In this document: one piece after another, positions 1 through 64,000 of the stretch | Layout: each line of letters opens with the position of its first letter | Numbering within the stretch: the stretch's first letter is position 1 | Assembly: GCF_902726645.1 (NCBI RefSeq) | Contig: NZ_CACVAO010000001.1 | Span: 3,854,636 to 3,918,635 of the forward strand | Direction: 5' to 3' | DNA length: 64,000 nt | Origin: Halobacillus ihumii | GTDB taxonomy: Bacteria; Bacillota; Bacilli; Bacillales; Halobacillaceae | Program-made: the position numbers and the translations under genes | The notes under the pieces: generated by a model | Told to the model about the DNA's origin: nothing | The model's database searches: none | The model's input: the letters and a program-made list of their open reading frames with translations, nothing else

Positions 1-74
1 CGAGAAATGGAATGGTGTTTACAGACTCAGGATGCGGATGTGGATCTGGCGGAGGCTGCGGTTGTGCTTCGTAA
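1..74 (+). CDS. ricF: RicF (YlbF), C-terminal end only
   Basis: This is the 3' end of a gene cut by the window start. The last 23 codons, read in the frame ending in TAA at 72-74, give a tail rich in Cys and Gly ending CGCGSGGGCGCAS. A C-terminal Cys-rich tail of this kind is typical of YlbF/RicF, which with RicA and RicT forms the Y-complex that binds iron-sulfur clusters and promotes RNase Y-dependent mRNA maturation, competence and biofilm formation. The next gene is ylbG, as in B. subtilis, which supports the call. Only the tail is visible, so domain content cannot be checked. Confidence 0.75.
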   Translation, partial: RNGMVFTDSGCGCGSGGGCGCAS

Positions 75-120
75 CATAATATAAGGAACTGACAGGTGCT
101 CGAACATCTGCAGCAGACAT

Positions 121-168
121 AAAGCGCCTGATTCTCTTTTTTTAATATATGAGAGTCAGGCGTTTCGT
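121..168 (+). terminator. Hairpin terminator after ricF
   Basis: Inverted repeat with arms AAAGCGCCTGATTCTC (121-136) and GAGAGTCAGGCGTTT (151-165), separated by a T/A-rich loop. It lies between ricF and ylbG. The T-run is mainly in the loop rather than after the stem, so termination strength is uncertain. Confidence 0.6.
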
Positions 169-258
169 TTCTATTCTAGCTTTTAACTTAACGAAGATTG
201 AAGAAAAGTGATTCATTTGGTAAAATCATCATAAATACAGTACAAAGTAGGGAATTAT

Positions 259-534
259 ATGAGGGTGAAACGACAAGGAATCATTGTATATTTTCAACAT
301 ATGAAGAATATCCGCCAAATTAAAAAACATGGTCATTTAATCCATGCTTCTAAAAAGCAAAAGTACGCCCTTCTTTATGTGGATCATGAGGATGCAGAGT
401 TTAAGATGGAAAAACTGGAGCGTTTACCATTTGTCTCGCGTGTTGATCTTTCCCATAAGCCGGCCATTCGAACGAACTTTGAGAATGCTAAACCGGATAA
501 AGCCAAGCAATATGATTATAAGATGGGAATTTAA
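259..534 (+). CDS. ylbG: YlbG, UPF0298/DUF2129 family protein
   Basis: 91-residue protein of the YlbG family, a small cytoplasmic protein of unknown function conserved in Bacillales next to ylbF. The sequence shows the family pattern: an N-terminal KRQGI strand, a central KYALLYVD segment, and a C-terminal FEN..DKAKQYDYKMGI ending. Length matches the B. subtilis protein. The ATG at 259 has no strong Shine-Dalgarno but gives the family N-terminus. It is followed at once by a strong terminator, so it is probably a single-gene unit or the end of the ricF transcript. No catalytic motif is seen. Confidence 0.9.
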   Translation: MRVKRQGIIVYFQHMKNIRQIKKHGHLIHASKKQKYALLYVDHEDAEFKMEKLERLPFVSRVDLSHKPAIRTNFENAKPDKAKQYDYKMGI

Positions 535-573
535 CAGGCGTTTGTTTCATAACAAACGCCTGTTATTTTTTTT
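535..573 (+). terminator. Rho-independent terminator after ylbG
   Basis: Perfect inverted repeat CAGGCGTTTGTT / AACAAACGCCTG with a 4-base loop, then TTATTTTTTTT. It starts directly after the ylbG stop. The convergent gene at 588-977 ends just beyond it. Confidence 0.95.
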
Positions 574-587
574 GAATTCTCTTCTGC

Positions 588-977
588 TCATGATAAAGGC
601 GCTATAAACTTATTGGTTCTTAAAATGCCGATTAAGTATTGGTAGTACAAGTCTGTCTCAGGAAAAACATTCGATGGCTTAACGGTAAATTCGCTGACTT
701 GTTTTTGATGATTTTCTACCATATCTTTAAACAGCTCATAGCGTTTATTAGGCTGTTCATGTGGATTAGGAATGCCCTCTCTGCAAAGGTAGATCGGCTG
801 AAATTTTTGTTCGGGAGTAGGTTTCATAATTAAGGCTAAGGAAGCGACGGGACGGTTTGATTTTTCACTAAAGAAAGCAATGGCGTGCTGGATGCGCTCA
901 GGCATAAGTCGCCCCAGTTCCACAAGTTCATAAATATCTGCATATCCTTCGCCGAGTTCAATAAATTTTTGAATCAA
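588..977 (-). CDS. DUF7147-like conserved Bacillaceae protein
   Basis: 129-residue soluble protein. The N-terminus (MIQKFIELGEGYADIYELVELG) resembles a small family found in Bacillaceae, known to me as DUF7147 and sometimes labelled methylthioribose kinase in automatic annotation. It is far too short for a kinase and shows no kinase motif, so that name should not be used. The ATG at 977 has a good ribosome binding site (GAAAGGA) 8 bases upstream on the minus strand. It lies convergent to ylbG and divergent from rsmD. Its function is unknown; the family assignment is from memory. Confidence 0.7.
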   Translation of the reverse strand: MIQKFIELGEGYADIYELVELGRLMPERIQHAIAFFSEKSNRPVASLALIMKPTPEQKFQPIYLCREGIPNPHEQPNKRYELFKDMVENHQKQVSEFTVKPSNVFPETDLYYQYLIGILRTNKFIAPLS

Positions 978-1084
978 TGGGTATCGTCCTTTCCAATGGT
1001 CTTCCCCTTACTTTAGCATGGGACAGGAAGTCATGGGAAGTGATTACAAGTTATGGAGAAGGAAAGAAGTTTCTTTTAAGTGTT

Positions 1085-1240
1085 ACAGACAAAAAAACAG
1101 GGCTGCCCCACTAAGGGACAGCCCTTCTTTTTGCTTCTATGATATGGAAACAAAAAGCAAAGGGAGAGGAGAAACCGGAAGAAGGACCTATGGGGAATTA
1201 AGTCTCTTCCGTTTTCCGAAGCAGATAATCTGCTTCACAA
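1085..1240. other. Cluster of hairpins between divergent genes
   Basis: The space between the start of the 588-977 gene and rsmD holds three inverted repeats. One is GGGCTGCCCC / GGGACAGCCC (about 1099-1125), with T-runs outside the stem in both directions. The second pairs CCGGAAGA near 1175 with TCTTCC near 1207. The third is a 19-bp perfect palindrome, GAAGCAGAT-A-ATCTGCTTC (1218-1236). No convincing protein gene is seen here. A terminator between two divergent genes suggests a small transcript or a structured leader. Confidence 0.5.
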
Positions 1241-1383
1241 CTAAGTATCACCACTTCTAAAATGATTTATACGAACAATAGGGATTATTTTCTGAAAAAA
1301 TCGCTTCATGTATGAAACGTTTTCAGCTCTTGACGATTTGTGGTAGGATTATGTTGAATGTGGATGAAAGAGGGGTGCAAATG

Positions 1384-2423
<1,040 letters not shown>

Positions 2424-2425
2424 GC

Positions 2426-2463
2426 AAGAGGGTGTCCCCAACATGAGGGGCACCCTCTTTTTT
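2426..2463 (+). terminator. Terminator after coaD
   Basis: Inverted repeat AGAGGGTGTCCCC / AGGGGCACCCTCT with loop AACATG, followed by seven Ts. Confidence 0.95.
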
Positions 2464-2546
2464 AGAAGGGTTTTACATTTTTTTACACCTCAGGTCATCC
2501 ATTCATTTCCATTTTCATAGGTTTTTTTAATGTTATATTTCATTGT

Positions 2547-2672
2547 TCCCTAACGTGAAGCGATAACGCCCTGTCTCAAAATTATAGCGCCCTATCTCAA
2601 AAATATACCTTCCTAACTCGAAGTCATTACGACTTTACGAACAAACATTATGTCATAACTCATAACCTTACT
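2547..2672. repeat. Degenerate 21-bp tandem array (about four to six units)
   Basis: Four successive 21-bp blocks start at 2547, 2568, 2589 and 2610. The two middle ones are clearest: both begin GCCCT and continue RTCTCAAAA before an AT-rich end. Two more degenerate blocks may follow at 2631 and 2652. The array lies between the coaD terminator and the 3' end of ylbJ, with no gene in it. Period and core (CCTA.CTC.AA) resemble the longer array at 42305-42500. Confidence 0.65.
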
Positions 2673-2705
2673 TTCGAATTGTTTTGATAGGAGAGAAATA
2701 GTGGA

Positions 2706-3875
2706 TCATCCTCTTTTTTTAATCCAAAAAATGTAAAGGGATAGGGATAGCAGACAGAACGTAAAGGTCGGACCGTAATTTTCAAAAAAAGTCATCCAGT
2801 GATTATGTGGATCGTGTGTTCCTGTCCATACATTGAGCGAATCTTCAGCAACACCGAAATACGGATAAAAAATCATCATGAGAATAGCGGCAATTGTTCC
2901 ATGGGCCAATCTCGCCCAGGCATATGGGGCAAAGCGAATATCTGTATCGGCTAAGATGCTGGCAATTTGAGCTTGAATAGACAGCCCGTGAAATCCTAGT
3001 ATAAAACTGACGAAAACCAATTGAGCTAATAAAGACGTGTTCGTATCGGTCAATGCTGAAACACCGGTTGTAATTTCGAACAATCCTGCTGTTAATGGTA
3101 GATGGAATACCTCAGGGATACCGATCAAACTGAGCAGGATAGCAGATAAATGGATCACATCTGTTTGTTTTAACAAATCTGTTACGACGGAAAACATCAT
3201 AATAAAGCCTCCGACGAGGATTAAAGTCTGGACAGAGCGCATTACAGCATCTCCAAGCAGCTGGCCAAACGGGCGGCCATCATTAATCCTTGTTTGGTGC
3301 AAAATGTGAAATGCCTCTTTTATCGATTTTTTATGAGAGTGGACAGTCGGCTGGTCTGCTCCATAACGATAAAAGCGCATACCAAGTCCAACTAAAAAGT
3401 TTCCCCCGTAATGAGCAGCAGCGATCATCAGCCCCAGGCCTGTATTACCGAAGAATGCACCTGCTACCACCCCGAAGAGGAAGAGTGGACTGGAAGCATT
3501 CGTAAACGCTACGAGTCGTTCTGCTTCGATCTTTGTGACCTGGCCGTTCTCCCGTAAATCTTTTGTCCATTTTGCGCCTGCCGGATATCCACTCACCATC
3601 CCCATCACCCATACAAATCCACCTGCTCCCGGCACATTAAATAATGGACGCATAAATCGTTCGCATAATGCCCCAACCCCGTGTACGACACCGAACCCGA
3701 AAAGCAATTCAGCAACGATGAAGAACGGCAGCAGCGATGGAAATACTTTAGTCGCCCATAAGTCTAGTCCTCGTAAACTGGCGGATAAGACCGTATCAGG
3801 ATACATAATAAGGGCAATGGTAAAAAAGATAGATAGGAAGGTGAAAGCGACGGTCGTTAATTTAGCGATAGCCAT
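2706..3875 (-). CDS. ylbJ: YlbJ, sporulation integral membrane protein
   Basis: 389-residue polytopic membrane protein of the nucleoside-recognition (Gate) domain type, needed for spore cortex formation and active in the mother cell under sigma-E in B. subtilis. The conserved block KVFPSLLPFFIVAELL is followed by FNVPGAGGFVWVMGMVSGYPAGAK, with roughly eight or more hydrophobic segments. An open frame extends upstream to 4025, but the ATG at 3875 is preferred: it has AAAGGTG close upstream and matches the start of known homologues. The longer frame would overlap the ylbK promoter region. It is divergent from ylbK and surrounded by the same genes as in B. subtilis. Confidence 0.93.
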   Translation of the reverse strand: MAIAKLTTVAFTFLSIFFTIALIMYPDTVLSASLRGLDLWATKVFPSLLPFFIVAELLFGFGVVHGVGALCERFMRPLFNVPGAGGFVWVMGMVSGYPAGAKWTKDLRENGQVTKIEAERLVAFTNASSPLFLFGVVAGAFFGNTGLGLMIAAAHYGGNFLVGLGMRFYRYGADQPTVHSHKKSIKEAFHILHQTRINDGRPFGQLLGDAVMRSVQTLILVGGFIMMFSVVTDLLKQTDVIHLSAILLSLIGIPEVFHLPLTAGLFEITTGVSALTDTNTSLLAQLVFVSFILGFHGLSIQAQIASILADTDIRFAPYAWARLAHGTIAAILMMIFYPYFGVAEDSLNVWTGTHDPHNHWMTFFENYGPTFTFCLLSLSLYIFWIKKRG

Positions 3876-4038
3876 CACACCTTTACACGTCGTTTTCTGT
3901 ACTTCTAAAATCATCCATAGTAAAATGAGTATAGATTTTACATCGTAATGGTTGTCCCCACTTATATGTACGCTCATAAGTAACGCAGATATACCATAAA
4001 ATAGAATCAATCGATTTTCAGTCAAGGAGAGATGTGGT

Positions 4039-4830
4039 GTGGAGCATCCTAAAATAGGGCTGGCCCTTGGCTCAGGGGGTGCTCGAGGGTTTGCGCATTT
4101 GGGAGTACTTAAGGTGCTGAGTGATCATGGAATCCCGGTACATTTGATCGCTGGCAGCAGTATGGGAGCCCTCGTCGGTTCATTTTATGCAGCGGGACAA
4201 CGAATTGAAGACTTATATAAGTTAGCCTTCACATTCAAACGGAAGTACTACCTTGATTTCACTGTTCCGAAAATGGGATTCATTCAGGGACGAAGAATTA
4301 AGGAGTATATCCGTTTATTTACGTTTGGTAAATCCATTGAACAATTTAATCTGCCCATGTCGATCATTGCGACAGATTTATCAGCCGGAACGAAGAAAGT
4401 GTTTCAAAATGGTCCTGCAAGCGATGCTGTTCGAGCTAGCATAGGGATCCCTGGGATTTTCGTTCCAGAAAAAATTAATGATCGTTTGTATATCGACGGC
4501 GGGGTGATTGATCGGGTGCCCGTCTCGGTAGTCAAGCAAATGGGCGCCGATCTGATTATTGCAGTTGATTGCTCTCATTTCGATGCTGATCCAAGCATTC
4601 ATTCTATTTATGATGTTATTTTCCAGAGTATCGATATTATGCAGGATCAACTGTCAACAGCGATGGGGATTTCCTCAGATGCAGATGTGATGATACGCCC
4701 TGAGGTGACCACTTACAGTTCCCGAGCTTTCACCAATATTAAGGAAATTATTGAGGCAGGGGAAGCAGCAACCACACTGCAGATCGACGCGATTAAACAC
4801 AAGATAGCTAATTGGAAGGGGACATCATAA
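4039..4830 (+). CDS. ylbK: YlbK, patatin-like phospholipase family protein
   Basis: 263-residue predicted serine hydrolase of the patatin/RssA family. The oxyanion loop GSGGARG is at 11-17, the nucleophile elbow GSSMG at 39-43 (Ser41), and the catalytic-dyad aspartate is Asp153 in DGG. All key residues are present, so an active lipid acyl hydrolase is likely, though the substrate is unknown. Translation starts at GTG 4039, 8 bases after AAGGAGA; the nearby ATG at 4032 is out of frame. The TAA stop shares one base with the ylbL ATG, so the two are coupled. Confidence 0.92.
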   Translation: MEHPKIGLALGSGGARGFAHLGVLKVLSDHGIPVHLIAGSSMGALVGSFYAAGQRIEDLYKLAFTFKRKYYLDFTVPKMGFIQGRRIKEYIRLFTFGKSIEQFNLPMSIIATDLSAGTKKVFQNGPASDAVRASIGIPGIFVPEKINDRLYIDGGVIDRVPVSVVKQMGADLIIAVDCSHFDADPSIHSIYDVIFQSIDIMQDQLSTAMGISSDADVMIRPEVTTYSSRAFTNIKEIIEAGEAATTLQIDAIKHKIANWKGTS

Positions 4831-5855
4831 TGAAATCGAATAAACGGATTATAATAACTGGAATCATTACGATCTTAATCGTTGCATTTCTCGGAGCTTA
4901 TCGATTACCTTATTACATTTACAAACCGGGAAGCGCTGACGCCCTGGACCCTTTTGTTGAAGTGGCCAGCGGGTACTCGAGCGAAGGGGATATGCATTTA
5001 GTAACCGTCCGAGGCGGGCAGGCTACGCCGATTCAGTGGCTGGTCGCTAAAGTCAGACCATTTTATCAAGTTCATCCTTTAGATGAGATCAGACCAGAAG
5101 GCATTTCTGAAGAGGAATATTTTCATGCCCAGCTCAGAATGATGGAATCTTCCCAGGAGGCTGCCAAGGTGGTAGCCTACCAAGCGGCTGACAAAGATAT
5201 TGACATTAATTACGAAGGAGTCTACGTTGTCAATGTGTTAAAAGGAATGCCGGCGGCGGATCATCTTAAAGCTGGGGATGAAATTGTTCAAGTAGATGGG
5301 AAAAAGATCAATGAATCAACTGAACTGGTTGAGTATGTCGGCGGATTTAGTGAAGGAGAGACGGTATCGCTGACGATTAAACGAAACGGGGAAAAGCTGA
5401 CAAAAGAAATCGAACTTGCTACTTTCCCCGAAAACCCAGATAAAGCAGGTGTCGGCATATCGCTTGTTACCGACCGCACGGTGGAAGTGGATCCTAATGT
5501 TAAGATAAAAAGCGGTGAAATTGGCGGGCCTAGTGCCGGGCTGATGTTTTCATTGGAAATGTATGATCAATTAACAAAGCAGGACCTCACGAAAGGTTAT
5601 CAGATCGCTGGTACTGGTGAAATTAATTATGAAGGTCAGGTAGGCAGAATCGGCGGGATTGGTAAAAAGGTAGTAGCAGCTGATGAGGACGGCTGTGATA
5701 TCTTCTTCGCTCCAAGTGAAGAGGGGAGAGAGAAGTCTAACTATGAGATGGCTAAGAAAGCAGCAGAAGAGATCGGAACAGATATGAAAATTGTTCCGGT
5801 TGATACCTTCCAGGATGCACTTAACTACCTGCAGGATCTTGAACCCAAAGAATAG
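4830..5855 (+). CDS. ylbL: YlbL, membrane-anchored PDZ/Lon-type serine protease
   Basis: 341 residues, the same length as B. subtilis YlbL. One N-terminal membrane anchor (about 7-24) is followed by an extracytoplasmic PDZ domain (about 128-200) and a Lon-type (S16, SepM-like) protease domain. The catalytic Ser-Lys pair is Ser235 in GGPSAGLM and Lys280 in GGIGKKVVAA. In B. subtilis YlbL helps remove the checkpoint inhibitor YneA after DNA damage. The start is ATG 4830 rather than the longer in-frame option at 4812, because GAAGGGGA precedes it. It is the last gene of the ylbK-ylbL unit. Confidence 0.95.
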   Translation: MKSNKRIIITGIITILIVAFLGAYRLPYYIYKPGSADALDPFVEVASGYSSEGDMHLVTVRGGQATPIQWLVAKVRPFYQVHPLDEIRPEGISEEEYFHAQLRMMESSQEAAKVVAYQAADKDIDINYEGVYVVNVLKGMPAADHLKAGDEIVQVDGKKINESTELVEYVGGFSEGETVSLTIKRNGEKLTKEIELATFPENPDKAGVGISLVTDRTVEVDPNVKIKSGEIGGPSAGLMFSLEMYDQLTKQDLTKGYQIAGTGEINYEGQVGRIGGIGKKVVAADEDGCDIFFAPSEEGREKSNYEMAKKAAEEIGTDMKIVPVDTFQDALNYLQDLEPKE

Positions 5856-5865
5856 AGAAGTACAA

Positions 5866-5902
5866 AGAATGCCGCAGATTCAACTTGCGGCATTCTTTTT
5901 TA
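5866..5902. terminator. Bidirectional terminator between ylbL and tmcAL
   Basis: Inverted repeat AGAATGCCGCA / TTGCGGCATTCT with T-run on the plus strand and A-run before the stem. It lies between convergent genes and can serve both. Confidence 0.92.
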
Positions 5903-7102
5903 TATTCGAACGGGAGGCCCGTACTCTGTAGCTATTTGTTTGACTCTTTCCTCAGCAGGCAGCACGCTGTAGTATGCCGCGACAGCCCTTTCTTCGAATT
6001 CCAGCAGAGGATGAGCCCATTGCTGAGGCTGAGTAATCAGCGGAACTTCCATGCGTTTTTTTTGTTTATTCAAATAGGTCTGCCCCGTTTCATTCATGCC
6101 AAGCACACGTACATAAGGCGTCTGTGTGTTCAGAGACTGTTGGGCTTCGTTCTTGGTCAGACCTGTTAAAATGTGGACACATGTCCGTTGCAGTCGTGTC
6201 CATGTGTATCGTTTCGTTTTAACCGTATCAATGAGCTGGTCAAAACTTGCGGTTTTTTTGGCGGCTTGCTTAAAACGATGCTCTAACCCTTCGTCCATGC
6301 CGTGAATCAGCTGTAATTGTTCTGCAGGAAGAGTAAGTAGTTTATACTGAAGCAAGTCAAAGTAATGCTCCCACTCATGCCAGAGTTCATTCTTATGTCT
6401 GTAACGGGCCAGTTCGTTAGCTGTCAGTATGGGCATAGCCTCACGCGCTTGTTCCGTCATTTCATGATGGGCTAGTAAGTCTTTTCGTATACTTGTAGCA
6501 CTAGCGATTGATCCGCCCATTTGCTGGTCGTGGTACTGGCTTCCTGTCCGTTTAATAGTAAGCGGAGTAATCTGTTTATGACGGGTAAGCATCTGTTTCA
6601 TGTAGCTGTATCCTAGAGTGTTATTGGGCTGGCCAAGGTCAAGGGCCTCCAATCCGATTGCTTCGTAGGCAAAACGAGCTGCTTCCGGATAAGACAGCCC
6701 TTTATCCATATGCTGACGTAAGCTGCTATGGAATTCTTCTCCGTGCTGCTTTAAAGTTTCGTGCGCCGCCAGAAACGGGGCGATTTCACCATTCTCGCTG
6801 CCAAAACAAATCGCATCGACTCCAGCGTAAGACAGCGTATCGACAGCACCCTGACTAAAATAATCACTATGCTGGACGGCAAAAACATAAGGCAGTTCCA
6901 GCACTAAATCGGCTCCAGATTGTAATGCGGCTCTGGTTCTATGCCATTTATCGATGATAGCGGGTTCGCCTCGCTGCAAGAAGTTCCCGCTCATCACGGC
7001 AATCATACAATCCGCATGAGCGGCTTGTCTGCTTTGTTCGATGTGATAAGCATGACCATTATGAAACGGATTGTACTCGACAATGACTCCACAAGATTTC
7101 AT
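5900..7102 (-). CDS. tmcAL: TmcAL (YlbM), tRNA(Met) cytidine acetate ligase
   Basis: Forms N4-acetylcytidine at the wobble base of elongator tRNA-Met using acetate and ATP. The 400-residue protein has the nucleotidyltransferase HxGH motif (HNGH) at 14-17 in VEYNPFHNGHAYHI, followed by the conserved MSGNFLQRGEPAIIDKW segment. Length and domain layout match B. subtilis YlbM. It starts at ATG 7102 on the minus strand, divergent from ylbN, and is convergent with ylbL across a shared terminator. Confidence 0.95.
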   Translation of the reverse strand: MKSCGVIVEYNPFHNGHAYHIEQSRQAAHADCMIAVMSGNFLQRGEPAIIDKWHRTRAALQSGADLVLELPYVFAVQHSDYFSQGAVDTLSYAGVDAICFGSENGEIAPFLAAHETLKQHGEEFHSSLRQHMDKGLSYPEAARFAYEAIGLEALDLGQPNNTLGYSYMKQMLTRHKQITPLTIKRTGSQYHDQQMGGSIASATSIRKDLLAHHEMTEQAREAMPILTANELARYRHKNELWHEWEHYFDLLQYKLLTLPAEQLQLIHGMDEGLEHRFKQAAKKTASFDQLIDTVKTKRYTWTRLQRTCVHILTGLTKNEAQQSLNTQTPYVRVLGMNETGQTYLNKQKKRMEVPLITQPQQWAHPLLEFEERAVAAYYSVLPAEERVKQIATEYGPPVRI

Positions 7103-7272
7103 CGTATGAAAGTCCTCCTTCGTTTAATACTAGAGCATAACGGACCTATTGAATCCCTGCTGTTTATATCTTATCATGAAGATAGTATAAAATTTTTCAT
7201 TTATAAGTAAAGGGTAGGTTCTAAAAGACTGGGATTATACACGCACGTGTAAAAGGGTGTAAAGAAAATATA

Positions 7273-7301
7273 TTGACAAAAAGCTTAAATCCTTTTACAA
7301 T
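7273..7301 (+). promoter_or_regulatory. Sigma-A promoter for ylbN-rpmF
   Basis: TTGACA at 7273-7278 and TACAAT at 7296-7301 with a 17-bp spacer, 28 bases before the ylbN start. Near-consensus. Confidence 0.9.
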
Positions 7302-7328
7302 AACTCTTGTTGCCATGGGGTGATAACT

Positions 7329-7853
7329 ATGAAATTTCCTCTACAAAAACTAAACCAGGCGGGCGATGATCCGTTTGATTTTGAAGACGATGTAGACATT
7401 CGCGAATTAGAGGACATGAATAACGACATTCGCAGGATTTCTCCTGTTCATGTAGAAGGTCAAGCCAGAAGACGCGGTGATGATATCTCGGTGACTTTTT
7501 CCGTTGAAGGCGAAATGATTTTGCCATGTGCAAGAACATTAGTTGATGTGGAATACCCTTTTCAAATTGAGGTGCGGGAAGAATTTAACCTGTCTCCCTA
7601 TTATGAAGAGGAAGATGAAAGCGAGATTCACCCTGTTAGTGGAGAAGTGCTTGACTTAACGCCTTATATCAAGGAAAATGTACTATTAGAGGTTCCAACT
7701 CGGGTATTTTCAGATGATCAAGAGGCACATGATCAAGCTCTTACAGAGGGTAAGGGCTGGCAGGTGGTTACAGAGGAACCGGAGGAGAAGAAAGTGGATC
7801 CTCGAATGGCTAAGCTGCAATCATTATTGAATGAAGAAGAAAATAACGAATAA
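7329..7853 (+). CDS. ylbN: YlbN, DUF177 (YceD) family protein
   Basis: 174-residue acidic protein of the YceD/DUF177 family, which is almost always encoded directly before rpmF. In plants and E. coli family members are linked to 23S rRNA accumulation; the exact role is unclear. The signature GEMILPCARTLVDVEYPF is present around 61-78. ATG 7329 is preferred over the in-frame ATA-rich extension at 7320 because GGGGTG ends 6 bases before it. It forms a two-gene unit with rpmF, driven by the promoter at 7273. Confidence 0.95.
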   Translation: MKFPLQKLNQAGDDPFDFEDDVDIRELEDMNNDIRRISPVHVEGQARRRGDDISVTFSVEGEMILPCARTLVDVEYPFQIEVREEFNLSPYYEEEDESEIHPVSGEVLDLTPYIKENVLLEVPTRVFSDDQEAHDQALTEGKGWQVVTEEPEEKKVDPRMAKLQSLLNEEENNE

Positions 7854-7901
7854 GAAAATCATTTTGGTTTTCTCGGTCGTAAATAAAAGGAGGTGTACAA
7901 C

Positions 7902-8075
7902 ATGGCAGTACCTAAGCGTAGAACATCCAAAAAGGTAAAAAACCAACGTCGTACTCATAAAAAACTTCACGTACCTGGTATGGTAGAATGCCAAAACTGT
8001 GGAGAGTATACAAAACCACACCATGTTTGCAAATCTTGTGGACAATATGATGGAAAGCAAGTGGTTGAACAGTAA
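7902..8075 (+). CDS. rpmF: 50S ribosomal protein L32
   Basis: 57-residue basic protein of the large ribosomal subunit. It has the conserved [19 protein letters not shown] start and four cysteines (30, 33, 43, 46) that make a zinc ribbon, so this is the zinc-binding form of L32. A strong AAAGGAGGTG lies before the ATG. It follows ylbN after 48 bases and ends at a terminator. Confidence 0.98.
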
Positions 8076-8088
8076 GATCTGTACGGAA

Positions 8089-8119
8089 AAAAGGGCCTGA
8101 ATGTCAGGTCCTTTTTTTT
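8089..8119 (+). terminator. Terminator after rpmF
   Basis: Inverted repeat GGGCCTGA / TCAGGTCC with a 3-base loop, flanked by A-run and eight Ts. Confidence 0.93.
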
Positions 8120-8168
8120 GCAAAAAAAGAAGTCCATGAATGATATCACACGAAAAGGGAGCAAACTT

Positions 8169-8939
8169 ATGGAACAAGTAACACTGACTGTATCTGATGA
8201 CGGGTATGGACTGGTCACGCTGAATCGTTCGGATAAAATGAATGCGGTTACAAAGCAGATGGCTGACGAACTCCTTAATGCTTTAGAACAAGCGAAGAAC
8301 ATAGAACATATTAAATGTCTCGTTATCCGCGGAGCAGGGGACCGTGCATTTTGTGCAGGCGGAGACTTAACAGAGCTGCATGGCGATTTAACGAGCGAAC
8401 AGGCTTATCGCACCCTTTTACCTATGAAGCAGGTGCTGCATGAGCTGGCCTGCTTTCCAGTCCCCACGTTCGCGTTTCTCAATGGTCAGGCTCGCGGCGG
8501 GGGATGTGAAATAGCAACGGCTTGTGATTTTAGATATGGTTTAGCGGACGGAAGTTATGGATTCATTCAAGGCCAGTTAGGCATTACGCCAGGTTGGGGC
8601 GGCGGGGAAATTTTATATAAACGGATCCCATCTAATATTGCTGCGCATTGGTTAATGGAGGCGCAGATGTACAGTGCAAGCCGGGCCCTTGAGATTGGCT
8701 GGTTACATAAGATCGTGACAAGACAGCAAATGGACGGCAAGGAATTACTTCGTCCTTTTTTAGAAAAATCGGTGGAACAATTGCATGTCTTCAAACAGCA
8801 ATACATAGAAAAGCTTTCTATAGAAGGGTTATCACAGCACATGGATCAAGAAGTCCAGCATTGTGCCGGGCTATGGGAATCCGAGGCGCATGTAAAAGCC
8901 GTGAGAAGATTCGCCGCATCTTCCAGAAAAAACTCATAA
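8169..8939 (+). CDS. Enoyl-CoA hydratase/isomerase family protein
   Basis: 256-residue crotonase-fold protein. The oxyanion-hole loops are present: FCAGGDL at 61-67 and the GGGCE turn, with Glu114 equivalent to the first catalytic glutamate of enoyl-CoA hydratase. Where hydratases carry the second catalytic glutamate, I read Gln134 (FIQGQLGITPGWGG). So a classical hydratase reaction is doubtful; isomerase, thioesterase or hydrolase activity on an acyl-CoA is possible. Members of this family are often found between rpmF and rsfA in Bacillaceae. The ATG at 8169 has AAAGGGAG upstream; a longer in-frame reading from 8118 overlaps the terminator and is rejected. Confidence 0.88.
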   Translation: MEQVTLTVSDDGYGLVTLNRSDKMNAVTKQMADELLNALEQAKNIEHIKCLVIRGAGDRAFCAGGDLTELHGDLTSEQAYRTLLPMKQVLHELACFPVPTFAFLNGQARGGGCEIATACDFRYGLADGSYGFIQGQLGITPGWGGGEILYKRIPSNIAAHWLMEAQMYSASRALEIGWLHKIVTRQQMDGKELLRPFLEKSVEQLHVFKQQYIEKLSIEGLSQHMDQEVQHCAGLWESEAHVKAVRRFAASSRKNS

Positions 8940-9000
8940 ATACGATTCTATCAACCTCTTCTTTTGCATAACTATAAGCAAACGATAGAGGAGGGATCAA

Positions 9001-9477
9001 ATGGACGCCCCAAGACAAGATGCCTGGAAGGGTGAAGAAGATGTGCTTCTTGCCCAGACGGTGCTGCGCTATATCCGGGATGGAAGAACCCAGCTGGAAG
9101 CCTTTCAGGAGGTAGCACAGCAGCTGAAACGAACCCCCGCAGCATGTGGGTTTCGATGGAATGCTACAGTAAGAAAGGATTATCAGAAGGACATACGTGA
9201 AGCGAAGCAAAATAGAAAATCCAGATCTGTACTTGCGCAAACAGCTTTACAAAGGGAGTCGCCCATTTCATTTGATGATGCCATTTCTTTTCTGAAAGAG
9301 ATGAAAACGAGTCAGCATTCATCGTATGATCATGAACAGCTTCAAAGCAGGCTGCATCAGTTAAATGAAGATAATGTTAAATTAAAGGACCAATTGAAGG
9401 AGCTGGAACAAGCGTGGAGTGAAATGGAAAAGCTTGTGACTTATGTGAAAAAAAGCAGGCCGCAAACCTACACATAA
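9001..9477 (+). CDS. rsfA: RsfA family prespore transcriptional regulator (YlbO)
   Basis: 158-residue protein. In B. subtilis RsfA is made under sigma-F in the forespore and adjusts the sigma-F regulon. The N-terminal third has the family block [29 protein letters not shown] followed by [11 protein letters not shown], a Myb/SANT-like DNA-binding region. A coiled-coil-like stretch rich in Gln, Glu and Leu covers about 115-145. The ATG follows GAGGAGGGATCAA. It is convergent with ylbP across a shared terminator. Confidence 0.93.
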
Positions 9478-9488
9478 TGAGAGAAAGA

Positions 9489-9530
9489 AAAAGGCCCTAC
9501 ACAGCATTGTAGCGGCCTTGTTTATTTTAT
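9489..9530. terminator. Bidirectional terminator between rsfA and ylbP
   Basis: Inverted repeat AAGGCCCTACA / TGTAGCGGCCTT (one bulge), T-rich tail on the plus strand and A-run on the other side. Confidence 0.88.
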
Positions 9531-9531
9531 A

Positions 9532-10008
9532 TTAAACTTCTCTTTCTTTTACACCTGAAGGCATCCAGATCAGCGGGTTCTCACCGAGGTCACGCCCAAC
9601 ATCGTAATGAGCCTTTTGGAAGTCCATTTTTTCCCAGAAAGAGTGGGATTTAATTCTCGGATTTGTCTTGATAGGCAAATTAAAGCTTTTCGCGAAATCT
9701 ACCATTGCTTTTCCGAATCCTTGGTCACGATAGTCTGGCAGTACTTCTAATTTCCAAAGCTCCAAGTAGTCTTGTGGCGGGTTAAAGTAATGATCGTATT
9801 TCGCCCGGACACGATAAAGGCTCATCCTGCCCGCTAAAGCGTTTCCAAAGTAGACTCCGAAGAAAGGTGACTCGCTGTCATTCTCGACAATGTTGCTTTC
9901 AAGGTCTTCGAGCATCGCTAATTCTTGATTGCCATATTCTTTAAATCGTTTAAATTCTTCTAATGTTTTATAATTAACTAATAATGGCTGAACTTTATGC
10001 TTCGTCAT
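9532..10008 (-). CDS. ylbP: YlbP, GNAT family N-acetyltransferase
   Basis: 158-residue GNAT-fold acetyltransferase of unknown substrate, closely matching B. subtilis YlbP in pattern (LLVNYKTLEEFKRFKEYGNQELAMLEDL). The acetyl-CoA binding segment is VLPDYRDQGFGKAMVDFA, corresponding to the R/QxxGxG/A loop. An upstream extension to 10107 exists, but ATG 10008 has AAGGGGA upstream and matches the known N-terminus. It lies between rsfA and panE as in B. subtilis, on the opposite strand. Confidence 0.93.
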   Translation of the reverse strand: MTKHKVQPLLVNYKTLEEFKRFKEYGNQELAMLEDLESNIVENDSESPFFGVYFGNALAGRMSLYRVRAKYDHYFNPPQDYLELWKLEVLPDYRDQGFGKAMVDFAKSFNLPIKTNPRIKSHSFWEKMDFQKAHYDVGRDLGENPLIWMPSGVKEREV

Positions 10009-10173
10009 CACGTGGAATTCCCCTTTCAAAATTCTGTATCTCTCCCTAATTATAATATAAAAATATTCAGAATGAAATGAATGACCCTCATATTTATAAA
10101 AAGCCATTCCCTGTTTTAGCGGAAGTTTGCTACAATAAGGAAAAAAGAGGCTTTAAGGAAATGAGGGAATGCC

Positions 10174-11049
10174 ATGGAAGTGGGAATTATTGGCGGTGGT
10201 GCGATTGGGTTATTGATAGCCTCACACTTACATGAAGTACATAACGTAACTCTTTATGTCAAACGGGAGGAACAGCGTAATCGTCTATCCAGGGAGGGCG
10301 TATCTTGTTCTTCGTTACCTCATCCCGCCCCTGTAGACGTTGAGTTGTTTGCAGGTCAGCAATTGGAACATGACTTGGTTATACTTGCTGTTAAACAGCG
10401 GTCTCTATCTTCAATCATTGACAATCTACGTACAGAAGCTCCATTACTTTTTCTGCAAAATGGAATGAACCATCTCGACCTCGTTTCCCATTTATCTAAT
10501 CCATGCCTGATCGGAGTTGTGGAGCATGGGGCTCTTAAGGAAAGTGATACGGCCGTTCATCATAAGGGCCTAGGGAAAATACTAATCGCTCCTCATCATG
10601 GAGGAGAAGTGATTGAAAAGTGGGCAGCAAGATTATCAACTGATGCGTTTTTGTTTAAAGCTGAAAAAGCATACTTTCCGATCATGGCCGACAAACTAGT
10701 GGTAAACACAGTCATCAATCCTTTGACAGCTCTTTTTCACGTTTCCAATAACATGATTATGGACAACCCTTCGATTCAATCATTGGCTAAACAGCTGTGC
10801 AGCGAAGCGTGCTCTGTTCTTAATCTTTCCTACCCCGACCAATGGGATCGTGTTGCCGCTGTGGCTTGCAATACGGGAGAGAATCAATCATCAATGCTTC
10901 AAGATATTCGGCTTGGAAGGAAAACAGAAGTGGACGCCATTTGCGGGTATATTGTGAACGCAGGTAAGGGAGAGGTCCCTTTCCATGAGTTTGTAACGGA
11001 AGCGATTCATGCCTTGGAAATACGATCGGCTAAAGGAGAAGCGCAATGA
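10174..11049 (+). CDS. panE: 2-dehydropantoate 2-reductase (ketopantoate reductase)
   Basis: NADPH-dependent reduction of ketopantoate to pantoate in pantothenate and CoA synthesis. The 291-residue protein begins with a Rossmann loop GGGAIG at 7-12. The ADKLVVNTVINPL segment contains the conserved lysine of the C-terminal ketopantoate-binding domain. An extended -10 (TGCTACAAT, 10128-10136) lies upstream. The downstream DUF3397 gene overlaps by four bases (ATGA), so the two are coupled. Confidence 0.94.
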   Translation: MEVGIIGGGAIGLLIASHLHEVHNVTLYVKREEQRNRLSREGVSCSSLPHPAPVDVELFAGQQLEHDLVILAVKQRSLSSIIDNLRTEAPLLFLQNGMNHLDLVSHLSNPCLIGVVEHGALKESDTAVHHKGLGKILIAPHHGGEVIEKWAARLSTDAFLFKAEKAYFPIMADKLVVNTVINPLTALFHVSNNMIMDNPSIQSLAKQLCSEACSVLNLSYPDQWDRVAAVACNTGENQSSMLQDIRLGRKTEVDAICGYIVNAGKGEVPFHEFVTEAIHALEIRSAKGEAQ

Positions 11050-11426
11050 TTAATTTCCTCAGCTATATTATTGCTGCTTTAGTAACCATGCCGCTGTTAT
11101 TTTTATTGATAAGTTACTTTTTTGCGATGAAATGGCACCGTTATAAGAAAAGAGCTGTCCGGCAGTGCACACAATTTACGGTTCCGTTTCTAGTATTAGC
11201 AATTCACGTCTTGCTGCTTGTCTTATTTGAGGAGAGTTACTGGTCCTGGATTATTATTTTTTTACTGGTCATTCTAAGCTTATCTGTTATTATTCAATAT
11301 AAAGTATATGAAGAGGTACAACTGGGGCGGTCGTTCATTGTATTTCTGAGGCTTAGCTTTGTTGTACTGCTGGTTGTGTACATGGGCTTGACGGTATATG
11401 GGCTGGCTGACAGGCTGTTTCTCTGA
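11046..11426 (+). CDS. DUF3397 family membrane protein
   Basis: 126-residue protein with about four hydrophobic segments (roughly 5-27, 44-62, 66-84, 98-120). It matches the DUF3397 family found between panE and bshC in many Bacillaceae. Function unknown. It overlaps panE by four bases and so is co-transcribed with it. Confidence 0.85.
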   Translation: MINFLSYIIAALVTMPLLFLLISYFFAMKWHRYKKRAVRQCTQFTVPFLVLAIHVLLLVLFEESYWSWIIIFLLVILSLSVIIQYKVYEEVQLGRSFIVFLRLSFVVLLVVYMGLTVYGLADRLFL

Positions 11427-11582
11427 AAAATTTTAGAGGTTAAGCGAAGGCAACACAAGGTTTTTCTAATTATTACCGAAGAGATATGTTTTTTAGCAAA
11501 CAGATTAGGTGAACTCTCCGGCGCTTTTTTGTACAATACATAAGGGTACATAACAACCTGAGCATAAAAGGAGACGTTCATC

Positions 11583-13208
11583 ATGCGAATCGATCCCGTC
11601 AAACTAAATCAGAAGAATGTTTTAGTAGACGATTATTTAAATCATTATAAAAATGTAGAAGATAAATTTGAATACAACCCTCATCATGAAGATACGTTAC
11701 GAAAGCGGGCTGAGTATGTGCAGGAGCGCACATACAATCGTAACGGCTTGGCGGATACACTCACTGAGATGAATGAACAGTGGGAGGCTCCTTCGCACAC
11801 CTTCACCATGATTGAAAAACTTAGAAATGACAAGACGATGGCCGTAGTGGCTGGACAGCAGGCTGGGCTGTTGACGGGGCCTTTATACACCATTCATAAA
11901 ATCATTTCAGTGATTCAGCTCGCAAAACAACAGGAGAAGGAGCTTGGCACACCTGTCATTCCAATCTTTTGGATTGCCGGGGAAGACCATGATTTTGCTG
12001 AAATCAATCACGTGATGATGAAGAGCGAACAAAGAATGAAGAAAATTCAGCTGCAGGCTCAAAATGATCAGAAAGCTTCCGTGTCAGATTTGCCTTTTGA
12101 TCGTGAAGCCGTAGACTCCTGGTTGAAGAAGGTTTTCGCTGAGGTTAAGGAAACCGAAATTACACGCGACTTTTACCAAACAGTGGTCAGCCACATGAAA
12201 CTTTCCTCAAGTTACAGTGAGTTCTTCGCACGTTTGCTCTATACTCTGTTTAATGAAGAAGGTTTAATCATTGTAGATGCGCATCACCAGGGCATCCGTC
12301 GACTGGAATCTGGGTATTTTGAGCAGATGATTCATGAAAATGAAACCATTGCAGAAGGCGTATGGGCAGCGATTCAGCGAAACAGACAGCAAGGATATCC
12401 GGTATCGTTAGATAGTGAGGCCGATGATGCTCATTTGTTCTATCATCACAACGGCGAACGAGTCTTGCTTGCGAGAGCCGAGGAAGGAAGTTTCCGTGGT
12501 AAAAAGAATGAGCTGGAGAAGACCAAAACAGAACTGCTTCAAATCGCACAGGAATCGCCTTGGCAATTAAGTAACAACGTGGTCACAAGACCTCTTATGC
12601 AGGAATTTTTGCTTCCTGTTCTTTCTTTCATTGGCGGACCTGGTGAAATTAGCTATTGGTCTGTGCTCAAACCAGCTTTTCAAGCAGTAGGGTTACAAAT
12701 GCCGCCTGTTTATCCGCGACTATCTTTTACGCTGGTTGATCGAAAGACTGAGGTAGCGCTTCGTGAGCTGCAGCTGGACATGAAGAAAGTTCTAGAACAT
12801 GGGACTGCGAGTGAGAAGGTGAAATGGCTGGCGGCAGCGAGCAACCCGCCTATTGAACAGATGAGCGAGCAGATTAAACAAGAGATGGCAAGCATACACC
12901 AGCCGCTTCGTGAAAAAGCGTCTGAACTCGGCCCTGACCTAGAGGCGCTGGGAGAGAAGAATTTAGACTATATCAAGCAAATGGTGGAGTTTTTAGAACA
13001 TCGGATGCTTCAATCGATTGAAGAAAAATATCAACGAGAGATGAAGACATTCAAAGAACTGGATCTGCTGCTTCATCCCGAAGGAGGATTACAAGAGAGG
13101 GTGTGGAACATCACTCCATGGGTGAACACGTATGGAATGGATGTGTTTAAGCGAATCAACGATCATCAGCTTTCCTTTACTCATCCGCATTATGTGGTGT
13201 ATGTGTGA
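11583..13208 (+). CDS. bshC: BshC, bacillithiol biosynthesis cysteine-adding enzyme
   Basis: Putative last enzyme of bacillithiol synthesis, adding cysteine to glucosaminyl-malate. The 541 residues match B. subtilis YllA in length. Recognisable blocks are AVVAGQQAGLLTGPLYTIHK near 80-100, IFWIAGEDHDFAEINH near 125-140, and FIGGPGEISYW in the C-terminal half. An AAAAGGAG ribosome binding site precedes ATG 11583. It sits alone between the panE unit and mraZ. Bacillithiol is the main low-molecular-weight thiol of this group. Confidence 0.95.
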   Translation: MRIDPVKLNQKNVLVDDYLNHYKNVEDKFEYNPHHEDTLRKRAEYVQERTYNRNGLADTLTEMNEQWEAPSHTFTMIEKLRNDKTMAVVAGQQAGLLTGPLYTIHKIISVIQLAKQQEKELGTPVIPIFWIAGEDHDFAEINHVMMKSEQRMKKIQLQAQNDQKASVSDLPFDREAVDSWLKKVFAEVKETEITRDFYQTVVSHMKLSSSYSEFFARLLYTLFNEEGLIIVDAHHQGIRRLESGYFEQMIHENETIAEGVWAAIQRNRQQGYPVSLDSEADDAHLFYHHNGERVLLARAEEGSFRGKKNELEKTKTELLQIAQESPWQLSNNVVTRPLMQEFLLPVLSFIGGPGEISYWSVLKPAFQAVGLQMPPVYPRLSFTLVDRKTEVALRELQLDMKKVLEHGTASEKVKWLAAASNPPIEQMSEQIKQEMASIHQPLREKASELGPDLEALGEKNLDYIKQMVEFLEHRMLQSIEEKYQREMKTFKELDLLLHPEGGLQERVWNITPWVNTYGMDVFKRINDHQLSFTHPHYVVYV

Positions 13209-13256
13209 ATCCCTCCACAATCCCCCACAATGAAAAAATAAAATAAAAACCTTGAA

Positions 13257-13290
13257 AATCTTGCCCCTCCAGGCAGGATTTTTTTATTAT
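13257..13290 (+). terminator. Terminator after bshC
   Basis: AATCTTGCC / GGCAGGATT stem with loop CCTCCA, followed by seven Ts. Confidence 0.92.
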
Positions 13291-13310
13291 TTAAAGAATG
13301 ATAAAAAAGT

Positions 13311-13340
13311 AAGTGGTGAAAAGTGGAGCGATGTGGTAGG
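13311..13340 (+). promoter_or_regulatory. Three GTGG boxes, predicted MraZ operator
   Basis: GTGG occurs at 13313, 13323 and 13333, exactly 10 bp apart, 28 bases before mraZ. MraZ proteins bind closely spaced direct repeats with a G-rich core upstream of their own gene (TGGG-type boxes in E. coli, AAAGTGG-type in mycoplasmas), so this is the likely autoregulatory site of the dcw cluster. A weak -10 (TAGGAT, 13337-13342) overlaps the last box. Confidence 0.7.
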
Positions 13341-13367
13341 ATGATTGTAGAAGGTGGGGAAGAGTCT

Positions 13368-13799
13368 ATGTTCATGGGCGAATTTCAACATAACATTGAT
13401 ACCAAAGGACGAATTATCGTACCTTCTAAATTTCGTGATGAACTCCAGGACGGCTTTGTGCTGACAAGGGGTTTGGACCAATGTTTATTTGCCTATCCTA
13501 TGAATGAGTGGAAGCTGCTTGAAGAGAAACTGAAAAAGCTTCCATTAACGAAGAAAGACGCCCGCGCCTTCACGCGGTTTTTCTTATCCGGGGCTGTTGA
13601 ATGTGAAGTAGACAAGCAGGGAAGAATTAATATCCCTCCACCGCTTCGAAAGCACGCTCTGCTCGATAAGGAATGTGTCGTTATTGGTGTTTCCAACCGT
13701 ATTGAATTCTGGAGTAAGGATCAGTGGGAAACGTATTTCGAAGCATCCGAAGAATCTTTCTCTGAGATTGCAGAAAATATGCTTGATTTTGATATTTGA
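13368..13799 (+). CDS. mraZ: MraZ, transcriptional regulator of the dcw cluster
   Basis: 143-residue protein with two SpoVT-AbrB-type swapped-hairpin domains (about 7-50 and 78-121), forming a ring-shaped DNA-binding protein. The start [23 protein letters not shown] is characteristic. ATG 13368 has GAAGGTGGGG upstream; the longer frame from 13323 runs through the operator and is rejected. It is the first gene of the division and cell wall cluster, 24 bases before rsmH. Confidence 0.96.
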
Positions 13800-13823
13800 T
13801 TGATAGAAGAAACGAGTGAGTAG

Positions 13824-14804
13824 ATGTTCGAACATTATAGTGTGTTAAAAGAAGAAACGATAAAAGGGTTACATATTCGACCGAATGGTGTGTATGTTGA
13901 CTGTACGTTGGGAGGAGGAGGTCACGCAGAAGAGATCGCTTCCCGGCTCGGGGAAGGCGGACAGTTAATCGCCTTTGACCAGGATGAGCATGCACTAGAA
14001 GCGGCACGAGAGAGATTAGCCCCTTATCGTGAACGAATCACCTTTGTTCATGCCAACTTCAGGCAATTGGAAGAGAAATTGGCAGAACTAAGCTATGACC
14101 AGGTGGATGGAATTGTTTATGACCTTGGCGTCTCAAGTCCGCAGCTCGATGTGGCTGAGCGTGGGTTTAGTTATCATAATGATGCTCCACTCGATATGAG
14201 GATGAACCAGTCAGATGAATTATCAGCGTGGCATGTGATTAATGAATGGCCTTATGAAGACCTCGTACGCATCTTCTTTAAATATGGAGAAGAAAAATTT
14301 TCTAAACAGATTGCCAGGAAAATTGAGGCAGCGAGAGAGCAGCAGGCGATAGATACGACAGATCAGCTTGTAGACCTCATTAAAGAAGGGATTCCGGCTC
14401 CGGCACGCAGAAAAGGCGGGCACCCCGCTAAACGAGTGTTTCAGGCCATCAGAATCGCTGTGAATGACGAGCTGGGGGCTTTTCAGGATACCCTGCATCA
14501 GGCAGCTAGAGTGGTAGGGGTAGAAGGACGAATCGCTGTCATCACCTTCCATTCACTTGAAGATCGATTGTGCAAACAAACCTTTAAGAAATGGAGTTCG
14601 AATCCTCCATTGCCAAAGAATATTCCAGTGATTCCGGAGGACAAACAGCCTCCATTTACTTTAATTACGAGAAAACCTATTACAGCAGATAACGATGAAC
14701 TTGAAGACAATAGACGATCACGATCAGCCAAGCTCCGTGTAGTAGAAAAAGTGAAACCGTGGTCAGAAGAATTTAAATTTGAAGAAGGGTGGAAGCAAAC
14801 ATGA
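13824..14804 (+). CDS. rsmH: RsmH (MraW), 16S rRNA (cytosine1402-N4)-methyltransferase
   Basis: SAM-dependent methylation of C1402 in the ribosomal P site. The 326-residue protein begins [10 protein letters not shown] and has the SAM loop [13 protein letters not shown] (GGGGH at 30-34). Further blocks are [15 protein letters not shown], and [18 protein letters not shown] in the C-terminal half. It overlaps ftsL by four bases. Standard second gene of the cluster. Confidence 0.97.
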
Positions 14805-15166
14805 GCACTGAAAGAGTAAGAGATTTGCAACAGCCTGTACAAGAACCGAATAAGCAGCAGCCCAAAGTAAAAGTTCATAAGAAGCAATGGATCAGTACGG
14901 GAGAAAAGTTTTTATACAGTGCTTTTACAGGAGTCGTCGTTGCTGCTTCTATCTTTATGGTTAACTTTACCTCTTCGACAGATACGCTAAACCGAAATAT
15001 TCAGCAACTTGAACAGGAAGTAGAGCAGCAGGCAGCACACAATGAAACCCTTGCTTACCAAGTAAAAGAACTAAGCAACCCGGACCGTATCCTGGAGATT
15101 GCCAAAGAACACGGCCTTGACATTCAGAATGCTAAAGTGAAGCAGGCAGGCTACTTAGGAAACTAA
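14801..15166 (+). CDS. ftsL: FtsL, cell division protein
   Basis: 121-residue bitopic membrane protein of the divisome. A basic cytoplasmic tail (1-40) is followed by one transmembrane segment (about 44-64) and an extracellular coiled-coil/leucine-zipper region (about 70-105, [22 protein letters not shown]). It works with DivIC, DivIB and PBP2B at the septum. Start ATG 14801 (MSTERVRDL) overlaps the rsmH stop and has GAAGGGTGG upstream. Confidence 0.93.
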
Positions 15167-15188
15167 CTCCATAGAAGGTGGTGTCTTT

Positions 15189-17327
15189 ATGAAAAGTGCC
15201 AATACACATAAAGGTGCCGCTTTGTTGATCATTCTTTTTTCAATCATGTTCCTTATTATTGCCGGGCGATTTCTTTATATTGAAACAACGGCTGAAGTAG
15301 AAGGGGTTAACCTGGAGAAATGGGCTGAAGAAAGCCGAACAACTTCCTATCAGTTGGACGCAAGCCGCGGTAAAATTTTTGACAAAAACGGAATGGTGTT
15401 GGCGTACGATCGTCCCACCTACCGTTTATATGCAATTGTTGATCCTGCTTTTACTACTAATAAGGAGGATCCTAAACACGTAGATGATATTCAGGAAACA
15501 GCCTCAAAGCTGGCTCCAATATTAGATATGGATGCTGCAAAGATGGCCGAGACGATGAAGGAAGCACAGGAAGCTGGAAGTTTTCAGGTTGAGTTTGGAA
15601 GTAAAGGCCGGGAGATCTCCCGCAAGACTATGAAGAAAATTAAGGAAATGGATTTAAGCGGAATAAAGTTTGATCAAAGATCTAAGCGGTATTATCCAAA
15701 CGGAAAATTTGCCTCGCACATCATCGGTTTTGCCCGAACGGAAAACGGACATATCAACGGTGTGACTGGCGTTGAGAAACAGTTGGAGGAATATTTAGAA
15801 GGTGAAAAAGGTAAAATTTCCTATGAACGTGATAAATATGGAGTAAAGCTTCTGGATCCGAACGAAATATTGAAACCGCCGGATGATGGTGAAAATGTTC
15901 ATCTTACCATTGACCAGAAAATCCAAACATTCCTCGAGGATGCGATGTCTTCTGTCCAAGAACAGTACAAGCCAAAGAAAATCATGGCAGCTGTTATGGA
16001 CCCGGAGACTGGGCAAATTCTGGCCATGAGTAACCGGCCAAGTTATAATCCGAATGATATTGGTGATGTGGAAAACTGGTATAATGACGTGATTTCCTAT
16101 CCATTTGAACCAGGATCTACAATGAAAATGTTCACGTGGGCCGCTGCGATTGAAGAAGGGGTCTATAATGGAAAGGAAAAATTCAAATCCGGTTCATATG
16201 ATATCGGTGAGAATTACAGAGCGATTCATGATCACAATTACGAAGGATGGGGAGAAATTACCTTTAATGAAGGGTTTAGACGTTCCTCTAATGTGGCTGC
16301 AGCCAAGTTGGCAATGGAGAAGATTGGACCACAGACATTTAGAGAGTATCTGTCAGACTTCCATTTTGATCAGAAAACAGGGATAGACTTACCTGGCGAA
16401 GCGAAAGGAAAGATCCTCTACAAGTGGCCGATTGAGAAAGTGACGACATCATTTGGACAAGGGACGACGACGACACCGATTCAATTGATGACCGCCGCGA
16501 CTTCGATCGCAAATGATGGGGAAATGATGCGTCCGTATGTGCTCTCCAAAATCACCGGAAGTGATTCAGACAAAACGATTGAAATTAGTGAACCTGAAGT
16601 CATAGGCGAGCCGATTTCTGCTGAAACTGCTAAAAAAATGCGTGATTTATTAGGCAGCGTTGTAACAGGTGAACATGGGACAGGAGCTCCCTATAAGTTA
16701 GGAGATTATTCTGTAGCCGGGAAAACGGGTACAGCCCAAATTCCAAGTCCTGACGGCGGGTATATGACTGGAAGAGAGAATTACATCTTCTCTTTCCTTG
16801 GAATGGCGCCTAAAAAAGATCCGGAACTTCTTATGTACGTGGCTGTACAGCAGCCAGAGCTTGAACCGACTGAAACTGGATCTGCACCTGTGTCATATAT
16901 CTTTAATACCGTAATGGAGAACAGTCTGCATTATCTTGATATTAATCCAGATAAAAATAATGATCAGCAGGTGAAAACACAAGAGCTTCAAGATGTGACA
17001 AACATGTCTACAAAAGATGCCGTGGCTCAATTACAGAAAACATATGAGCATGTTTCCGTCGTAGGGAATGGTGGGAAAGTAGAGGCCACCCTCCCAGAAG
17101 CAGGGACGACAACGCTGAATGGCGAGCGTATTATTGTCATTACTGATCAGCCCACGATGCCTGACCTTACTGGATGGTCGTTACGGGATGTCCAAAGGCT
17201 GGCAGACTATTTTAATTTAAAAATGGAAACTATGGGTAGTGGATACGTTGTGAAACAAAGCATCGAAAAAGGTTCTAAATTAAAAGGTGATGGTTATTTG
17301 GTGGTCGAACTTTCGCCGCCGCAGTAA
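15189..17327 (+). CDS. pbpB: PBP2B, septal peptidoglycan transpeptidase
   Basis: 712-residue class B penicillin-binding protein essential for division. It has an N-terminal membrane anchor (about 10-26), a dimerisation domain, and a transpeptidase domain with STMK at 310-313 (nucleophile Ser310), an SSN motif (RRSSNVAAAK) and KTGT at 512-515. Two PASTA domains follow (about 590-712). Ribosome binding site AAGGTGGTG. Its neighbours ftsL and spoVD are as in B. subtilis. Confidence 0.96.
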   Translation: MKSANTHKGAALLIILFSIMFLIIAGRFLYIETTAEVEGVNLEKWAEESRTTSYQLDASRGKIFDKNGMVLAYDRPTYRLYAIVDPAFTTNKEDPKHVDDIQETASKLAPILDMDAAKMAETMKEAQEAGSFQVEFGSKGREISRKTMKKIKEMDLSGIKFDQRSKRYYPNGKFASHIIGFARTENGHINGVTGVEKQLEEYLEGEKGKISYERDKYGVKLLDPNEILKPPDDGENVHLTIDQKIQTFLEDAMSSVQEQYKPKKIMAAVMDPETGQILAMSNRPSYNPNDIGDVENWYNDVISYPFEPGSTMKMFTWAAAIEEGVYNGKEKFKSGSYDIGENYRAIHDHNYEGWGEITFNEGFRRSSNVAAAKLAMEKIGPQTFREYLSDFHFDQKTGIDLPGEAKGKILYKWPIEKVTTSFGQGTTTTPIQLMTAATSIANDGEMMRPYVLSKITGSDSDKTIEISEPEVIGEPISAETAKKMRDLLGSVVTGEHGTGAPYKLGDYSVAGKTGTAQIPSPDGGYMTGRENYIFSFLGMAPKKDPELLMYVAVQQPELEPTETGSAPVSYIFNTVMENSLHYLDINPDKNNDQQVKTQELQDVTNMSTKDAVAQLQKTYEHVSVVGNGGKVEATLPEAGTTTLNGERIIVITDQPTMPDLTGWSLRDVQRLADYFNLKMETMGSGYVVKQSIEKGSKLKGDGYLVVELSPPQ

Positions 17328-17411
17328 CCCTAAATGAGCAGTGTTCTAATCGTTCTGTGATTGCATATAGTGATACAAGCCTACTCTATCGATTTTAAAG
17401 GAGTTATGGAT

Positions 17412-19337
17412 ATGAGGAGAGTATCACAAGTAGTCGTCAGAAAACGTTTAGTCACTGTTTTTTTAGTGGGTTTACTTATTTTTACCACGATCGCTGGCCG
17501 GTTAGGGTACGTTCAATTCGTGTTAAGTGACTTTTTAATCGCTAAGGCCGAAGAATCGTGGGGGAGAGATATCACCTTCGAGCCTGAGCGCGGCAGAATT
17601 TTAGACACGAATGGAAAAGTGCTCGTTGGAAATCAATCAGCCCCTACAGTTATGGTCGTGCCAAGACAAATTAAGAAGCCAGAAGAAACGGCCCAAAAAC
17701 TGGCCAAGATTCTCGATATGACAGTAGAGAAAGCCTATGACCATGTCACAAACAAAGTATCGATCGAGAAAATCAATCCAGAAGGCCGGAAAATATCTGA
17801 AGATCAAGCAGAAGCCATTCAGTCGTTGAACATCCCTGGCGTGTACATAGCTGAAGATTCCAAGCGCTATTACCCACATGGTGCTTTTCTTTCGCATGTA
17901 CTTGGTTTCAGCGGGATAGATAATCAGGGACTGCTGGGACTGGAAGCCTATTATGATGAGAAACTTAGTGGGGAGCAGGGAGCACTTTCGTTCTTTTCTG
18001 ATGCAAAAGGGAAGCGAATGCCCGATATTGCTGATGTGTACGAACCTCCTGTTGATGGAAAGGATCTGCGTCTGACGATTGACTATAAGGTACAGTCGAT
18101 CATTGAGCGGGAGCTGGATTTAGCCGTTGAAAAGTACAACCCTGATGGTGCGCTGGCCATTGCGGTTGACCCGGATACTGGCAAGGTAATGGCTATGTCA
18201 TCGCGGCCTAATTTCCATCCAGGTAATTATCAAAATGTTGATCCATCTGTTTACGACCGAAATTTACCAATCTGGAGTACGTATGAGCCTGGGTCAACGT
18301 TCAAAATCATCACCTTAGCAGCAGCTCTTGAAGAAGATGTAGTTGATTTACATGACGATCATTATCACGATGACGGTTCGATAAAAGTGGATGGGACGAC
18401 CTTGCATTGTTGGAAACGAGGCGGACATGGTGATCAATCCTATCTTGAGGTTGTTCAGAATTCATGTAACCCAGGTTTTGTCACCCTAGGGCAGAAGTTA
18501 GGCACAGAAAGCTTGTTTGAATACATTAATCGATTTGGCTTTGGTCAGAAAACAGGGATCGATTTACAAGGTGAAGGAAAAGGGATCTTATTCAAACCGG
18601 AACGAGTCGGACCTGTCGAATTGGCGACGACAGCTTTCGGTCAAGGGGTATCTGTCACACCGATTCAGCAAGTTATGGCTGTAGCGGCCGCCGTAAACGG
18701 GGGGTACTATTACGAACCTTATGTTCAGGAAGCATGGCTCGACCCAGTGAGCGGTGAAGTTTTGCAAAAAAGTGAACCGGAAATGGAGAGACGAGTCATT
18801 TCGGAGGAAACGTCAGAGCAAGTACGAAAAGCACTTGAAAGCGTTGTGGCAAAAGGAACCGGACGCGGTGCATATGTCGAAGGCTATCGAGTTGGCGGAA
18901 AAACCGGTACCGCCCAGAAGGTGGGGGAAGATGGTCAGTATATGAGCAACAACCATATTGTATCATTTATTGGGTTTGCTCCTGCAGACGATCCTGAACT
19001 CGTCGTTTATCTTGCTATTGATAACCCGAAAAACACGGTCCAGTTTGGGGGCGTCGTTGCGGCTCCGATTGTAGGAAACATCATGGAGGACAGTTTGCGT
19101 TCCTTAGGTGTAAAACCGAGAAAAGACGGTCTCGAGAAAGAATACGCCTGGCCGGAGGAACCACTTGTTGAAGTTCCGGACGTGACTGGGATGGAGAAAA
19201 AAGAACTCACCCAATTTTTAACAACTTTAAAAATTAAAACAAGCGGTGAAGGATCAGAAGTTGTTACTCAGGCGCCAGAAGCCGGAGTGAAGGTGCCGAG
19301 CGGATCCACTATTCGCGTTTACTTGGGTGAGGAATAA
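17412..19337 (+). CDS. spoVD: SpoVD, sporulation-specific penicillin-binding protein
   Basis: 641-residue class B PBP needed for spore cortex synthesis in the mother cell, with a membrane segment at about 14-34, STFK at 295-298, and KTGT at 497-500. A single PASTA domain is at the C-terminus, against two in PBP2B. The block SQVVVRKRLVTVF..RLGYVQFV matches B. subtilis SpoVD closely. ATG 17412 is 8 bases after AAAGGAG; the in-frame ATG at 17406 is only 2 bases from it and less likely. It probably partners SpoVE (24684). Confidence 0.95.
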   Translation: MRRVSQVVVRKRLVTVFLVGLLIFTTIAGRLGYVQFVLSDFLIAKAEESWGRDITFEPERGRILDTNGKVLVGNQSAPTVMVVPRQIKKPEETAQKLAKILDMTVEKAYDHVTNKVSIEKINPEGRKISEDQAEAIQSLNIPGVYIAEDSKRYYPHGAFLSHVLGFSGIDNQGLLGLEAYYDEKLSGEQGALSFFSDAKGKRMPDIADVYEPPVDGKDLRLTIDYKVQSIIERELDLAVEKYNPDGALAIAVDPDTGKVMAMSSRPNFHPGNYQNVDPSVYDRNLPIWSTYEPGSTFKIITLAAALEEDVVDLHDDHYHDDGSIKVDGTTLHCWKRGGHGDQSYLEVVQNSCNPGFVTLGQKLGTESLFEYINRFGFGQKTGIDLQGEGKGILFKPERVGPVELATTAFGQGVSVTPIQQVMAVAAAVNGGYYYEPYVQEAWLDPVSGEVLQKSEPEMERRVISEETSEQVRKALESVVAKGTGRGAYVEGYRVGGKTGTAQKVGEDGQYMSNNHIVSFIGFAPADDPELVVYLAIDNPKNTVQFGGVVAAPIVGNIMEDSLRSLGVKPRKDGLEKEYAWPEEPLVEVPDVTGMEKKELTQFLTTLKIKTSGEGSEVVTQAPEAGVKVPSGSTIRVYLGEE

Positions 19338-19360
19338 GTTGTCAAAATTCATTATAGGAC

Positions 19361-19389
19361 GGTACAGCCGATTATATCTTTGCTATAAT
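19361..19389 (+). promoter_or_regulatory. Extended -10 promoter before murE
   Basis: TGCTATAAT (19381-19389) is a perfect extended -10. A weak -35 (GGTACA, 19361-19366) is 17 bp upstream. It could drive murE and downstream genes independently of the sporulation gene spoVD. Confidence 0.7.
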
Positions 19390-19422
19390 GAATGAGAATG
19401 TGGGAAAGTTAGGATGATTAGA

Positions 19423-20898
19423 ATGAAGTTGAAAGAGTTATTAGAAATTGTTCCATTTTATAAAACTAACCAATCAATTGATACGATTACGATAACCGGT
19501 GTGACGATGGATTCAAGAACTGTTTCCCCTGGCGACTTGTTCGTATGTATTCGCGGGGCCGAAACCGACGGTCATGCTTATGTGACATCTGCAATTGATC
19601 AAGGAGCAGCCGCAATTGTGGCGGAAGAAGACTTGAATATTGAGTTTCCTGTCGTCATTGTAAATGACACGACCAAGGTGCTGGCCATGCTGGCAGCCGC
19701 CTATTATGAATATCCAACAGAGAGTGTTTACACAATTGGTGTAACAGGTACGAATGGTAAAACAACCGTTACGTATTTGCTTGATGAAATTTTTCGACGT
19801 GAACAGCAGACGACAGCCACCATTGGTACGATCCAAATGAATATAGCAGGGGATGTGTATCCAGTGAAGAACACAACCCCAGACGCTCTTTCGTTACAGA
19901 GCAGTTTTCGCAAGATGATCGACAGTGGTGTGGAAACAGCGATCATGGAGGTTTCTTCCCATGCCCTTGATCAGGGCCGCGTCTATGGCTGCGACTTTGA
20001 TATTGCTATTTTTACAAATTTAAGTCAAGATCATTTAGATTATCATGAAGATATGGAAGATTATCTTCGTGCTAAGTCCCTATTGTTTGCACAGCTTGGA
20101 AACGGGTATAATGTGGAGCGGGAAAAATTTGCTGTCATTAATATTGACTCGCCTGTGGCAGCTAAGCTGGTGCGTTCAACGGCTAAACCGACGTTAACGT
20201 ATGGCATACATGAGCAGGCAGATATTATGGCGAAAAACATTGATCTTCACGAAAAAGGTGCTTCATTTACACTGGAAACCCCTAAAGGGACAGTTATGAT
20301 TACAAGCCCTTTAATGGGTATGTTCAGTGTGTATAATATGCTGGCAGCCGCTGGAGCCGCTCTGGCTGCAGGAGTAAGTCTGCAGACGATCCAGCAATCC
20401 TTCGCGCAAACAGAAGGGGTACGCGGCCGTTTCGAACCTGTACTAGCAGGTCAGGAATTCGGTGTTGTGGTAGATTATGCTCACACACCGGATTCGCTTG
20501 AGAATGTGCTGAAAACAATGAAAGAATTTTGCTCTGGGCAAATTCGTGTCGTGGTAGGCTGCGGCGGAGACCGTGATCGGACTAAACGATCGTTAATGGC
20601 TGATGTGGCGATGAAGTATGGAGACCACATTATTTTCACATCAGACAATCCGCGAACAGAAGAGCCTGAGCGAATTCTTTATGACATGACAGCACATTTG
20701 GACGGGAATTTTGAAGTAGAAAAGGACCGGAAGCAGGCCATTGAACAAGCCATTCTTCACTCAAGTGAAGGAGACATGGTGCTGATTGCCGGGAAAGGTC
20801 ATGAGACGTATCAAGAGATCAACGGTGTAAGGTATGACTTTGATGATCGTGAAGTGGCCAGAGATATTTTATTGAAAGTAAAAGGGAGTCATTTTTAA
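19423..20898 (+). CDS. murE: UDP-MurNAc-tripeptide ligase, meso-DAP adding
   Basis: Cytoplasmic Mur ligase adding the third residue to UDP-MurNAc-L-Ala-D-Glu. The ATP loop GTNGKTT has Lys113. The substrate-selecting motif DNPR is at 408-411, which is the form in enzymes that add meso-diaminopimelate rather than lysine. The chosen ATG 19423 (MKLKELL, 491 residues) lies 5 bases after AGGATGA; an ATG at 19414 would add three residues. It shares a base with murF. Confidence 0.96.
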   Translation: MKLKELLEIVPFYKTNQSIDTITITGVTMDSRTVSPGDLFVCIRGAETDGHAYVTSAIDQGAAAIVAEEDLNIEFPVVIVNDTTKVLAMLAAAYYEYPTESVYTIGVTGTNGKTTVTYLLDEIFRREQQTTATIGTIQMNIAGDVYPVKNTTPDALSLQSSFRKMIDSGVETAIMEVSSHALDQGRVYGCDFDIAIFTNLSQDHLDYHEDMEDYLRAKSLLFAQLGNGYNVEREKFAVINIDSPVAAKLVRSTAKPTLTYGIHEQADIMAKNIDLHEKGASFTLETPKGTVMITSPLMGMFSVYNMLAAAGAALAAGVSLQTIQQSFAQTEGVRGRFEPVLAGQEFGVVVDYAHTPDSLENVLKTMKEFCSGQIRVVVGCGGDRDRTKRSLMADVAMKYGDHIIFTSDNPRTEEPERILYDMTAHLDGNFEVEKDRKQAIEQAILHSSEGDMVLIAGKGHETYQEINGVRYDFDDREVARDILLKVKGSHF

Positions 20899-22250
20899 TG
20901 TTCACAGTTGAAGAACTAACAAACGTCTTTCCGGATTACAGGGGAGAAACAGGTGCTATCTTGATGGAACGCATTATGACAGATACGAGAAAAGAGGCTA
21001 AGAAGAGCCTCTTTGTTCCGATCGTAGGGGAGTCATTTGATGCCCATCACTTTCTTATGGAAGCAATCGATCAAGGAGCGGTAGCTGCTCTATGGCAGGA
21101 AAACTATGCTCTTCCTGAGAGCCTGCCGACAGGGTTTCCGATCTTTTTTGTTAAGGATACAACTGCTGCGCTGCAGCAGACTGCGAAATATTACTTGAAG
21201 CAAGTTGCTCCGATGGTGATCGGGGTGACCGGCTCAAATGGTAAAACAACCACGAAAGATCTAGTGGCCTCCATTCTGCAAGTCAAGTATAAAACCCATA
21301 AAACAGCAGGAAACTATAATAATCATATTGGATTACCGTTAACGCTCCTAGCCATGCCGAGAGATACAGAGGTGGCGGTACTAGAAATGGGGATGAATCA
21401 GGCCGGTGAAATCTCGCTGCTGTCCCAACTAGCGGAACCAGACCATGTGATCATTACAAATATTGGCGAGTCTCATATCGAGTATTTGGGATCGCGGGAA
21501 AATATTTCGCGCGCTAAACTCGAAATTCTTGATGGCTGGAAACAGCAAGGGTTATTTGTCTTCGATGGCGATGAACCGTTGCTTGCTGCTGATTCCTATG
21601 GTCCGTCTGCGATATCATGCGGATTCTTAGACAGCTCCCGGGAGCAAATCCGGAATGTGGAAATGACTGATCATGACAGCAGCTTTACTTTTGCAGGTAC
21701 ATCCTACCATATCCCGCTATCGGGCAGGCATAACGTTAAAAATGCATCATACGTTATAGCTATTGCTACTTTTTTAGGAATGACGCCAGCGGAAATTAAT
21801 CAAGGGTTTACACGCCTGGAAATGTCCGGGATGCGTTTTGAGAAACATGAAGGGCAGCAGGGGGCTTTGATTATTAATGATGCTTACAATGCCTCACCCA
21901 CTTCAATGAAGGCTGTCATTGAAGTGATTTGTCATTTAAAAGAGAAGACACATAAAATACTTGTGCTCGGAGATATGTTTGAGCTGGGCGAATATGCTGA
22001 TGAACTACATGCAGGCGTCGCTGAAGCGATAACCGATCAAATTCAGGCTGTCTATACGATTGGTGATCATGCTGATAAGATTTCAGCAGCTGTTCAGAAA
22101 TCTCATCCAGCCATCGAAGCCCAACATTTTGAAACAAAACAACAATTGAGTGATCAGCTTCAAGGTCAATTAACATCAGAGAGCGTTGTACTAATCAAAG
22201 CTTCACGGGGCATGAAACTTGAAGAGCTAATGACAGATTTAACGAACTGA
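20898..22250 (+). CDS. murF: UDP-MurNAc-tripeptide D-Ala-D-Ala ligase
   Basis: 450-residue Mur ligase adding D-Ala-D-Ala to complete the UDP-MurNAc-pentapeptide. Visible motifs are the N-terminal DTRK segment, the ATP loop [13 protein letters not shown], the AGNYNNHIGLPLTLL block, and NDAYNASPTSM near the C-terminus, all typical of MurF. Its ATG overlaps the murE TAA by one base, so translation is coupled; GGGAG lies upstream within murE. Confidence 0.96.
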   Translation: MFTVEELTNVFPDYRGETGAILMERIMTDTRKEAKKSLFVPIVGESFDAHHFLMEAIDQGAVAALWQENYALPESLPTGFPIFFVKDTTAALQQTAKYYLKQVAPMVIGVTGSNGKTTTKDLVASILQVKYKTHKTAGNYNNHIGLPLTLLAMPRDTEVAVLEMGMNQAGEISLLSQLAEPDHVIITNIGESHIEYLGSRENISRAKLEILDGWKQQGLFVFDGDEPLLAADSYGPSAISCGFLDSSREQIRNVEMTDHDSSFTFAGTSYHIPLSGRHNVKNASYVIAIATFLGMTPAEINQGFTRLEMSGMRFEKHEGQQGALIINDAYNASPTSMKAVIEVICHLKEKTHKILVLGDMFELGEYADELHAGVAEAITDQIQAVYTIGDHADKISAAVQKSHPAIEAQHFETKQQLSDQLQGQLTSESVVLIKASRGMKLEELMTDLTN

Positions 22251-22288
22251 TGAGCAGGCGATTGCGATCACGATAAAGGAGGAAAAAC

Positions 22289-23275
22289 ATGAACGACTAC
22301 ATACTTTTCATAACCATGGCTCTAGCATTCGCTATAACAGTCGTTATATCGCCGATCATTATCCCGTTTTTAAGACGGCTTAAATTTGGCCAGAAAATTA
22401 GGGAAGAGGGTCCACAGTCTCATCAGAAGAAATCGGGAACACCTACGATGGGCGGTGTGATGATTCTGATCGGGATCACACTGACTACGCTCGCCATTAC
22501 TTTCTGGTTTTTACCAGAAGCAGAAGTTGTCAAGGTATTTATTGTGCTGTTTGTACTACTTGGTTATGGATTATTAGGATTTCTGGATGATTATATTAAA
22601 GTGGCCAAGAAACGAAATCTTGGGTTAACGTCAAAGCAGAAGATGCTCGGGCAAATTGTGATTGCCGTCGTCGTCTATTGGATGTTAGTACAAAATGATT
22701 TCCCCACATACATTACACTCCCTGGGACTTCCTTTGAGTTCGAATTGGGCTGGGGATATGGACTATTAATTTTATTCATGCTTGTTGGTGGATCCAATGC
22801 TGTCAATCTGACAGACGGACTAGATGGTCTTCTTGCCGGAACTGCAGCAATCGCTTTTGGAGCATTTGGTATTTTAGCGTGGAATGGCGAAGCTGATACA
22901 GTCGTCGCCATCTTTTCGATTGCTGTTGTGGGAGCACTGTTAGGTTTTCTAGTGTTTAACGCCCACCCTGCCAAAGTGTTTATGGGCGATACTGGCTCAC
23001 TTGCTTTAGGCGGAGCCATTGCCATTATTGCTATTTTGACAAAACTTGAATTGCTTCTCGTCATCATCGGCGGTGTATTTGTGATTGAAACCTTATCAGT
23101 CATTATTCAAGTAATATCATTTAAAACGACGGGTAAACGAGTATTTAAAATGAGCCCCCTGCACCATCATTATGAATTGAAAGGATGGTCAGAGTGGCGT
23201 GTCGTCACCACATTTTGGGCGGTAGGGCTGCTTTTCGCAATACTCGGGATTTATATTGAGGTGATGTTCGGATGA
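22289..23275 (+). CDS. mraY: MraY, phospho-MurNAc-pentapeptide transferase
   Basis: Integral membrane enzyme (328 residues, about ten helices) that makes lipid I on undecaprenyl phosphate. Motifs seen are GTPTMGG, the catalytic aspartate pair in [21 protein letters not shown], and the HHHYELKGW loop. The AAAGGAGG site before ATG 22289 is strong. It overlaps murD by four bases. Confidence 0.97.
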
Positions 23276-24615
23276 GAAGTTTTTCATCATTTGCTTATAA
23301 GCATGTATTAGTCTTGGGTCTTGCTAAAAGCGGTACTGCAGCGGCTGAACTGCTTTTAGACAGCGGAGTTTCGGTACGGATCAATGATTTGAAAGCGGAT
23401 GAAGAAAGTGATCTGGTGAAACGTCTCAAAAGTAAGGGGGCAGAAGTGATCACAGGCGGTCACCCGCTCCATCTTCTTGATGGGATCGACCTGATCGTTA
23501 AAAACCCAGGGATTCGCTATGAAAATCCGATTGTAGAGGAAGGGCTAAAGCGAGGGATTTCAGTCGTCACCGAAATTGAACTGGCAGGTCAGCTCCATCG
23601 GGGAGATTTAATAGGCGTAACTGGATCCAATGGTAAAACAACGACCACAACGCTGATTCATGCTTTTTTACAAGCAGATCAACAGCCTGTATCCATTGCA
23701 GGAAATATTGGCGAAGTAGCCTCTGAAGTAGCTCGTACCACAACAGAAGAGGAGACGATGGTCATCGAACTTTCCTCTTTTCAGCTGATGGGCGTGGAGA
23801 CTTTTAAACCGAACATTGCTGTCTGGTTGAATTTATTCGAAGCTCATTTGGATTATCACCATACGCTGGAGCATTATTTTCAAGCCAAAGCGAATATCAT
23901 GAGAATGCAGACAGAAGAAGATTACTTGGTGTATAACGCGGATGATGAAGCAATTTTGTCTTTTCTACAGGAGGCAGCTTCCACTCTAGTTCCTTTCTCG
24001 ATTACGAACAAAGTGAACGGAGCATGGGCAGATGACGAGTATATTTATTTTAAAGAAGAGACAGTCATGAAGCGCAGTGAAATTGTTTTGGTGGGGGAAC
24101 ACAACCTGGCAAATATCCTGGCAGCTGTGGCGACGGTTAAAATAAGAGGAATTTCAAACCAAGCAATTCAAACTGTTTTGACAAGCTTTGCAGGCGTGAC
24201 GCATCGGTTAGAATATGTGACCAAAAAGCGAGGCGTTTTATTTTACAATGATTCAAAGGCTACGAATATTTTAGCAACTTCCTATGCATTAAGGTCGTTT
24301 ACACAGCCGACTGTATTGTTGGCAGGGGGTCTTGACCGGGGTAACGGTTTTGATGCATTAATACCTTATTTGAATCATGTGAAAGCTATGGTCGTGTTCG
24401 GGGAAACAAAAGACAAGCTGGCTGAGGCTGCAAAGCAGGCGAATGTTGAGCATGTAAAGATCGTTGAAACGATGGACGAAGCTGTAGGTGCTGCTGATCG
24501 TTTCACGAATGAAGGGGATGTAGTTTTATTATCTCCGGCCTGTGCCAGCTGGGATCAATATCGTACATTCGAAGAAAGAGGTCATATGTTTAAACAAGCT
24601 GTGCATAAGCTGTAA
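23272..24615 (+). CDS. murD: MurD, UDP-MurNAc-L-Ala D-Glu ligase
   Basis: 447-residue cytoplasmic Mur ligase adding D-glutamate. The N-terminal Rossmann-like region is [16 protein letters not shown], the ATP loop is [15 protein letters not shown], and LEAHLDYH and NDSKATN follow, with [10 protein letters not shown] near the end. It begins with an ATGA overlap with mraY. A short hairpin lies in the 68-base gap to spoVE. Confidence 0.97.
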
Positions 24616-24683
24616 GTAAGGGGCTTATGTGACAAGCTTGACAAGCCCTGTTTTCCAAATCATATGGGAGGTAGGGCTTTTTT

Positions 24684-25784
24684 ATGGACAGAAATGAAAA
24701 AAAGCCAGACATATGGCTGACTTGTACAATCCTTAGCATTTTAATTATTGGCATTGTGATGGTTTACAGCTCTTCAAGCATCTGGTCAGAATATAAATTT
24801 GATGATGCATGGTATTATGCCAAGCGCCAAATATTGTTTGCTATTTTAGGCTTGGTTGCGATGGTTGCCCTATCCCGGATTCCTTATCATATGTGGTTTA
24901 AACATGCGAAATGGATCGCGATCCTCTGTCTCGTTTTTCTCGTCGCCGTGTTAATTCCAGGAGTTGGAATGGTCCGCGGGGGAGCGCGAAGCTGGATTGG
25001 AATCGGAATGTTCAGCATCCAGCCGTCAGAGTTCATGAAGCTTGGATTAATTATTTTTCTGGCCAAGTTTTTAGCGTTAAGGCAAAAGAAAATTGTCTCG
25101 TTTCAGGAAGGATTTCTTCCAGGACTAGCTTTGATCCTCGTTCCTTTTGCTTTGATTATGCTTCAGCCAGATTTAGGGACAGGCGTCGTTATGGTCACCA
25201 CATGCCTCGTTATGATGTTTACAGCTGGTGCAAGAATAAGCCATTTTATGTGGATCGCAGCCGCCGGGGCAGCGGGGATGGTCGGTTTGATTGCTTCGGC
25301 ACCGTACCGAATTGATCGGATTACAGCCTTTTTGCATCCGTGGGAAGATCCGCTTGGGACCGGCTTTCAAATTATCCAATCCTTATATGCGATCGGACCG
25401 GGAGGACTGCTCGGAGTGGGGTTAGGCAACAGTATGCAGAAGTTCTTCTACCTGCCCGAACCGCAAACTGATTTCATTTTCTCTGTGTTAGCAGAAGAAT
25501 TAGGGTTTCTCGGCGGCAGTGCGGTGCTGTTTTTATTTTTAATTTTATTGTGGCGCGGAATTCGTGCCAGCTTATACGCACCAGATTTATATGGCAGTTT
25601 ACTGGCACTTGGAATAGTTGGGATGATCTCCATTCAAGTGATGATTAATGTCAGCGTGGTCACGGGGTTAATTCCAGTAACAGGAATCACTCTTCCGCTC
25701 GTAAGTTATGGAGGGTCTTCTTTAACTTTAACTCTCGCTGCACTTGGCTTATTGTTAAGCGTCAGCCGCTATTCAACGAAATAG
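24684..25784 (+). CDS. spoVE: SpoVE, SEDS family sporulation glycosyltransferase
   Basis: 366-residue polytopic membrane protein of the FtsW/RodA/SpoVE (SEDS) family, which polymerises lipid II. Key blocks are MVYSSSS early, the IQPSEFMKLG loop, LQPDLGTG, and PLVSYGGSS near the C-terminus. The position after murD and the pairing with SpoVD favour SpoVE (spore cortex) over FtsW. A GGGAGGTAGG site precedes ATG 24684. The gene that normally follows, murG, is missing. Confidence 0.92.
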   Translation: MDRNEKKPDIWLTCTILSILIIGIVMVYSSSSIWSEYKFDDAWYYAKRQILFAILGLVAMVALSRIPYHMWFKHAKWIAILCLVFLVAVLIPGVGMVRGGARSWIGIGMFSIQPSEFMKLGLIIFLAKFLALRQKKIVSFQEGFLPGLALILVPFALIMLQPDLGTGVVMVTTCLVMMFTAGARISHFMWIAAAGAAGMVGLIASAPYRIDRITAFLHPWEDPLGTGFQIIQSLYAIGPGGLLGVGLGNSMQKFFYLPEPQTDFIFSVLAEELGFLGGSAVLFLFLILLWRGIRASLYAPDLYGSLLALGIVGMISIQVMINVSVVTGLIPVTGITLPLVSYGGSSLTLTLAALGLLLSVSRYSTK

Positions 25785-25807
25785 GTGACCGTGCTAATTT
25801 TCAACAA

Positions 25808-26040
25808 GAGGCTAGGGCATAAGTAAAACAATGATGTCAAAGAACGACGATGAAAAATTGAATAGTAAAAACGCAGATCATTAGCGTAGTCAAAATACGA
25901 AGACTCCTGCGGGAACAGCGCGAGTCGAAGATCCCGCAGGAAAGCGTTCCTTGCTTTTCGAGGAATCTGAGGCCGTGCCCGCGGAAAGCGAAGTGTTTTG
26001 ACGGAGCGATGGTAGAAATCCTTTCTTGGCTACATAAGTA
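25808..26040. repeat. Interspersed palindromic element, copy 1
   Basis: About 230 bp without a gene, starting GAGGCTAGGGCATAAGTAAA. The central part is CGAAGACTCCTGCGGGAA ... GCCCGCGGAAAGCG. The core is enclosed by arms GTCAAAATAC (25889-25898) and GTGTTTTGAC (25993-26002). It shares its ends and core with the element at 59071-59284. It occupies the place where murG and murB stand in B. subtilis. Confidence 0.8.
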
Positions 26041-26070
26041 ATTCCGAACTGAATAGTTCGGATTATTTTA
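26041..26070 (+). terminator. Probable terminator in the spoVE-divIB gap
   Basis: Perfect stem TCCGAACT / AGTTCGGA with loop GAAT, followed by TTATTTTAT. It would end transcription coming from the mraZ-spoVE side. Confidence 0.65.
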
Positions 26071-26213
26071 TGTTTAGTTCAGTTTTGTATCCCAATCCCT
26101 TTTTTTATGTGGACTTATTGACTGGGTATAATATCTTGTTATTTTACATGAAAGAGGGCTTGAAAAAACAAGTATTAAATTGCAAACTAGTTCCTAATTC
26201 GCATGGGTATATG

Positions 26214-26222
26214 TGATATAAT
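26214..26222 (+). promoter_or_regulatory. Extended -10 promoter before divIB
   Basis: TGATATAAT at 26214-26222 is a perfect extended -10, with no clear -35. Together with the terminator at 26041 it suggests that divIB onward is a separate transcription unit. Confidence 0.6.
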
Positions 26223-26325
26223 GGGGGGTACCATGAGCCTAATCAGTTCATATTAATTGATTGAAAAAGTTAGAAGTTTGCTGTGATGAAGCTTTTACAT
26301 CTGGCAACAAGGAGACATGCTGATT

Positions 26326-27135
26326 ATGGAAGAAAAAAAGAAAGTTGTTTCCATAGAGGATCGAATTCCTAAATTAAAACAAGTTAGAAAGAAAAAAGCG
26401 AATAGAAGGTTAGTTCAATATTTGTCCGTATTATTTCTGTTAATCGCGATTGTTGTCTATTTACAGTCTCCTCTCAGTCATGTGCGCAACATTGAGGTCG
26501 AAGGGGAGAATTATGTCAGCAGCGAGCAAATAAAAGACATGTCAGAGATAACCGATACTACGAACTTTTGGAAAGTCGACCCAGCTGACATAGAAGCAAA
26601 CATCTCATCCCATAATCAAATTATTGATGTGGAAGTGAAGAGAAATTTACCAAGCACGATCCGCATCGAGGTAGAAGAAGCGGAAAGAATTGGATATGTG
26701 CAGGTGGATGGCAAGTTTCAGCCTATTTTAGAAAATGGCACAAAGCTAGATGTGCAAATGGCCATCCCTGGCGGGGACGCGCCCGTTTTAAAAGGGTTTA
26801 CAAAAGCCACATATTTAAAGGAAATGTCTAAAGAACTCAAGGAGCTGCCAAACAGTATTGCCAGTTTAATTTCTGAAATTCACTGGACGCCTAAAGAGGA
26901 CAACCCTTATCTGATCACGCTTTACATGAATGACGGGTATGAAGTACAGGCTTCAATACGAACTTTTTCCAGTAAAATGCCAGCTTACCCTTCCATTGTC
27001 TCTCAGCTGAGCGAGGATCAAGAAGGAATCGTACATATTGATGTAGGAGCCTATTTCGAAGCCTATCCGGACTCAAAGAAGAAAGAAGATGACACGGAAG
27101 GGAATGCGGCCGAGGAGAATGAGGATGAGTCATAA
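26326..27135 (+). CDS. divIB: DivIB (FtsQ), cell division protein
   Basis: 269-residue bitopic membrane protein that stabilises the FtsL-DivIC-PBP2B complex. It has a basic cytoplasmic tail (1-28), a membrane segment (about 31-49), a POTRA domain (SHVRNIEVEGENYVSSEQI, about 53-125), a beta domain, and an acidic C-terminal tail. ATG 26326 is better spaced from AAGGAGA than ATG 26317. The end overlaps the ylxW start region. Confidence 0.94.
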   Translation: MEEKKKVVSIEDRIPKLKQVRKKKANRRLVQYLSVLFLLIAIVVYLQSPLSHVRNIEVEGENYVSSEQIKDMSEITDTTNFWKVDPADIEANISSHNQIIDVEVKRNLPSTIRIEVEEAERIGYVQVDGKFQPILENGTKLDVQMAIPGGDAPVLKGFTKATYLKEMSKELKELPNSIASLISEIHWTPKEDNPYLITLYMNDGYEVQASIRTFSSKMPAYPSIVSQLSEDQEGIVHIDVGAYFEAYPDSKKKEDDTEGNAAEENEDES

Positions 27136-27826
27136 AGGAAGAACCTTTATCCTTTCTCTCGTGTTACTCAGCTCAGGTTTTCTAGTTGCCTACAGCTACC
27201 AGCAAACGAAAGCGGAACCGGAAATGGTTCAGTTAAATGACACCCAATGGGAAAAAGAATACTACTATCAGCAGCAGTTGTTAAAAATTGAGAAAAGGAA
27301 TAAACAGCTGAAAGAAGAATTAAGAAGTAAGCGTAAAGAAATCCAGGAGTTCGAACGTCAGTTGGCACAGTCTGAACAAATGGTTTCAGATTATGTGGAT
27401 GAAAAGCAGGAGCTCCAGTTATTGGCAGGCGAGTTACCCGTCAAAGGGCCAGGTGTGACCATTACGCTGCGTGACGCCAAATATACCCCCGAGGCCGGCA
27501 ATATTAATAACTATATGGTCCATGAAAGCCATGTACACCTTGTGATTAACGAGCTGCTGAGTGCAGGAGCTAAGGCGGTATCTATCAATGGCCAACGTTA
27601 TTTTAGTGATAGCTACATCTCCTGTACCGGTCCTGTCATTACAGTAGATGGTGTCCAACATGCCGCTCCCTTTGTGATTTCCGCGATCGGAGACACCAAT
27701 GTTCTCTATTCAAGTCTAGATTTAACACGCGGGGTAGTAGATCAATTAGAGAGTGAGCATGTTGATGTTGAAATGACAGAAGAAAACGAAATCAGAATGA
27801 AAGCTAGAGTTACATCTGAAGGGTGA
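27125..27826 (+). CDS. ylxW: YlxW, DUF881 family protein
   Basis: 234-residue protein with an N-terminal membrane anchor (about 6-24), a coiled coil (about 45-100, rich in Lys, Glu and Gln), then a DUF881 domain beginning GPGVTITLRDAKY. Members are found between divIB and ftsA in Bacillales; the function is unknown but division-linked by position. Start ATG 27125 is 7 bases after GAGGAG, which lies inside the divIB end; the genes overlap by 11 bases. Confidence 0.88.
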   Translation: MSHKGRTFILSLVLLSSGFLVAYSYQQTKAEPEMVQLNDTQWEKEYYYQQQLLKIEKRNKQLKEELRSKRKEIQEFERQLAQSEQMVSDYVDEKQELQLLAGELPVKGPGVTITLRDAKYTPEAGNINNYMVHESHVHLVINELLSAGAKAVSINGQRYFSDSYISCTGPVITVDGVQHAAPFVISAIGDTNVLYSSLDLTRGVVDQLESEHVDVEMTEENEIRMKARVTSEG

Positions 27827-27831
27827 AAGGC

Positions 27832-28551
27832 ATGAGCAAACGTACAACATGGGTGATTTCAGTTATCTTTCTAGTAATTGGATTTATGATTGCGATTCAA
27901 TATCAAACGACCCAAGCTGGACCTGTTAAACGAGACACGAGGGACGTATGGGAAATAAGAGAGGCATTGGATAGGCAGCAAACCCAACAGCAGGACCTGT
28001 TGGAGAAAATTGCTGACGCGGACCGTACGATCGAGAAGTATCAGGAGCAAAGCCAACAAGAGCAAATCGAAACACTGAAATCTTCCATTAATAAACTCGA
28101 AAGAAACCTCGGGCTGACTCAGCAAACAGGTTCAGGAATTGTGATTGAGGTAGGGCCTATCTTTGTGGAGACAGATGAAGTGCAAAGTTACCCATCCATT
28201 TCTCCAGAGCTCCTGACTCGTCTGATTAATGATTTAAACAAGTTTGGAGCATCAGAAATAGCGATAGGGAACGAACGGGTTACTAATTTATCACCAGTGA
28301 GAGGTGTGAACGGTTATACTTATATAAACAATCGCCCTTTACCTCCGCTGCCCGTAACCATTTATGCCCTCTCCTCTAATCCTGAAAAGCTGTCAGACTA
28401 TATGGAAGTGAGTCAGTCAAAAGAGTACTTTGCCATTGAAAATCTCGAACTGAAAGTTAGTATTAAGACCAACATCACTCTGCCGGAATATGAAGATCCT
28501 TTACATTTGGAAGTGTTACAAAAAGGGGAAATGGGGGAGACAAGTGAATAG
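27832..28551 (+). CDS. ylxX: YlxX, second DUF881 family protein
   Basis: 239 residues with the same plan as its neighbour ylxW: N-terminal anchor (about 7-23), coiled coil (about 40-95) and DUF881 domain. The pair looks like an old tandem duplication, as in B. subtilis. ATG 27832 follows AGGGTGA; an in-frame GTG at 27823 overlaps the ylxW stop and is an alternative start. Function unknown. Confidence 0.87.
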   Translation: MSKRTTWVISVIFLVIGFMIAIQYQTTQAGPVKRDTRDVWEIREALDRQQTQQQDLLEKIADADRTIEKYQEQSQQEQIETLKSSINKLERNLGLTQQTGSGIVIEVGPIFVETDEVQSYPSISPELLTRLINDLNKFGASEIAIGNERVTNLSPVRGVNGYTYINNRPLPPLPVTIYALSSNPEKLSDYMEVSQSKEYFAIENLELKVSIKTNITLPEYEDPLHLEVLQKGEMGETSE

Positions 28552-28552
28552 A

Positions 28553-28921
28553 ATGTGGCTCCCTGTACTGTTTTTGATTATCGGGGTTGCGGTTGGTTTG
28601 ATGACGAACCTTCGTATACCTGAGGAGGATAAGGATTATCTGTCTATTGCTGTTTTAGCTGCATTTGATACACTATTAGGAGGGGTACGGGCCAGTTTGG
28701 AGAAAACATTTAATGAGACCGTATTCGTAACTGGCTTTTTTTCAAATGTTGCTCTAGCGGCGTTGCTCGCCTTTGTAGGTGTACAACTGGGGATAGACCT
28801 GTACCTTGCGGCAGTATTCGCTTTTGGGGTACGTTTATTCCAGAATATCGCTGTAATTAGGAGACAAGTGATTGACCAACGGCTTATCACACGTAAAATT
28901 GAAAAAATGAGGCAAAAATAA
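28553..28921 (+). CDS. sbp: Small basic protein Sbp, DUF1290
   Basis: 122-residue membrane protein with about three hydrophobic segments, beginning MWLPVLFLIIGVAVGLMTNL and containing DTLLGGVRASLE and FAFGVRLFQNIAVIRR, which are hallmarks of DUF1290. Conserved before ftsA; function unknown. ATG 28553 fits the family N-terminus, but GTG 28544 is better placed relative to GGGGGAG and could add three residues. Confidence 0.9.
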   Translation: MWLPVLFLIIGVAVGLMTNLRIPEEDKDYLSIAVLAAFDTLLGGVRASLEKTFNETVFVTGFFSNVALAALLAFVGVQLGIDLYLAAVFAFGVRLFQNIAVIRRQVIDQRLITRKIEKMRQK

Positions 28922-29098
28922 AAGGAATTCTTGAAGTGGTGTGGAAAATAATAATTATACAATATTTTCTATTCAGCCGTTAATTTCATTACTCAATTTA
29001 TCAATTCATTTACGTTTTTATTGCAACGATTGTTTTTTATCTGTAAATTCGATATGATTTTAGTACTTATATGGCTTGTAATAGGAGGTGCGTCACTG

Positions 29099-30394
29099 GT
29101 GAACCAAAATGAAATATTAGTGAGTTTAGATATAGGAACGAGTCGAATTAAAGTTATTATTGGAGAAATTATGAATGATTCCCTTAATATAATTGGCGTT
29201 GGATCATCCAAATCAAATGGCATGAAAAAAGGCGCTATTGTAGATATTGACCAAACCGTACATTCGATTAAATCTGCTGTAGAACAAGCAGAGCGAATGG
29301 TAGATATGAAAATAGATCGTGTAGTAGTCGGTGTTAACGGCAATCATATTCAACTGCAGCCCTGCCATGGGGTCGTAGCTGTTTCTAGTGAAACGCGTGA
29401 AATTGGGAATGAAGATATTACGAGAGTAATAGATGCAGCACAGGTGGTTTCAATTCCTCCTGAACGGGAAATTATTGATGTAATTCCACAACAATTTATT
29501 GTGGATGGCCAGGATGAAATCACGGACCCTCGCGGGATGATCGGAGTTCGTCTTGAAATGGAAGGCATGATTATTACATGCGCGAAAACCGTTTTACATA
29601 ATACATTGAAATGTGTGGAACGAGCCGGGTTAGAAGTGCTCGATGTTTGTTTGCAGCCACTTGCAACCGGTACGGTGGCACTTTCTGAAGATGAAACAAA
29701 TCTCGGAGTGGCTCTTGTCGATGTAGGTGGTGGATCAACGACTATATCTATTTTTGATGAAGGGCATTTAAGAGGCACAAGTATGATTCCTTATGGTGGA
29801 GATAATTTAACGAAAGACTTGTCCGTTGGTTTAAGAACTTCTACACAGGAAGCTGAAAAAATTAAAATCGATCATGGGCATGCTTTTTTTGATGATGCGA
29901 ACGAAGAGGAAACATTTTCTGTCACAATTATTGGGAGTAATCGCGAACAATCATTCAATCAATTGCAAATCTCTGATATGATTGAAGCAAGACTGGAAGA
30001 GATCCTTGTTTTTGCTGCCCAGGAATTGCAGCGTATGGGTGTACGGGAACTACCGGGGGGCTTTGTGCTTACCGGCGGCGCGATGAATATGCCTGGCGTA
30101 CTGGAGTTGGCTCAAGATGTGTTCAACTCAAATATCCGTCTAGCCATCCCTGATTACATTGGTGTTCGCGAGCCACAGTACACAAGTGGTGTTGGGATAT
30201 TGCAATTCGCTTATCGTAATGCGAAAATACAAGGGAAAGAGATGTTTCCATCTGTCTCTATGGATTTTGAGCAGCCTGCTCCTAAAAAACAGAAGCGGGT
30301 GGCAAAGCAGACAAAAGAAGAAGAAACTGAAGAGCCTAAGAAGAAGAAAAAGGAATCAGGGTTCCAGAACCTATTAAAGTATTTCTTTGATTAA
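29099..30394 (+). CDS. ftsA: FtsA, actin-like divisome membrane anchor
   Basis: 431-residue actin/Hsp70-fold ATPase that links FtsZ filaments to the membrane. The N-terminal phosphate loop is SLDIGTSRIKVIIGE, the second nucleotide motif VDVGGGSTTIS, and the C-terminal amphipathic helix GFQNLLKYFFD binds membrane. The start is GTG 29099, 8 bases after a perfect AGGAGGTG; a frame extending to 29021 lacks such a site. A possible promoter (TTGTTT, 17 bp, TATGAT at 29053) lies just upstream. Confidence 0.96.
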   Translation: MNQNEILVSLDIGTSRIKVIIGEIMNDSLNIIGVGSSKSNGMKKGAIVDIDQTVHSIKSAVEQAERMVDMKIDRVVVGVNGNHIQLQPCHGVVAVSSETREIGNEDITRVIDAAQVVSIPPEREIIDVIPQQFIVDGQDEITDPRGMIGVRLEMEGMIITCAKTVLHNTLKCVERAGLEVLDVCLQPLATGTVALSEDETNLGVALVDVGGGSTTISIFDEGHLRGTSMIPYGGDNLTKDLSVGLRTSTQEAEKIKIDHGHAFFDDANEEETFSVTIIGSNREQSFNQLQISDMIEARLEEILVFAAQELQRMGVRELPGGFVLTGGAMNMPGVLELAQDVFNSNIRLAIPDYIGVREPQYTSGVGILQFAYRNAKIQGKEMFPSVSMDFEQPAPKKQKRVAKQTKEEETEEPKKKKKESGFQNLLKYFFD

Positions 30395-30469
30395 AGTAAC
30401 AAGAAAATATTTATGGGTAACGTTCGACATAGTAAATCTTGTAATCTTGTGTATTAGGAGGAACGGAAG

Positions 30470-31621
30470 ATGTTAGAGTTTGATACGAGCATGGATTCGC
30501 TAGCAACAATTAAAGTGATTGGGGTCGGTGGCGGTGGAAGTAATGCCGTTAACCGAATGATCGAGCATGGAGTTCAAGGTGTAGAATTTATTGCTGTGAA
30601 CACAGATGCTCAGGCGTTGAATCTATCGAAAGCTGAAGTAAAAATGCAGATTGGCGGCAAACTGACGCGCGGACTTGGTGCTGGAGCGAATCCAGAAGTG
30701 GGTCGCAAAGCAGCTGAAGAAAGTAAAGAACAGTTAGAAGAAGCGTTGCAAGGAGCCGATATGGTCTTCGTTACAGCCGGAATGGGTGGAGGCACAGGTA
30801 CAGGTGCAGCTCCTGTTATTGCTCAAGTAGCTAAAGAACTTGGAGCTTTAACTGTCGGTGTTGTTACCCGTCCGTTTACGTTCGAAGGCCGCAAACGTTC
30901 AACTCAGGCAACAGGTGGAATTGAAGGCTTAAAAGGCAGTGTAGATACGTTAATTGTTATCCCGAATGACCGCCTGCTTGAGATCGTTGATAAAAATACA
31001 CCGATGCTTGAAGCTTTCCGTGAAGCCGACAACGTGCTTCGCCAGGGTGTTCAAGGTATTTCAGATTTGATCGCAGTACCTGGTTTAATTAACGTTGACT
31101 TTGCAGACGTCAAAACCATCATGGTTGATAAAGGTTCAGCATTGATGGGGATTGGTATTGCTACAGGAGAAAGCCGGGCGGCAGAAGCTGCCAAAAAAGC
31201 AATCTCCTCACCGTTGCTTGAAACGTCTATTGATGGAGCACACGGGGTTCTCATGAACATTAGTGGTGGAGCGAATTTAAGTCTTTATGAAGTCCAGGAG
31301 GCAGCTGATATTGTTACGTCGGCAGCAGATCAGGAAGTAAATGTTATCTTTGGTTCCGTTATCAACGAGAACTTGAAAGATGAGATCGTCGTAACTGTTA
31401 TCGCGACTGGATTTGATGAGGCTCAAATTGCAGAAGCTCAAAAGAGACCGCGCGGTAATATGATGAATCAATCGAAGCCGACACCTCAAGAGCGTGTACG
31501 TGAAGAACAGCCGCAATCACGTCGAGAGGCTTCTCATCAAGTGCCGCCTAAACAAGCTCCGCAAGAAGAAGATACACTTGATATTCCAACGTTTTTACGT
31601 AACCGTAATCGCCGTAGATAA
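30470..31621 (+). CDS. ftsZ: FtsZ, tubulin-like cell division GTPase
   Basis: 383-residue protein that forms the division ring. The GTP-binding tubulin signature GGGTGTG is at 106-112 and the T7 loop region is [11 protein letters not shown]. The Pro/Gln-rich linker is followed by the conserved C-terminal peptide [13 protein letters not shown], the docking site for FtsA, SepF and EzrA. AGGAGG lies 8 bases before ATG 30470. It is the last gene of the cluster, followed by a strong terminator. Confidence 0.98.
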
Positions 31622-31632
31622 ATAAGTGTGAG

Positions 31633-31669
31633 AATATCGCTGTCCCTAGAGGGGCAGCGATATTTTTTT
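31633..31669 (+). terminator. Terminator after ftsZ
   Basis: ATATCGCTGTCCC / GGGGCAGCGATAT stem with a short loop and seven Ts; it closes the dcw cluster. Confidence 0.94.
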
Positions 31670-32300
31670 ATGTGCAGAGATCTATTTTATAGCAGTTAAG
31701 TTTATATAAGTTTGGGTGCGTTCAGCGCAAGGAGTAATTAATCAATTCTGGCGGACATCACAGATTCGTATAGTTCTCAGAGAGTTTCACCCGTTATGAT
31801 ATGGCATAATAACCGCGTCACAGAGAGATTTTCATCTATCTCATAAGAAGTTATTTTATCGTGGGTATCTTGAACCTGGAGTGTTTCCGTTCTTCTTTAA
31901 ACACAAGGAGGTTCGGGAAATTGCGAGACTCCTGTGGGATGAACATGACAGGTGAGACCTCAGAGGACGGAGTCCGAGGAGGCTCAGCGGGTAAAGGAAG
32001 TTCGGGGAAAGGCAACGGAAATATATCTCGAGACTGGGTCTTCCAGATTGCTGCCCTTCACCTAATAAAAATGATTTCAAATATTTGACTAGACTTATAG
32101 GAGGTATTTCTTTATACATATTTAATCCCTTGGAGAACATGTGACTTAAATTATGAAATTGATTTAACTAACTACAATTTAGTCTACATAATAAAATTAC
32201 TATGTACTTAACCTTGCAGTTTTCCTCCATAATCATTTTTGAGATTCCCCAAAAATTACTAGACAGAAACTAACAAAACTAGCTTTGAATCAAATCAAAA
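31670..32300. other. Gene-free region between ftsZ and spoIIGA
   Basis: About 630 bp with no credible gene. In B. subtilis this interval holds the protease gene bpr. Here only the repeat copy at 31884-32021 stands out; the rest is AT-rich with no recognised element. Confidence 0.6.
31884..32021. repeat. Interspersed palindromic element, copy 2 (divergent)
   Basis: Contains GCGAGACTCCTGTGGGATG, AGGTGAGACCTC and GAGGAGGCTCAGCGG, a variant of the core of the element at 59071. It is enclosed by a different stem, TTTCCGTT (31884-31891) and AACGGAAA (32014-32021). The GGCTGGGA ends are not recognisable, so it is diverged or trimmed. Confidence 0.65.
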
Positions 32301-32301
32301 T

Positions 32302-32335
32302 GTGACAGACTTTTTACATAGACAGGCTTTATACT
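32302..32335 (+). promoter_or_regulatory. spoIIG promoter with 22-bp spacer
   Basis: GTGACA (32302-32307) and TATACT (32330-32335) are 22 bp apart. The B. subtilis spoIIG promoter is known for the same long spacing, made usable by phosphorylated Spo0A. I could not pick out convincing Spo0A boxes by eye. Confidence 0.7.
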
Positions 32336-32367
32336 AATTTATAAATCAATAGAGAGGAGAGGGGAGG

Positions 32368-33276
32368 ATTTACCTTGATGCTGTTTGGACATTGAATATT
32401 TTCATGGACGGGATGATTCTATACTTAACGCAAGGATTAACTCGGGCGAAAACGACTAATAAACGTTTAGCCGCAGCAGCTTTGTTTGCTTCCTGCATCG
32501 TTCCTATTACGGTGTATATGCCTCATATTTGGTTAACTTCAGCGTTAGGGAAGTTATTTTTTTCGCTTATCATTATCTATATGGCATTTTCTTTTAAGTC
32601 TATTCAATCATTTTTCATCCAATGGCTGACGTTCTATTTTGTAACGTTTGCGATTGGAGGTGCATTACTTGGGATTCACTTTTTTTTAAATAGTCGAATT
32701 GAATTTGATGGGAGCAGTATGATCACCTTTTCTTCTGGATATGGAGATCCTGTCAGCTGGGTACTTGTGTGTGTCGGCTTTCCGTTATCGTGGTTGTTTA
32801 CGAAATGGCGCATGGAACAAGTGCAAGCTCACAAAATGAAGACAGAGGATTTGTATAATGTCACGGTCAGCTTTGATGGAAAACAGGCAGATTGTACCGG
32901 GTTAGTGGATAGTGGAAACCAGCTGATTGATCCGATCAGCAAGAAAATGGTTTTCTTAGCTGACCTCCATGTGTGGAAGCAGCTTTTGCCCGAACAGGAT
33001 TTAGAGTACGTAAAGACAGACGAAGTATTGGAGCACTTAGAAGAATTGTCACCTGCAGTACAATCAGCGGTCCGTGTTGTACCGTATCAGGGAGCAGGGT
33101 CGCTTGGGCAGTTGATGGTTACGTTCTTTGTCGAGTCGATTACCATTCATACTGATGAAGGTCAATTAAAGGTAGATCAACCACTTCTGGGCGTTCAGCA
33201 TCATGACTTAACACATGACCAAATGTACCAGATTTTAATTCATCCTCATGCTTCATTAAAGGGAATTACGGCTTAG
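32368..33276 (+). CDS. spoIIGA: SpoIIGA, membrane aspartic protease for pro-sigma-E
   Basis: 302-residue protein with about five N-terminal membrane segments and a cytoplasmic aspartic-protease-like domain with the DSG motif ([12 protein letters not shown]). It processes pro-sigma-E in the mother cell. The reading frame before the first usual start codon (TTG 32392, ATG 32404) encodes [14 protein letters not shown], which matches the conserved N-terminus of SpoIIGA (IYLD..W.LN). The in-frame stop TAG at 32350-32352 leaves no ATG, GTG or TTG before this block. ATT 32368 lies 8 bases after GAGGAG, so an AUU start is proposed. If this is wrong, translation begins at TTG 32392. Confidence 0.85.
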
Positions 33277-33292
33277 CGAAGGGAGAGTTTTC

Positions 33293-34009
33293 ATGAAGTG
33301 GAAATTTAAACTTAAATTATGGATTTATAAGTTATTAATAAAACTCGGTATTAAGCAAAGTGAAATCTACTACATTGGCGGGAGTGAGGCATTGCCTCCG
33401 CCTTTATCTCGAGAGGAAGAGCGGGAATTATTAGAACGGCTGCCTAAAGGAGATAAGGCAGCGCGGGCTATGCTGATTGAACGTAACCTGCGTCTCGTTG
33501 TCTATATTGCTCGGAAATTTGAGAACACGGGGCTGAACATCGAAGATTTAATTAGTATCGGTACGATCGGACTCATTAAAGCTGTGAATACGTTTGATCC
33601 GGAGAAGAAGATTAAACTGGCAACGTACGCATCAAGATGTATTGAAAATGAAATTCTCATGCACTTGCGTAAAAGCAACAAGCTAAAGACCGAGGTTTCT
33701 TTTGATGAACCATTGAATGTGGATTGGGACGGAAATGAATTACTCTTGTCTGACATCCTTGGCACGGATGAAGATTTAATTACAAGAGGCATTGAGAAAA
33801 AGATTGATAAAACATTACTTAAATCAGCTCTCAAACAATTAAATGATCGTGAGAAAGAGATTATGGAATTGCGGTTTGGATTGATTGGAAAAAAAGAAAA
33901 AACTCAAAAAGATGTTGCAGATATGATGGGCATCTCTCAATCCTATATATCAAGGCTTGAGAAGAAAATCATCCGCCGCTTGCAACGTGAATTTGATAAA
34001 ATGGTATAG
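33293..34009 (+). CDS. sigE: Pro-sigma-E, mother-cell sporulation sigma factor
   Basis: 238-residue sigma-70 family factor, first of the mother-cell line. The basic, membrane-binding pro-sequence ([19 protein letters not shown], about 28 residues) is followed by the conserved [14 protein letters not shown] junction where SpoIIGA cuts. Region 2 ([37 protein letters not shown]) and region 4 ([20 protein letters not shown]) are intact. It starts 16 bases after spoIIGA. Confidence 0.98.
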
Positions 34010-34029
34010 ATATTCTTACGTGGAGTCGT

Positions 34030-34058
34030 GCATAAATTTTCCTCCCAAGGAGATACTG
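34030..34058 (+). promoter_or_regulatory. Predicted sigma-F promoter for sigG
   Basis: GCATA (34030-34034) fits the sigma-F -35 (GYWTA). GGAGATACTG (34049-34058) fits the -10 (GGNRANAHTW) at nine of ten positions. Spacer is 14 bp against a usual 15. Transcription would start near 34065. Confidence 0.65.
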
Positions 34059-34084
34059 AGAACTGATTAAAGCTTCTTGGGAGG
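34041..34084 (+). promoter_or_regulatory. Hairpin masking the sigG ribosome binding site
   Basis: CCTCCCAAGGAG (34041-34052) pairs with CTTCTTGGGAGG (34073-34084), 12 bp with one G-U. The right arm contains GGGAGG, the Shine-Dalgarno of sigG. RNA read through from spoIIGA-sigE would carry both arms and be poorly translated; RNA from the predicted sigma-F promoter would lack the left arm. Confidence 0.8.
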
Positions 34085-34092
34085 GTCTTACA

Positions 34093-34872
34093 TTGACACG
34101 TCATAAAGTAGAAATATGTGGTGTAGATACATCAAAGCTTCCTGTACTTAAAAATAAAGAAATGCGGGCCCTATTTAAACGAATGCAAAGTGGAGATGAC
34201 AGTGCTCGGGAAGAGCTTGTCAATGGAAACTTACGCCTAGTTTTATCAGTCATTCAGAGGTTTAACAATCGCGGCGAATACGGGGATGATTTGTTCCAGG
34301 TTGGCTGTATTGGATTGATGAAATCGATTGATAACTTTGATCTCAGTCACAATGTGAAATTTTCCACCTATGCCGTTCCGATGATCATTGGGGAAATTCG
34401 CCGTTACTTGCGGGATAATAACCCCATTCGCGTTTCCCGTTCACTTCGGGATACAGCCTACAAAGCGCTGCAGATGCGTGAGAAAATGATAGGTGAAACA
34501 TCGAAGGATCCAGCCCCTCATGAAATCGCTGATAAAATGGGTGTGCCCCATGAGGATGTTGTCTTTGCGATGGATGCGATCCAAGATCCTGTTTCCTTGT
34601 TTGAACCGATTTATAATGATGGCGGAGACCCGATTTTTGTTGTCGATCAATTAAAGGATGATCGTGAAAAAGATTCTAACTGGGTGGACGAGTTATCTTT
34701 AAGGGAAGGTATGAAAAAGCTGAATGACCGCGAAAAGATGATTCTAACGAAACGATTTTTTCAAGGGAAAACTCAAATGGAAGTTGCTGATGAAATCGGT
34801 ATTTCACAAGCACAAGTTTCAAGGCTGGAGAAAGCGGCCATAAAGGAAATGAATTCATCTATGTTTCAATAG
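34093..34872 (+). CDS. sigG: Sigma-G, late forespore sigma factor
   Basis: 259-residue sigma factor for late forespore genes. The N-terminal block RHKVEICGVDTSKLPVLKN is diagnostic for sigma-G. Region 2 (NLRLVLSVIQRFNNRGEY.DDLFQVGCIGLMKSIDNF) and region 4 (MEVADEIGISQAQVSRLEKAAI) are complete. It starts at TTG 34093, 8 bases after GGGAGG. A weak start codon and a masked ribosome site both point to tight translational control. It ends at a terminator. Confidence 0.97.
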   Translation: MTRHKVEICGVDTSKLPVLKNKEMRALFKRMQSGDDSAREELVNGNLRLVLSVIQRFNNRGEYGDDLFQVGCIGLMKSIDNFDLSHNVKFSTYAVPMIIGEIRRYLRDNNPIRVSRSLRDTAYKALQMREKMIGETSKDPAPHEIADKMGVPHEDVVFAMDAIQDPVSLFEPIYNDGGDPIFVVDQLKDDREKDSNWVDELSLREGMKKLNDREKMILTKRFFQGKTQMEVADEIGISQAQVSRLEKAAIKEMNSSMFQ

Positions 34873-34874
34873 AG

Positions 34875-34916
34875 AAAACACCGTTTGCAAGGAATTTGCA
34901 GCGGTGTTTTCTTTTT
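34875..34916 (+). terminator. Terminator after sigG
   Basis: AAAACACCG / CGGTGTTTT stem with an inner TTGCAA / TTTGCAG pairing, then CTTTTT. Confidence 0.9.
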
Positions 34917-34971
34917 GTAAAGAAAGAGTTGCCGATCTTGTGCATACACTCTAGAAAGGAGTGGTGAAGTA

Positions 34972-35247
34972 ATGAAAATTTCTGAACTGCAAATGAAAGA
35001 TGTTATTGCGATGGAAACAGGGGAACGCCTTGGCTATATATCAGATTTAGACATCGATACTCAACGCGGCCAGCTGCAAGGCTTAGTCATTACCTTAAAA
35101 GGAAAAGCGATGGGGCTGTTCGGCAAAGACGAGGAAATCGTCATCCCCTGGACGCAAATTGTAAACATTGGGGCCGACGTTATTTTAGTGAAAAAATCCA
35201 GTTATAGTGGAGTTAAGAGTCAACAAAAGTCAAATTCTCACGAATGA
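34972..35247 (+). CDS. ylmC: YlmC/YmxH family PRC-barrel protein
   Basis: 91-residue PRC-barrel protein of the YlmC/YmxH sporulation family. The block MKISELQMKDVIAMETGERLG is typical, as is the IPWTQIVNIGADVILV end. Its role is unknown. AAAGGAG lies before ATG 34972. A CATACACT at 34943-34950 equals the sigma-E -10 consensus, but the -35 is poor and the leader would be very short, so sigma-E control is only suggested. The ABC ATPase gene ylmA that sits before it in B. subtilis is absent. Confidence 0.92.
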   Translation: MKISELQMKDVIAMETGERLGYISDLDIDTQRGQLQGLVITLKGKAMGLFGKDEEIVIPWTQIVNIGADVILVKKSSYSGVKSQQKSNSHE

Positions 35248-35312
35248 CTTACGAATGATATAGGAAAAAGCATGAATAATGTGGTAAAATGGAGGGAAAT
35301 TGAGGTGGTATT

Positions 35313-36104
35313 ATGACCGAGCCTTTCAAACACCAGGCGATGAGACATTTATCGTGTTTAGAAGAATATGGCGTAAAAGCAGGAATAACGACGAGACAGA
35401 ACGGGTATAGTGAAATGCCATACGATTCATTAAATATGGGATTACATGTCGGCGATGCAGAAGCTGACGTGTTACGGAATCGCAAAGAACTTGCAAATGA
35501 TCTGGGAATTCCATTAGCCCAATGGGTGATGGGCCAACAAGTTCATGGAACGGGTATACACGTTGTCAAACAGGAAGATGCAGGAAGAGGAGCATTTGCT
35601 AAAGAACAGACGATAGCTGATGTAGATGGATTGATTACCAATCAAAAAGATCTTCTTCTTACCGCCTTCTATGCGGATTGTGTTCCTCTTCTTTTCATCG
35701 ACCCGGAAGCAGAATGGATAGGGATCGCCCATGCAGGCTGGAAAGGTACTGTGCACGATATGACTGAGCGCATGGTTAATGCTTTAACAAGCCAGGGGGC
35801 TTCTGCCGAGAACATGAGGATGGTTATTGGACCTTCCATTGGTGAACGAAATTATGAAGTCGACCACCATGTTATTCGTCACATTCCCGAAGCTTATAAG
35901 AAGAAAGTGTCCATTCCTAAGGGATCTGATAAATATTTGTTAGACTTAAAAGAATTAAACAGACAAACGGCGCTTGATGCAGGTTTGCGCGAATCCCACA
36001 TTTATAAGACGAATTTATGTACGTATGAGGAAGATGAGCTATTCTATTCTCATCGGCGTGACCATGGGAAAACGGGGAGAATGCTGGCTTATATTGGTCT
36101 TTAA
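35313..36104 (+). CDS. ylmD: YlmD, YfiH/LACC1 family purine nucleoside phosphorylase-like enzyme
   Basis: 263-residue protein of the YfiH (formerly laccase or polyphenol oxidase) family. Relatives act on purine nucleosides (phosphorylase and adenosine deaminase activity). The metal-site blocks are visible: ADCVPLLF and IAHAGWKGT in the middle, and LFYSHRRDHGKTGRM at the end. ATG 35313 follows GAGGTGG. It begins the ylmD-ylmE-sepF-ylmG run. Confidence 0.92.
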   Translation: MTEPFKHQAMRHLSCLEEYGVKAGITTRQNGYSEMPYDSLNMGLHVGDAEADVLRNRKELANDLGIPLAQWVMGQQVHGTGIHVVKQEDAGRGAFAKEQTIADVDGLITNQKDLLLTAFYADCVPLLFIDPEAEWIGIAHAGWKGTVHDMTERMVNALTSQGASAENMRMVIGPSIGERNYEVDHHVIRHIPEAYKKKVSIPKGSDKYLLDLKELNRQTALDAGLRESHIYKTNLCTYEEDELFYSHRRDHGKTGRMLAYIGL

Positions 36105-36133
36105 GTAAATGTGAAAGGAGCAGCGATACATAC

Positions 36134-36802
36134 ATGACTGTAGCAGACAACTTAACACAAATGGAAGAAACGATTGAGCAAGCGTGCAAGAGAAGTAATC
36201 GTAATCGTGATGAGATTACGATCATTGCTGTAACGAAGTACGTATCGATCGAAAGGACAAAAGAAGCATTGGAAGCTGGGGTAACAAATCTCGGTGAGAA
36301 CAGGAAAGAAGGCTTCCTTGAAAAATATGAGAGTATTGGAAATCAGGCGAAGTGGCATTTTATCGGTTCACTGCAATCGCGTAAGGTGAAGGATGTAATC
36401 CACCAAATTGATATGCTTCACTCTTTGGATCGCCGGTCCCTCGCAAAAGAAATTAATAAGCGGGCTGAAGACCCTGTTTCTTGTTTTGTACAAGTTAATG
36501 TCAGTGGAGAAGAATCGAAACATGGCCTCCCCCCGGAGGAAGTGGGCTCCTTCATTGAGGCCATGAAAGCATATGAAAAAGTTAAGATTGTCGGACTAAT
36601 GACTATGGCGCCGCATGTTGAGGCAGAAGAGGAATTAAGAGCCGTTTTTAGAAAACTACGTGCTTTACGTGACCAGGTTAGGGACAAGCATCTGGCCCAT
36701 GCTCCTTGCGAATGGCTGTCCATGGGAATGAGTAATGATTACCAGATTGCCATTGAAGAGGGAGCTACCCACATCCGGGTCGGATCCAGTTTAGTTGGAT
36801 AA
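36134..36802 (+). CDS. ylmE: YlmE, YggS family pyridoxal phosphate homeostasis protein
   Basis: 222-residue PLP-binding protein of the PROSC/YggS family, which buffers free pyridoxal phosphate and has no known catalytic substrate. The lysine that binds PLP is in IIAVTKYVS near the N-terminus. Also seen are NLGENRKEGFLEK, WHFIGSLQSRK and SMGMSNDYQIAIEEGATHIRVG. Found next to sepF in many Gram-positive bacteria. Confidence 0.95.
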   Translation: MTVADNLTQMEETIEQACKRSNRNRDEITIIAVTKYVSIERTKEALEAGVTNLGENRKEGFLEKYESIGNQAKWHFIGSLQSRKVKDVIHQIDMLHSLDRRSLAKEINKRAEDPVSCFVQVNVSGEESKHGLPPEEVGSFIEAMKAYEKVKIVGLMTMAPHVEAEEELRAVFRKLRALRDQVRDKHLAHAPCEWLSMGMSNDYQIAIEEGATHIRVGSSLVG

Positions 36803-36826
36803 TAAAAAATATCTGAGGTGATCAGA

Positions 36827-37282
36827 ATGAGCATGAAAAATAAATTCAAATCTTTTTTTACACTGGAAGATGAATATGAATACGTCGACGAAGATAGAAT
36901 GGATAGTGAAGCAGAGGAAGAAGAAATAACACCTATGCAAAGAAACAGGCAAAGACAGGAACATCAAAATGTTGTGAGCCTGAAGAGTGCCAAGTCTTCC
37001 TCTAAAATGGTTTTAAGTGAACCTAAAGCATATAACGAGGCGCAGGAAATAGCTGACCAGCTTGTGAATCGAAAAGCAGTGGTTATTAATTTGCAGCGAG
37101 TAGACCATCACCAAGCGAAGCGAATTGTGGATTTTCTCAGTGGTACCGTTTATGCTATAGGTGGAGACATTCAAAAGCTTGGTACCCAAACATTTCTATG
37201 TACACCGGATAATGTGGAAATTTCTGGTTCGATTACAGAAATGCTGATGGGTGAAGAAGAAGATATGAGTAGAAGGTGGTAA
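36827..37282 (+). CDS. sepF: SepF, FtsZ-binding division protein
   Basis: 151-residue protein with an N-terminal amphipathic membrane-binding helix ([12 protein letters not shown]), an acidic linker (15-45), and a C-terminal DUF552 domain (about 60-145, [32 protein letters not shown]). It forms arcs that anchor and bundle FtsZ. ATG 36827 is 6 bases after GAGGTG; ATG 36833 is less well placed. Its stop is next to the ylmG start. Confidence 0.96.
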
Positions 37283-37285
37283 ATG

Positions 37286-37552
37286 ATGGTCCAGTTGTTC
37301 AATGTTTTACTTTTTGCGATTAATATTTATAGTTGGCTCTTAATTATTTACATTCTTTTGTCTTGGTTCCCAGGTGCAAGAGAGTCAAGTTTTGGCGAGA
37401 TTCTCAGTAAAATGTGCGAACCATTTCTAGAGCCGTTTCGAAAGATCATTCCGCCGCTAGGAATGATTGATTTATCTCCTCTTGTAGCCATTTTTGTCTT
37501 GCGATTTGCAGGGCAAGGTCTTCAAGTTTTGTTTAATATGATTTTTTATTAA
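37286..37552 (+). CDS. ylmG: YlmG, YggT family membrane protein
   Basis: 88-residue protein with two membrane segments (about 3-28 and 62-85) and the YggT signature LSWFPGARESSFGEILSKMCEPFLEPFRKIIPP between them. Function unknown; always near sepF and divIVA in Firmicutes. Two adjacent ATGs (37283, 37286) are possible; the second is better spaced from AAGGTGG. Confidence 0.93.
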   Translation: MVQLFNVLLFAINIYSWLLIIYILLSWFPGARESSFGEILSKMCEPFLEPFRKIIPPLGMIDLSPLVAIFVLRFAGQGLQVLFNMIFY

Positions 37553-37563
37553 TAACCGAATCG

Positions 37564-37615
37564 GAACAGGTTAGATGCTAGCCGAAAGCAGCCAGCCTCT
37601 CATCTGTTCTTTTTG
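37564..37615 (+). terminator. Possible weak terminator between ylmG and ylmH
   Basis: GAACAG...GATG pairs imperfectly with CATCTGTTC, then TTTTTG. The stem has a bulge and a large loop, so it may be leaky. Confidence 0.4.
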
Positions 37616-37635
37616 TCGTAAACGGTGGTGATTTT

Positions 37636-38412
37636 ATGGAAATCTATCAGCATTTCAGAGAAGATGAGCGTCCATTTATCGATCAAGTGATCTCCTGGGA
37701 GAATGATGTGGAGATGCGCTATGAACGAAAAGAAAGTGATTTTCTAAACCCCCGGGAACAACAGATCGTAAGTGCAGTTATGGGAAATAATCCTGTGCTG
37801 CAATGGAGCTTATACGGCGGATCAGAAGCCAGTGAGAGAAAACGAGCGATTATAGCTCCTGAATATGAAGTCATTAATGACCAGGACTTCCAAGTTGTGC
37901 TGTTGGAAGCAAGTTATCCTGATAAGTTTATGACACTTGAGCACCGGGATGTACTTGGGGCGTTTATGTCACTAGGCATTCGCAGGGAAAAACTCGGTGA
38001 CCTTATTGTTCAAAATGGATGGATTCACATTGTGGCAGCTTCCGAAATCAGTGAATACATATGTATGAATTTTACCGGCGTGAAAAAAGCAAAAGTAAGC
38101 TTCGAGCCAAAGCCGCTTAACTCGTTGATGGAAAGTAACGACGTGTGGCAGTCGAAAGACGCTACGTTAAGCTCATTAAGGCTAGATGTCGTTGTAAAAG
38201 AAATATACGGCGTATCTCGAAAAAAGGCAGCAATGTATATTGAGGCGGGGCATGTGAAGGTCAATTTTAAAATAGTAGAAAGCCCATCCTTTCTTATAGA
38301 AGCAGGAGATCTCCTTTCTGTCCGGGGAAGCGGAAGAAGCAGAGTAGACCAAATTAATGGCATGACGAAGAAAGAAAAATATCGTGTGACGATTTCTAAA
38401 TTAATTGGATGA
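37636..38412 (+). CDS. ylmH: YlmH, S4-domain RNA-binding protein
   Basis: 258-residue protein with a C-terminal S4 domain (about 180-240, SSLRLDVVVKEIYGVSRKKAAMYIEAGHVKVN). B. subtilis YlmH binds stalled 50S subunits with peptidyl-tRNA and provides a rescue route parallel to RqcH. RqcH is also present in this window at 59292-61001. ATG 37636 follows GGTGGTGAT. Confidence 0.94.
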   Translation: MEIYQHFREDERPFIDQVISWENDVEMRYERKESDFLNPREQQIVSAVMGNNPVLQWSLYGGSEASERKRAIIAPEYEVINDQDFQVVLLEASYPDKFMTLEHRDVLGAFMSLGIRREKLGDLIVQNGWIHIVAASEISEYICMNFTGVKKAKVSFEPKPLNSLMESNDVWQSKDATLSSLRLDVVVKEIYGVSRKKAAMYIEAGHVKVNFKIVESPSFLIEAGDLLSVRGSGRSRVDQINGMTKKEKYRVTISKLIG

Positions 38413-38491
38413 ATTTAGAGGAATTACACGAATGACTGTCGAAAGAAGTAACTAGTGCTATTTGTATCGAACTTATAGGGAGGTGGCCGGT

Positions 38492-39001
38492 GTGCCTTTA
38501 ACACCACTTGATATTCACAATAAAGAATTTACACGCGGGTTCAGGGGATATGATGAGGATGAAGTCAATGAATTTCTAGATCAAGTCATCAAAGATTATG
38601 AAATCGTCATTCGTAAGAAGAAAGAACTCGAACGTGAAGTCGAACAGATGAATGAACGTCTAGGTCACTTCAACACAATTGAAACCACGCTGAATAAATC
38701 CATTCTTGTTGCGCAGGAAACCGCGGAAGAAGTTAAAAATAGCGCGACGAAAGAATCTAAACTTATCGTACGCGAAGCAGAAAAAAATGCAGACCGGATT
38801 ATTAATGAGGCTTTAGAGAAATCCAGAAGAATTTCAGTAGAAGTTGAAGAAATGAAGAAACAAGCTAAAGTGTTTAAGATGAGGCTGCGCATGCTCGTTG
38901 AAGCACAAGTGGATATGATTGATAATGATGACTGGGATCATCTCTTTGAAACTGAATTTGATGAAGAAATTGACTTAAAAGAAGAGCTGGCAAATAAATA
39001 A
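38492..39001 (+). CDS. divIVA: DivIVA, polar and septal coiled-coil protein
   Basis: 169-residue protein that senses negative membrane curvature and recruits MinJ/MinCD and, in sporulation, RacA. The N-terminal domain is PLTPLDIHNKEFTRGFRGYDEDEVNEFLDQV, followed by a long coiled coil (about 30-140). The start is GTG 38492, 6 bases after GGAGGTG; the TTG at 38462 lies before the ribosome site and is rejected. T-box-controlled ileS follows. Confidence 0.96.
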   Translation: MPLTPLDIHNKEFTRGFRGYDEDEVNEFLDQVIKDYEIVIRKKKELEREVEQMNERLGHFNTIETTLNKSILVAQETAEEVKNSATKESKLIVREAEKNADRIINEALEKSRRISVEVEEMKKQAKVFKMRLRMLVEAQVDMIDNDDWDHLFETEFDEEIDLKEELANK

Positions 39002-39004
39002 CAC

Positions 39005-39033
39005 TTGACTTCTTGAACGGGATTACATATAAT
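39005..39033 (+). promoter_or_regulatory. Sigma-A promoter for ileS
   Basis: TTGACT (39005-39010), 17-bp spacer, TATAAT (39028-39033). Confidence 0.9.
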
Positions 39034-39065
39034 GCATAAGCATAAAGTGAAACTCCCATGTCTAT

Positions 39066-39341
39066 TTGGCCGGGATAATTGAATATGAATCAAACGATGA
39101 TAGGGAAAGTACGTCAGGGATGCAGGGACTCTTGAAGCGATTCGGTGATGGTGGAAGACCGAAGCTTGCCTCTGTTGGAAAATCCCCCTTGAGTTACTAC
39201 GTCGAACCTTGTAGCAGTAGATGTAGTCGAGTCATTCACGATACGAATAAGACAAGTGAATCAGCTGCGTTCCAGCTGATTGATTAGGGTGGTAACGCGA
39301 GCCTTCTCGTCCCTTTATTAGGGATGAGAAGGCTTTTTTAT
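39066..39341 (+). promoter_or_regulatory. T-box leader of ileS
   Basis: tRNA-sensing leader. The T-box AGGGTGGTAACGCG is at 39286-39299; its TGGT pairs with the ACCA end of uncharged tRNA. The Stem I distal region reads GGTGATGGTGGAAGACCG (about 39141-39160). A terminator with arms CCTTCTCGTCCC and GGGATGAGAAGG (39302-39335) and a T-run follows. ATC at 39182-39184 is a candidate isoleucine specifier codon. When tRNA-Ile is uncharged the antiterminator forms and ileS is read. Confidence 0.93.
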
Positions 39342-39461
39342 CGTCATTAGATATCCATTTAAAGGCAGGATCATTTTGCTGGCAAGCGAAGTTGGGTAGC
39401 CCGTTTCCCGGCACCCAGGCAGCTTGCGATTTAGTTCTATGAAAACGAAGGAGGAGCATCT

Positions 39462-42212
39462 ATGAATTACAAAGAAACATTGCTGATGCCTAAAACAGAA
39501 TTTCCGATGCGAGGCAATTTACCGAATCGTGAACCGGAAATGCAGAAAACGTGGGAAGAATTAAATATTTATCAGGAAGTCCAAAAACGAACAGAGGGAC
39601 GTCCGTTGTTCGTGCTGCATGATGGACCTCCCTACGCCAACGGAAGCCTGCACATGGGGCATGCGTTAAATAAGTCACTAAAAGATTTTATTGTACGATA
39701 TAAATCCATGGCCGGCTACCATGCTCCATACGTTCCTGGCTGGGATACGCACGGGTTGCCAATCGAATCAGCGTTAGCTAAGAAAAAGGTAGATCGCAAA
39801 AAAATGTCTGTTGCGGAATTCCGTGAGCGCTGTGCCGAGTATGCTCTAGGTCAGCTTGACAGTCAGCGAAAAGAATTTAAACGTATGGGTGTTCGCGGTG
39901 ACTGGGATAACCCTTATATTACATTAAATAAAGATTATGAGGCCGAACAAATTAAGGTATTCGGCGACATGGCTAAGAAAGGATATATTTATAAAGGTCT
40001 TAAGCCAGTTTTCTGGTCTCCATCTTCTGAATCTGCTTTAGCTGAAGCAGAAATTGAATATCAGGATAAGCGTTCTCCATCTATTTATGTAGCGTTTGAC
40101 GTTAAAGATGGTAAAGGACTACTGGAAGGCGATGAAAAGTTTATCATCTGGACGACAACGCCTTGGACGATTCCGTCTAACTTAGGGATTGCTTTAAATC
40201 CGGGCTATGATTACGCAGTCGTTCAAGTCGGTCAAAATAAATTTATCATTGCTCGCGATTTGCTAGACACAGTAGCTGAAAAGCTTGAGTGGACAGATTA
40301 TGAAGTGAAACAGATTTTCAAAGGAAAAGAAGCGGATCGTATAACCGCCAAACATCCATTGTATGATCGTGAATCACTAGTCGTTCTAGGGGACCACGTT
40401 ACCGTCGACGGTGGTACGGGATGTGTGCACACTGCCCCAGGTCACGGGGAAGATGACTTCTGGGTAGGGCAGCAGTATGGTCTTGATGTGCTTTGCCCTG
40501 TCGATCATAAAGGTGTCTTCACAGAGGAAGCTCCGGGGTATGAAGGAATGTTCTATGATAAAGCTAACAAACCGATCACGGATGAGCTGAAAGAATCAGG
40601 TGCCTTGTTAAGCCTTGAATTTATTACACACTCCTATCCGCACGATTGGCGTACGAAGAAGCCGACTATTTTCCGGGCTACGGATCAATGGTTTGCTTCA
40701 ATTAAAGATTTCCGTGAAGAACTATTGGAGGAAATCAATCAGGTAAAATGGACGCCTAAATGGGGAGAAACCCGTTTGTATAATATGGTTCGCGACCGTC
40801 AGGACTGGTGTATTTCCCGTCAGCGCACGTGGGGCGTGCCGATCCCTGTCTTCTATGCTGAAAATGGCACACCTATTATTACAGATGAGACAATTACTCA
40901 CGTATCTGAGCTGTTCCGTGAACACGGTTCTAATGTCTGGTTTGAGCGTGAAGCGAAAGACTTGCTTCCTGAAGGATTTACGTCAGAATATAGTCCAAAT
41001 GGTGAGTTTACGAAAGAGACGGATATTATGGACGTATGGTTTGATTCTGGATCTTCCCATCAAGGTGTCCTGCATCAAAGGGAAGAGCTGAATCGCCCTG
41101 CTGATCTTTATCTCGAAGGATCCGACCAATACAGAGGCTGGTTTAACTCTTCGTTATCGACCTCTGTTGCAGTTACAGGAAAGGCACCGTTCAAAGGTAT
41201 CCTGAGTCATGGATTTGCTCTTGATGGAAATGGACGCAAGATGAGTAAGTCGCTTGGAAATGTCATCATTCCTGACAAAGTGATGAAACAGCTTGGTGCT
41301 GATATTATTCGTCTTTGGGTTGCCTCTGCGGATTATCAAGCTGATGTGAGAATTTCTGATAAAATTTTAAAACAAGTAGCTGAAGTTTACCGTAAAGTTC
41401 GTAATACCTTCCGCTTTTTACTCGGTAATCTGCACGATTTTGATCCAACCACAGACATGGTTAGCGACGAGAAGCTCCAGGAAGTGGATCAATATATGCT
41501 GCATCGTCTCCATACGCTTGTAGATGACGTTCGCCATGCATATGATGACTACGAGTTTTCGGTAGTTTATAACAAGGTACACAATTTCTGTACCATTGAT
41601 CTAAGTTCATTCTATTTAGACTTTGCTAAAGATATTCTGTATATTGAAGCGAAAAATCATCCTTACCGTCGCAGCATCCAGACGGTTTATTATAAGATTT
41701 TAACTTCTCTCGTGAAGCTGATGTCACCGATTATCCCGCATACGGCTGATGAGACTTGGCGCTTTATTCTAGGAGCAGATGCAGCTAGTGTCCAGCTGAC
41801 GGATATGCCGGAAGCCAATGATCCTGTCGATGCGTCACTCGTTGAGAAATGGGATCACTTCATGGAAGTACGCGATGACGTGTTAAAAGCACTTGAAGTC
41901 GCTCGTAATGAAAAAGTGATCGGAAAATCACTTGAGGCTCGTGTGACTCTGATACCTAAGGATGACAAAACCCGTGAAGTCCTTACGAGCATTGAGCACC
42001 TCCATCAGCTTCTGATTGTATCGGACGCAACCGTTGCGACGGAGGCAAAAGAAGCTCAATCTTATGAGCATGTGGACGTAGAAGTTGTGAAGCATGACGG
42101 GGAAAAATGTGAGCGCTGCTGGGTATCCTCTGATGATATTGGAAAAGATCAGAATCATCCAGAATTGTGTGTGCGTTGTGCAACCGTTGTGAAAGAACAT
42201 TACGAAGTGTAA
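39462..42212 (+). CDS. ileS: Isoleucyl-tRNA synthetase
   Basis: 916-residue class I synthetase. The HIGH-type motif is HMGH at 64-67 and KMSKS is at 593-597. The editing (CP1) domain has the [11 protein letters not shown] block. A C-terminal zinc site CERCW...CVRC is present. This is the bacterial IleS1 type, sensitive in other species to mupirocin. AAGGAGGAG precedes the ATG. Expression depends on the T-box. Confidence 0.98.
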
Positions 42213-42218
42213 ATAAAG

Positions 42219-42254
42219 TGTGCCGCTCTCGTTGATGGGGCGGCACATTTTTTT
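42219..42254 (+). terminator. Terminator after ileS
   Basis: TGTGCCGC / GCGGCACA stem followed by seven Ts. Confidence 0.9.
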
Positions 42255-42304
42255 GTGTGAAGGGGGCAGACTCTGGCCATTGGGTAGAATAACTGATCGC
42301 TAGA

Positions 42305-42500
42305 GCCGAATCCCCGTGTGTTAAGGCCGAACCTCCGTGTGTTAGGGGCGAACTCTCATGCGCTAGGTCCGAACCCCCGCGCGCCAGGGTCGAGCCCCTG
42401 CGAGCTAAGTCCGAACCTCCACGCGCTAGGGTCGAGCCTCCGTGAGCTAGGTCCGAACCTCCGCACGCCAGGGTCGAACCCTCATGTGCTAAGTCCGAAC
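42305..42500. repeat. 21-bp tandem repeat array, nine units plus partial
   Basis: Nine consecutive 21-bp units start every 21 bases from 42305 to 42473, with a partial tenth at 42494-42500. Each has YCGARCC near its start and a GCGC/GAGC/GTGC-YA end. From the fourth unit on they alternate between TCCGAAC and GTCGARC starts, a 42-bp higher order. The 21-bp period keeps a frame open on the plus strand (heptapeptides like LGPNLRA), but there is no ribosome binding site, so coding is unlikely. GC content is much higher than around it. Confidence 0.9.
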
Positions 42501-42559
42501 GAGCTACCCGGCCCCCAGATCAAATCCATAGTGTCAATTTCACTAGACCGAACGATACT

Positions 42560-42598
42560 AAAAAGCCCTAACCTCTGATTCAGAAGTTAGGGCTTTTG
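42560..42598 (-). terminator. Terminator after terC
   Basis: AAAAGCCCTAAC / GTTAGGGCTTTT stem; the A-run on the plus strand gives a T-tail for minus-strand RNA from terC. Confidence 0.9.
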
Positions 42599-42621
42599 CA
42601 TAAGTTTTAATGAAATGACTT

Positions 42622-43398
42622 CTAATTAGAATTAGAATACTCTTTCTGTGACTTGCTCTTATCAGAAAGGAACCAGCCGCCGATTGCGATGGTAAGTAGT
42701 ACGGTCCAGAAAATAATTGTCCAAATTGTGCTGTGAGCAAATGTTTCTGGCAGTATGCCGACATTGTGGTGGGACAGTGTAATAATAGCTAGTTTCACAC
42801 CTACCCATGTCACGATCAAATAGGCTGCTGTCTCTAAGCCAGGACGTTTTTCAAGAAGTTGTACAAACCAGTTGGCTGCAAATTTAATAAGTACCAGTCC
42901 TGCGATCGTGGCGATGACGATTACCGCATATTTACCGCCATCCATTCCTCCAAACTGGGGAAGTGGTGTAGCTGGTAATGTTACGGCAAGGGCCACGGCT
43001 GCCAGGATAGAATCGATCGCAAAAGCCACATCGGCAATCCCGATTTTTGCTACAGTAGGCCAGAAACCGGCTCCAGCTTTATCTTCCTCACTTTCTTCAC
43101 CTTCATTTTTCTTAACGAAAAATGTAGCATATACGTGTTTGACACCGAGGTAGATAAGGTAAGCTGCTCCAATTGCCTGAACTTGCCAGACACCTGCCAA
43201 AAATGAGATTAGGAAGATGGCAGCGAATCGGAAAATAAAGGCCATAAGAATACCATAGTCGATCGCACGTTTTTTCTCATTTTCTGGTAAGTGCTTGGCG
43301 ATCACCGCAAGCACAAGGGCGTTATCAGCAGATAAGATACCCTCCAGACCAATTAACACCAGTAAGGTCCAGCCATATTCCAGCCAGATTGATTCCAT
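42622..43398 (-). CDS. TerC family membrane protein (YkoY/YceF-like), predicted Mn exporter
   Basis: 258-residue protein with about seven membrane helices. The conserved acidic helices are EGILSADNALVLAV near the N-terminus and GIADVAFAIDSILAAVA in the middle; the paired Asp/Asn residues are characteristic of TerC. Related Bacillus proteins export manganese or metallate exoenzymes. ATG 43398 follows AAAGGAG; an extension to 43488 would enter the riboswitch and is rejected. The Mn-type riboswitch upstream supports a manganese role. It interrupts the usual ileS-lspA spacing. Confidence 0.9.
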   Translation of the reverse strand: MESIWLEYGWTLLVLIGLEGILSADNALVLAVIAKHLPENEKKRAIDYGILMAFIFRFAAIFLISFLAGVWQVQAIGAAYLIYLGVKHVYATFFVKKNEGEESEEDKAGAGFWPTVAKIGIADVAFAIDSILAAVALAVTLPATPLPQFGGMDGGKYAVIVIATIAGLVLIKFAANWFVQLLEKRPGLETAAYLIVTWVGVKLAIITLSHHNVGILPETFAHSTIWTIIFWTVLLTIAIGGWFLSDKSKSQKEYSNSN

Positions 43399-43464
43399 GT
43401 TGATTTCTCCTTTCAAGACGACAATATAAGATGAATGCATTTCCAAGTTGAACTGGTATAGACC

Positions 43465-43606
43465 ACAAAAAACAAGACCTTTCACCATTCAACATGGTCA
43501 AAGGTCTTGCTAACAATACCGTAGTTGCCAGTAATGCCGAGAATGATTTTACCCACTCTGTAATGACGACAGTTACTGTTAAAGCTACTCCCCTTTGGAA
43601 TTCTAT
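43465..43606 (-). promoter_or_regulatory. yybP-ykoY (manganese) riboswitch with terminator
   Basis: Read on the minus strand, the leader starts with AAAGGGGAGTAGC (near 43597-43583), the hallmark 5' part of yybP-ykoY RNAs, and ends in a strong hairpin. The arms are CAAGACCTTT and AAAGGTCTTG (43473-43509), followed by TTTTTTGT. Mn2+ binding would favour reading through into terC. Leader position and target gene agree with the family. Confidence 0.9.
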
Positions 43607-43610
43607 GATT

Positions 43611-43639
43611 AGTTAACCACGTTAGGCACCATAAGTCAA
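43611..43639 (-). promoter_or_regulatory. Promoter of the terC riboswitch
   Basis: On the minus strand TTGACT (43639-43634), 17-bp spacer, TTAACT (43616-43611), directly before the riboswitch. Confidence 0.7.
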
Positions 43640-43792
43640 TAATTTTTCCCTGAGGTTATTAAACTAATTGTAGACAAAACATGGGCCTGATGAATGCCGA
43701 GCTAGTCTGAGTGAAGACATGTGACCCTGGTCTCTCCGCTTCCTTTCATTTTATGATACAATAACAAAGGAAAATAATAATGGAGGCCGGTT

Positions 43793-44266
43793 ATGTACAT
43801 ATTCTATTTGATTGCTGCTGCGATTATCGTGCTTGATCAACTGACTAAGTGGATTATTGTACGAACTATGGAGATACGTGAATCCATTCCTGTTATTGAG
43901 AACTTCTTTTACATCACCTCCCATCGAAATCAAGGGGCGGCCTGGGGAATCCTGCAGGGTCAAATGTGGTTTTTCTACATTGTTACCGTCATCGTAATTG
44001 GTGTGATTATTTATTATATGGGTCAATACGCGAAACAAAGCAGCTTCGTGGGAGTGGCTCTAGCCTTAATACTAGGCGGTGCAATTGGGAACTTCATTGA
44101 TCGGTTATTTCGAAAAGAAGTCGTTGATTTTCTTAATTTCTATATTGGAAACTATAATTTTCCGATCTTTAATGTCGCGGATTCATCACTCGTTGTAGGC
44201 GTGATCTTTGTGCTCATTGCTACATTTATTGATGAACGACGCCAGAAAAAAGGAGTAAAAGCATGA
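43793..44266 (+). CDS. lspA: LspA, prolipoprotein signal peptidase II
   Basis: 157-residue, four-helix membrane aspartic protease that cleaves lipoprotein signal peptides after lipid attachment. Catalytic aspartates are Asp103 in GNFIDR and Asp130 in FNVADS. TGGAGG precedes ATG 43793. The stop overlaps rluD by four bases. Confidence 0.97.
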
Positions 44267-45171
44267 GTGAAACTTATCAGGCGAAAGATACTGACCAATC
44301 CAAAAGAATTGATAAATTGTTAGCGGACATCATCGACGATGCTTCCAGGTCCCAAGTGCAGGGCTGGTTAAAAGAGGATCTCGTATTAGTCAACGAACAA
44401 CCTGTCAAAAGTAATTACAAAATTCAAGCGGGAGATGTGATTACCTGGACAATCCCTGAACCCAAGCCATTAGAGCTAAAGGCAGAAAACATCGATCTTG
44501 AAATTGTGTATGAGGATCGTGATGTAATTGTTGTCAATAAGCCTTCTGGGATGGTCGTTCACCCTTCAGCCGGCCATGAGAGTGGAACGCTCGTGAACGC
44601 CTTGCTGTATCATTGTGATGATTTGTCAGGAATCAATGGCGTAGAGCGTCTGGGTATTGTGCATCGGATTGATAAAGATACGAGTGGACTATTGATGGTG
44701 GCCAAAAATGATCGTGCTCATGAGTCTCTTGTTACACAACTTAGGGACAAAACAGTGGAACGAAAATATATAGCAATTGTTCACGGGTCGATCTCTCATG
44801 AATATGGCACGATCGATGCTCCGATTGGACGTGATACGAAAGACCGTCAGCGTATGGCAGTCGTTGAAGGAGGCCGAGATGCGGTCACACACTTCAAAGT
44901 ACTTGATCATTTTCCTGAATTCACTCTCGTTGAATGTACATTGGAGACGGGAAGAACCCATCAAATTCGTGTTCATATGCGCTATATTAATCATCCGCTG
45001 GCAGGTGACCCTAAATACGGTCCGCGAAAAACGCTTGATTTGAACGGACAAGCCCTTCATGCGAAAACCTTGGGATTTGATCACCCCACGTCAGGCGAGC
45101 GGTTGACGTTTGAAATTGAACCACCAGCGGAATTCACGAAAACCATTCAACATCTAAGAAATAGAAGTTGA
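44263..45171 (+). CDS. RluD-type 23S rRNA pseudouridine synthase (YlyB)
   Basis: 302 residues with an N-terminal S4 domain (about 13-60) and an RluA/RluD catalytic domain. The catalytic aspartate is Asp137 in [13 protein letters not shown]. Predicted to make pseudouridines in helix 69 of 23S rRNA. Coupled to lspA (ATGA overlap). The pyr promoter -35 overlaps its stop codon. Confidence 0.93.
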
Positions 45172-45196
45172 CAAATCTCTGCAAGTTTGCCATAAT
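45168..45196 (+). promoter_or_regulatory. Sigma-A promoter of the pyr operon
   Basis: TTGACA (45168-45173), 17-bp spacer, CATAAT (45191-45196). Confidence 0.92.
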
Positions 45197-45227
45197 TCCT
45201 ATTAGAATAAAATAGTCCTTTAATGAT

Positions 45228-45873
<646 letters not shown>

Positions 45874-45896
45874 ATAGATGTTACACCTTTAATGGA

Positions 45897-45987
45897 AGTC
45901 CCGTGAGGCTTAAAAGGTCGTAAATGAAAAGCGCGTCCACCGATGCGCCCACCTCTTTGCGTACCTTTATGCAAAGAGGTTTTTTTA
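45897..45987 (+). promoter_or_regulatory. PyrR attenuator 2, between pyrR and pyrP
   Basis: Binding loop AAGTCCCGTGAGGCT at 45897-45910 followed by TAAAAGG. The terminator ACCTCTTTGC / GCAAAGAGGT with seven Ts ends at 45987. Nearly identical to attenuator 1. Confidence 0.92.
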
Positions 45988-45990
45988 TAC

Positions 45991-46053
45991 GAAAAGCGGA
46001 GAGGGGCGTTTAGACCTGACACGCATAAGCGGAGCGGGGCGCTTAGAGAATTC
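45991..46053. repeat. Two imperfect direct repeats (AAGCGGAG...GGGCG type)
   Basis: AAAGCGGAGAGGGGCGTTTAG (first 20 shown by position 45993-46012) and TAAGCGGAGCGGGGCGCTTAG (46026-46046) repeat about 33 bp apart. They lie between the attenuator terminator and the pyrP ribosome binding site. This resembles a short repeat seen widely between genes in Bacillaceae. Confidence 0.6.
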
Positions 46054-46107
46054 GACTAAAAACCGCCCGTTCTGCGGAAAACAGCGCAAATAAAAGGAGG
46101 AAATGGT

Positions 46108-47493
46108 ATGAACTCAACAGAAGGAACAATCGGGATTCGAGAAATACCGAAAGCACATAAATGGATCACATTAAGCATTCAGCATCTTTTCGCCATGTTT
46201 GGTGCAACGATACTGGTACCATTTCTAACCGGTTTATCACCAGCCGTCGCACTCGTTTCAAGCGGTTTTGGAACATTGGCTTATCTGCTCATTACAAGAG
46301 GAAGGATTCCAGCTTACCTTGGCTCAAGTTTTGCTTTCATTTATCCTATTGTAGAAGTATCGAAGACAAGCGGTATAGCTGGAGCCATGATTGGCAGCTT
46401 TTTAGCAGGGCTTGTGTACGGAGCAGTGGCCTTACTTATATCCATATTCGGATTAAATTGGCTGATTAAATTACTGCCTCCGGTTGTAGTAGGACCAGTC
46501 ATCATTGTCATTGGCTTAGGACTATCCTCCACGGCAATTGATATGGCCATGTATTTGCCAGGTGAAGGACAAGTGTACAGTGCTACACACTTTACCGTAG
46601 CGCTCGTCACGTTAGGAATTACAATCTTGGCTACCGTCTTTCTAAGAGGATTTTTAAGCCTGCTGCCGATCTTATTCGGAATTATTGGCGGCTATCTGTT
46701 TGCATGGACACAAGGGATTGTCGACACTACTCAGATTCAGGCGGAGTGGCAGAACATTGTATCGGCAGGCTCAATTGGAGGTATTTTTCAAGCACTCTTC
46801 CAGATGCCGGAATTTCTTATCCCATTCAAGGATTTCTCACCGACAGAAGTATTCAGCTGGCATATCGTACTAGTCATGGTGCCTTTTGCTCTCGTAACAA
46901 TTACGGAACATATTGGCGATCAAATGGTATTATCCAAGGTTGTCGGTAAGAACTTTTTAAAGGATCCAGGACTAAACCGATCTATTCTTGGGGATGGTGT
47001 CGCGACGATGATGGCTTCATGCCTTGGGGGTCCGCCGAATACGACGTATGGTGAAAATATCGGGGTCCTGGCTATAACGAAAGTTTACAGCGTGTTTGTC
47101 ATCGGAGGAGCAGCTCTTGTGGCTATCCTATTCGGGTTCATGGGAATGAGCACAGCCGTAATTGGATCAATCCCTTCAGCTGTAATGGGCGGAGTTTCGA
47201 TTCTGCTATTCGGAACGATCGCTTCAAGTGGATTACGGATGTTAATCGACAATCAAGTAGATTTTGGGGAAAAACGTAATTTAATTATCGCGTCCGTTAT
47301 CCTTGTACTAGGAGTTGGCGGCGCATTTATTCAAGTGACAGATGAAGTCCAGATTGCCGGCATGGCGCTAGCAGCGATTGTGGGAGTATTACTAAACCTC
47401 ATTCTTCCTGGAAAAGAAAAAAGTCAGGGGAATGGCCGTATGTTTGAAGAACCTGAAGTGGAACAAGAACAGAAAAATGATGGAGCAGCGTAA
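46108..47493 (+). CDS. pyrP: Uracil permease
   Basis: 461-residue nucleobase transporter of the NCS2 (UraA) family with about 12-14 membrane helices. The block QHLFAMFGATILVPFLTGL and the signature TITEHIGDQMVLSKVVG followed by GGPPNTTYGENIGVLAIT match uracil permeases. Strong AAAGGAGG before ATG 46108. Second gene of the pyr operon; the attenuators on both sides are PyrR-controlled. Confidence 0.96.
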   Translation: MNSTEGTIGIREIPKAHKWITLSIQHLFAMFGATILVPFLTGLSPAVALVSSGFGTLAYLLITRGRIPAYLGSSFAFIYPIVEVSKTSGIAGAMIGSFLAGLVYGAVALLISIFGLNWLIKLLPPVVVGPVIIVIGLGLSSTAIDMAMYLPGEGQVYSATHFTVALVTLGITILATVFLRGFLSLLPILFGIIGGYLFAWTQGIVDTTQIQAEWQNIVSAGSIGGIFQALFQMPEFLIPFKDFSPTEVFSWHIVLVMVPFALVTITEHIGDQMVLSKVVGKNFLKDPGLNRSILGDGVATMMASCLGGPPNTTYGENIGVLAITKVYSVFVIGGAALVAILFGFMGMSTAVIGSIPSAVMGGVSILLFGTIASSGLRMLIDNQVDFGEKRNLIIASVILVLGVGGAFIQVTDEVQIAGMALAAIVGVLLNLILPGKEKSQGNGRMFEEPEVEQEQKNDGAA

Positions 47494-47518
47494 TCTAAAC
47501 CTAAACACGTTTTAACAG

Positions 47519-47613
47519 AGTCCTGTGAGACTTTGAAGGGTGTACTTTGGGCTTAGCTTGTTCGCCTATGGCGACGAAAGCACCCCCGGTATATCCGGAG
47601 GGTGCTTTTGTTG
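47519..47613 (+). promoter_or_regulatory. PyrR attenuator 3, between pyrP and pyrB
   Basis: Binding loop AGTCCTGTGAGACT near 47519-47532, two to three bases different from the other two copies. The terminator AGCACCCCCGG / CCGGAGGGTGCT with TTTTGTTGTTTT is at 47579-47613. Confidence 0.88.
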
Positions 47614-47637
47614 TTTTGACTTTAAGGGGGGAGAATT

Positions 47638-48531
47638 GTGCAGCATTTATTATCGATGAATGACCTTACCAAGCAAGAGATTATGAATTTGATTGACACT
47701 GCTCAAACGATTGAATCTGGTGAACACTTTCTGCCAATGGATCGAGAGTTTGCAATCAACATTTTTCTCGAGCCTAGTACACGTACGAAAAACAGCTTTT
47801 ATATTGCCGAAAAACGGTTAGGAATGGAAATCCTCGATATGAATGGGATCGACTCCAGCGTGACGAAAGGGGAGACGCTTGAAGACACACTGAAAACTTT
47901 ACAGGCCATTGGGGTGAGACTGGCGGTTGTTCGTCAGCCCGAAGCCGGGGTGTTGCAGCAGGTTGCTCAGGGGCTGGAAAGTCTGTCTCTCATTAATGCC
48001 GGAGACGGCACAGGGGAACATCCAACCCAATCACTACTAGACCTTTATACGATCTCAAAAGAGTTCCCTAGCTTTGAAGGGCTTCGAGTAGCGATTGCAG
48101 GTGATATTAAACATAGCCGGGTGGCCCGTTCTAACGCATGCGCCTTAGAGAAACTAGGTGCACATGTAAACTTTGTAGCCCCGGAAGCCTGGAGGGATGA
48201 GTCGATTTCGATGAATTATATCAGTATGGATGAAGCTTGCGAGCAAGTTGATGTATTGATGCTGCTGCGCATACAACATGAACGGCATATCACCCGTAAC
48301 AACCAGGGAGATTACTTACAAGAGTTTGGATTGACGATAGACCGCGAACGACGCATGAAGGATGAGGCCGTCATTCTTCATCCCGCTCCTGTAAATCGGG
48401 GAGTGGAAATCGATTCTTCATTAGTAGAATGTGATAAATCGCGAATCTTTCAACAAATGTCTAACGGGGTTTTGATGCGAATGGCTATTATTCAGACGTT
48501 ATTAAAGGGGGAGCTGCAATATGAGTATTAA
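47638..48531 (+). CDS. pyrB: Aspartate carbamoyltransferase, catalytic chain
   Basis: 297 residues; joins carbamoyl phosphate and aspartate. The carbamoyl-phosphate motif PSTRT is at 46-50. [12 protein letters not shown] and [12 protein letters not shown] are also seen. Starts at GTG 47638 after GGGGGGAG. No regulatory chain (PyrI) is encoded, as usual in Bacillus. Overlaps pyrC by 11 bases. Confidence 0.97.
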
Positions 48532-49813
48532 AATTGTGAACAGCAAGCGAATCGTAAAGGGTCAGTTCGTAAAATGTGAGGTGCTCGTAGAGAGTAATCA
48601 GATCGTTGAACTAGGGGAGAAAGTAAACGGAGAGGCAGACAAAGTCATTGATGCCAAAGGCCGTTTGCTCTCAGCCGGCTTTGTGGATGTGCATATCCAT
48701 CTTAGAGAACCAGGCGGGGAAGCCAAAGAAACGATTGCTACAGGCACACAAGCTGCAGCCAGAGGCGGATTTACAACGGTTTGTGCGATGCCGAATACGC
48801 GTCCTGTGCCCGACTCCGAAGAAACGCTGGCCAACCTTTTTGAAAAAATTAACCAGGATGCCGTGGTGCGTGTATTACCTTATGCGGCCATCACCACCCG
48901 TCAGCTAGGCAAAGAGCTCGTAAATATGAAACAGCTCAGCGAAATGGGCGCCTTCGCTTTTACCGATGACGGTGTGGGTGTGCAAACGGCTGGCAAAATG
49001 TACGAGGCTATGAAGGCTTCAGCGCGAGTCAATAAAGCAGTTGTCGCCCACTGTGAGGATAACTCGCTTGTGTATGGCGGAGTGGCTCATGACGGCGAAG
49101 TCAGTGAACGACTGGACATCCCCGGCATCCCAAACATCGCTGAATCTGTTCATATTGCCCGCGATGTGCTGCTGGCTGAAGCGGCAGACTGCCACTATCA
49201 CGTCTGCCACGTCTCAACAAAAGAATCCGTCCGTGTGATCCGAGATGCCAAGAAAGCAGGAATCCGTGTGACGGCTGAAGTAACACCACATCATCTTCTG
49301 CTGAATGAAGAAGATATTAAACAAGATGATGCGTTATTTAAAATGAATCCGCCGCTTCGTTCTAAAGAAGATCAGGCAGCACTGCTAGAGGGGCTGCTGG
49401 ATGGGACGATCGATTGTATTGCAACAGATCATGCCCCACATACAGAAGAAGAGAAACAAGCAGGGTTCCTTCAGTCTCCATTTGGAATTACGGGACTAGA
49501 AACAGCATTTCCGCTGCTCTACACCCAACTCGTTGAAAAAGAAGTCATCAGCCTTGAGCAGTTAATAAATTGGCTGACAATTCGTCCGAGCGAAATTTTT
49601 CAGCTCCCATATGGAAAACTTGAAGTAGGCGCAACGGCAGATCTAACAATTATTGACCTGGAAGAAACAAAGGAAATCGACCGTCACAAGCTCGTATCAA
49701 AAGGAAAAAACAGTCCTTTCCACGAAGTTCCCGTGAAAGGGTGGCCTGTAGCAACGATTGTAAATGGAAAACTAGTTTTTGAGGAGGATGTATATGAAGC
49801 AGCTCGTTCTTGA
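48521..49813 (+). CDS. pyrC: Dihydroorotase
   Basis: 430-residue amidohydrolase that closes N-carbamoyl-aspartate to dihydroorotate. Zinc ligands His58 and His60 are in [10 protein letters not shown], and the catalytic aspartate lies in [12 protein letters not shown]. Class I dihydroorotase of the Bacillus type. AAGGGGGAG precedes the ATG inside pyrB; the end overlaps carA by 20 bases. Confidence 0.97.
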
Positions 49814-50888
49814 AGATGGCACAGTATTTGAAGGAAAAGGTTTTGGCAGTGATCGCGAAAGCTTTGGTGAGATTGTATTTAATACCGGCATGACAGGGTA
49901 TCAGGAAGTCATTTCTGACCCATCTTACTGTGGGCAGATGGTGACGTTCACCTATCCGTTAGTTGGAAATTACGGCATTAATCGAGACGACTTTGAAACC
50001 GTCGACCCTGCCATTTTAGGGGTCGTGGTGAAAGAACATTGCGAGCATCCTTCGAACTTCAGAAATGAGGAGACACTGGATGAATTTCTGAAAGCCAAGC
50101 GAATTCCAGGAATTAGCGGTGTGGATACAAGAAAGCTTACCAAAATTATTCGTAAGCATGGCACGATGAAGGCAATGATTACGTCGGGTGACCGCCCTGT
50201 TGAACAGCTCGTTGATTTTATGAAAAATACTCCGCTCGCAACCGATCAAGTGAAGCAAGTGTCGACCGTTAAGCCATACGTAGTGCCAGGGCGCGGTTAC
50301 CGAATCGTGCTGATTGATTACGGGATGAAGCATGGCATCCTCAGGGAATTTACGAAGCGAAGCTGTCACGTTACCGTCGTACCTTACAATACTTCTGCTG
50401 AGGAAATTGAAAGGCTGAGACCAGATGGCATTATGCTTTCTAACGGCCCCGGAGATCCAAAAGACGTCCCTGAAGCGATTCAAACAGTCCGCAAGCTGAT
50501 GGGGCACGTTCCGATCTTTGGCATCTGCCTTGGACACCAGCTGATTGCCCTGGCTTCCGGTGCAGACACTGTGAAAATGAAGTTCGGTCATCGCGGCGGA
50601 AACCAGCCTGTAAAAGATTTGCGTACGAACTGGACCGCGATTACTTCACAAAATCATGGCTATGCCGTGGCTCGTGACTCGCTTGAGTCTACAAGTCTAT
50701 CTTTAACACAAATCTCCTTGAATGACGGGACTGTGGAAGGGCTCGAGCATCAGACGATGAACGTTTTTACTGTGCAGTACCATCCTGAGAGTTCTCCAGG
50801 ACCAGAAGACACATCAAGCTTATTTGACGAATTTCTAACGAGAATTACCGAATCCCATAAAGCAGCGAAGGAGGCTCTTCATGTCTAA
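49794..50888 (+). CDS. pyrAA: Carbamoyl phosphate synthase small chain (pyrimidine-specific)
   Basis: 364-residue glutaminase chain. The class I glutamine amidotransferase domain has nucleophile Cys245 in [10 protein letters not shown] and the HPE triad piece in [10 protein letters not shown]. The N-terminal CPSase small domain begins [20 protein letters not shown] 49794 is just after GAGGAGG; it overlaps both pyrC and carB. Also called carA. Confidence 0.96.
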
Positions 50889-53800
50889 GCGGACAGATAT
50901 TAAACGTATTTTAGTGATCGGCTCCGGTCCTATTATCATTGGTCAGGCGGCTGAGTTCGACTATTCCGGAACCCAGGCGTGTCAAGCTCTGAAAGAAGAA
51001 GGATATGAAGTCATTTTAGCAAACTCCAATCCCGCCACGATCATGACGGATCACACGTTTGCCGACAAGGTGTACATGGAGCCGTTAACTCTTGAATTTT
51101 TAACAAAAATTGTTCGAAAAGAATCACCAGATGCGATTCTGCCTACTCTTGGCGGGCAAACTGGACTGAATCTGGCTGTAGCTTTAAGTGAATCCGGCAT
51201 CCTTGAACAGCTTCAAGTCGAGTTGCTGGGTACGCCGCTGGATGCAATTCAACGGGCCGAGGATCGGGAGAAGTTCCGCGCGCTCATGCATAAAATGGAG
51301 CAGCCTGTACCAGAAAGTGAGATCGTAAGTTCTGTTGACCAGGCCGTTAATTTTGCCAATAAAATCGGCTTTCCTGTTATTGTACGCCCCGCCTATACCA
51401 TGGGAGGAGCCGGCGGCGGAATGTGTGATAACGAAGAACAGCTTCGAGAAATCGCCCGCAGTGGACTGGCCCAATCCCCTGTTCATCAATGTTTAATCGA
51501 GCGCAATATCGCCGGCTTTAAGGAAATCGAATATGAAGTGATGCGCGATGCCAACGATCAGGCGATTGTTGTCTGTAACATGGAAAACTTTGATCCAGTC
51601 GGTATCCATACGGGAGATTCAATCGTTGTGGCGCCTTCACAAACGTTGAGTGATCGTGAATATCAAATGTTGAGGAATGCCTCACTTGATATTATTCGAG
51701 CTCTGGAAATTGAAGGCGGCTGTAACGTTCAGTTAGCTCTTGATCCTGATAGCTTTCAGTACTATGTGATTGAAGTGAACCCGCGTGTCAGCCGGTCATC
51801 TGCCCTGGCATCAAAAGCTACCGGTTATCCGATTGCTAAAATGGCTGCTAAAATCGCCGTGGGGATGACACTTGATGAAATTGAAAATCCAATTACTGAA
51901 ACAACTTACGCTTGCTTTGAACCAGCGCTGGATTATGTAGTAACGAAAATTCCACGCTGGCCCTTTGATAAATTTGCCAAAGGAAATCGTAAATTAGGGA
52001 CGCAAATGAAAGCCACCGGCGAAGTGATGTCGATCGGCCGTACGATTGAAGAATCTTTATTAAAAGGAATTCGCTCACTGGAAGGCGAAACAGATGATTT
52101 GTTTGTTGCCTCTGTCGCAGAACTTTCGAATGAGGAAATGTTCAAAAGATTACACTTAGCAGATGATGAGCGGATTTTCATTCTAGCTGAAGCGTTAAGA
52201 CGGAACATTACACTTACTGAAATTCACGAGACGACGGGCATCGATTACTTTTTCCTTCATAAATTACAGCATATTATTCAGCTGGAGCAGCAAGTGAAAG
52301 AAACACGCTGGGATGCTGCCCTGATTCGTGAAGTGAAAGAGTTAGGCTTTGCCGATCGACAAATTGCCCGGCTGCTTGAGACGACCATTGATGAAGTGAT
52401 GAATTTTAGAAAACAACACAGCATCTCACCGGTTTATAAAATGGTCGACACGTGTGCAGGTGAATTTGTTTCGGAAACACCGTATTTTTACAGCAGTTAT
52501 GAAGACGAAAATGAATCAGTTGTCACAGATTCCAAAAAAGTGCTTGTTATTGGGTCTGGTCCGATTCGAATCGGCCAGGGAGTTGAATTCGACTATGCGA
52601 CCGTCCACTCGGTTCTAGCGCTAAAAGAGATGGGTTATGAAGCCATTATTATGAACAATAACCCGGAAACCGTATCAACCGACTTTAGCGTTTCTGACAA
52701 GCTTTACTTTGAGCCGTTAACGTTGGAAGATGTTATGCATGTCATTGACCTGGAACAGCCTGAAGGCGTCATCGTTCAGTTTGGCGGACAGACAGCGATC
52801 AACCTTGTAGAAGGGCTGAGTCGTCACGGGGTCAATATTCTCGGCACGACGATGGATGCGATTAACCAGACTGAAGATCGTGATCTTTTTGAACAGTTGT
52901 TAACGAACCTTGACATCGCCAAGCCTGGTGGGGAAAGTGTGACAAGTGAAGAAGAGGCGGTGCAAGCAGCGCAGCGAATTGGTTACCCTGTTGTCGTCAG
53001 GCCTTCTTATGTGCTTGGCGGACGCGCGATGGAAATTGTCTACTCTGAAGAAGAGTTACTGATTTACATGGAAGAAAATGTACGTGTCCACAACGGTCAT
53101 CCGATCTTGATCGATAAGTATTTAACAGGAATGGAAATCGAAGTTGATGCGATTACCGACGGTCAGGATGTCGTCATCCCGGGGATTATGGAGCATATTG
53201 AACGTGCGGGTGTCCACTCAGGCGATTCGATGGCAGTCTATCCGCCACAGCGCTTATCCGAGCGGCTCGAACAGCAATGTATTGATGCTACCGTCAAAAT
53301 TGCCCGTGAATTAAACATGAAAGGGCTTATCAACATCCAATTCGTCATCCTGGATGGAACAGCTTATGTGCTTGAGGTGAATCCGCGTGCCAGCCGTACG
53401 GTTCCTTTTCTTAGTAAAATTACTGGGATCACGATGGCCCAGGTAGCCACGAAAGCCATTATGGGTGAATCATTAGCATCTTTAGGCTACACATCAGGGA
53501 TTGCTCAAAAGCCTGAAGGAGTGTATGTCAAAGTACCGGTATTCTCATTTGAAAAACTTCGCAGCGTCGATACAACGCTTGGACCCGAAATGAAATCTAC
53601 AGGTGAAGTGATCGGCTATGATCAAAGCCTTGAGAAAGCTCTATATAAAGGCATGACAGCGGCCGGATTAAAAATACCGACTGAAGGCGCCGTGTTATTA
53701 ACGGTAGCCGATAAAGACAAGCAGGAAATGCTGGAGATTGCGAGGACATTCCATCAGCTTGGCTTCCACTTATATGCGACTGAAGGGACAGCAAGAGCGA

Positions 53801-54080
53801 TCGAAGACGTTTCCCTGCCTGTGGAAGCGGTTGGCAAACTCGGATCAAGTCAGCGTGACGTCGTCGATTTAATTCGCAGCGGCGATGTTCAGTTTGTTGT
53901 GAACACGTTAAATAAAGGTCGTCGATCCCGCTCAGATGGTTTCCAAATTAGACGCGAAGCTGTGGAGCATGGGATTGCTTCCTTGACGAGTCTTGATACA
54001 GCTAAAACAATCGTTGAAGTTATCGATGCCATGACTTTCACAGCCAGGACCATTGCGAAGAAAGAGGCGGTGTTCGTCTA

Positions 54081-54081
<1 letters not shown>
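50881..54081 (+). CDS. pyrAB: Carbamoyl phosphate synthase large chain (pyrimidine-specific)
   Basis: 1066-residue synthetase with two ATP-grasp halves (about 1-400 for carboxyphosphate, 550-930 for carbamoyl phosphate). The repeated start [19 protein letters not shown] / [19 protein letters not shown] shows the internal duplication. The C-terminal MGS-like allosteric domain (about 935-1066) is where UMP and PRPP act in relatives. Starts at ATG 50881, overlapping carA; the stop touches pyrK. Confidence 0.97.
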
Positions 54082-56490
<2,409 letters not shown>

Positions 56491-57154
56491 TATTGGAGCT
56501 GTACAACTTAGCCCCGAAGACTTTTTTACATGGACATCGGGACTGCGCTCACCGATTTACTGTGATAATCGACTGACCATGTCTTACCCCGCGATCCGTC
56601 GGAGAATTGCAAAAGAGTTCTCTATGTTTGTACAAAATATGGATGAAGAAATCGACATCATTGCCGGATGTGCTACAGCAGGCATCCCCCATGCTGCCTG
56701 GGTGGCGGATCAACTGGACTTGCCGATGGTTTATGTTCGATCTTCCGCCAAAAAGCACGGAAAAGGCAACCAGATCGAAGGAGCTTATCAAGCAGGACAA
56801 AAGGCTATCGTCATTGAGGATCTTATTTCAACAGGGAAATCATCAATTGAGGCAGCAGAAGCACTGCAGCAAGAAGGTGTAGAAGTCGTTCATGTAGTAT
56901 CCATTTTTAGTTATAATCTTACCGAGGCTGAAGAAGCATTTGCTGGCAAGCGTCTTCCTGTGCATTCCTTAACCGATTATAATCATCTTCTGCACACTAT
57001 GGAAAAAGATGCATTATTAAGCGAAGAACAGCATAGTAAGTTACTACAATGGCGAGAAAACCCTTCAGCCTTCATGCACTCTTGAACGAGCGTTAGTTGC
57101 GATTCTCAGGCAAGGCTAGTACGATAGAAACATCGGAAAGCTTTGGTGATGACA

Positions 57155-57421
57155 ATGAATTCTACTAAACATTCTATCTTTCTCTTAGTAAATGCCTCAC
57201 TCGGACTTATAACATGCATGATTTATTTATACACATGGCTTGCTTTCGCCTTCATGGGATCGATGTGGTCCTTCGAGCCGATGCTGAGTCTGGTTCTTTG
57301 TTTGAGTGTTTTCTTGCTTTGGAACAAATGGATGCTGAGAAAAGAAAACAAGCGGTATTGGGCTCAAGGCGTCTTCTCTTATTTTGGCACCATTTTGATC
57401 TTCATTTATTTTCTAAGTTGA
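57155..57421 (+). CDS. Small membrane protein of unknown function
   Basis: 88-residue protein, mostly hydrophobic, with three likely membrane segments (about 8-30, 38-57, 68-86) separated by a short basic loop (WMLRKENKRYW). I do not recognise it. ATG 57155 is just after GGTGATG, which matches the 3' part of the ribosome binding consensus; TTG 57143 or ATG 57149 are alternatives. It follows pyrE by 69 bases and is followed by a strong terminator, so it may be the last gene of the pyr transcript. Confidence 0.6.
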   Translation: MNSTKHSIFLLVNASLGLITCMIYLYTWLAFAFMGSMWSFEPMLSLVLCLSVFLLWNKWMLRKENKRYWAQGVFSYFGTILIFIYFLS

Positions 57422-57515
57422 CGGTCCGTTGTATAAAGTTGATAGGAATCGTCACGATCTTACTGCAGATCATAATCTTCGGTCGGTTGCCAGAATCTGA
57501 TTAAATAGTTAGCAT

Positions 57516-57561
57516 AAATAGCCCTGTTTCGCAGCTTCATATCTGCGAAACAGGGCTATTT
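57516..57561. terminator. Strong terminator at end of pyr region
   Basis: Perfect 19-bp stem beginning AAATAGCCCTGTTTCGCAG with an 8-base loop. It may serve both the plus-strand genes and the convergent TetR gene. Confidence 0.85.
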
Positions 57562-57598
57562 AACTTTGAGTAAGGAAGCTCTTTCCTCTAGCTGTTTT

Positions 57599-58192
57599 TT
57601 ACATCTTACAAATGGACTGAAGGTGATATTGCAGTGTACGGATCATTTTGTCGTACGGAAAAGCTGATGGATGCAGCATGTGATGAAGGGCTAATCCATC
57701 GACAAGAGTATGCAATCGATCAACTTCTGTCTCCAAGTCAAGATTATCATTTGCGAACCGGTTTGAAGGTAGAGAATAAATGACAGTGGCCAATCCTTCG
57801 TGCATTTCGTTGTACACCTTTTCGCTTAAGGAGCTGAGCTTTGGATCGACAAGTGTTTTAGCTGAAAAAACGAACCATACCTCCATTTCAATTCGTCTTT
57901 CTTCATCGACCGGCAGAAATTCACAAATAAATGTCGTCAGCATATCCTTTGACGAACCTTCATAGTTTTTTGCTTCGATACGCTGTTTAACTCGTTCAGA
58001 AACAAGCTCCATCGAAAATAAGAATAGTTCGGATTGAGAGGCAAAATAGTGTCGCAGCGACCCAACCGACAATCCAGCGGCTGCTGCAATTTTCCGTACG
58101 GTGGCATGTTCAAGTCCTTCCTCAACGATGACCCTCCACGTGGCCTCAGCAATTTGAATTTTACGTTTCTTATGGTCAATAAATTTTGGCAT
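57599..58192 (-). CDS. TetR/AcrR family regulator (PksA-like)
   Basis: 197-residue repressor with an N-terminal helix-turn-helix (about 20-50, ATVRKIAAAAGLSVGSLRHYFASQ) and a variable ligand-binding domain. The order TetR gene divergent from a YmcC-like gene recalls B. subtilis pksA-ymcC, and the sequence pattern (MPKFIDHKKRKIQIAEATWRVI) resembles PksA. The inducer is unknown. The palindrome at 58202-58219 is its likely operator. Confidence 0.85.
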   Translation of the reverse strand: MPKFIDHKKRKIQIAEATWRVIVEEGLEHATVRKIAAAAGLSVGSLRHYFASQSELFLFSMELVSERVKQRIEAKNYEGSSKDMLTTFICEFLPVDEERRIEMEVWFVFSAKTLVDPKLSSLSEKVYNEMHEGLATVIYSLPSNRFANDNLDLETEVDRLHTLVDGLALHHMLHPSAFPYDKMIRTLQYHLQSICKM

Positions 58193-58201
58193 GTCCTTAT
58201 T

Positions 58202-58239
58202 TTAACACACTTGTGTTAAATAAATAACTTTGCTATATT
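58202..58239 (+). promoter_or_regulatory. Operator and promoter of the YmcC-like gene
   Basis: Palindrome TTAACACA-CT-TGTGTTAA (58202-58219). Its right half holds a -35 (TTGTGT, 58211-58216) that is 17 bp from TATATT (58234-58239), which has a TGC extension. Binding of the TetR protein here would block both divergent genes. Confidence 0.7.
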
Positions 58240-58275
58240 TAATAATACAATTGTACTAAAAAAAGGGGTGCTGTT

Positions 58276-58815
58276 TTGATAGGCTGGTTAATAATTGCCT
58301 GTGAAGTTGGATTTTGGGTGTTTGTTTTAGCTGGGCTGGCTGCAAGATATGTGCTGAGAAAAGAGAGGCTCGGAGCTTTCTTACTGATCTGTACGCCCAT
58401 CGTCGATCTCATCTTGCTGATCGCAACTGTCATGGATTTGAAAAATGGGGCCGTGGCCTCCACGGTGCATGGTATTGCCGCCATTTATATTGGAGTAAGT
58501 GTGGCGTACGGGCATCAAATGATTCAGTGGGCAGACAGTCAGTTTATGTATCGTTTTATTAAAAAAGAAAAGCCGCCGAAGAAGAAAAAATACGGGATGG
58601 AATACGCCAGAGATGAACGTATTGGATGGTATCGTCATTTACTGGCTTGGATCATAGGAGGCGCGATTTTAGGAGCAATTATTTTTTACATCCATGACAG
58701 TCAGCAGACTGAAGCACTATTTCAAACTTTACGTTTGTGGACGCTTATCCTAGTAATTGATTTTGTAATTAGCTTCAGTTATACGGTATTTCCAAGAAAA
58801 GCAAAAGGGACCTGA
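58276..58815 (+). CDS. YmcC-like integral membrane protein
   Basis: 179-residue protein with about five membrane helices (near 1-20, 32-52, 60-80, 115-138, 150-170) and a Lys-rich loop (KKEKPPKKKKYGMEYARDERIGW). It resembles B. subtilis YmcC, which also neighbours a TetR gene. Function unknown. TTG start after AGGGGTG. Possible role in export or membrane stress under the TetR regulator is inference from context only. Confidence 0.75.
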   Translation: MIGWLIIACEVGFWVFVLAGLAARYVLRKERLGAFLLICTPIVDLILLIATVMDLKNGAVASTVHGIAAIYIGVSVAYGHQMIQWADSQFMYRFIKKEKPPKKKKYGMEYARDERIGWYRHLLAWIIGGAILGAIIFYIHDSQQTEALFQTLRLWTLILVIDFVISFSYTVFPRKAKGT

Positions 58816-58849
58816 GCTTTAAATCACAGTTAGCCTATGACATTTAGAA

Positions 58850-58883
58850 GGGGCTTGGTCTTAGTAAATCAATGATGACAAAT
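58850..58883. repeat. Left-end fragment of the interspersed element
   Basis: GGGGCTTGGTCTTAGTAAAT followed by CAATGATGACAAA matches the left end of copy 1 (GAGGCTAGGGCATAAGTAAA then ACAATGATGTCAAA at 25808-25841) at most positions. The core does not follow here. Confidence 0.6.
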
Positions 58884-58936
58884 ATCGGTAACATAAACAT
58901 ACTAAGATTAATGGGTAAAGTCGACGGAGGACCTTG

Positions 58937-59040
58937 CTCACTATTTTTCTTTTAGGGTTATAGTGAGAAGTGAAAGAAAGCTCGACCAGTCTTTAGGATT
59001 TTGAATCCGAAACAAAACCGAGCTTCTTCACTTTCATTTT
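58937..59040 (+). other. Nested hairpins downstream of the YmcC-like gene
   Basis: CTCACTAT / ATAGTGAG (58937-58967). Then AGTGAAAGAAAGCTCG (58969-58984) pairs with CGAGCTTCTTCACT (59019-59032) and encloses GGATT / AATCC (58996-59008); CATTTTTG follows. It may act as the terminator of the 58276 gene. Confidence 0.5.
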
Positions 59041-59070
59041 TGAATCAGGTTCACGTATGTTGGGGCCATT

Positions 59071-59284
59071 TAGGCTGGGACATAAGTAAACCTCTAAAGT
59101 GAAAAGACGAACGAAGTGCTGTTTAAGCGGAGAAAATATACGGAGACTCCTGCGGGAGGAAAGGCCTAGGTGAGACCTCGCAGTGCGCCAGCACAGGAAG
59201 GCTCAACAGCCGCCCGCGGAAAGCGCAGTATATTTTCGTAGCGGGATATACAACAATCATAGAAAATACTTTTATCCCAGCCCC
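59071..59284. repeat. Interspersed palindromic element, copy 3 (complete)
   Basis: Terminal inverted repeat GGCTGGGACATAAGTA (59073-59088) and TACTTTTATCCCAGCC (59267-59282). Inside, arms GAAAATATAC (59132-59141) and GTATATTTTC (59228-59237) enclose a core GGAGACTCCTGCGGGAGG ... GCCCGCGGAAAGCG. About 214 bp, no gene. It ends 8 bp from the rqcH stop codon. Confidence 0.85.
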
Positions 59285-59291
59285 TTGTCTA

Positions 59292-61001
59292 TTACTTTGT
59301 TTTCATATCGCGGATAAGATTGATATCAGGAGTCACATATAACGTTTGCTGATGGTCATACGTAACAAAGCCCGGTTTGGCCCCGGAAGGCTTTTTGACA
59401 TGTTTAATCAATGTATAATCCACCGGCACTGAAGAAGATTGGCTGAACTTACTGTAATAGGCCGCAAGCTGAGCCGCCTCAAATAAGACGTCTTCTGTTG
59501 GTGCATCATCCTGAATGACCACATGAGAACCTGGAATATCCTTCGCATGCAGCCACGTATCATGCTTGTTGGCCAGGCGATTGGTGAGGTATTCATTTTG
59601 TTTATTGTTGCGCCCAACATAAAGGGAAGTGCCGTTACTAGCCGTATAGTGTTCAGGTTTTGGTTTCGAAGGCTTGTTCGATTTCTTCTTGGAAGAACTC
59701 CTTTTTTTCATATAACCCTGTTCTCTAAGTTCTTCTCTAATCTCTTCAATATCCACTTCCCTCGCAGATTCAACTTGCTGGATGAGCCGGTCAAAATAGT
59801 CAATTTCTTCTTCAGCTTTTCCAATTTCCTTCTGGACTACTTGTTTAGATTTCTTTAGTTTCTGGTAAGTTTGAAAATAGCTCTGAGCGTTTTCACTTGG
59901 TGATTTATTCGGATTAAGTTCAATGGTACGCTCGCCTTGATCAGGATCGTAATAATCAACAACGCTTGCGATTTCGTCCCCTTGCTTCACTAAATGCATG
60001 TGGGCTGTCAGTAGCTCGCCAAGACGCTGGTAATCTTCAGCGGCTTCCGATTTCTTCAGTGTCGTTTCGTGTTTTTTAATTTTACGTTTATTTTTATCAC
60101 GTTCATTTTTTAAAAATTTATAGAGGTCGCCAGCTTGCTGTTTAACACGGTCGCGCTCTGCTTTTCCTGAATAGTAGCGATCAAGCATACCGCTGACTGT
60201 AGGAAAGGACTTCTCTTCTTGGTTAAGAAATGTAAGCGGCAGGACGTAAAATTGTTCGCGATCCCCTGAGTAGATAGTTGGCTGATAGTTGTTTTCAATG
60301 ATTTGCTCACGGATAGCAGAATAGGCGTTTTCATAGGCATCTGTCCCGCCTAAATGAGCACGATGGACGATCTCTTTCGTAATCATTGGTGAAAAGCCCA
60401 TTACTGTATTAAGAATTTGTTTATCGATCTTTCCCGAATTGAAATCCAGTTTTTTCATGAGCTGGTCAGCTTCAAGCTCAAGCGGATTGGTTTTCCCTTG
60501 TTCGGGCGGAAGCTTATATGGCTGCCCCGGCATTACTGTACGGTGGCGGTTTTGTGAAGGGGGCAAGTGTTTAATACTGTCTAAAATATGCCCTTGCTCT
60601 GTATCTACAAGCAAAATGTTCGAGTGTTTCCCCATCACTTCAATGATCAACGTCTTCATCGTCTCGTCACCAATTTCATTCCGGGACCGAACGTGGAACT
60701 TGACGATCCGTTCCATACTCACTTGTTCAACTTTTTCAAGAAAGCCGCCGACAAGATGTTTCCTGAGCAGCATACATAGCATTGGTGGTTCTTTTGGGTT
60801 GTGATACTGATCTTTCGTCAAGTGAAACCGTGCATAGCTGGGATGTGACGATAATAATAACGTATGGTTCGTTCGGTTCTTTCTAATGGTAAAAACTAAT
60901 TCCGTTTCAGTTGGCTGATAAATTTTAACGATTCTTCCGGTCTTCACTTCTTCATTCATTTCGTGAGTGATTGCCCGGGTTACAATGCCGTCAAATGACA
61001 T
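59292..61001 (-). CDS. rqcH: RqcH (YloA), ribosome quality control NFACT protein
   Basis: 569-residue NFACT-family protein that binds stalled 50S subunits and recruits tRNA-Ala to add C-terminal alanine tails, marking failed proteins for degradation. NFACT-N domain at the start (MSFDGIVTRAITHEM), a coiled-coil middle (about 300-420) and a C-terminal NFACT-R domain (TASNGTSLYVGRNNKQNEYLT, WLHAKDIPGSHVVI). The DR motif known at 97-98 in B. subtilis reads Glu97-Arg98 here. YlmH at 37636 is a parallel rescue factor. Confidence 0.95.
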   Translation of the reverse strand: MSFDGIVTRAITHEMNEEVKTGRIVKIYQPTETELVFTIRKNRTNHTLLLSSHPSYARFHLTKDQYHNPKEPPMLCMLLRKHLVGGFLEKVEQVSMERIVKFHVRSRNEIGDETMKTLIIEVMGKHSNILLVDTEQGHILDSIKHLPPSQNRHRTVMPGQPYKLPPEQGKTNPLELEADQLMKKLDFNSGKIDKQILNTVMGFSPMITKEIVHRAHLGGTDAYENAYSAIREQIIENNYQPTIYSGDREQFYVLPLTFLNQEEKSFPTVSGMLDRYYSGKAERDRVKQQAGDLYKFLKNERDKNKRKIKKHETTLKKSEAAEDYQRLGELLTAHMHLVKQGDEIASVVDYYDPDQGERTIELNPNKSPSENAQSYFQTYQKLKKSKQVVQKEIGKAEEEIDYFDRLIQQVESAREVDIEEIREELREQGYMKKRSSSKKKSNKPSKPKPEHYTASNGTSLYVGRNNKQNEYLTNRLANKHDTWLHAKDIPGSHVVIQDDAPTEDVLFEAAQLAAYYSKFSQSSSVPVDYTLIKHVKKPSGAKPGFVTYDHQQTLYVTPDINLIRDMKTK

Positions 61002-61238
61002 AGTGCATCACCTCTCTACTTGTGCAAGTATAGCATGTTTTGCTTATAAATCCCTAAAAACTCTGCCTGAAGAACAGGAAAGAAATTATGTTGTTTTACC
61101 TGGCCATTTTTGAGAGGACAGATTAGCTCCAAAATCAAAGAGATTTTACTTTTCATGTGTCTTACATTAGCCTATTGATGGAGGGATTTGATAAACTATA
61201 GAAAGAAACGTAAAATTGAACCGTGGGTGTGATAACAA

Positions 61239-62120
61239 GTGGCAAAAAGCATGACAGGATATGGACGAGATACAGTAGAAACCGCTGGGATGAGACTTAC
61301 CATTGAACTTCGAAGTGTCAATCACCGTTTTTTGGATATTTCTCCAAAAATACCACGGAACTTTTTGTTTCTTGAGGAGGCTTTGAAACGCCACTTGAAA
61401 CAGAAGCTTAGCCGCGGGCGAGTGGATCTTTTTCTAACGGCAGAGGGAGAAGGGCTGCTGAATAAACGGCTTGAAGCGGATGATGAGCTTCTTCATCAAT
61501 ACATAACCAAGTTAATGAATGTAAAGGAACAGTACAAGTTGACGGGGGACATCTCGATTGATACAGTAGCTGGGCTTGAGGGAATTTTTACAGTTCGGGA
61601 AACGGATCAGCCGATCCATCAAATCAAAGTAGAACTTTTAAACGCGCTCGATGCGGCATGTACAGACTTAGTCGAAATGAGAAATCAGGAAGGTGAACGA
61701 CTGGCTCAGGATCTTCTAAACAGGCTGCAATCTGTGAAAGATACAGTGTCTGCCATAGAAGAACGGCGCCCAGTTGTCGTGGAGGAATACAAAGCTAAAG
61801 TTTTAGCAAGGGTCGAGACGTTTATTAACGAAGAGATTGCCGTAGAAGAGTCCAGAGTGCTGCAAGAGGTTGCCTTGCTCGCTGAAAAAGGTGATATTAC
61901 CGAAGAGGTCACAAGGTTATATTCGCATATCGACCAATTTCACTACACCCTTGAAAAACAAGTGCCGATTGGGCGTACACTTGATTTCATCGTTCAGGAA
62001 ATGCATCGTGAGATCAATACGATTGGTTCGAAGTCAAATGACAGTCAGTTGTCCAACAGTGTGGTGATGTTAAAGAGTGAAGTAGAGAAAATGAAAGAAC
62101 AAGTACAAAATATTGAATAA
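61239..62120 (+). CDS. yloC: YicC/YloC family endoribonuclease
   Basis: 293-residue protein of the YicC family, RNA-cleaving enzymes conserved in bacteria. The signature SMTGYGRDTVE and ELRSVNHRFLDISPKIPR are at the start, and the family C-terminus GRTLDFIVQEMHREINTIGSKSND is complete. GTG 61239 has GGTGTGAT upstream; ATG 61251 would give a shorter form. Heads the yloC-remA-gmk-rpoZ-coaBC order known from B. subtilis; the P-type ATPase gene yloB is absent. Confidence 0.93.
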   Translation: MAKSMTGYGRDTVETAGMRLTIELRSVNHRFLDISPKIPRNFLFLEEALKRHLKQKLSRGRVDLFLTAEGEGLLNKRLEADDELLHQYITKLMNVKEQYKLTGDISIDTVAGLEGIFTVRETDQPIHQIKVELLNALDAACTDLVEMRNQEGERLAQDLLNRLQSVKDTVSAIEERRPVVVEEYKAKVLARVETFINEEIAVEESRVLQEVALLAEKGDITEEVTRLYSHIDQFHYTLEKQVPIGRTLDFIVQEMHREINTIGSKSNDSQLSNSVVMLKSEVEKMKEQVQNIE

Positions 62121-62124
62121 ACAT

Positions 62125-62154
62125 TGAGATTTGCTAGGTATTTTTCATATAATA
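62125..62154 (+). promoter_or_regulatory. Sigma-A promoter of remA
   Basis: TTGAGA (62125-62130), 18-bp spacer, TATAAT (62149-62154), about 100 bases before remA. Confidence 0.75.
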
Positions 62155-62252
62155 GTAGTAATACTCGTTTAATAACGTTGTCAGAGATGTATGTGCTGGT
62201 GACAGTTTGAGCGAATTTAGTAGATCTGTCTCGTTAGAAGGAGGAAACGTCA

Positions 62253-62516
62253 TTGAGTTTAAAGTTAATTAATATCGGCTTTGGAAACGTGGTGTCAGCT
62301 AATCGAATCATTTCTATTGTTTCACCAGAATCTGCGCCGATTAAACGTATTATAACCGTAGCAAGAGATAATAATAAATTAGTAGACGCTACATACGGCA
62401 GAAGAACGCGTGCCGTTATTATTACAGATAGCGATCATGTTGTGCTTTCGGCAGTTCAGCCGGAAACTGTGGGGCAGCGTGTAATCAGTAATGATGAAAT
62501 GTCAGATGAGAATTAG
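62253..62516 (+). CDS. remA: RemA, extracellular matrix regulatory protein
   Basis: 87-residue DNA-binding protein (DUF370) that activates biofilm matrix and osmoprotectant genes in B. subtilis. The sequence [30 protein letters not shown] is diagnostic. Starts at TTG 62253 after AGAAGGAGG. The gmk gene follows after 12 bases. Confidence 0.95.
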
Positions 62517-63372
<856 letters not shown>

Positions 63373-63381
63373 TTTTACTAC

Positions 63382-63420
63382 AAGCCGCGCTGACACTAGA
63401 GGAGAGCGCGGCTTTTCCTT
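63382..63420 (+). terminator. Terminator after rpoZ
   Basis: AAGCCGCGCT / AGCGCGGCTTTT stem with T-rich tail. Confidence 0.88.
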
Positions 63421-63526
63421 ATTTCTAAGTTTTGTCTTCCGCGGCAAATTAGGGCCTTCTCTTCTTTTAACAATGTAAGGATAAGTCCTGCCAGGGCCCA
63501 AGTAAGGTGAAAGGAAATGATGAAAT

Positions 63527-64000
63527 ATGCTAGAGGGGAAAAAGATCGTATTAGGTGTAAGCGGGGGAATTGCTGCATACAAAGCCGCAGACTTAACGAG
63601 TAAGCTTGTGCAGGCAGGCGCTGAAGTGAAGGTCATCATGACAGAGAGTGCTTTAAAATTTGTCGGGGCCACAACATTCCAGGCATTAAGTCGTCAACCT
63701 GTCTACACTGATACGTTTAAAGAACATGATTCAACACAAATCCAGCACATTGATGTGGCCGATTGGGCTGATTTATTTCTCATCGCTCCAGCCACCGCCA
63801 ACACGATTGGAAAACTGGCAAATGGGATAGCGGATGATATGTTAACAACGACTTTACTGGCTACAGAGGCCCCAGTTTATATAGCTCCGGCGATGAACGT
63901 ACATATGTACAGCCACCCATCTGTGATCCGTAATTTAAAACAACTGGATCAATGGGGATTCAAGTTCATTGAACCTGGGGAAGGCTATTTAGCATGTGGT
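63527..64000 (+). CDS. coaBC: CoaBC (Dfp), N-terminal part; runs off the window
   Basis: First 158 codons of the bifunctional phosphopantothenoylcysteine synthase/decarboxylase. Only the CoaC (decarboxylase) flavoprotein part is seen: LGVSGGIAAYKAADL at 9-23, a conserved histidine region IQHIDVADWAD, and the APAMNVHM motif. CoaC feeds 4'-phosphopantetheine to CoaD (1944-2423). The ATG at 63527 follows AAAGGAAATGATGAA. The gene is open at the window end. Confidence 0.95.
   Translation, partial: MLEGKKIVLGVSGGIAAYKAADLTSKLVQAGAEVKVIMTESALKFVGATTFQALSRQPVYTDTFKEHDSTQIQHIDVADWADLFLIAPATANTIGKLANGIADDMLTTTLLATEAPVYIAPAMNVHMYSHPSVIRNLKQLDQWGFKFIEPGEGYLACG

Follow-up and report, generated by a model that had tools for sequence, protein, structure and literature searches.

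A very probable AUU start codon for the sporulation gene spoIIGA in Halobacillus ihumii

The sporulation gene spoIIGA of Halobacillus ihumii very probably starts at an AUU codon, judging by its sequence and that of its relatives. The gene lies in a 64,000-nucleotide stretch of DNA (the window), and the features of its start region are collected in Table 1. An earlier note on this DNA had placed the start at ATT 32368, and that assignment is backed by relatives, the Shine-Dalgarno register, the promoter position and codon-level constraint. The sequence evidence lies in the codon itself and its conservation, the register of the Shine-Dalgarno, the constraint on the coding sequence and the lack of alternative starts. 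The preferred explanation, considered probable, is that spoIIGA is translated from this AUU and that selection has favoured weak initiation, which would hold SpoIIGA at a low level relative to pro-sigma-E.

Table 1. Features of the spoIIGA region, in window coordinates
Feature	Position	Strand	Remarks
ftsZ	ORF at 30470		Precedes spoIIGA; identity from sequence and position
Predicted -35 of spoIIG promoter, GTGACA	32302..32307	+	Within conserved NTGACAGACTTTT box; from sequence and conservation, putative promoter role
Predicted -10, TATACT	32330..32335	+	22 bp from -35; from sequence
Extended Shine-Dalgarno stretch, UAGAGAGGAGAGGGG	32350..32364	+	Duplex -14.7 kcal/mol; spacing 7 to ATT
In-frame stop, TAG	32350..32352	+	Rules out a start further upstream
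ATT, inferred spoIIGA start codon	32368..32370	+	From sequence, relatives and Shine-Dalgarno
spoIIGA coding sequence	32368..33276	+	302 codons and stop; intact frame
TTG codon 8, rejected start	32392..32394	+	Shine-Dalgarno -0.9 kcal/mol; TTG there in 3/32 orthologues
Internal ATG codon 12, rejected start	32404..32406	+	Shine-Dalgarno -3.6 kcal/mol here, median -2.7 in 31 relatives
sigE (pro-sigma-E)	33293..34009	+	ATG start; next gene after spoIIGA; identity from sequence and position
sigG	34093..34872	+	TTG start in ORF listing; identity from sequence and position

The product is identified as SpoIIGA by two profiles: Pfam PF03419 is matched over positions 2-283 of 284 (E 2.6e-75), and the NCBIfam equivalog TIGR02854 is matched with 227.7 bits against a cut-off of 209.55. 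The DSG motif (D181 S182 G183) is invariant across 10 aligned SpoIIGA sequences; its Asp is presumably catalytic, SpoIIGA being taken here as an Asp protease. The closest named record is from Halobacillus hunanensis (98% identity). The gene occupies a position 3' of ftsZ and 5' of sigE and sigG.

In the window, positions 32350-32370 read TAG, then AGA, GGA, GAG, GGG and AGG, then ATT, at which the peptide IYLDAVW begins. No canonical start codon (ATG, GTG or TTG) lies between TAG and ATT. The earlier note had given this list of remaining codons correctly, and also the GAGGAG (32354-32359) that ends 8 nt ahead of ATT. RNA structure around the start gives no signal, the fold of 32342-32420 being no better than those of shuffled sequences (z -0.05). 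A possible coupling role for an out-of-frame ATG at 32378, which opens a five-codon mini-ORF overlapping TTG 32392, was rejected, because this ATG is a product of GAT GCN (Asp-Ala) and is missing from the three loci (of 32) whose codon 3 is GAC.

The start region is conserved well beyond the window. Among 150 genomes searched, spoIIGA was found in 144, and its start region was read in all 144. With the window's ATT counted as codon 0, no ATG, GTG or TTG occurs at codons -2, -1 or 0 in the window, in 11/11 loci of genus g1 or in 20/20 loci of genus g4. The 22 named Halobacillus records (L145-L166) also lack a canonical codon there, many of them being the same assemblies as in the g1/g4 set. Common to 31/31 relatives of two genera, the missing canonical codon is beyond chance. 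ATG stands at codon -1 in g2 and g3 (Thalassobacillus by named records) and in g5, represented by locus L027 (assigned to H. salinarum through its protein, P0019). Two g4 genomes (G039 and G044), among the 44 family genomes searched, have no spoIIGA match.

The same comparison bears on the quality of the sequence. That the missing codon results from faulty sequencing or assembly, or that the gene is a pseudogene, is practically negligible in probability: nothing was found in favour of either, the start state recurs in 31/31 relatives, and each of these has one match, with no stop within it. A base-call error (ATG misread as ATT), which the earlier note had named as a possible refutation, is contradicted by the relatives and is excluded because all 31 of them and the 22 named records share the missing canonical codon.

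Aligning the N-termini and start codons of relatives, a check proposed at the outset, returns ATT, ATC or ATA in the start register. Across the 32 loci, codon 0 is ATT in 20, ATC in 6, ATA in 4 and TTA in 2, and codon -1 is ATC, ATT or ATA in 12. Where codon 0 is TTA (two loci), ATT at codon -1 sits in the start register. Start assignment by Shine-Dalgarno spacing gives AUU in 18 loci, AUC in 13 and AUA in one. In 30 of the 31 relatives, anti-Shine-Dalgarno duplexes put the Shine-Dalgarno 5-9 nt ahead of an AUH codon (AUU, AUC or AUA); the exception is L006, at 3 nt. The median Shine-Dalgarno duplex is also strong, at -13.6 kcal/mol in the 31 relatives. Orthologues with canonical starts have weaker medians, -11.6 (101 from other families) and -9.7 (7 from within the family). 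Ile at codon 0 is common in canonical-start orthologues, and the presence of ATH at this codon is therefore partly a matter of ancestry.

Coding constraint separates the AUU from starts further inside the gene. An internal canonical start, at TTG codon 8 or at ATG codon 12, would shorten SpoIIGA and might be suggested by the fact that codon 12 is ATG in 32/32 loci and that database entries P0007 and P0008 begin there. Against it, most of the variation in codons 1-11 is silent in the spoIIGA frame: pN/pS is 0.13 there, the same as in codons 12-23, versus 0.87 at codons -10 to -3. IYLDAVW is therefore very probably translated, and ATG codon 12 is not the start. The Shine-Dalgarno before codon 12 is weak among the relatives (Table 1), and an internal start, as read from the sequence, would cut the first hydrophobic segment. 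Relatives that start at the equivalent of TTG 32392 had been named as a further refutation of the AUU, but only 3/32 loci have TTG at that codon. An internal start is thus very unlikely.

Upstream of the gene, a predicted spoIIG promoter would limit how far the message can extend. The NTGACAGACTTTT box is found 21-22 bp before TATACT or TATAAT in most of the 39 family loci listed. Mismatches to the promoter pair number 3 in L010, L026 and L028, 5 in L027 and 1-3 in the other family loci. The spoIIG promoter of B. subtilis has a 22-bp spacing and is under Spo0A control. Leader lengths follow from a simple hexamer score, by which the window's pick on a tie is TATAAA (leader 15); TATACT with its 22-bp spacing gives about 25 nt. 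L027, the sole sampled ATG-start locus with a Halobacillus name, is also without the conserved promoter box.

A start at a far-upstream in-frame codon corresponds to the long forms found in databases (MTDF...GRAYTF...), as which P0006, P0011, P0014, P0015 and P0016 are entered; canonical codons in frame do precede the predicted start of transcription in 8/32 loci. The DNA for P0014 (L160, like L019 and L024) contradicts this reading, since the long-form stretch is the conserved GTGACA...TATACT box itself and would therefore lie before the predicted transcript start. The long forms thus treat the promoter box as coding sequence, as the DNA shows for P0014 and the shared peptide for P0006, P0011, P0015 and P0016. 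The low coding constraint at codons -10 to -3 also stands against it, as does the fact that the window and 17 other loci (18/32) run back to the upstream stop without an in-frame ATG, GTG or TTG. A far-upstream start is highly improbable.

Within the predicted mRNA, 25/32 loci have no in-frame canonical codon. The other seven (L008, L009, L015, L016, L022, L023 and L029) carry ATG, GTG or TTG at codon -3, -6 or -7, so a start there is possible in those species. The Shine-Dalgarno duplexes before these candidates are -2.9 to +2.9 kcal/mol, and in L008 and L009 the candidate GTG falls within the Shine-Dalgarno itself.

Annotated N-termini are correspondingly inconsistent. Among the best 25 database matches (P0001-P0025, for which every organism name given is Halobacillus), five (P0001, P0002, P0009, P0018 and P0022) have the AUH codon read as M at the N-terminus; ATT or ATC is therefore already used by automatic annotation in some species. 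The remaining N-termini are scattered over many positions, including the promoter box and the inside of the first hydrophobic segment. An AUH start would explain why annotated SpoIIGA N-termini in Halobacillus fall at so many different positions.

In most other families the usual form is TTG, GTG or ATG, one further codon, and then IYLD. Outside the window's family, the spoIIGA starts of 206 genomes are TTG in 122, GTG in 50, ATG in 27, CTG in 6 and none in one, in an uneven sample that leaves out L290-L292 and in which 105 genomes come from a first, more even search and 80 are the best-ranked by likeness to a Neobacillus protein. ATG starts number 26/105 in the more even sample and 0/80 in the Neobacillus-like best 80. 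The sigE start is ATG in 73 of the 103 loci placed outside the family by a heuristic scan (2/105 unplaced); the difference in ATG use between sigE and spoIIGA gives a Fisher p of 3e-11 over rows that are not independent. On these counts, spoIIGA usually has a weak start, of which AUH is the most extreme form.

CTG at codon -2 is found in 4/4 genomes of the Bacillus carboniphilus family, in four named records (two of them Neobacillus) and in 2/80 further genomes, all scored on the codons near the motif. In genus g62 of family f35, 4/4 loci are without a canonical codon near the motif, and two of them have an in-frame ATG further up. Locus L143, of genus g6, has no canonical codon near the motif either. 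ATT, GTT or GTA occupies the start register in L289-L292 (f35, g62) and L143, which are possibly further independent non-canonical starts. In g6, three of the four genomes (G016, G019 and G022; 2.6-2.9 Mb) are without a spoIIGA match, which may reflect loss of sporulation.

On a 154-row tree, three changes are required to account for the AUH, CTG and canonical starts, leaving aside three rows scored as 'none'. Within the family, AUH and canonical starts are one change apart, or two if H. rhizosphaerae (P0006) is counted, its state being taken from the protein only (Arg before IYLD). The family tree was built quickly, has some long branches marked as such and leaves out L137 as short; on it, at least four changes among AUU, AUC and AUA are needed. 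Given the single AUH/canonical change, the 32 loci are not independent cases, and L027 may have kept or regained its ATG.

These counts bear on whether the codon matters. If AUU is the start but merely persists neutrally, the strong Shine-Dalgarno would make the weakness of the codon irrelevant. The single change on the family tree (two with P0006) is in keeping with this, and the stronger Shine-Dalgarno could be simple compensation. However, ATG is one base away, and despite the repeated changes among ATT, ATC and ATA it appears in one sampled lineage, where it is perhaps ancestral; CTG is used at codon -2 in other lineages, and ATG is infrequent outside the family even in the more even sample. 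Neutral persistence is accordingly regarded as rather unlikely. A weak AUU that limits expression is plausible in view of its conservation and of how seldom spoIIGA uses ATG elsewhere in the order.

Under the preferred explanation, selection for weak initiation, the AUU at 32368 would presumably be decoded as fMet by the usual initiator tRNA, and the strong purine-rich Shine-Dalgarno in the predicted leader of about 25 nt would place it. The shift from a canonical to an AUH start would have occurred near the base of the genus, with interchange of AUU, AUC and AUA since. Selection for a low, fixed initiation rate would provide little membrane protease relative to its substrate pro-sigma-E, which is encoded next on the same mRNA with an ATG start. 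We infer initiation at AUU in the cell, a low yield and a regulatory purpose. The choice of start codon may thus help to set how much SpoIIGA is made per pro-sigma-E. A single-base change of ATT to ATG could show whether sporulation timing depends on weak initiation.

A more elaborate proposal is that spoIIGA forms an IF3-gated developmental checkpoint, in which one discriminated start codon would be common to the sigma-E switch and the synthesis of IF3 (infC also has AUU). SpoIIGA would then rise when IF3 falls or the ribosome state changes at the onset of sporulation, and the recurrence of AUH and CUG at the spoIIGA start in separate lineages would represent convergent selection for the gate. 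The AUU context of infC was read in 30/30 loci from relatives, 12 of them from clade genomes: GGAGGTGG... is followed by ATT, then by AGC or AGT and AAR in 29 loci and by AAT AAA in one. An IF3-sensitive codon is therefore probably in use in this clade. As a whole the checkpoint is improbable, and IF3 control of spoIIGA is speculative.

The proposed weak initiation has counterparts in known systems. The infC gene, which starts at AUU or AUA, is autoregulated in E. coli. Like spoIIGA, infC combines AUU with a strong Shine-Dalgarno; unlike it, infC encodes IF3 itself and not a sporulation protease. In E. coli pcnB, a chromosomal AUU start limits expression; pcnB and spoIIGA share a chromosomal AUU and differ in gene, phylum and role. 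The earlier note had called AUU starts very rare, with infC and pcnB as the known cases. Those examples stand, but the list is incomplete: the available part of one report also describes conserved AUU (cvfC1) and AUA (ccpN) starts in S. aureus, the latter also in B. subtilis (PMC13009471). In the S. aureus reporters described there, AUH-type starts yield about 10% of AUG, and ccpN up to 30% in rich medium (PMC13009471). Both genes resemble spoIIGA in having a conserved AUH start with an extended Shine-Dalgarno, and their yield is lower than with AUG (PMC13009471). Their products are of other kinds, CcpN being a metabolic repressor and the cvfC1 product a small protein, and their starts are mapped and reporter-tested, whereas that of spoIIGA is read from sequence.

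The neighbouring gene sigG, also a sporulation regulator, is likewise weakly translated: according to the accessible part of a study of B. subtilis, it is poorly translated, 11/15 Bacilli sigG genes have a non-ATG start, and ATG raised the yield only about 1.3-fold (PMC5942855). It differs from spoIIGA in using GTG or TTG and a hairpin at the ribosome binding site, with no AUH (PMC5942855). The TTG start of sigG at 34093 in the window agrees with these non-ATG starts (PMC5942855).

By its sequence features, spoIIGA would join the small known class of genes with conserved AUU-type starts (infC, pcnB, ccpN and cvfC1), in which it is unusual as a developmental protease with a near genus-wide occurrence of the start. 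If true, the assignment brings a developmental regulator into this small group of bacterial genes. Among literature titles and abstract openings, a scope mostly outside subscription papers, no description of an AUH start for spoIIGA was found, and the available part of PMC11339384 has nothing on the spoIIGA start.

The gap between ftsZ and spoIIGA contains a repeat-like element at 31841-32090 (GCGAGACTCCTG...CCGAGGAGGCTC). It has matches of 28-282 bp, in both orientations, near spoIIGA or infC in Halobacillus, Thalassobacillus and Pontibacillus loci, and a short match also lies at 59143-59179 of the window.
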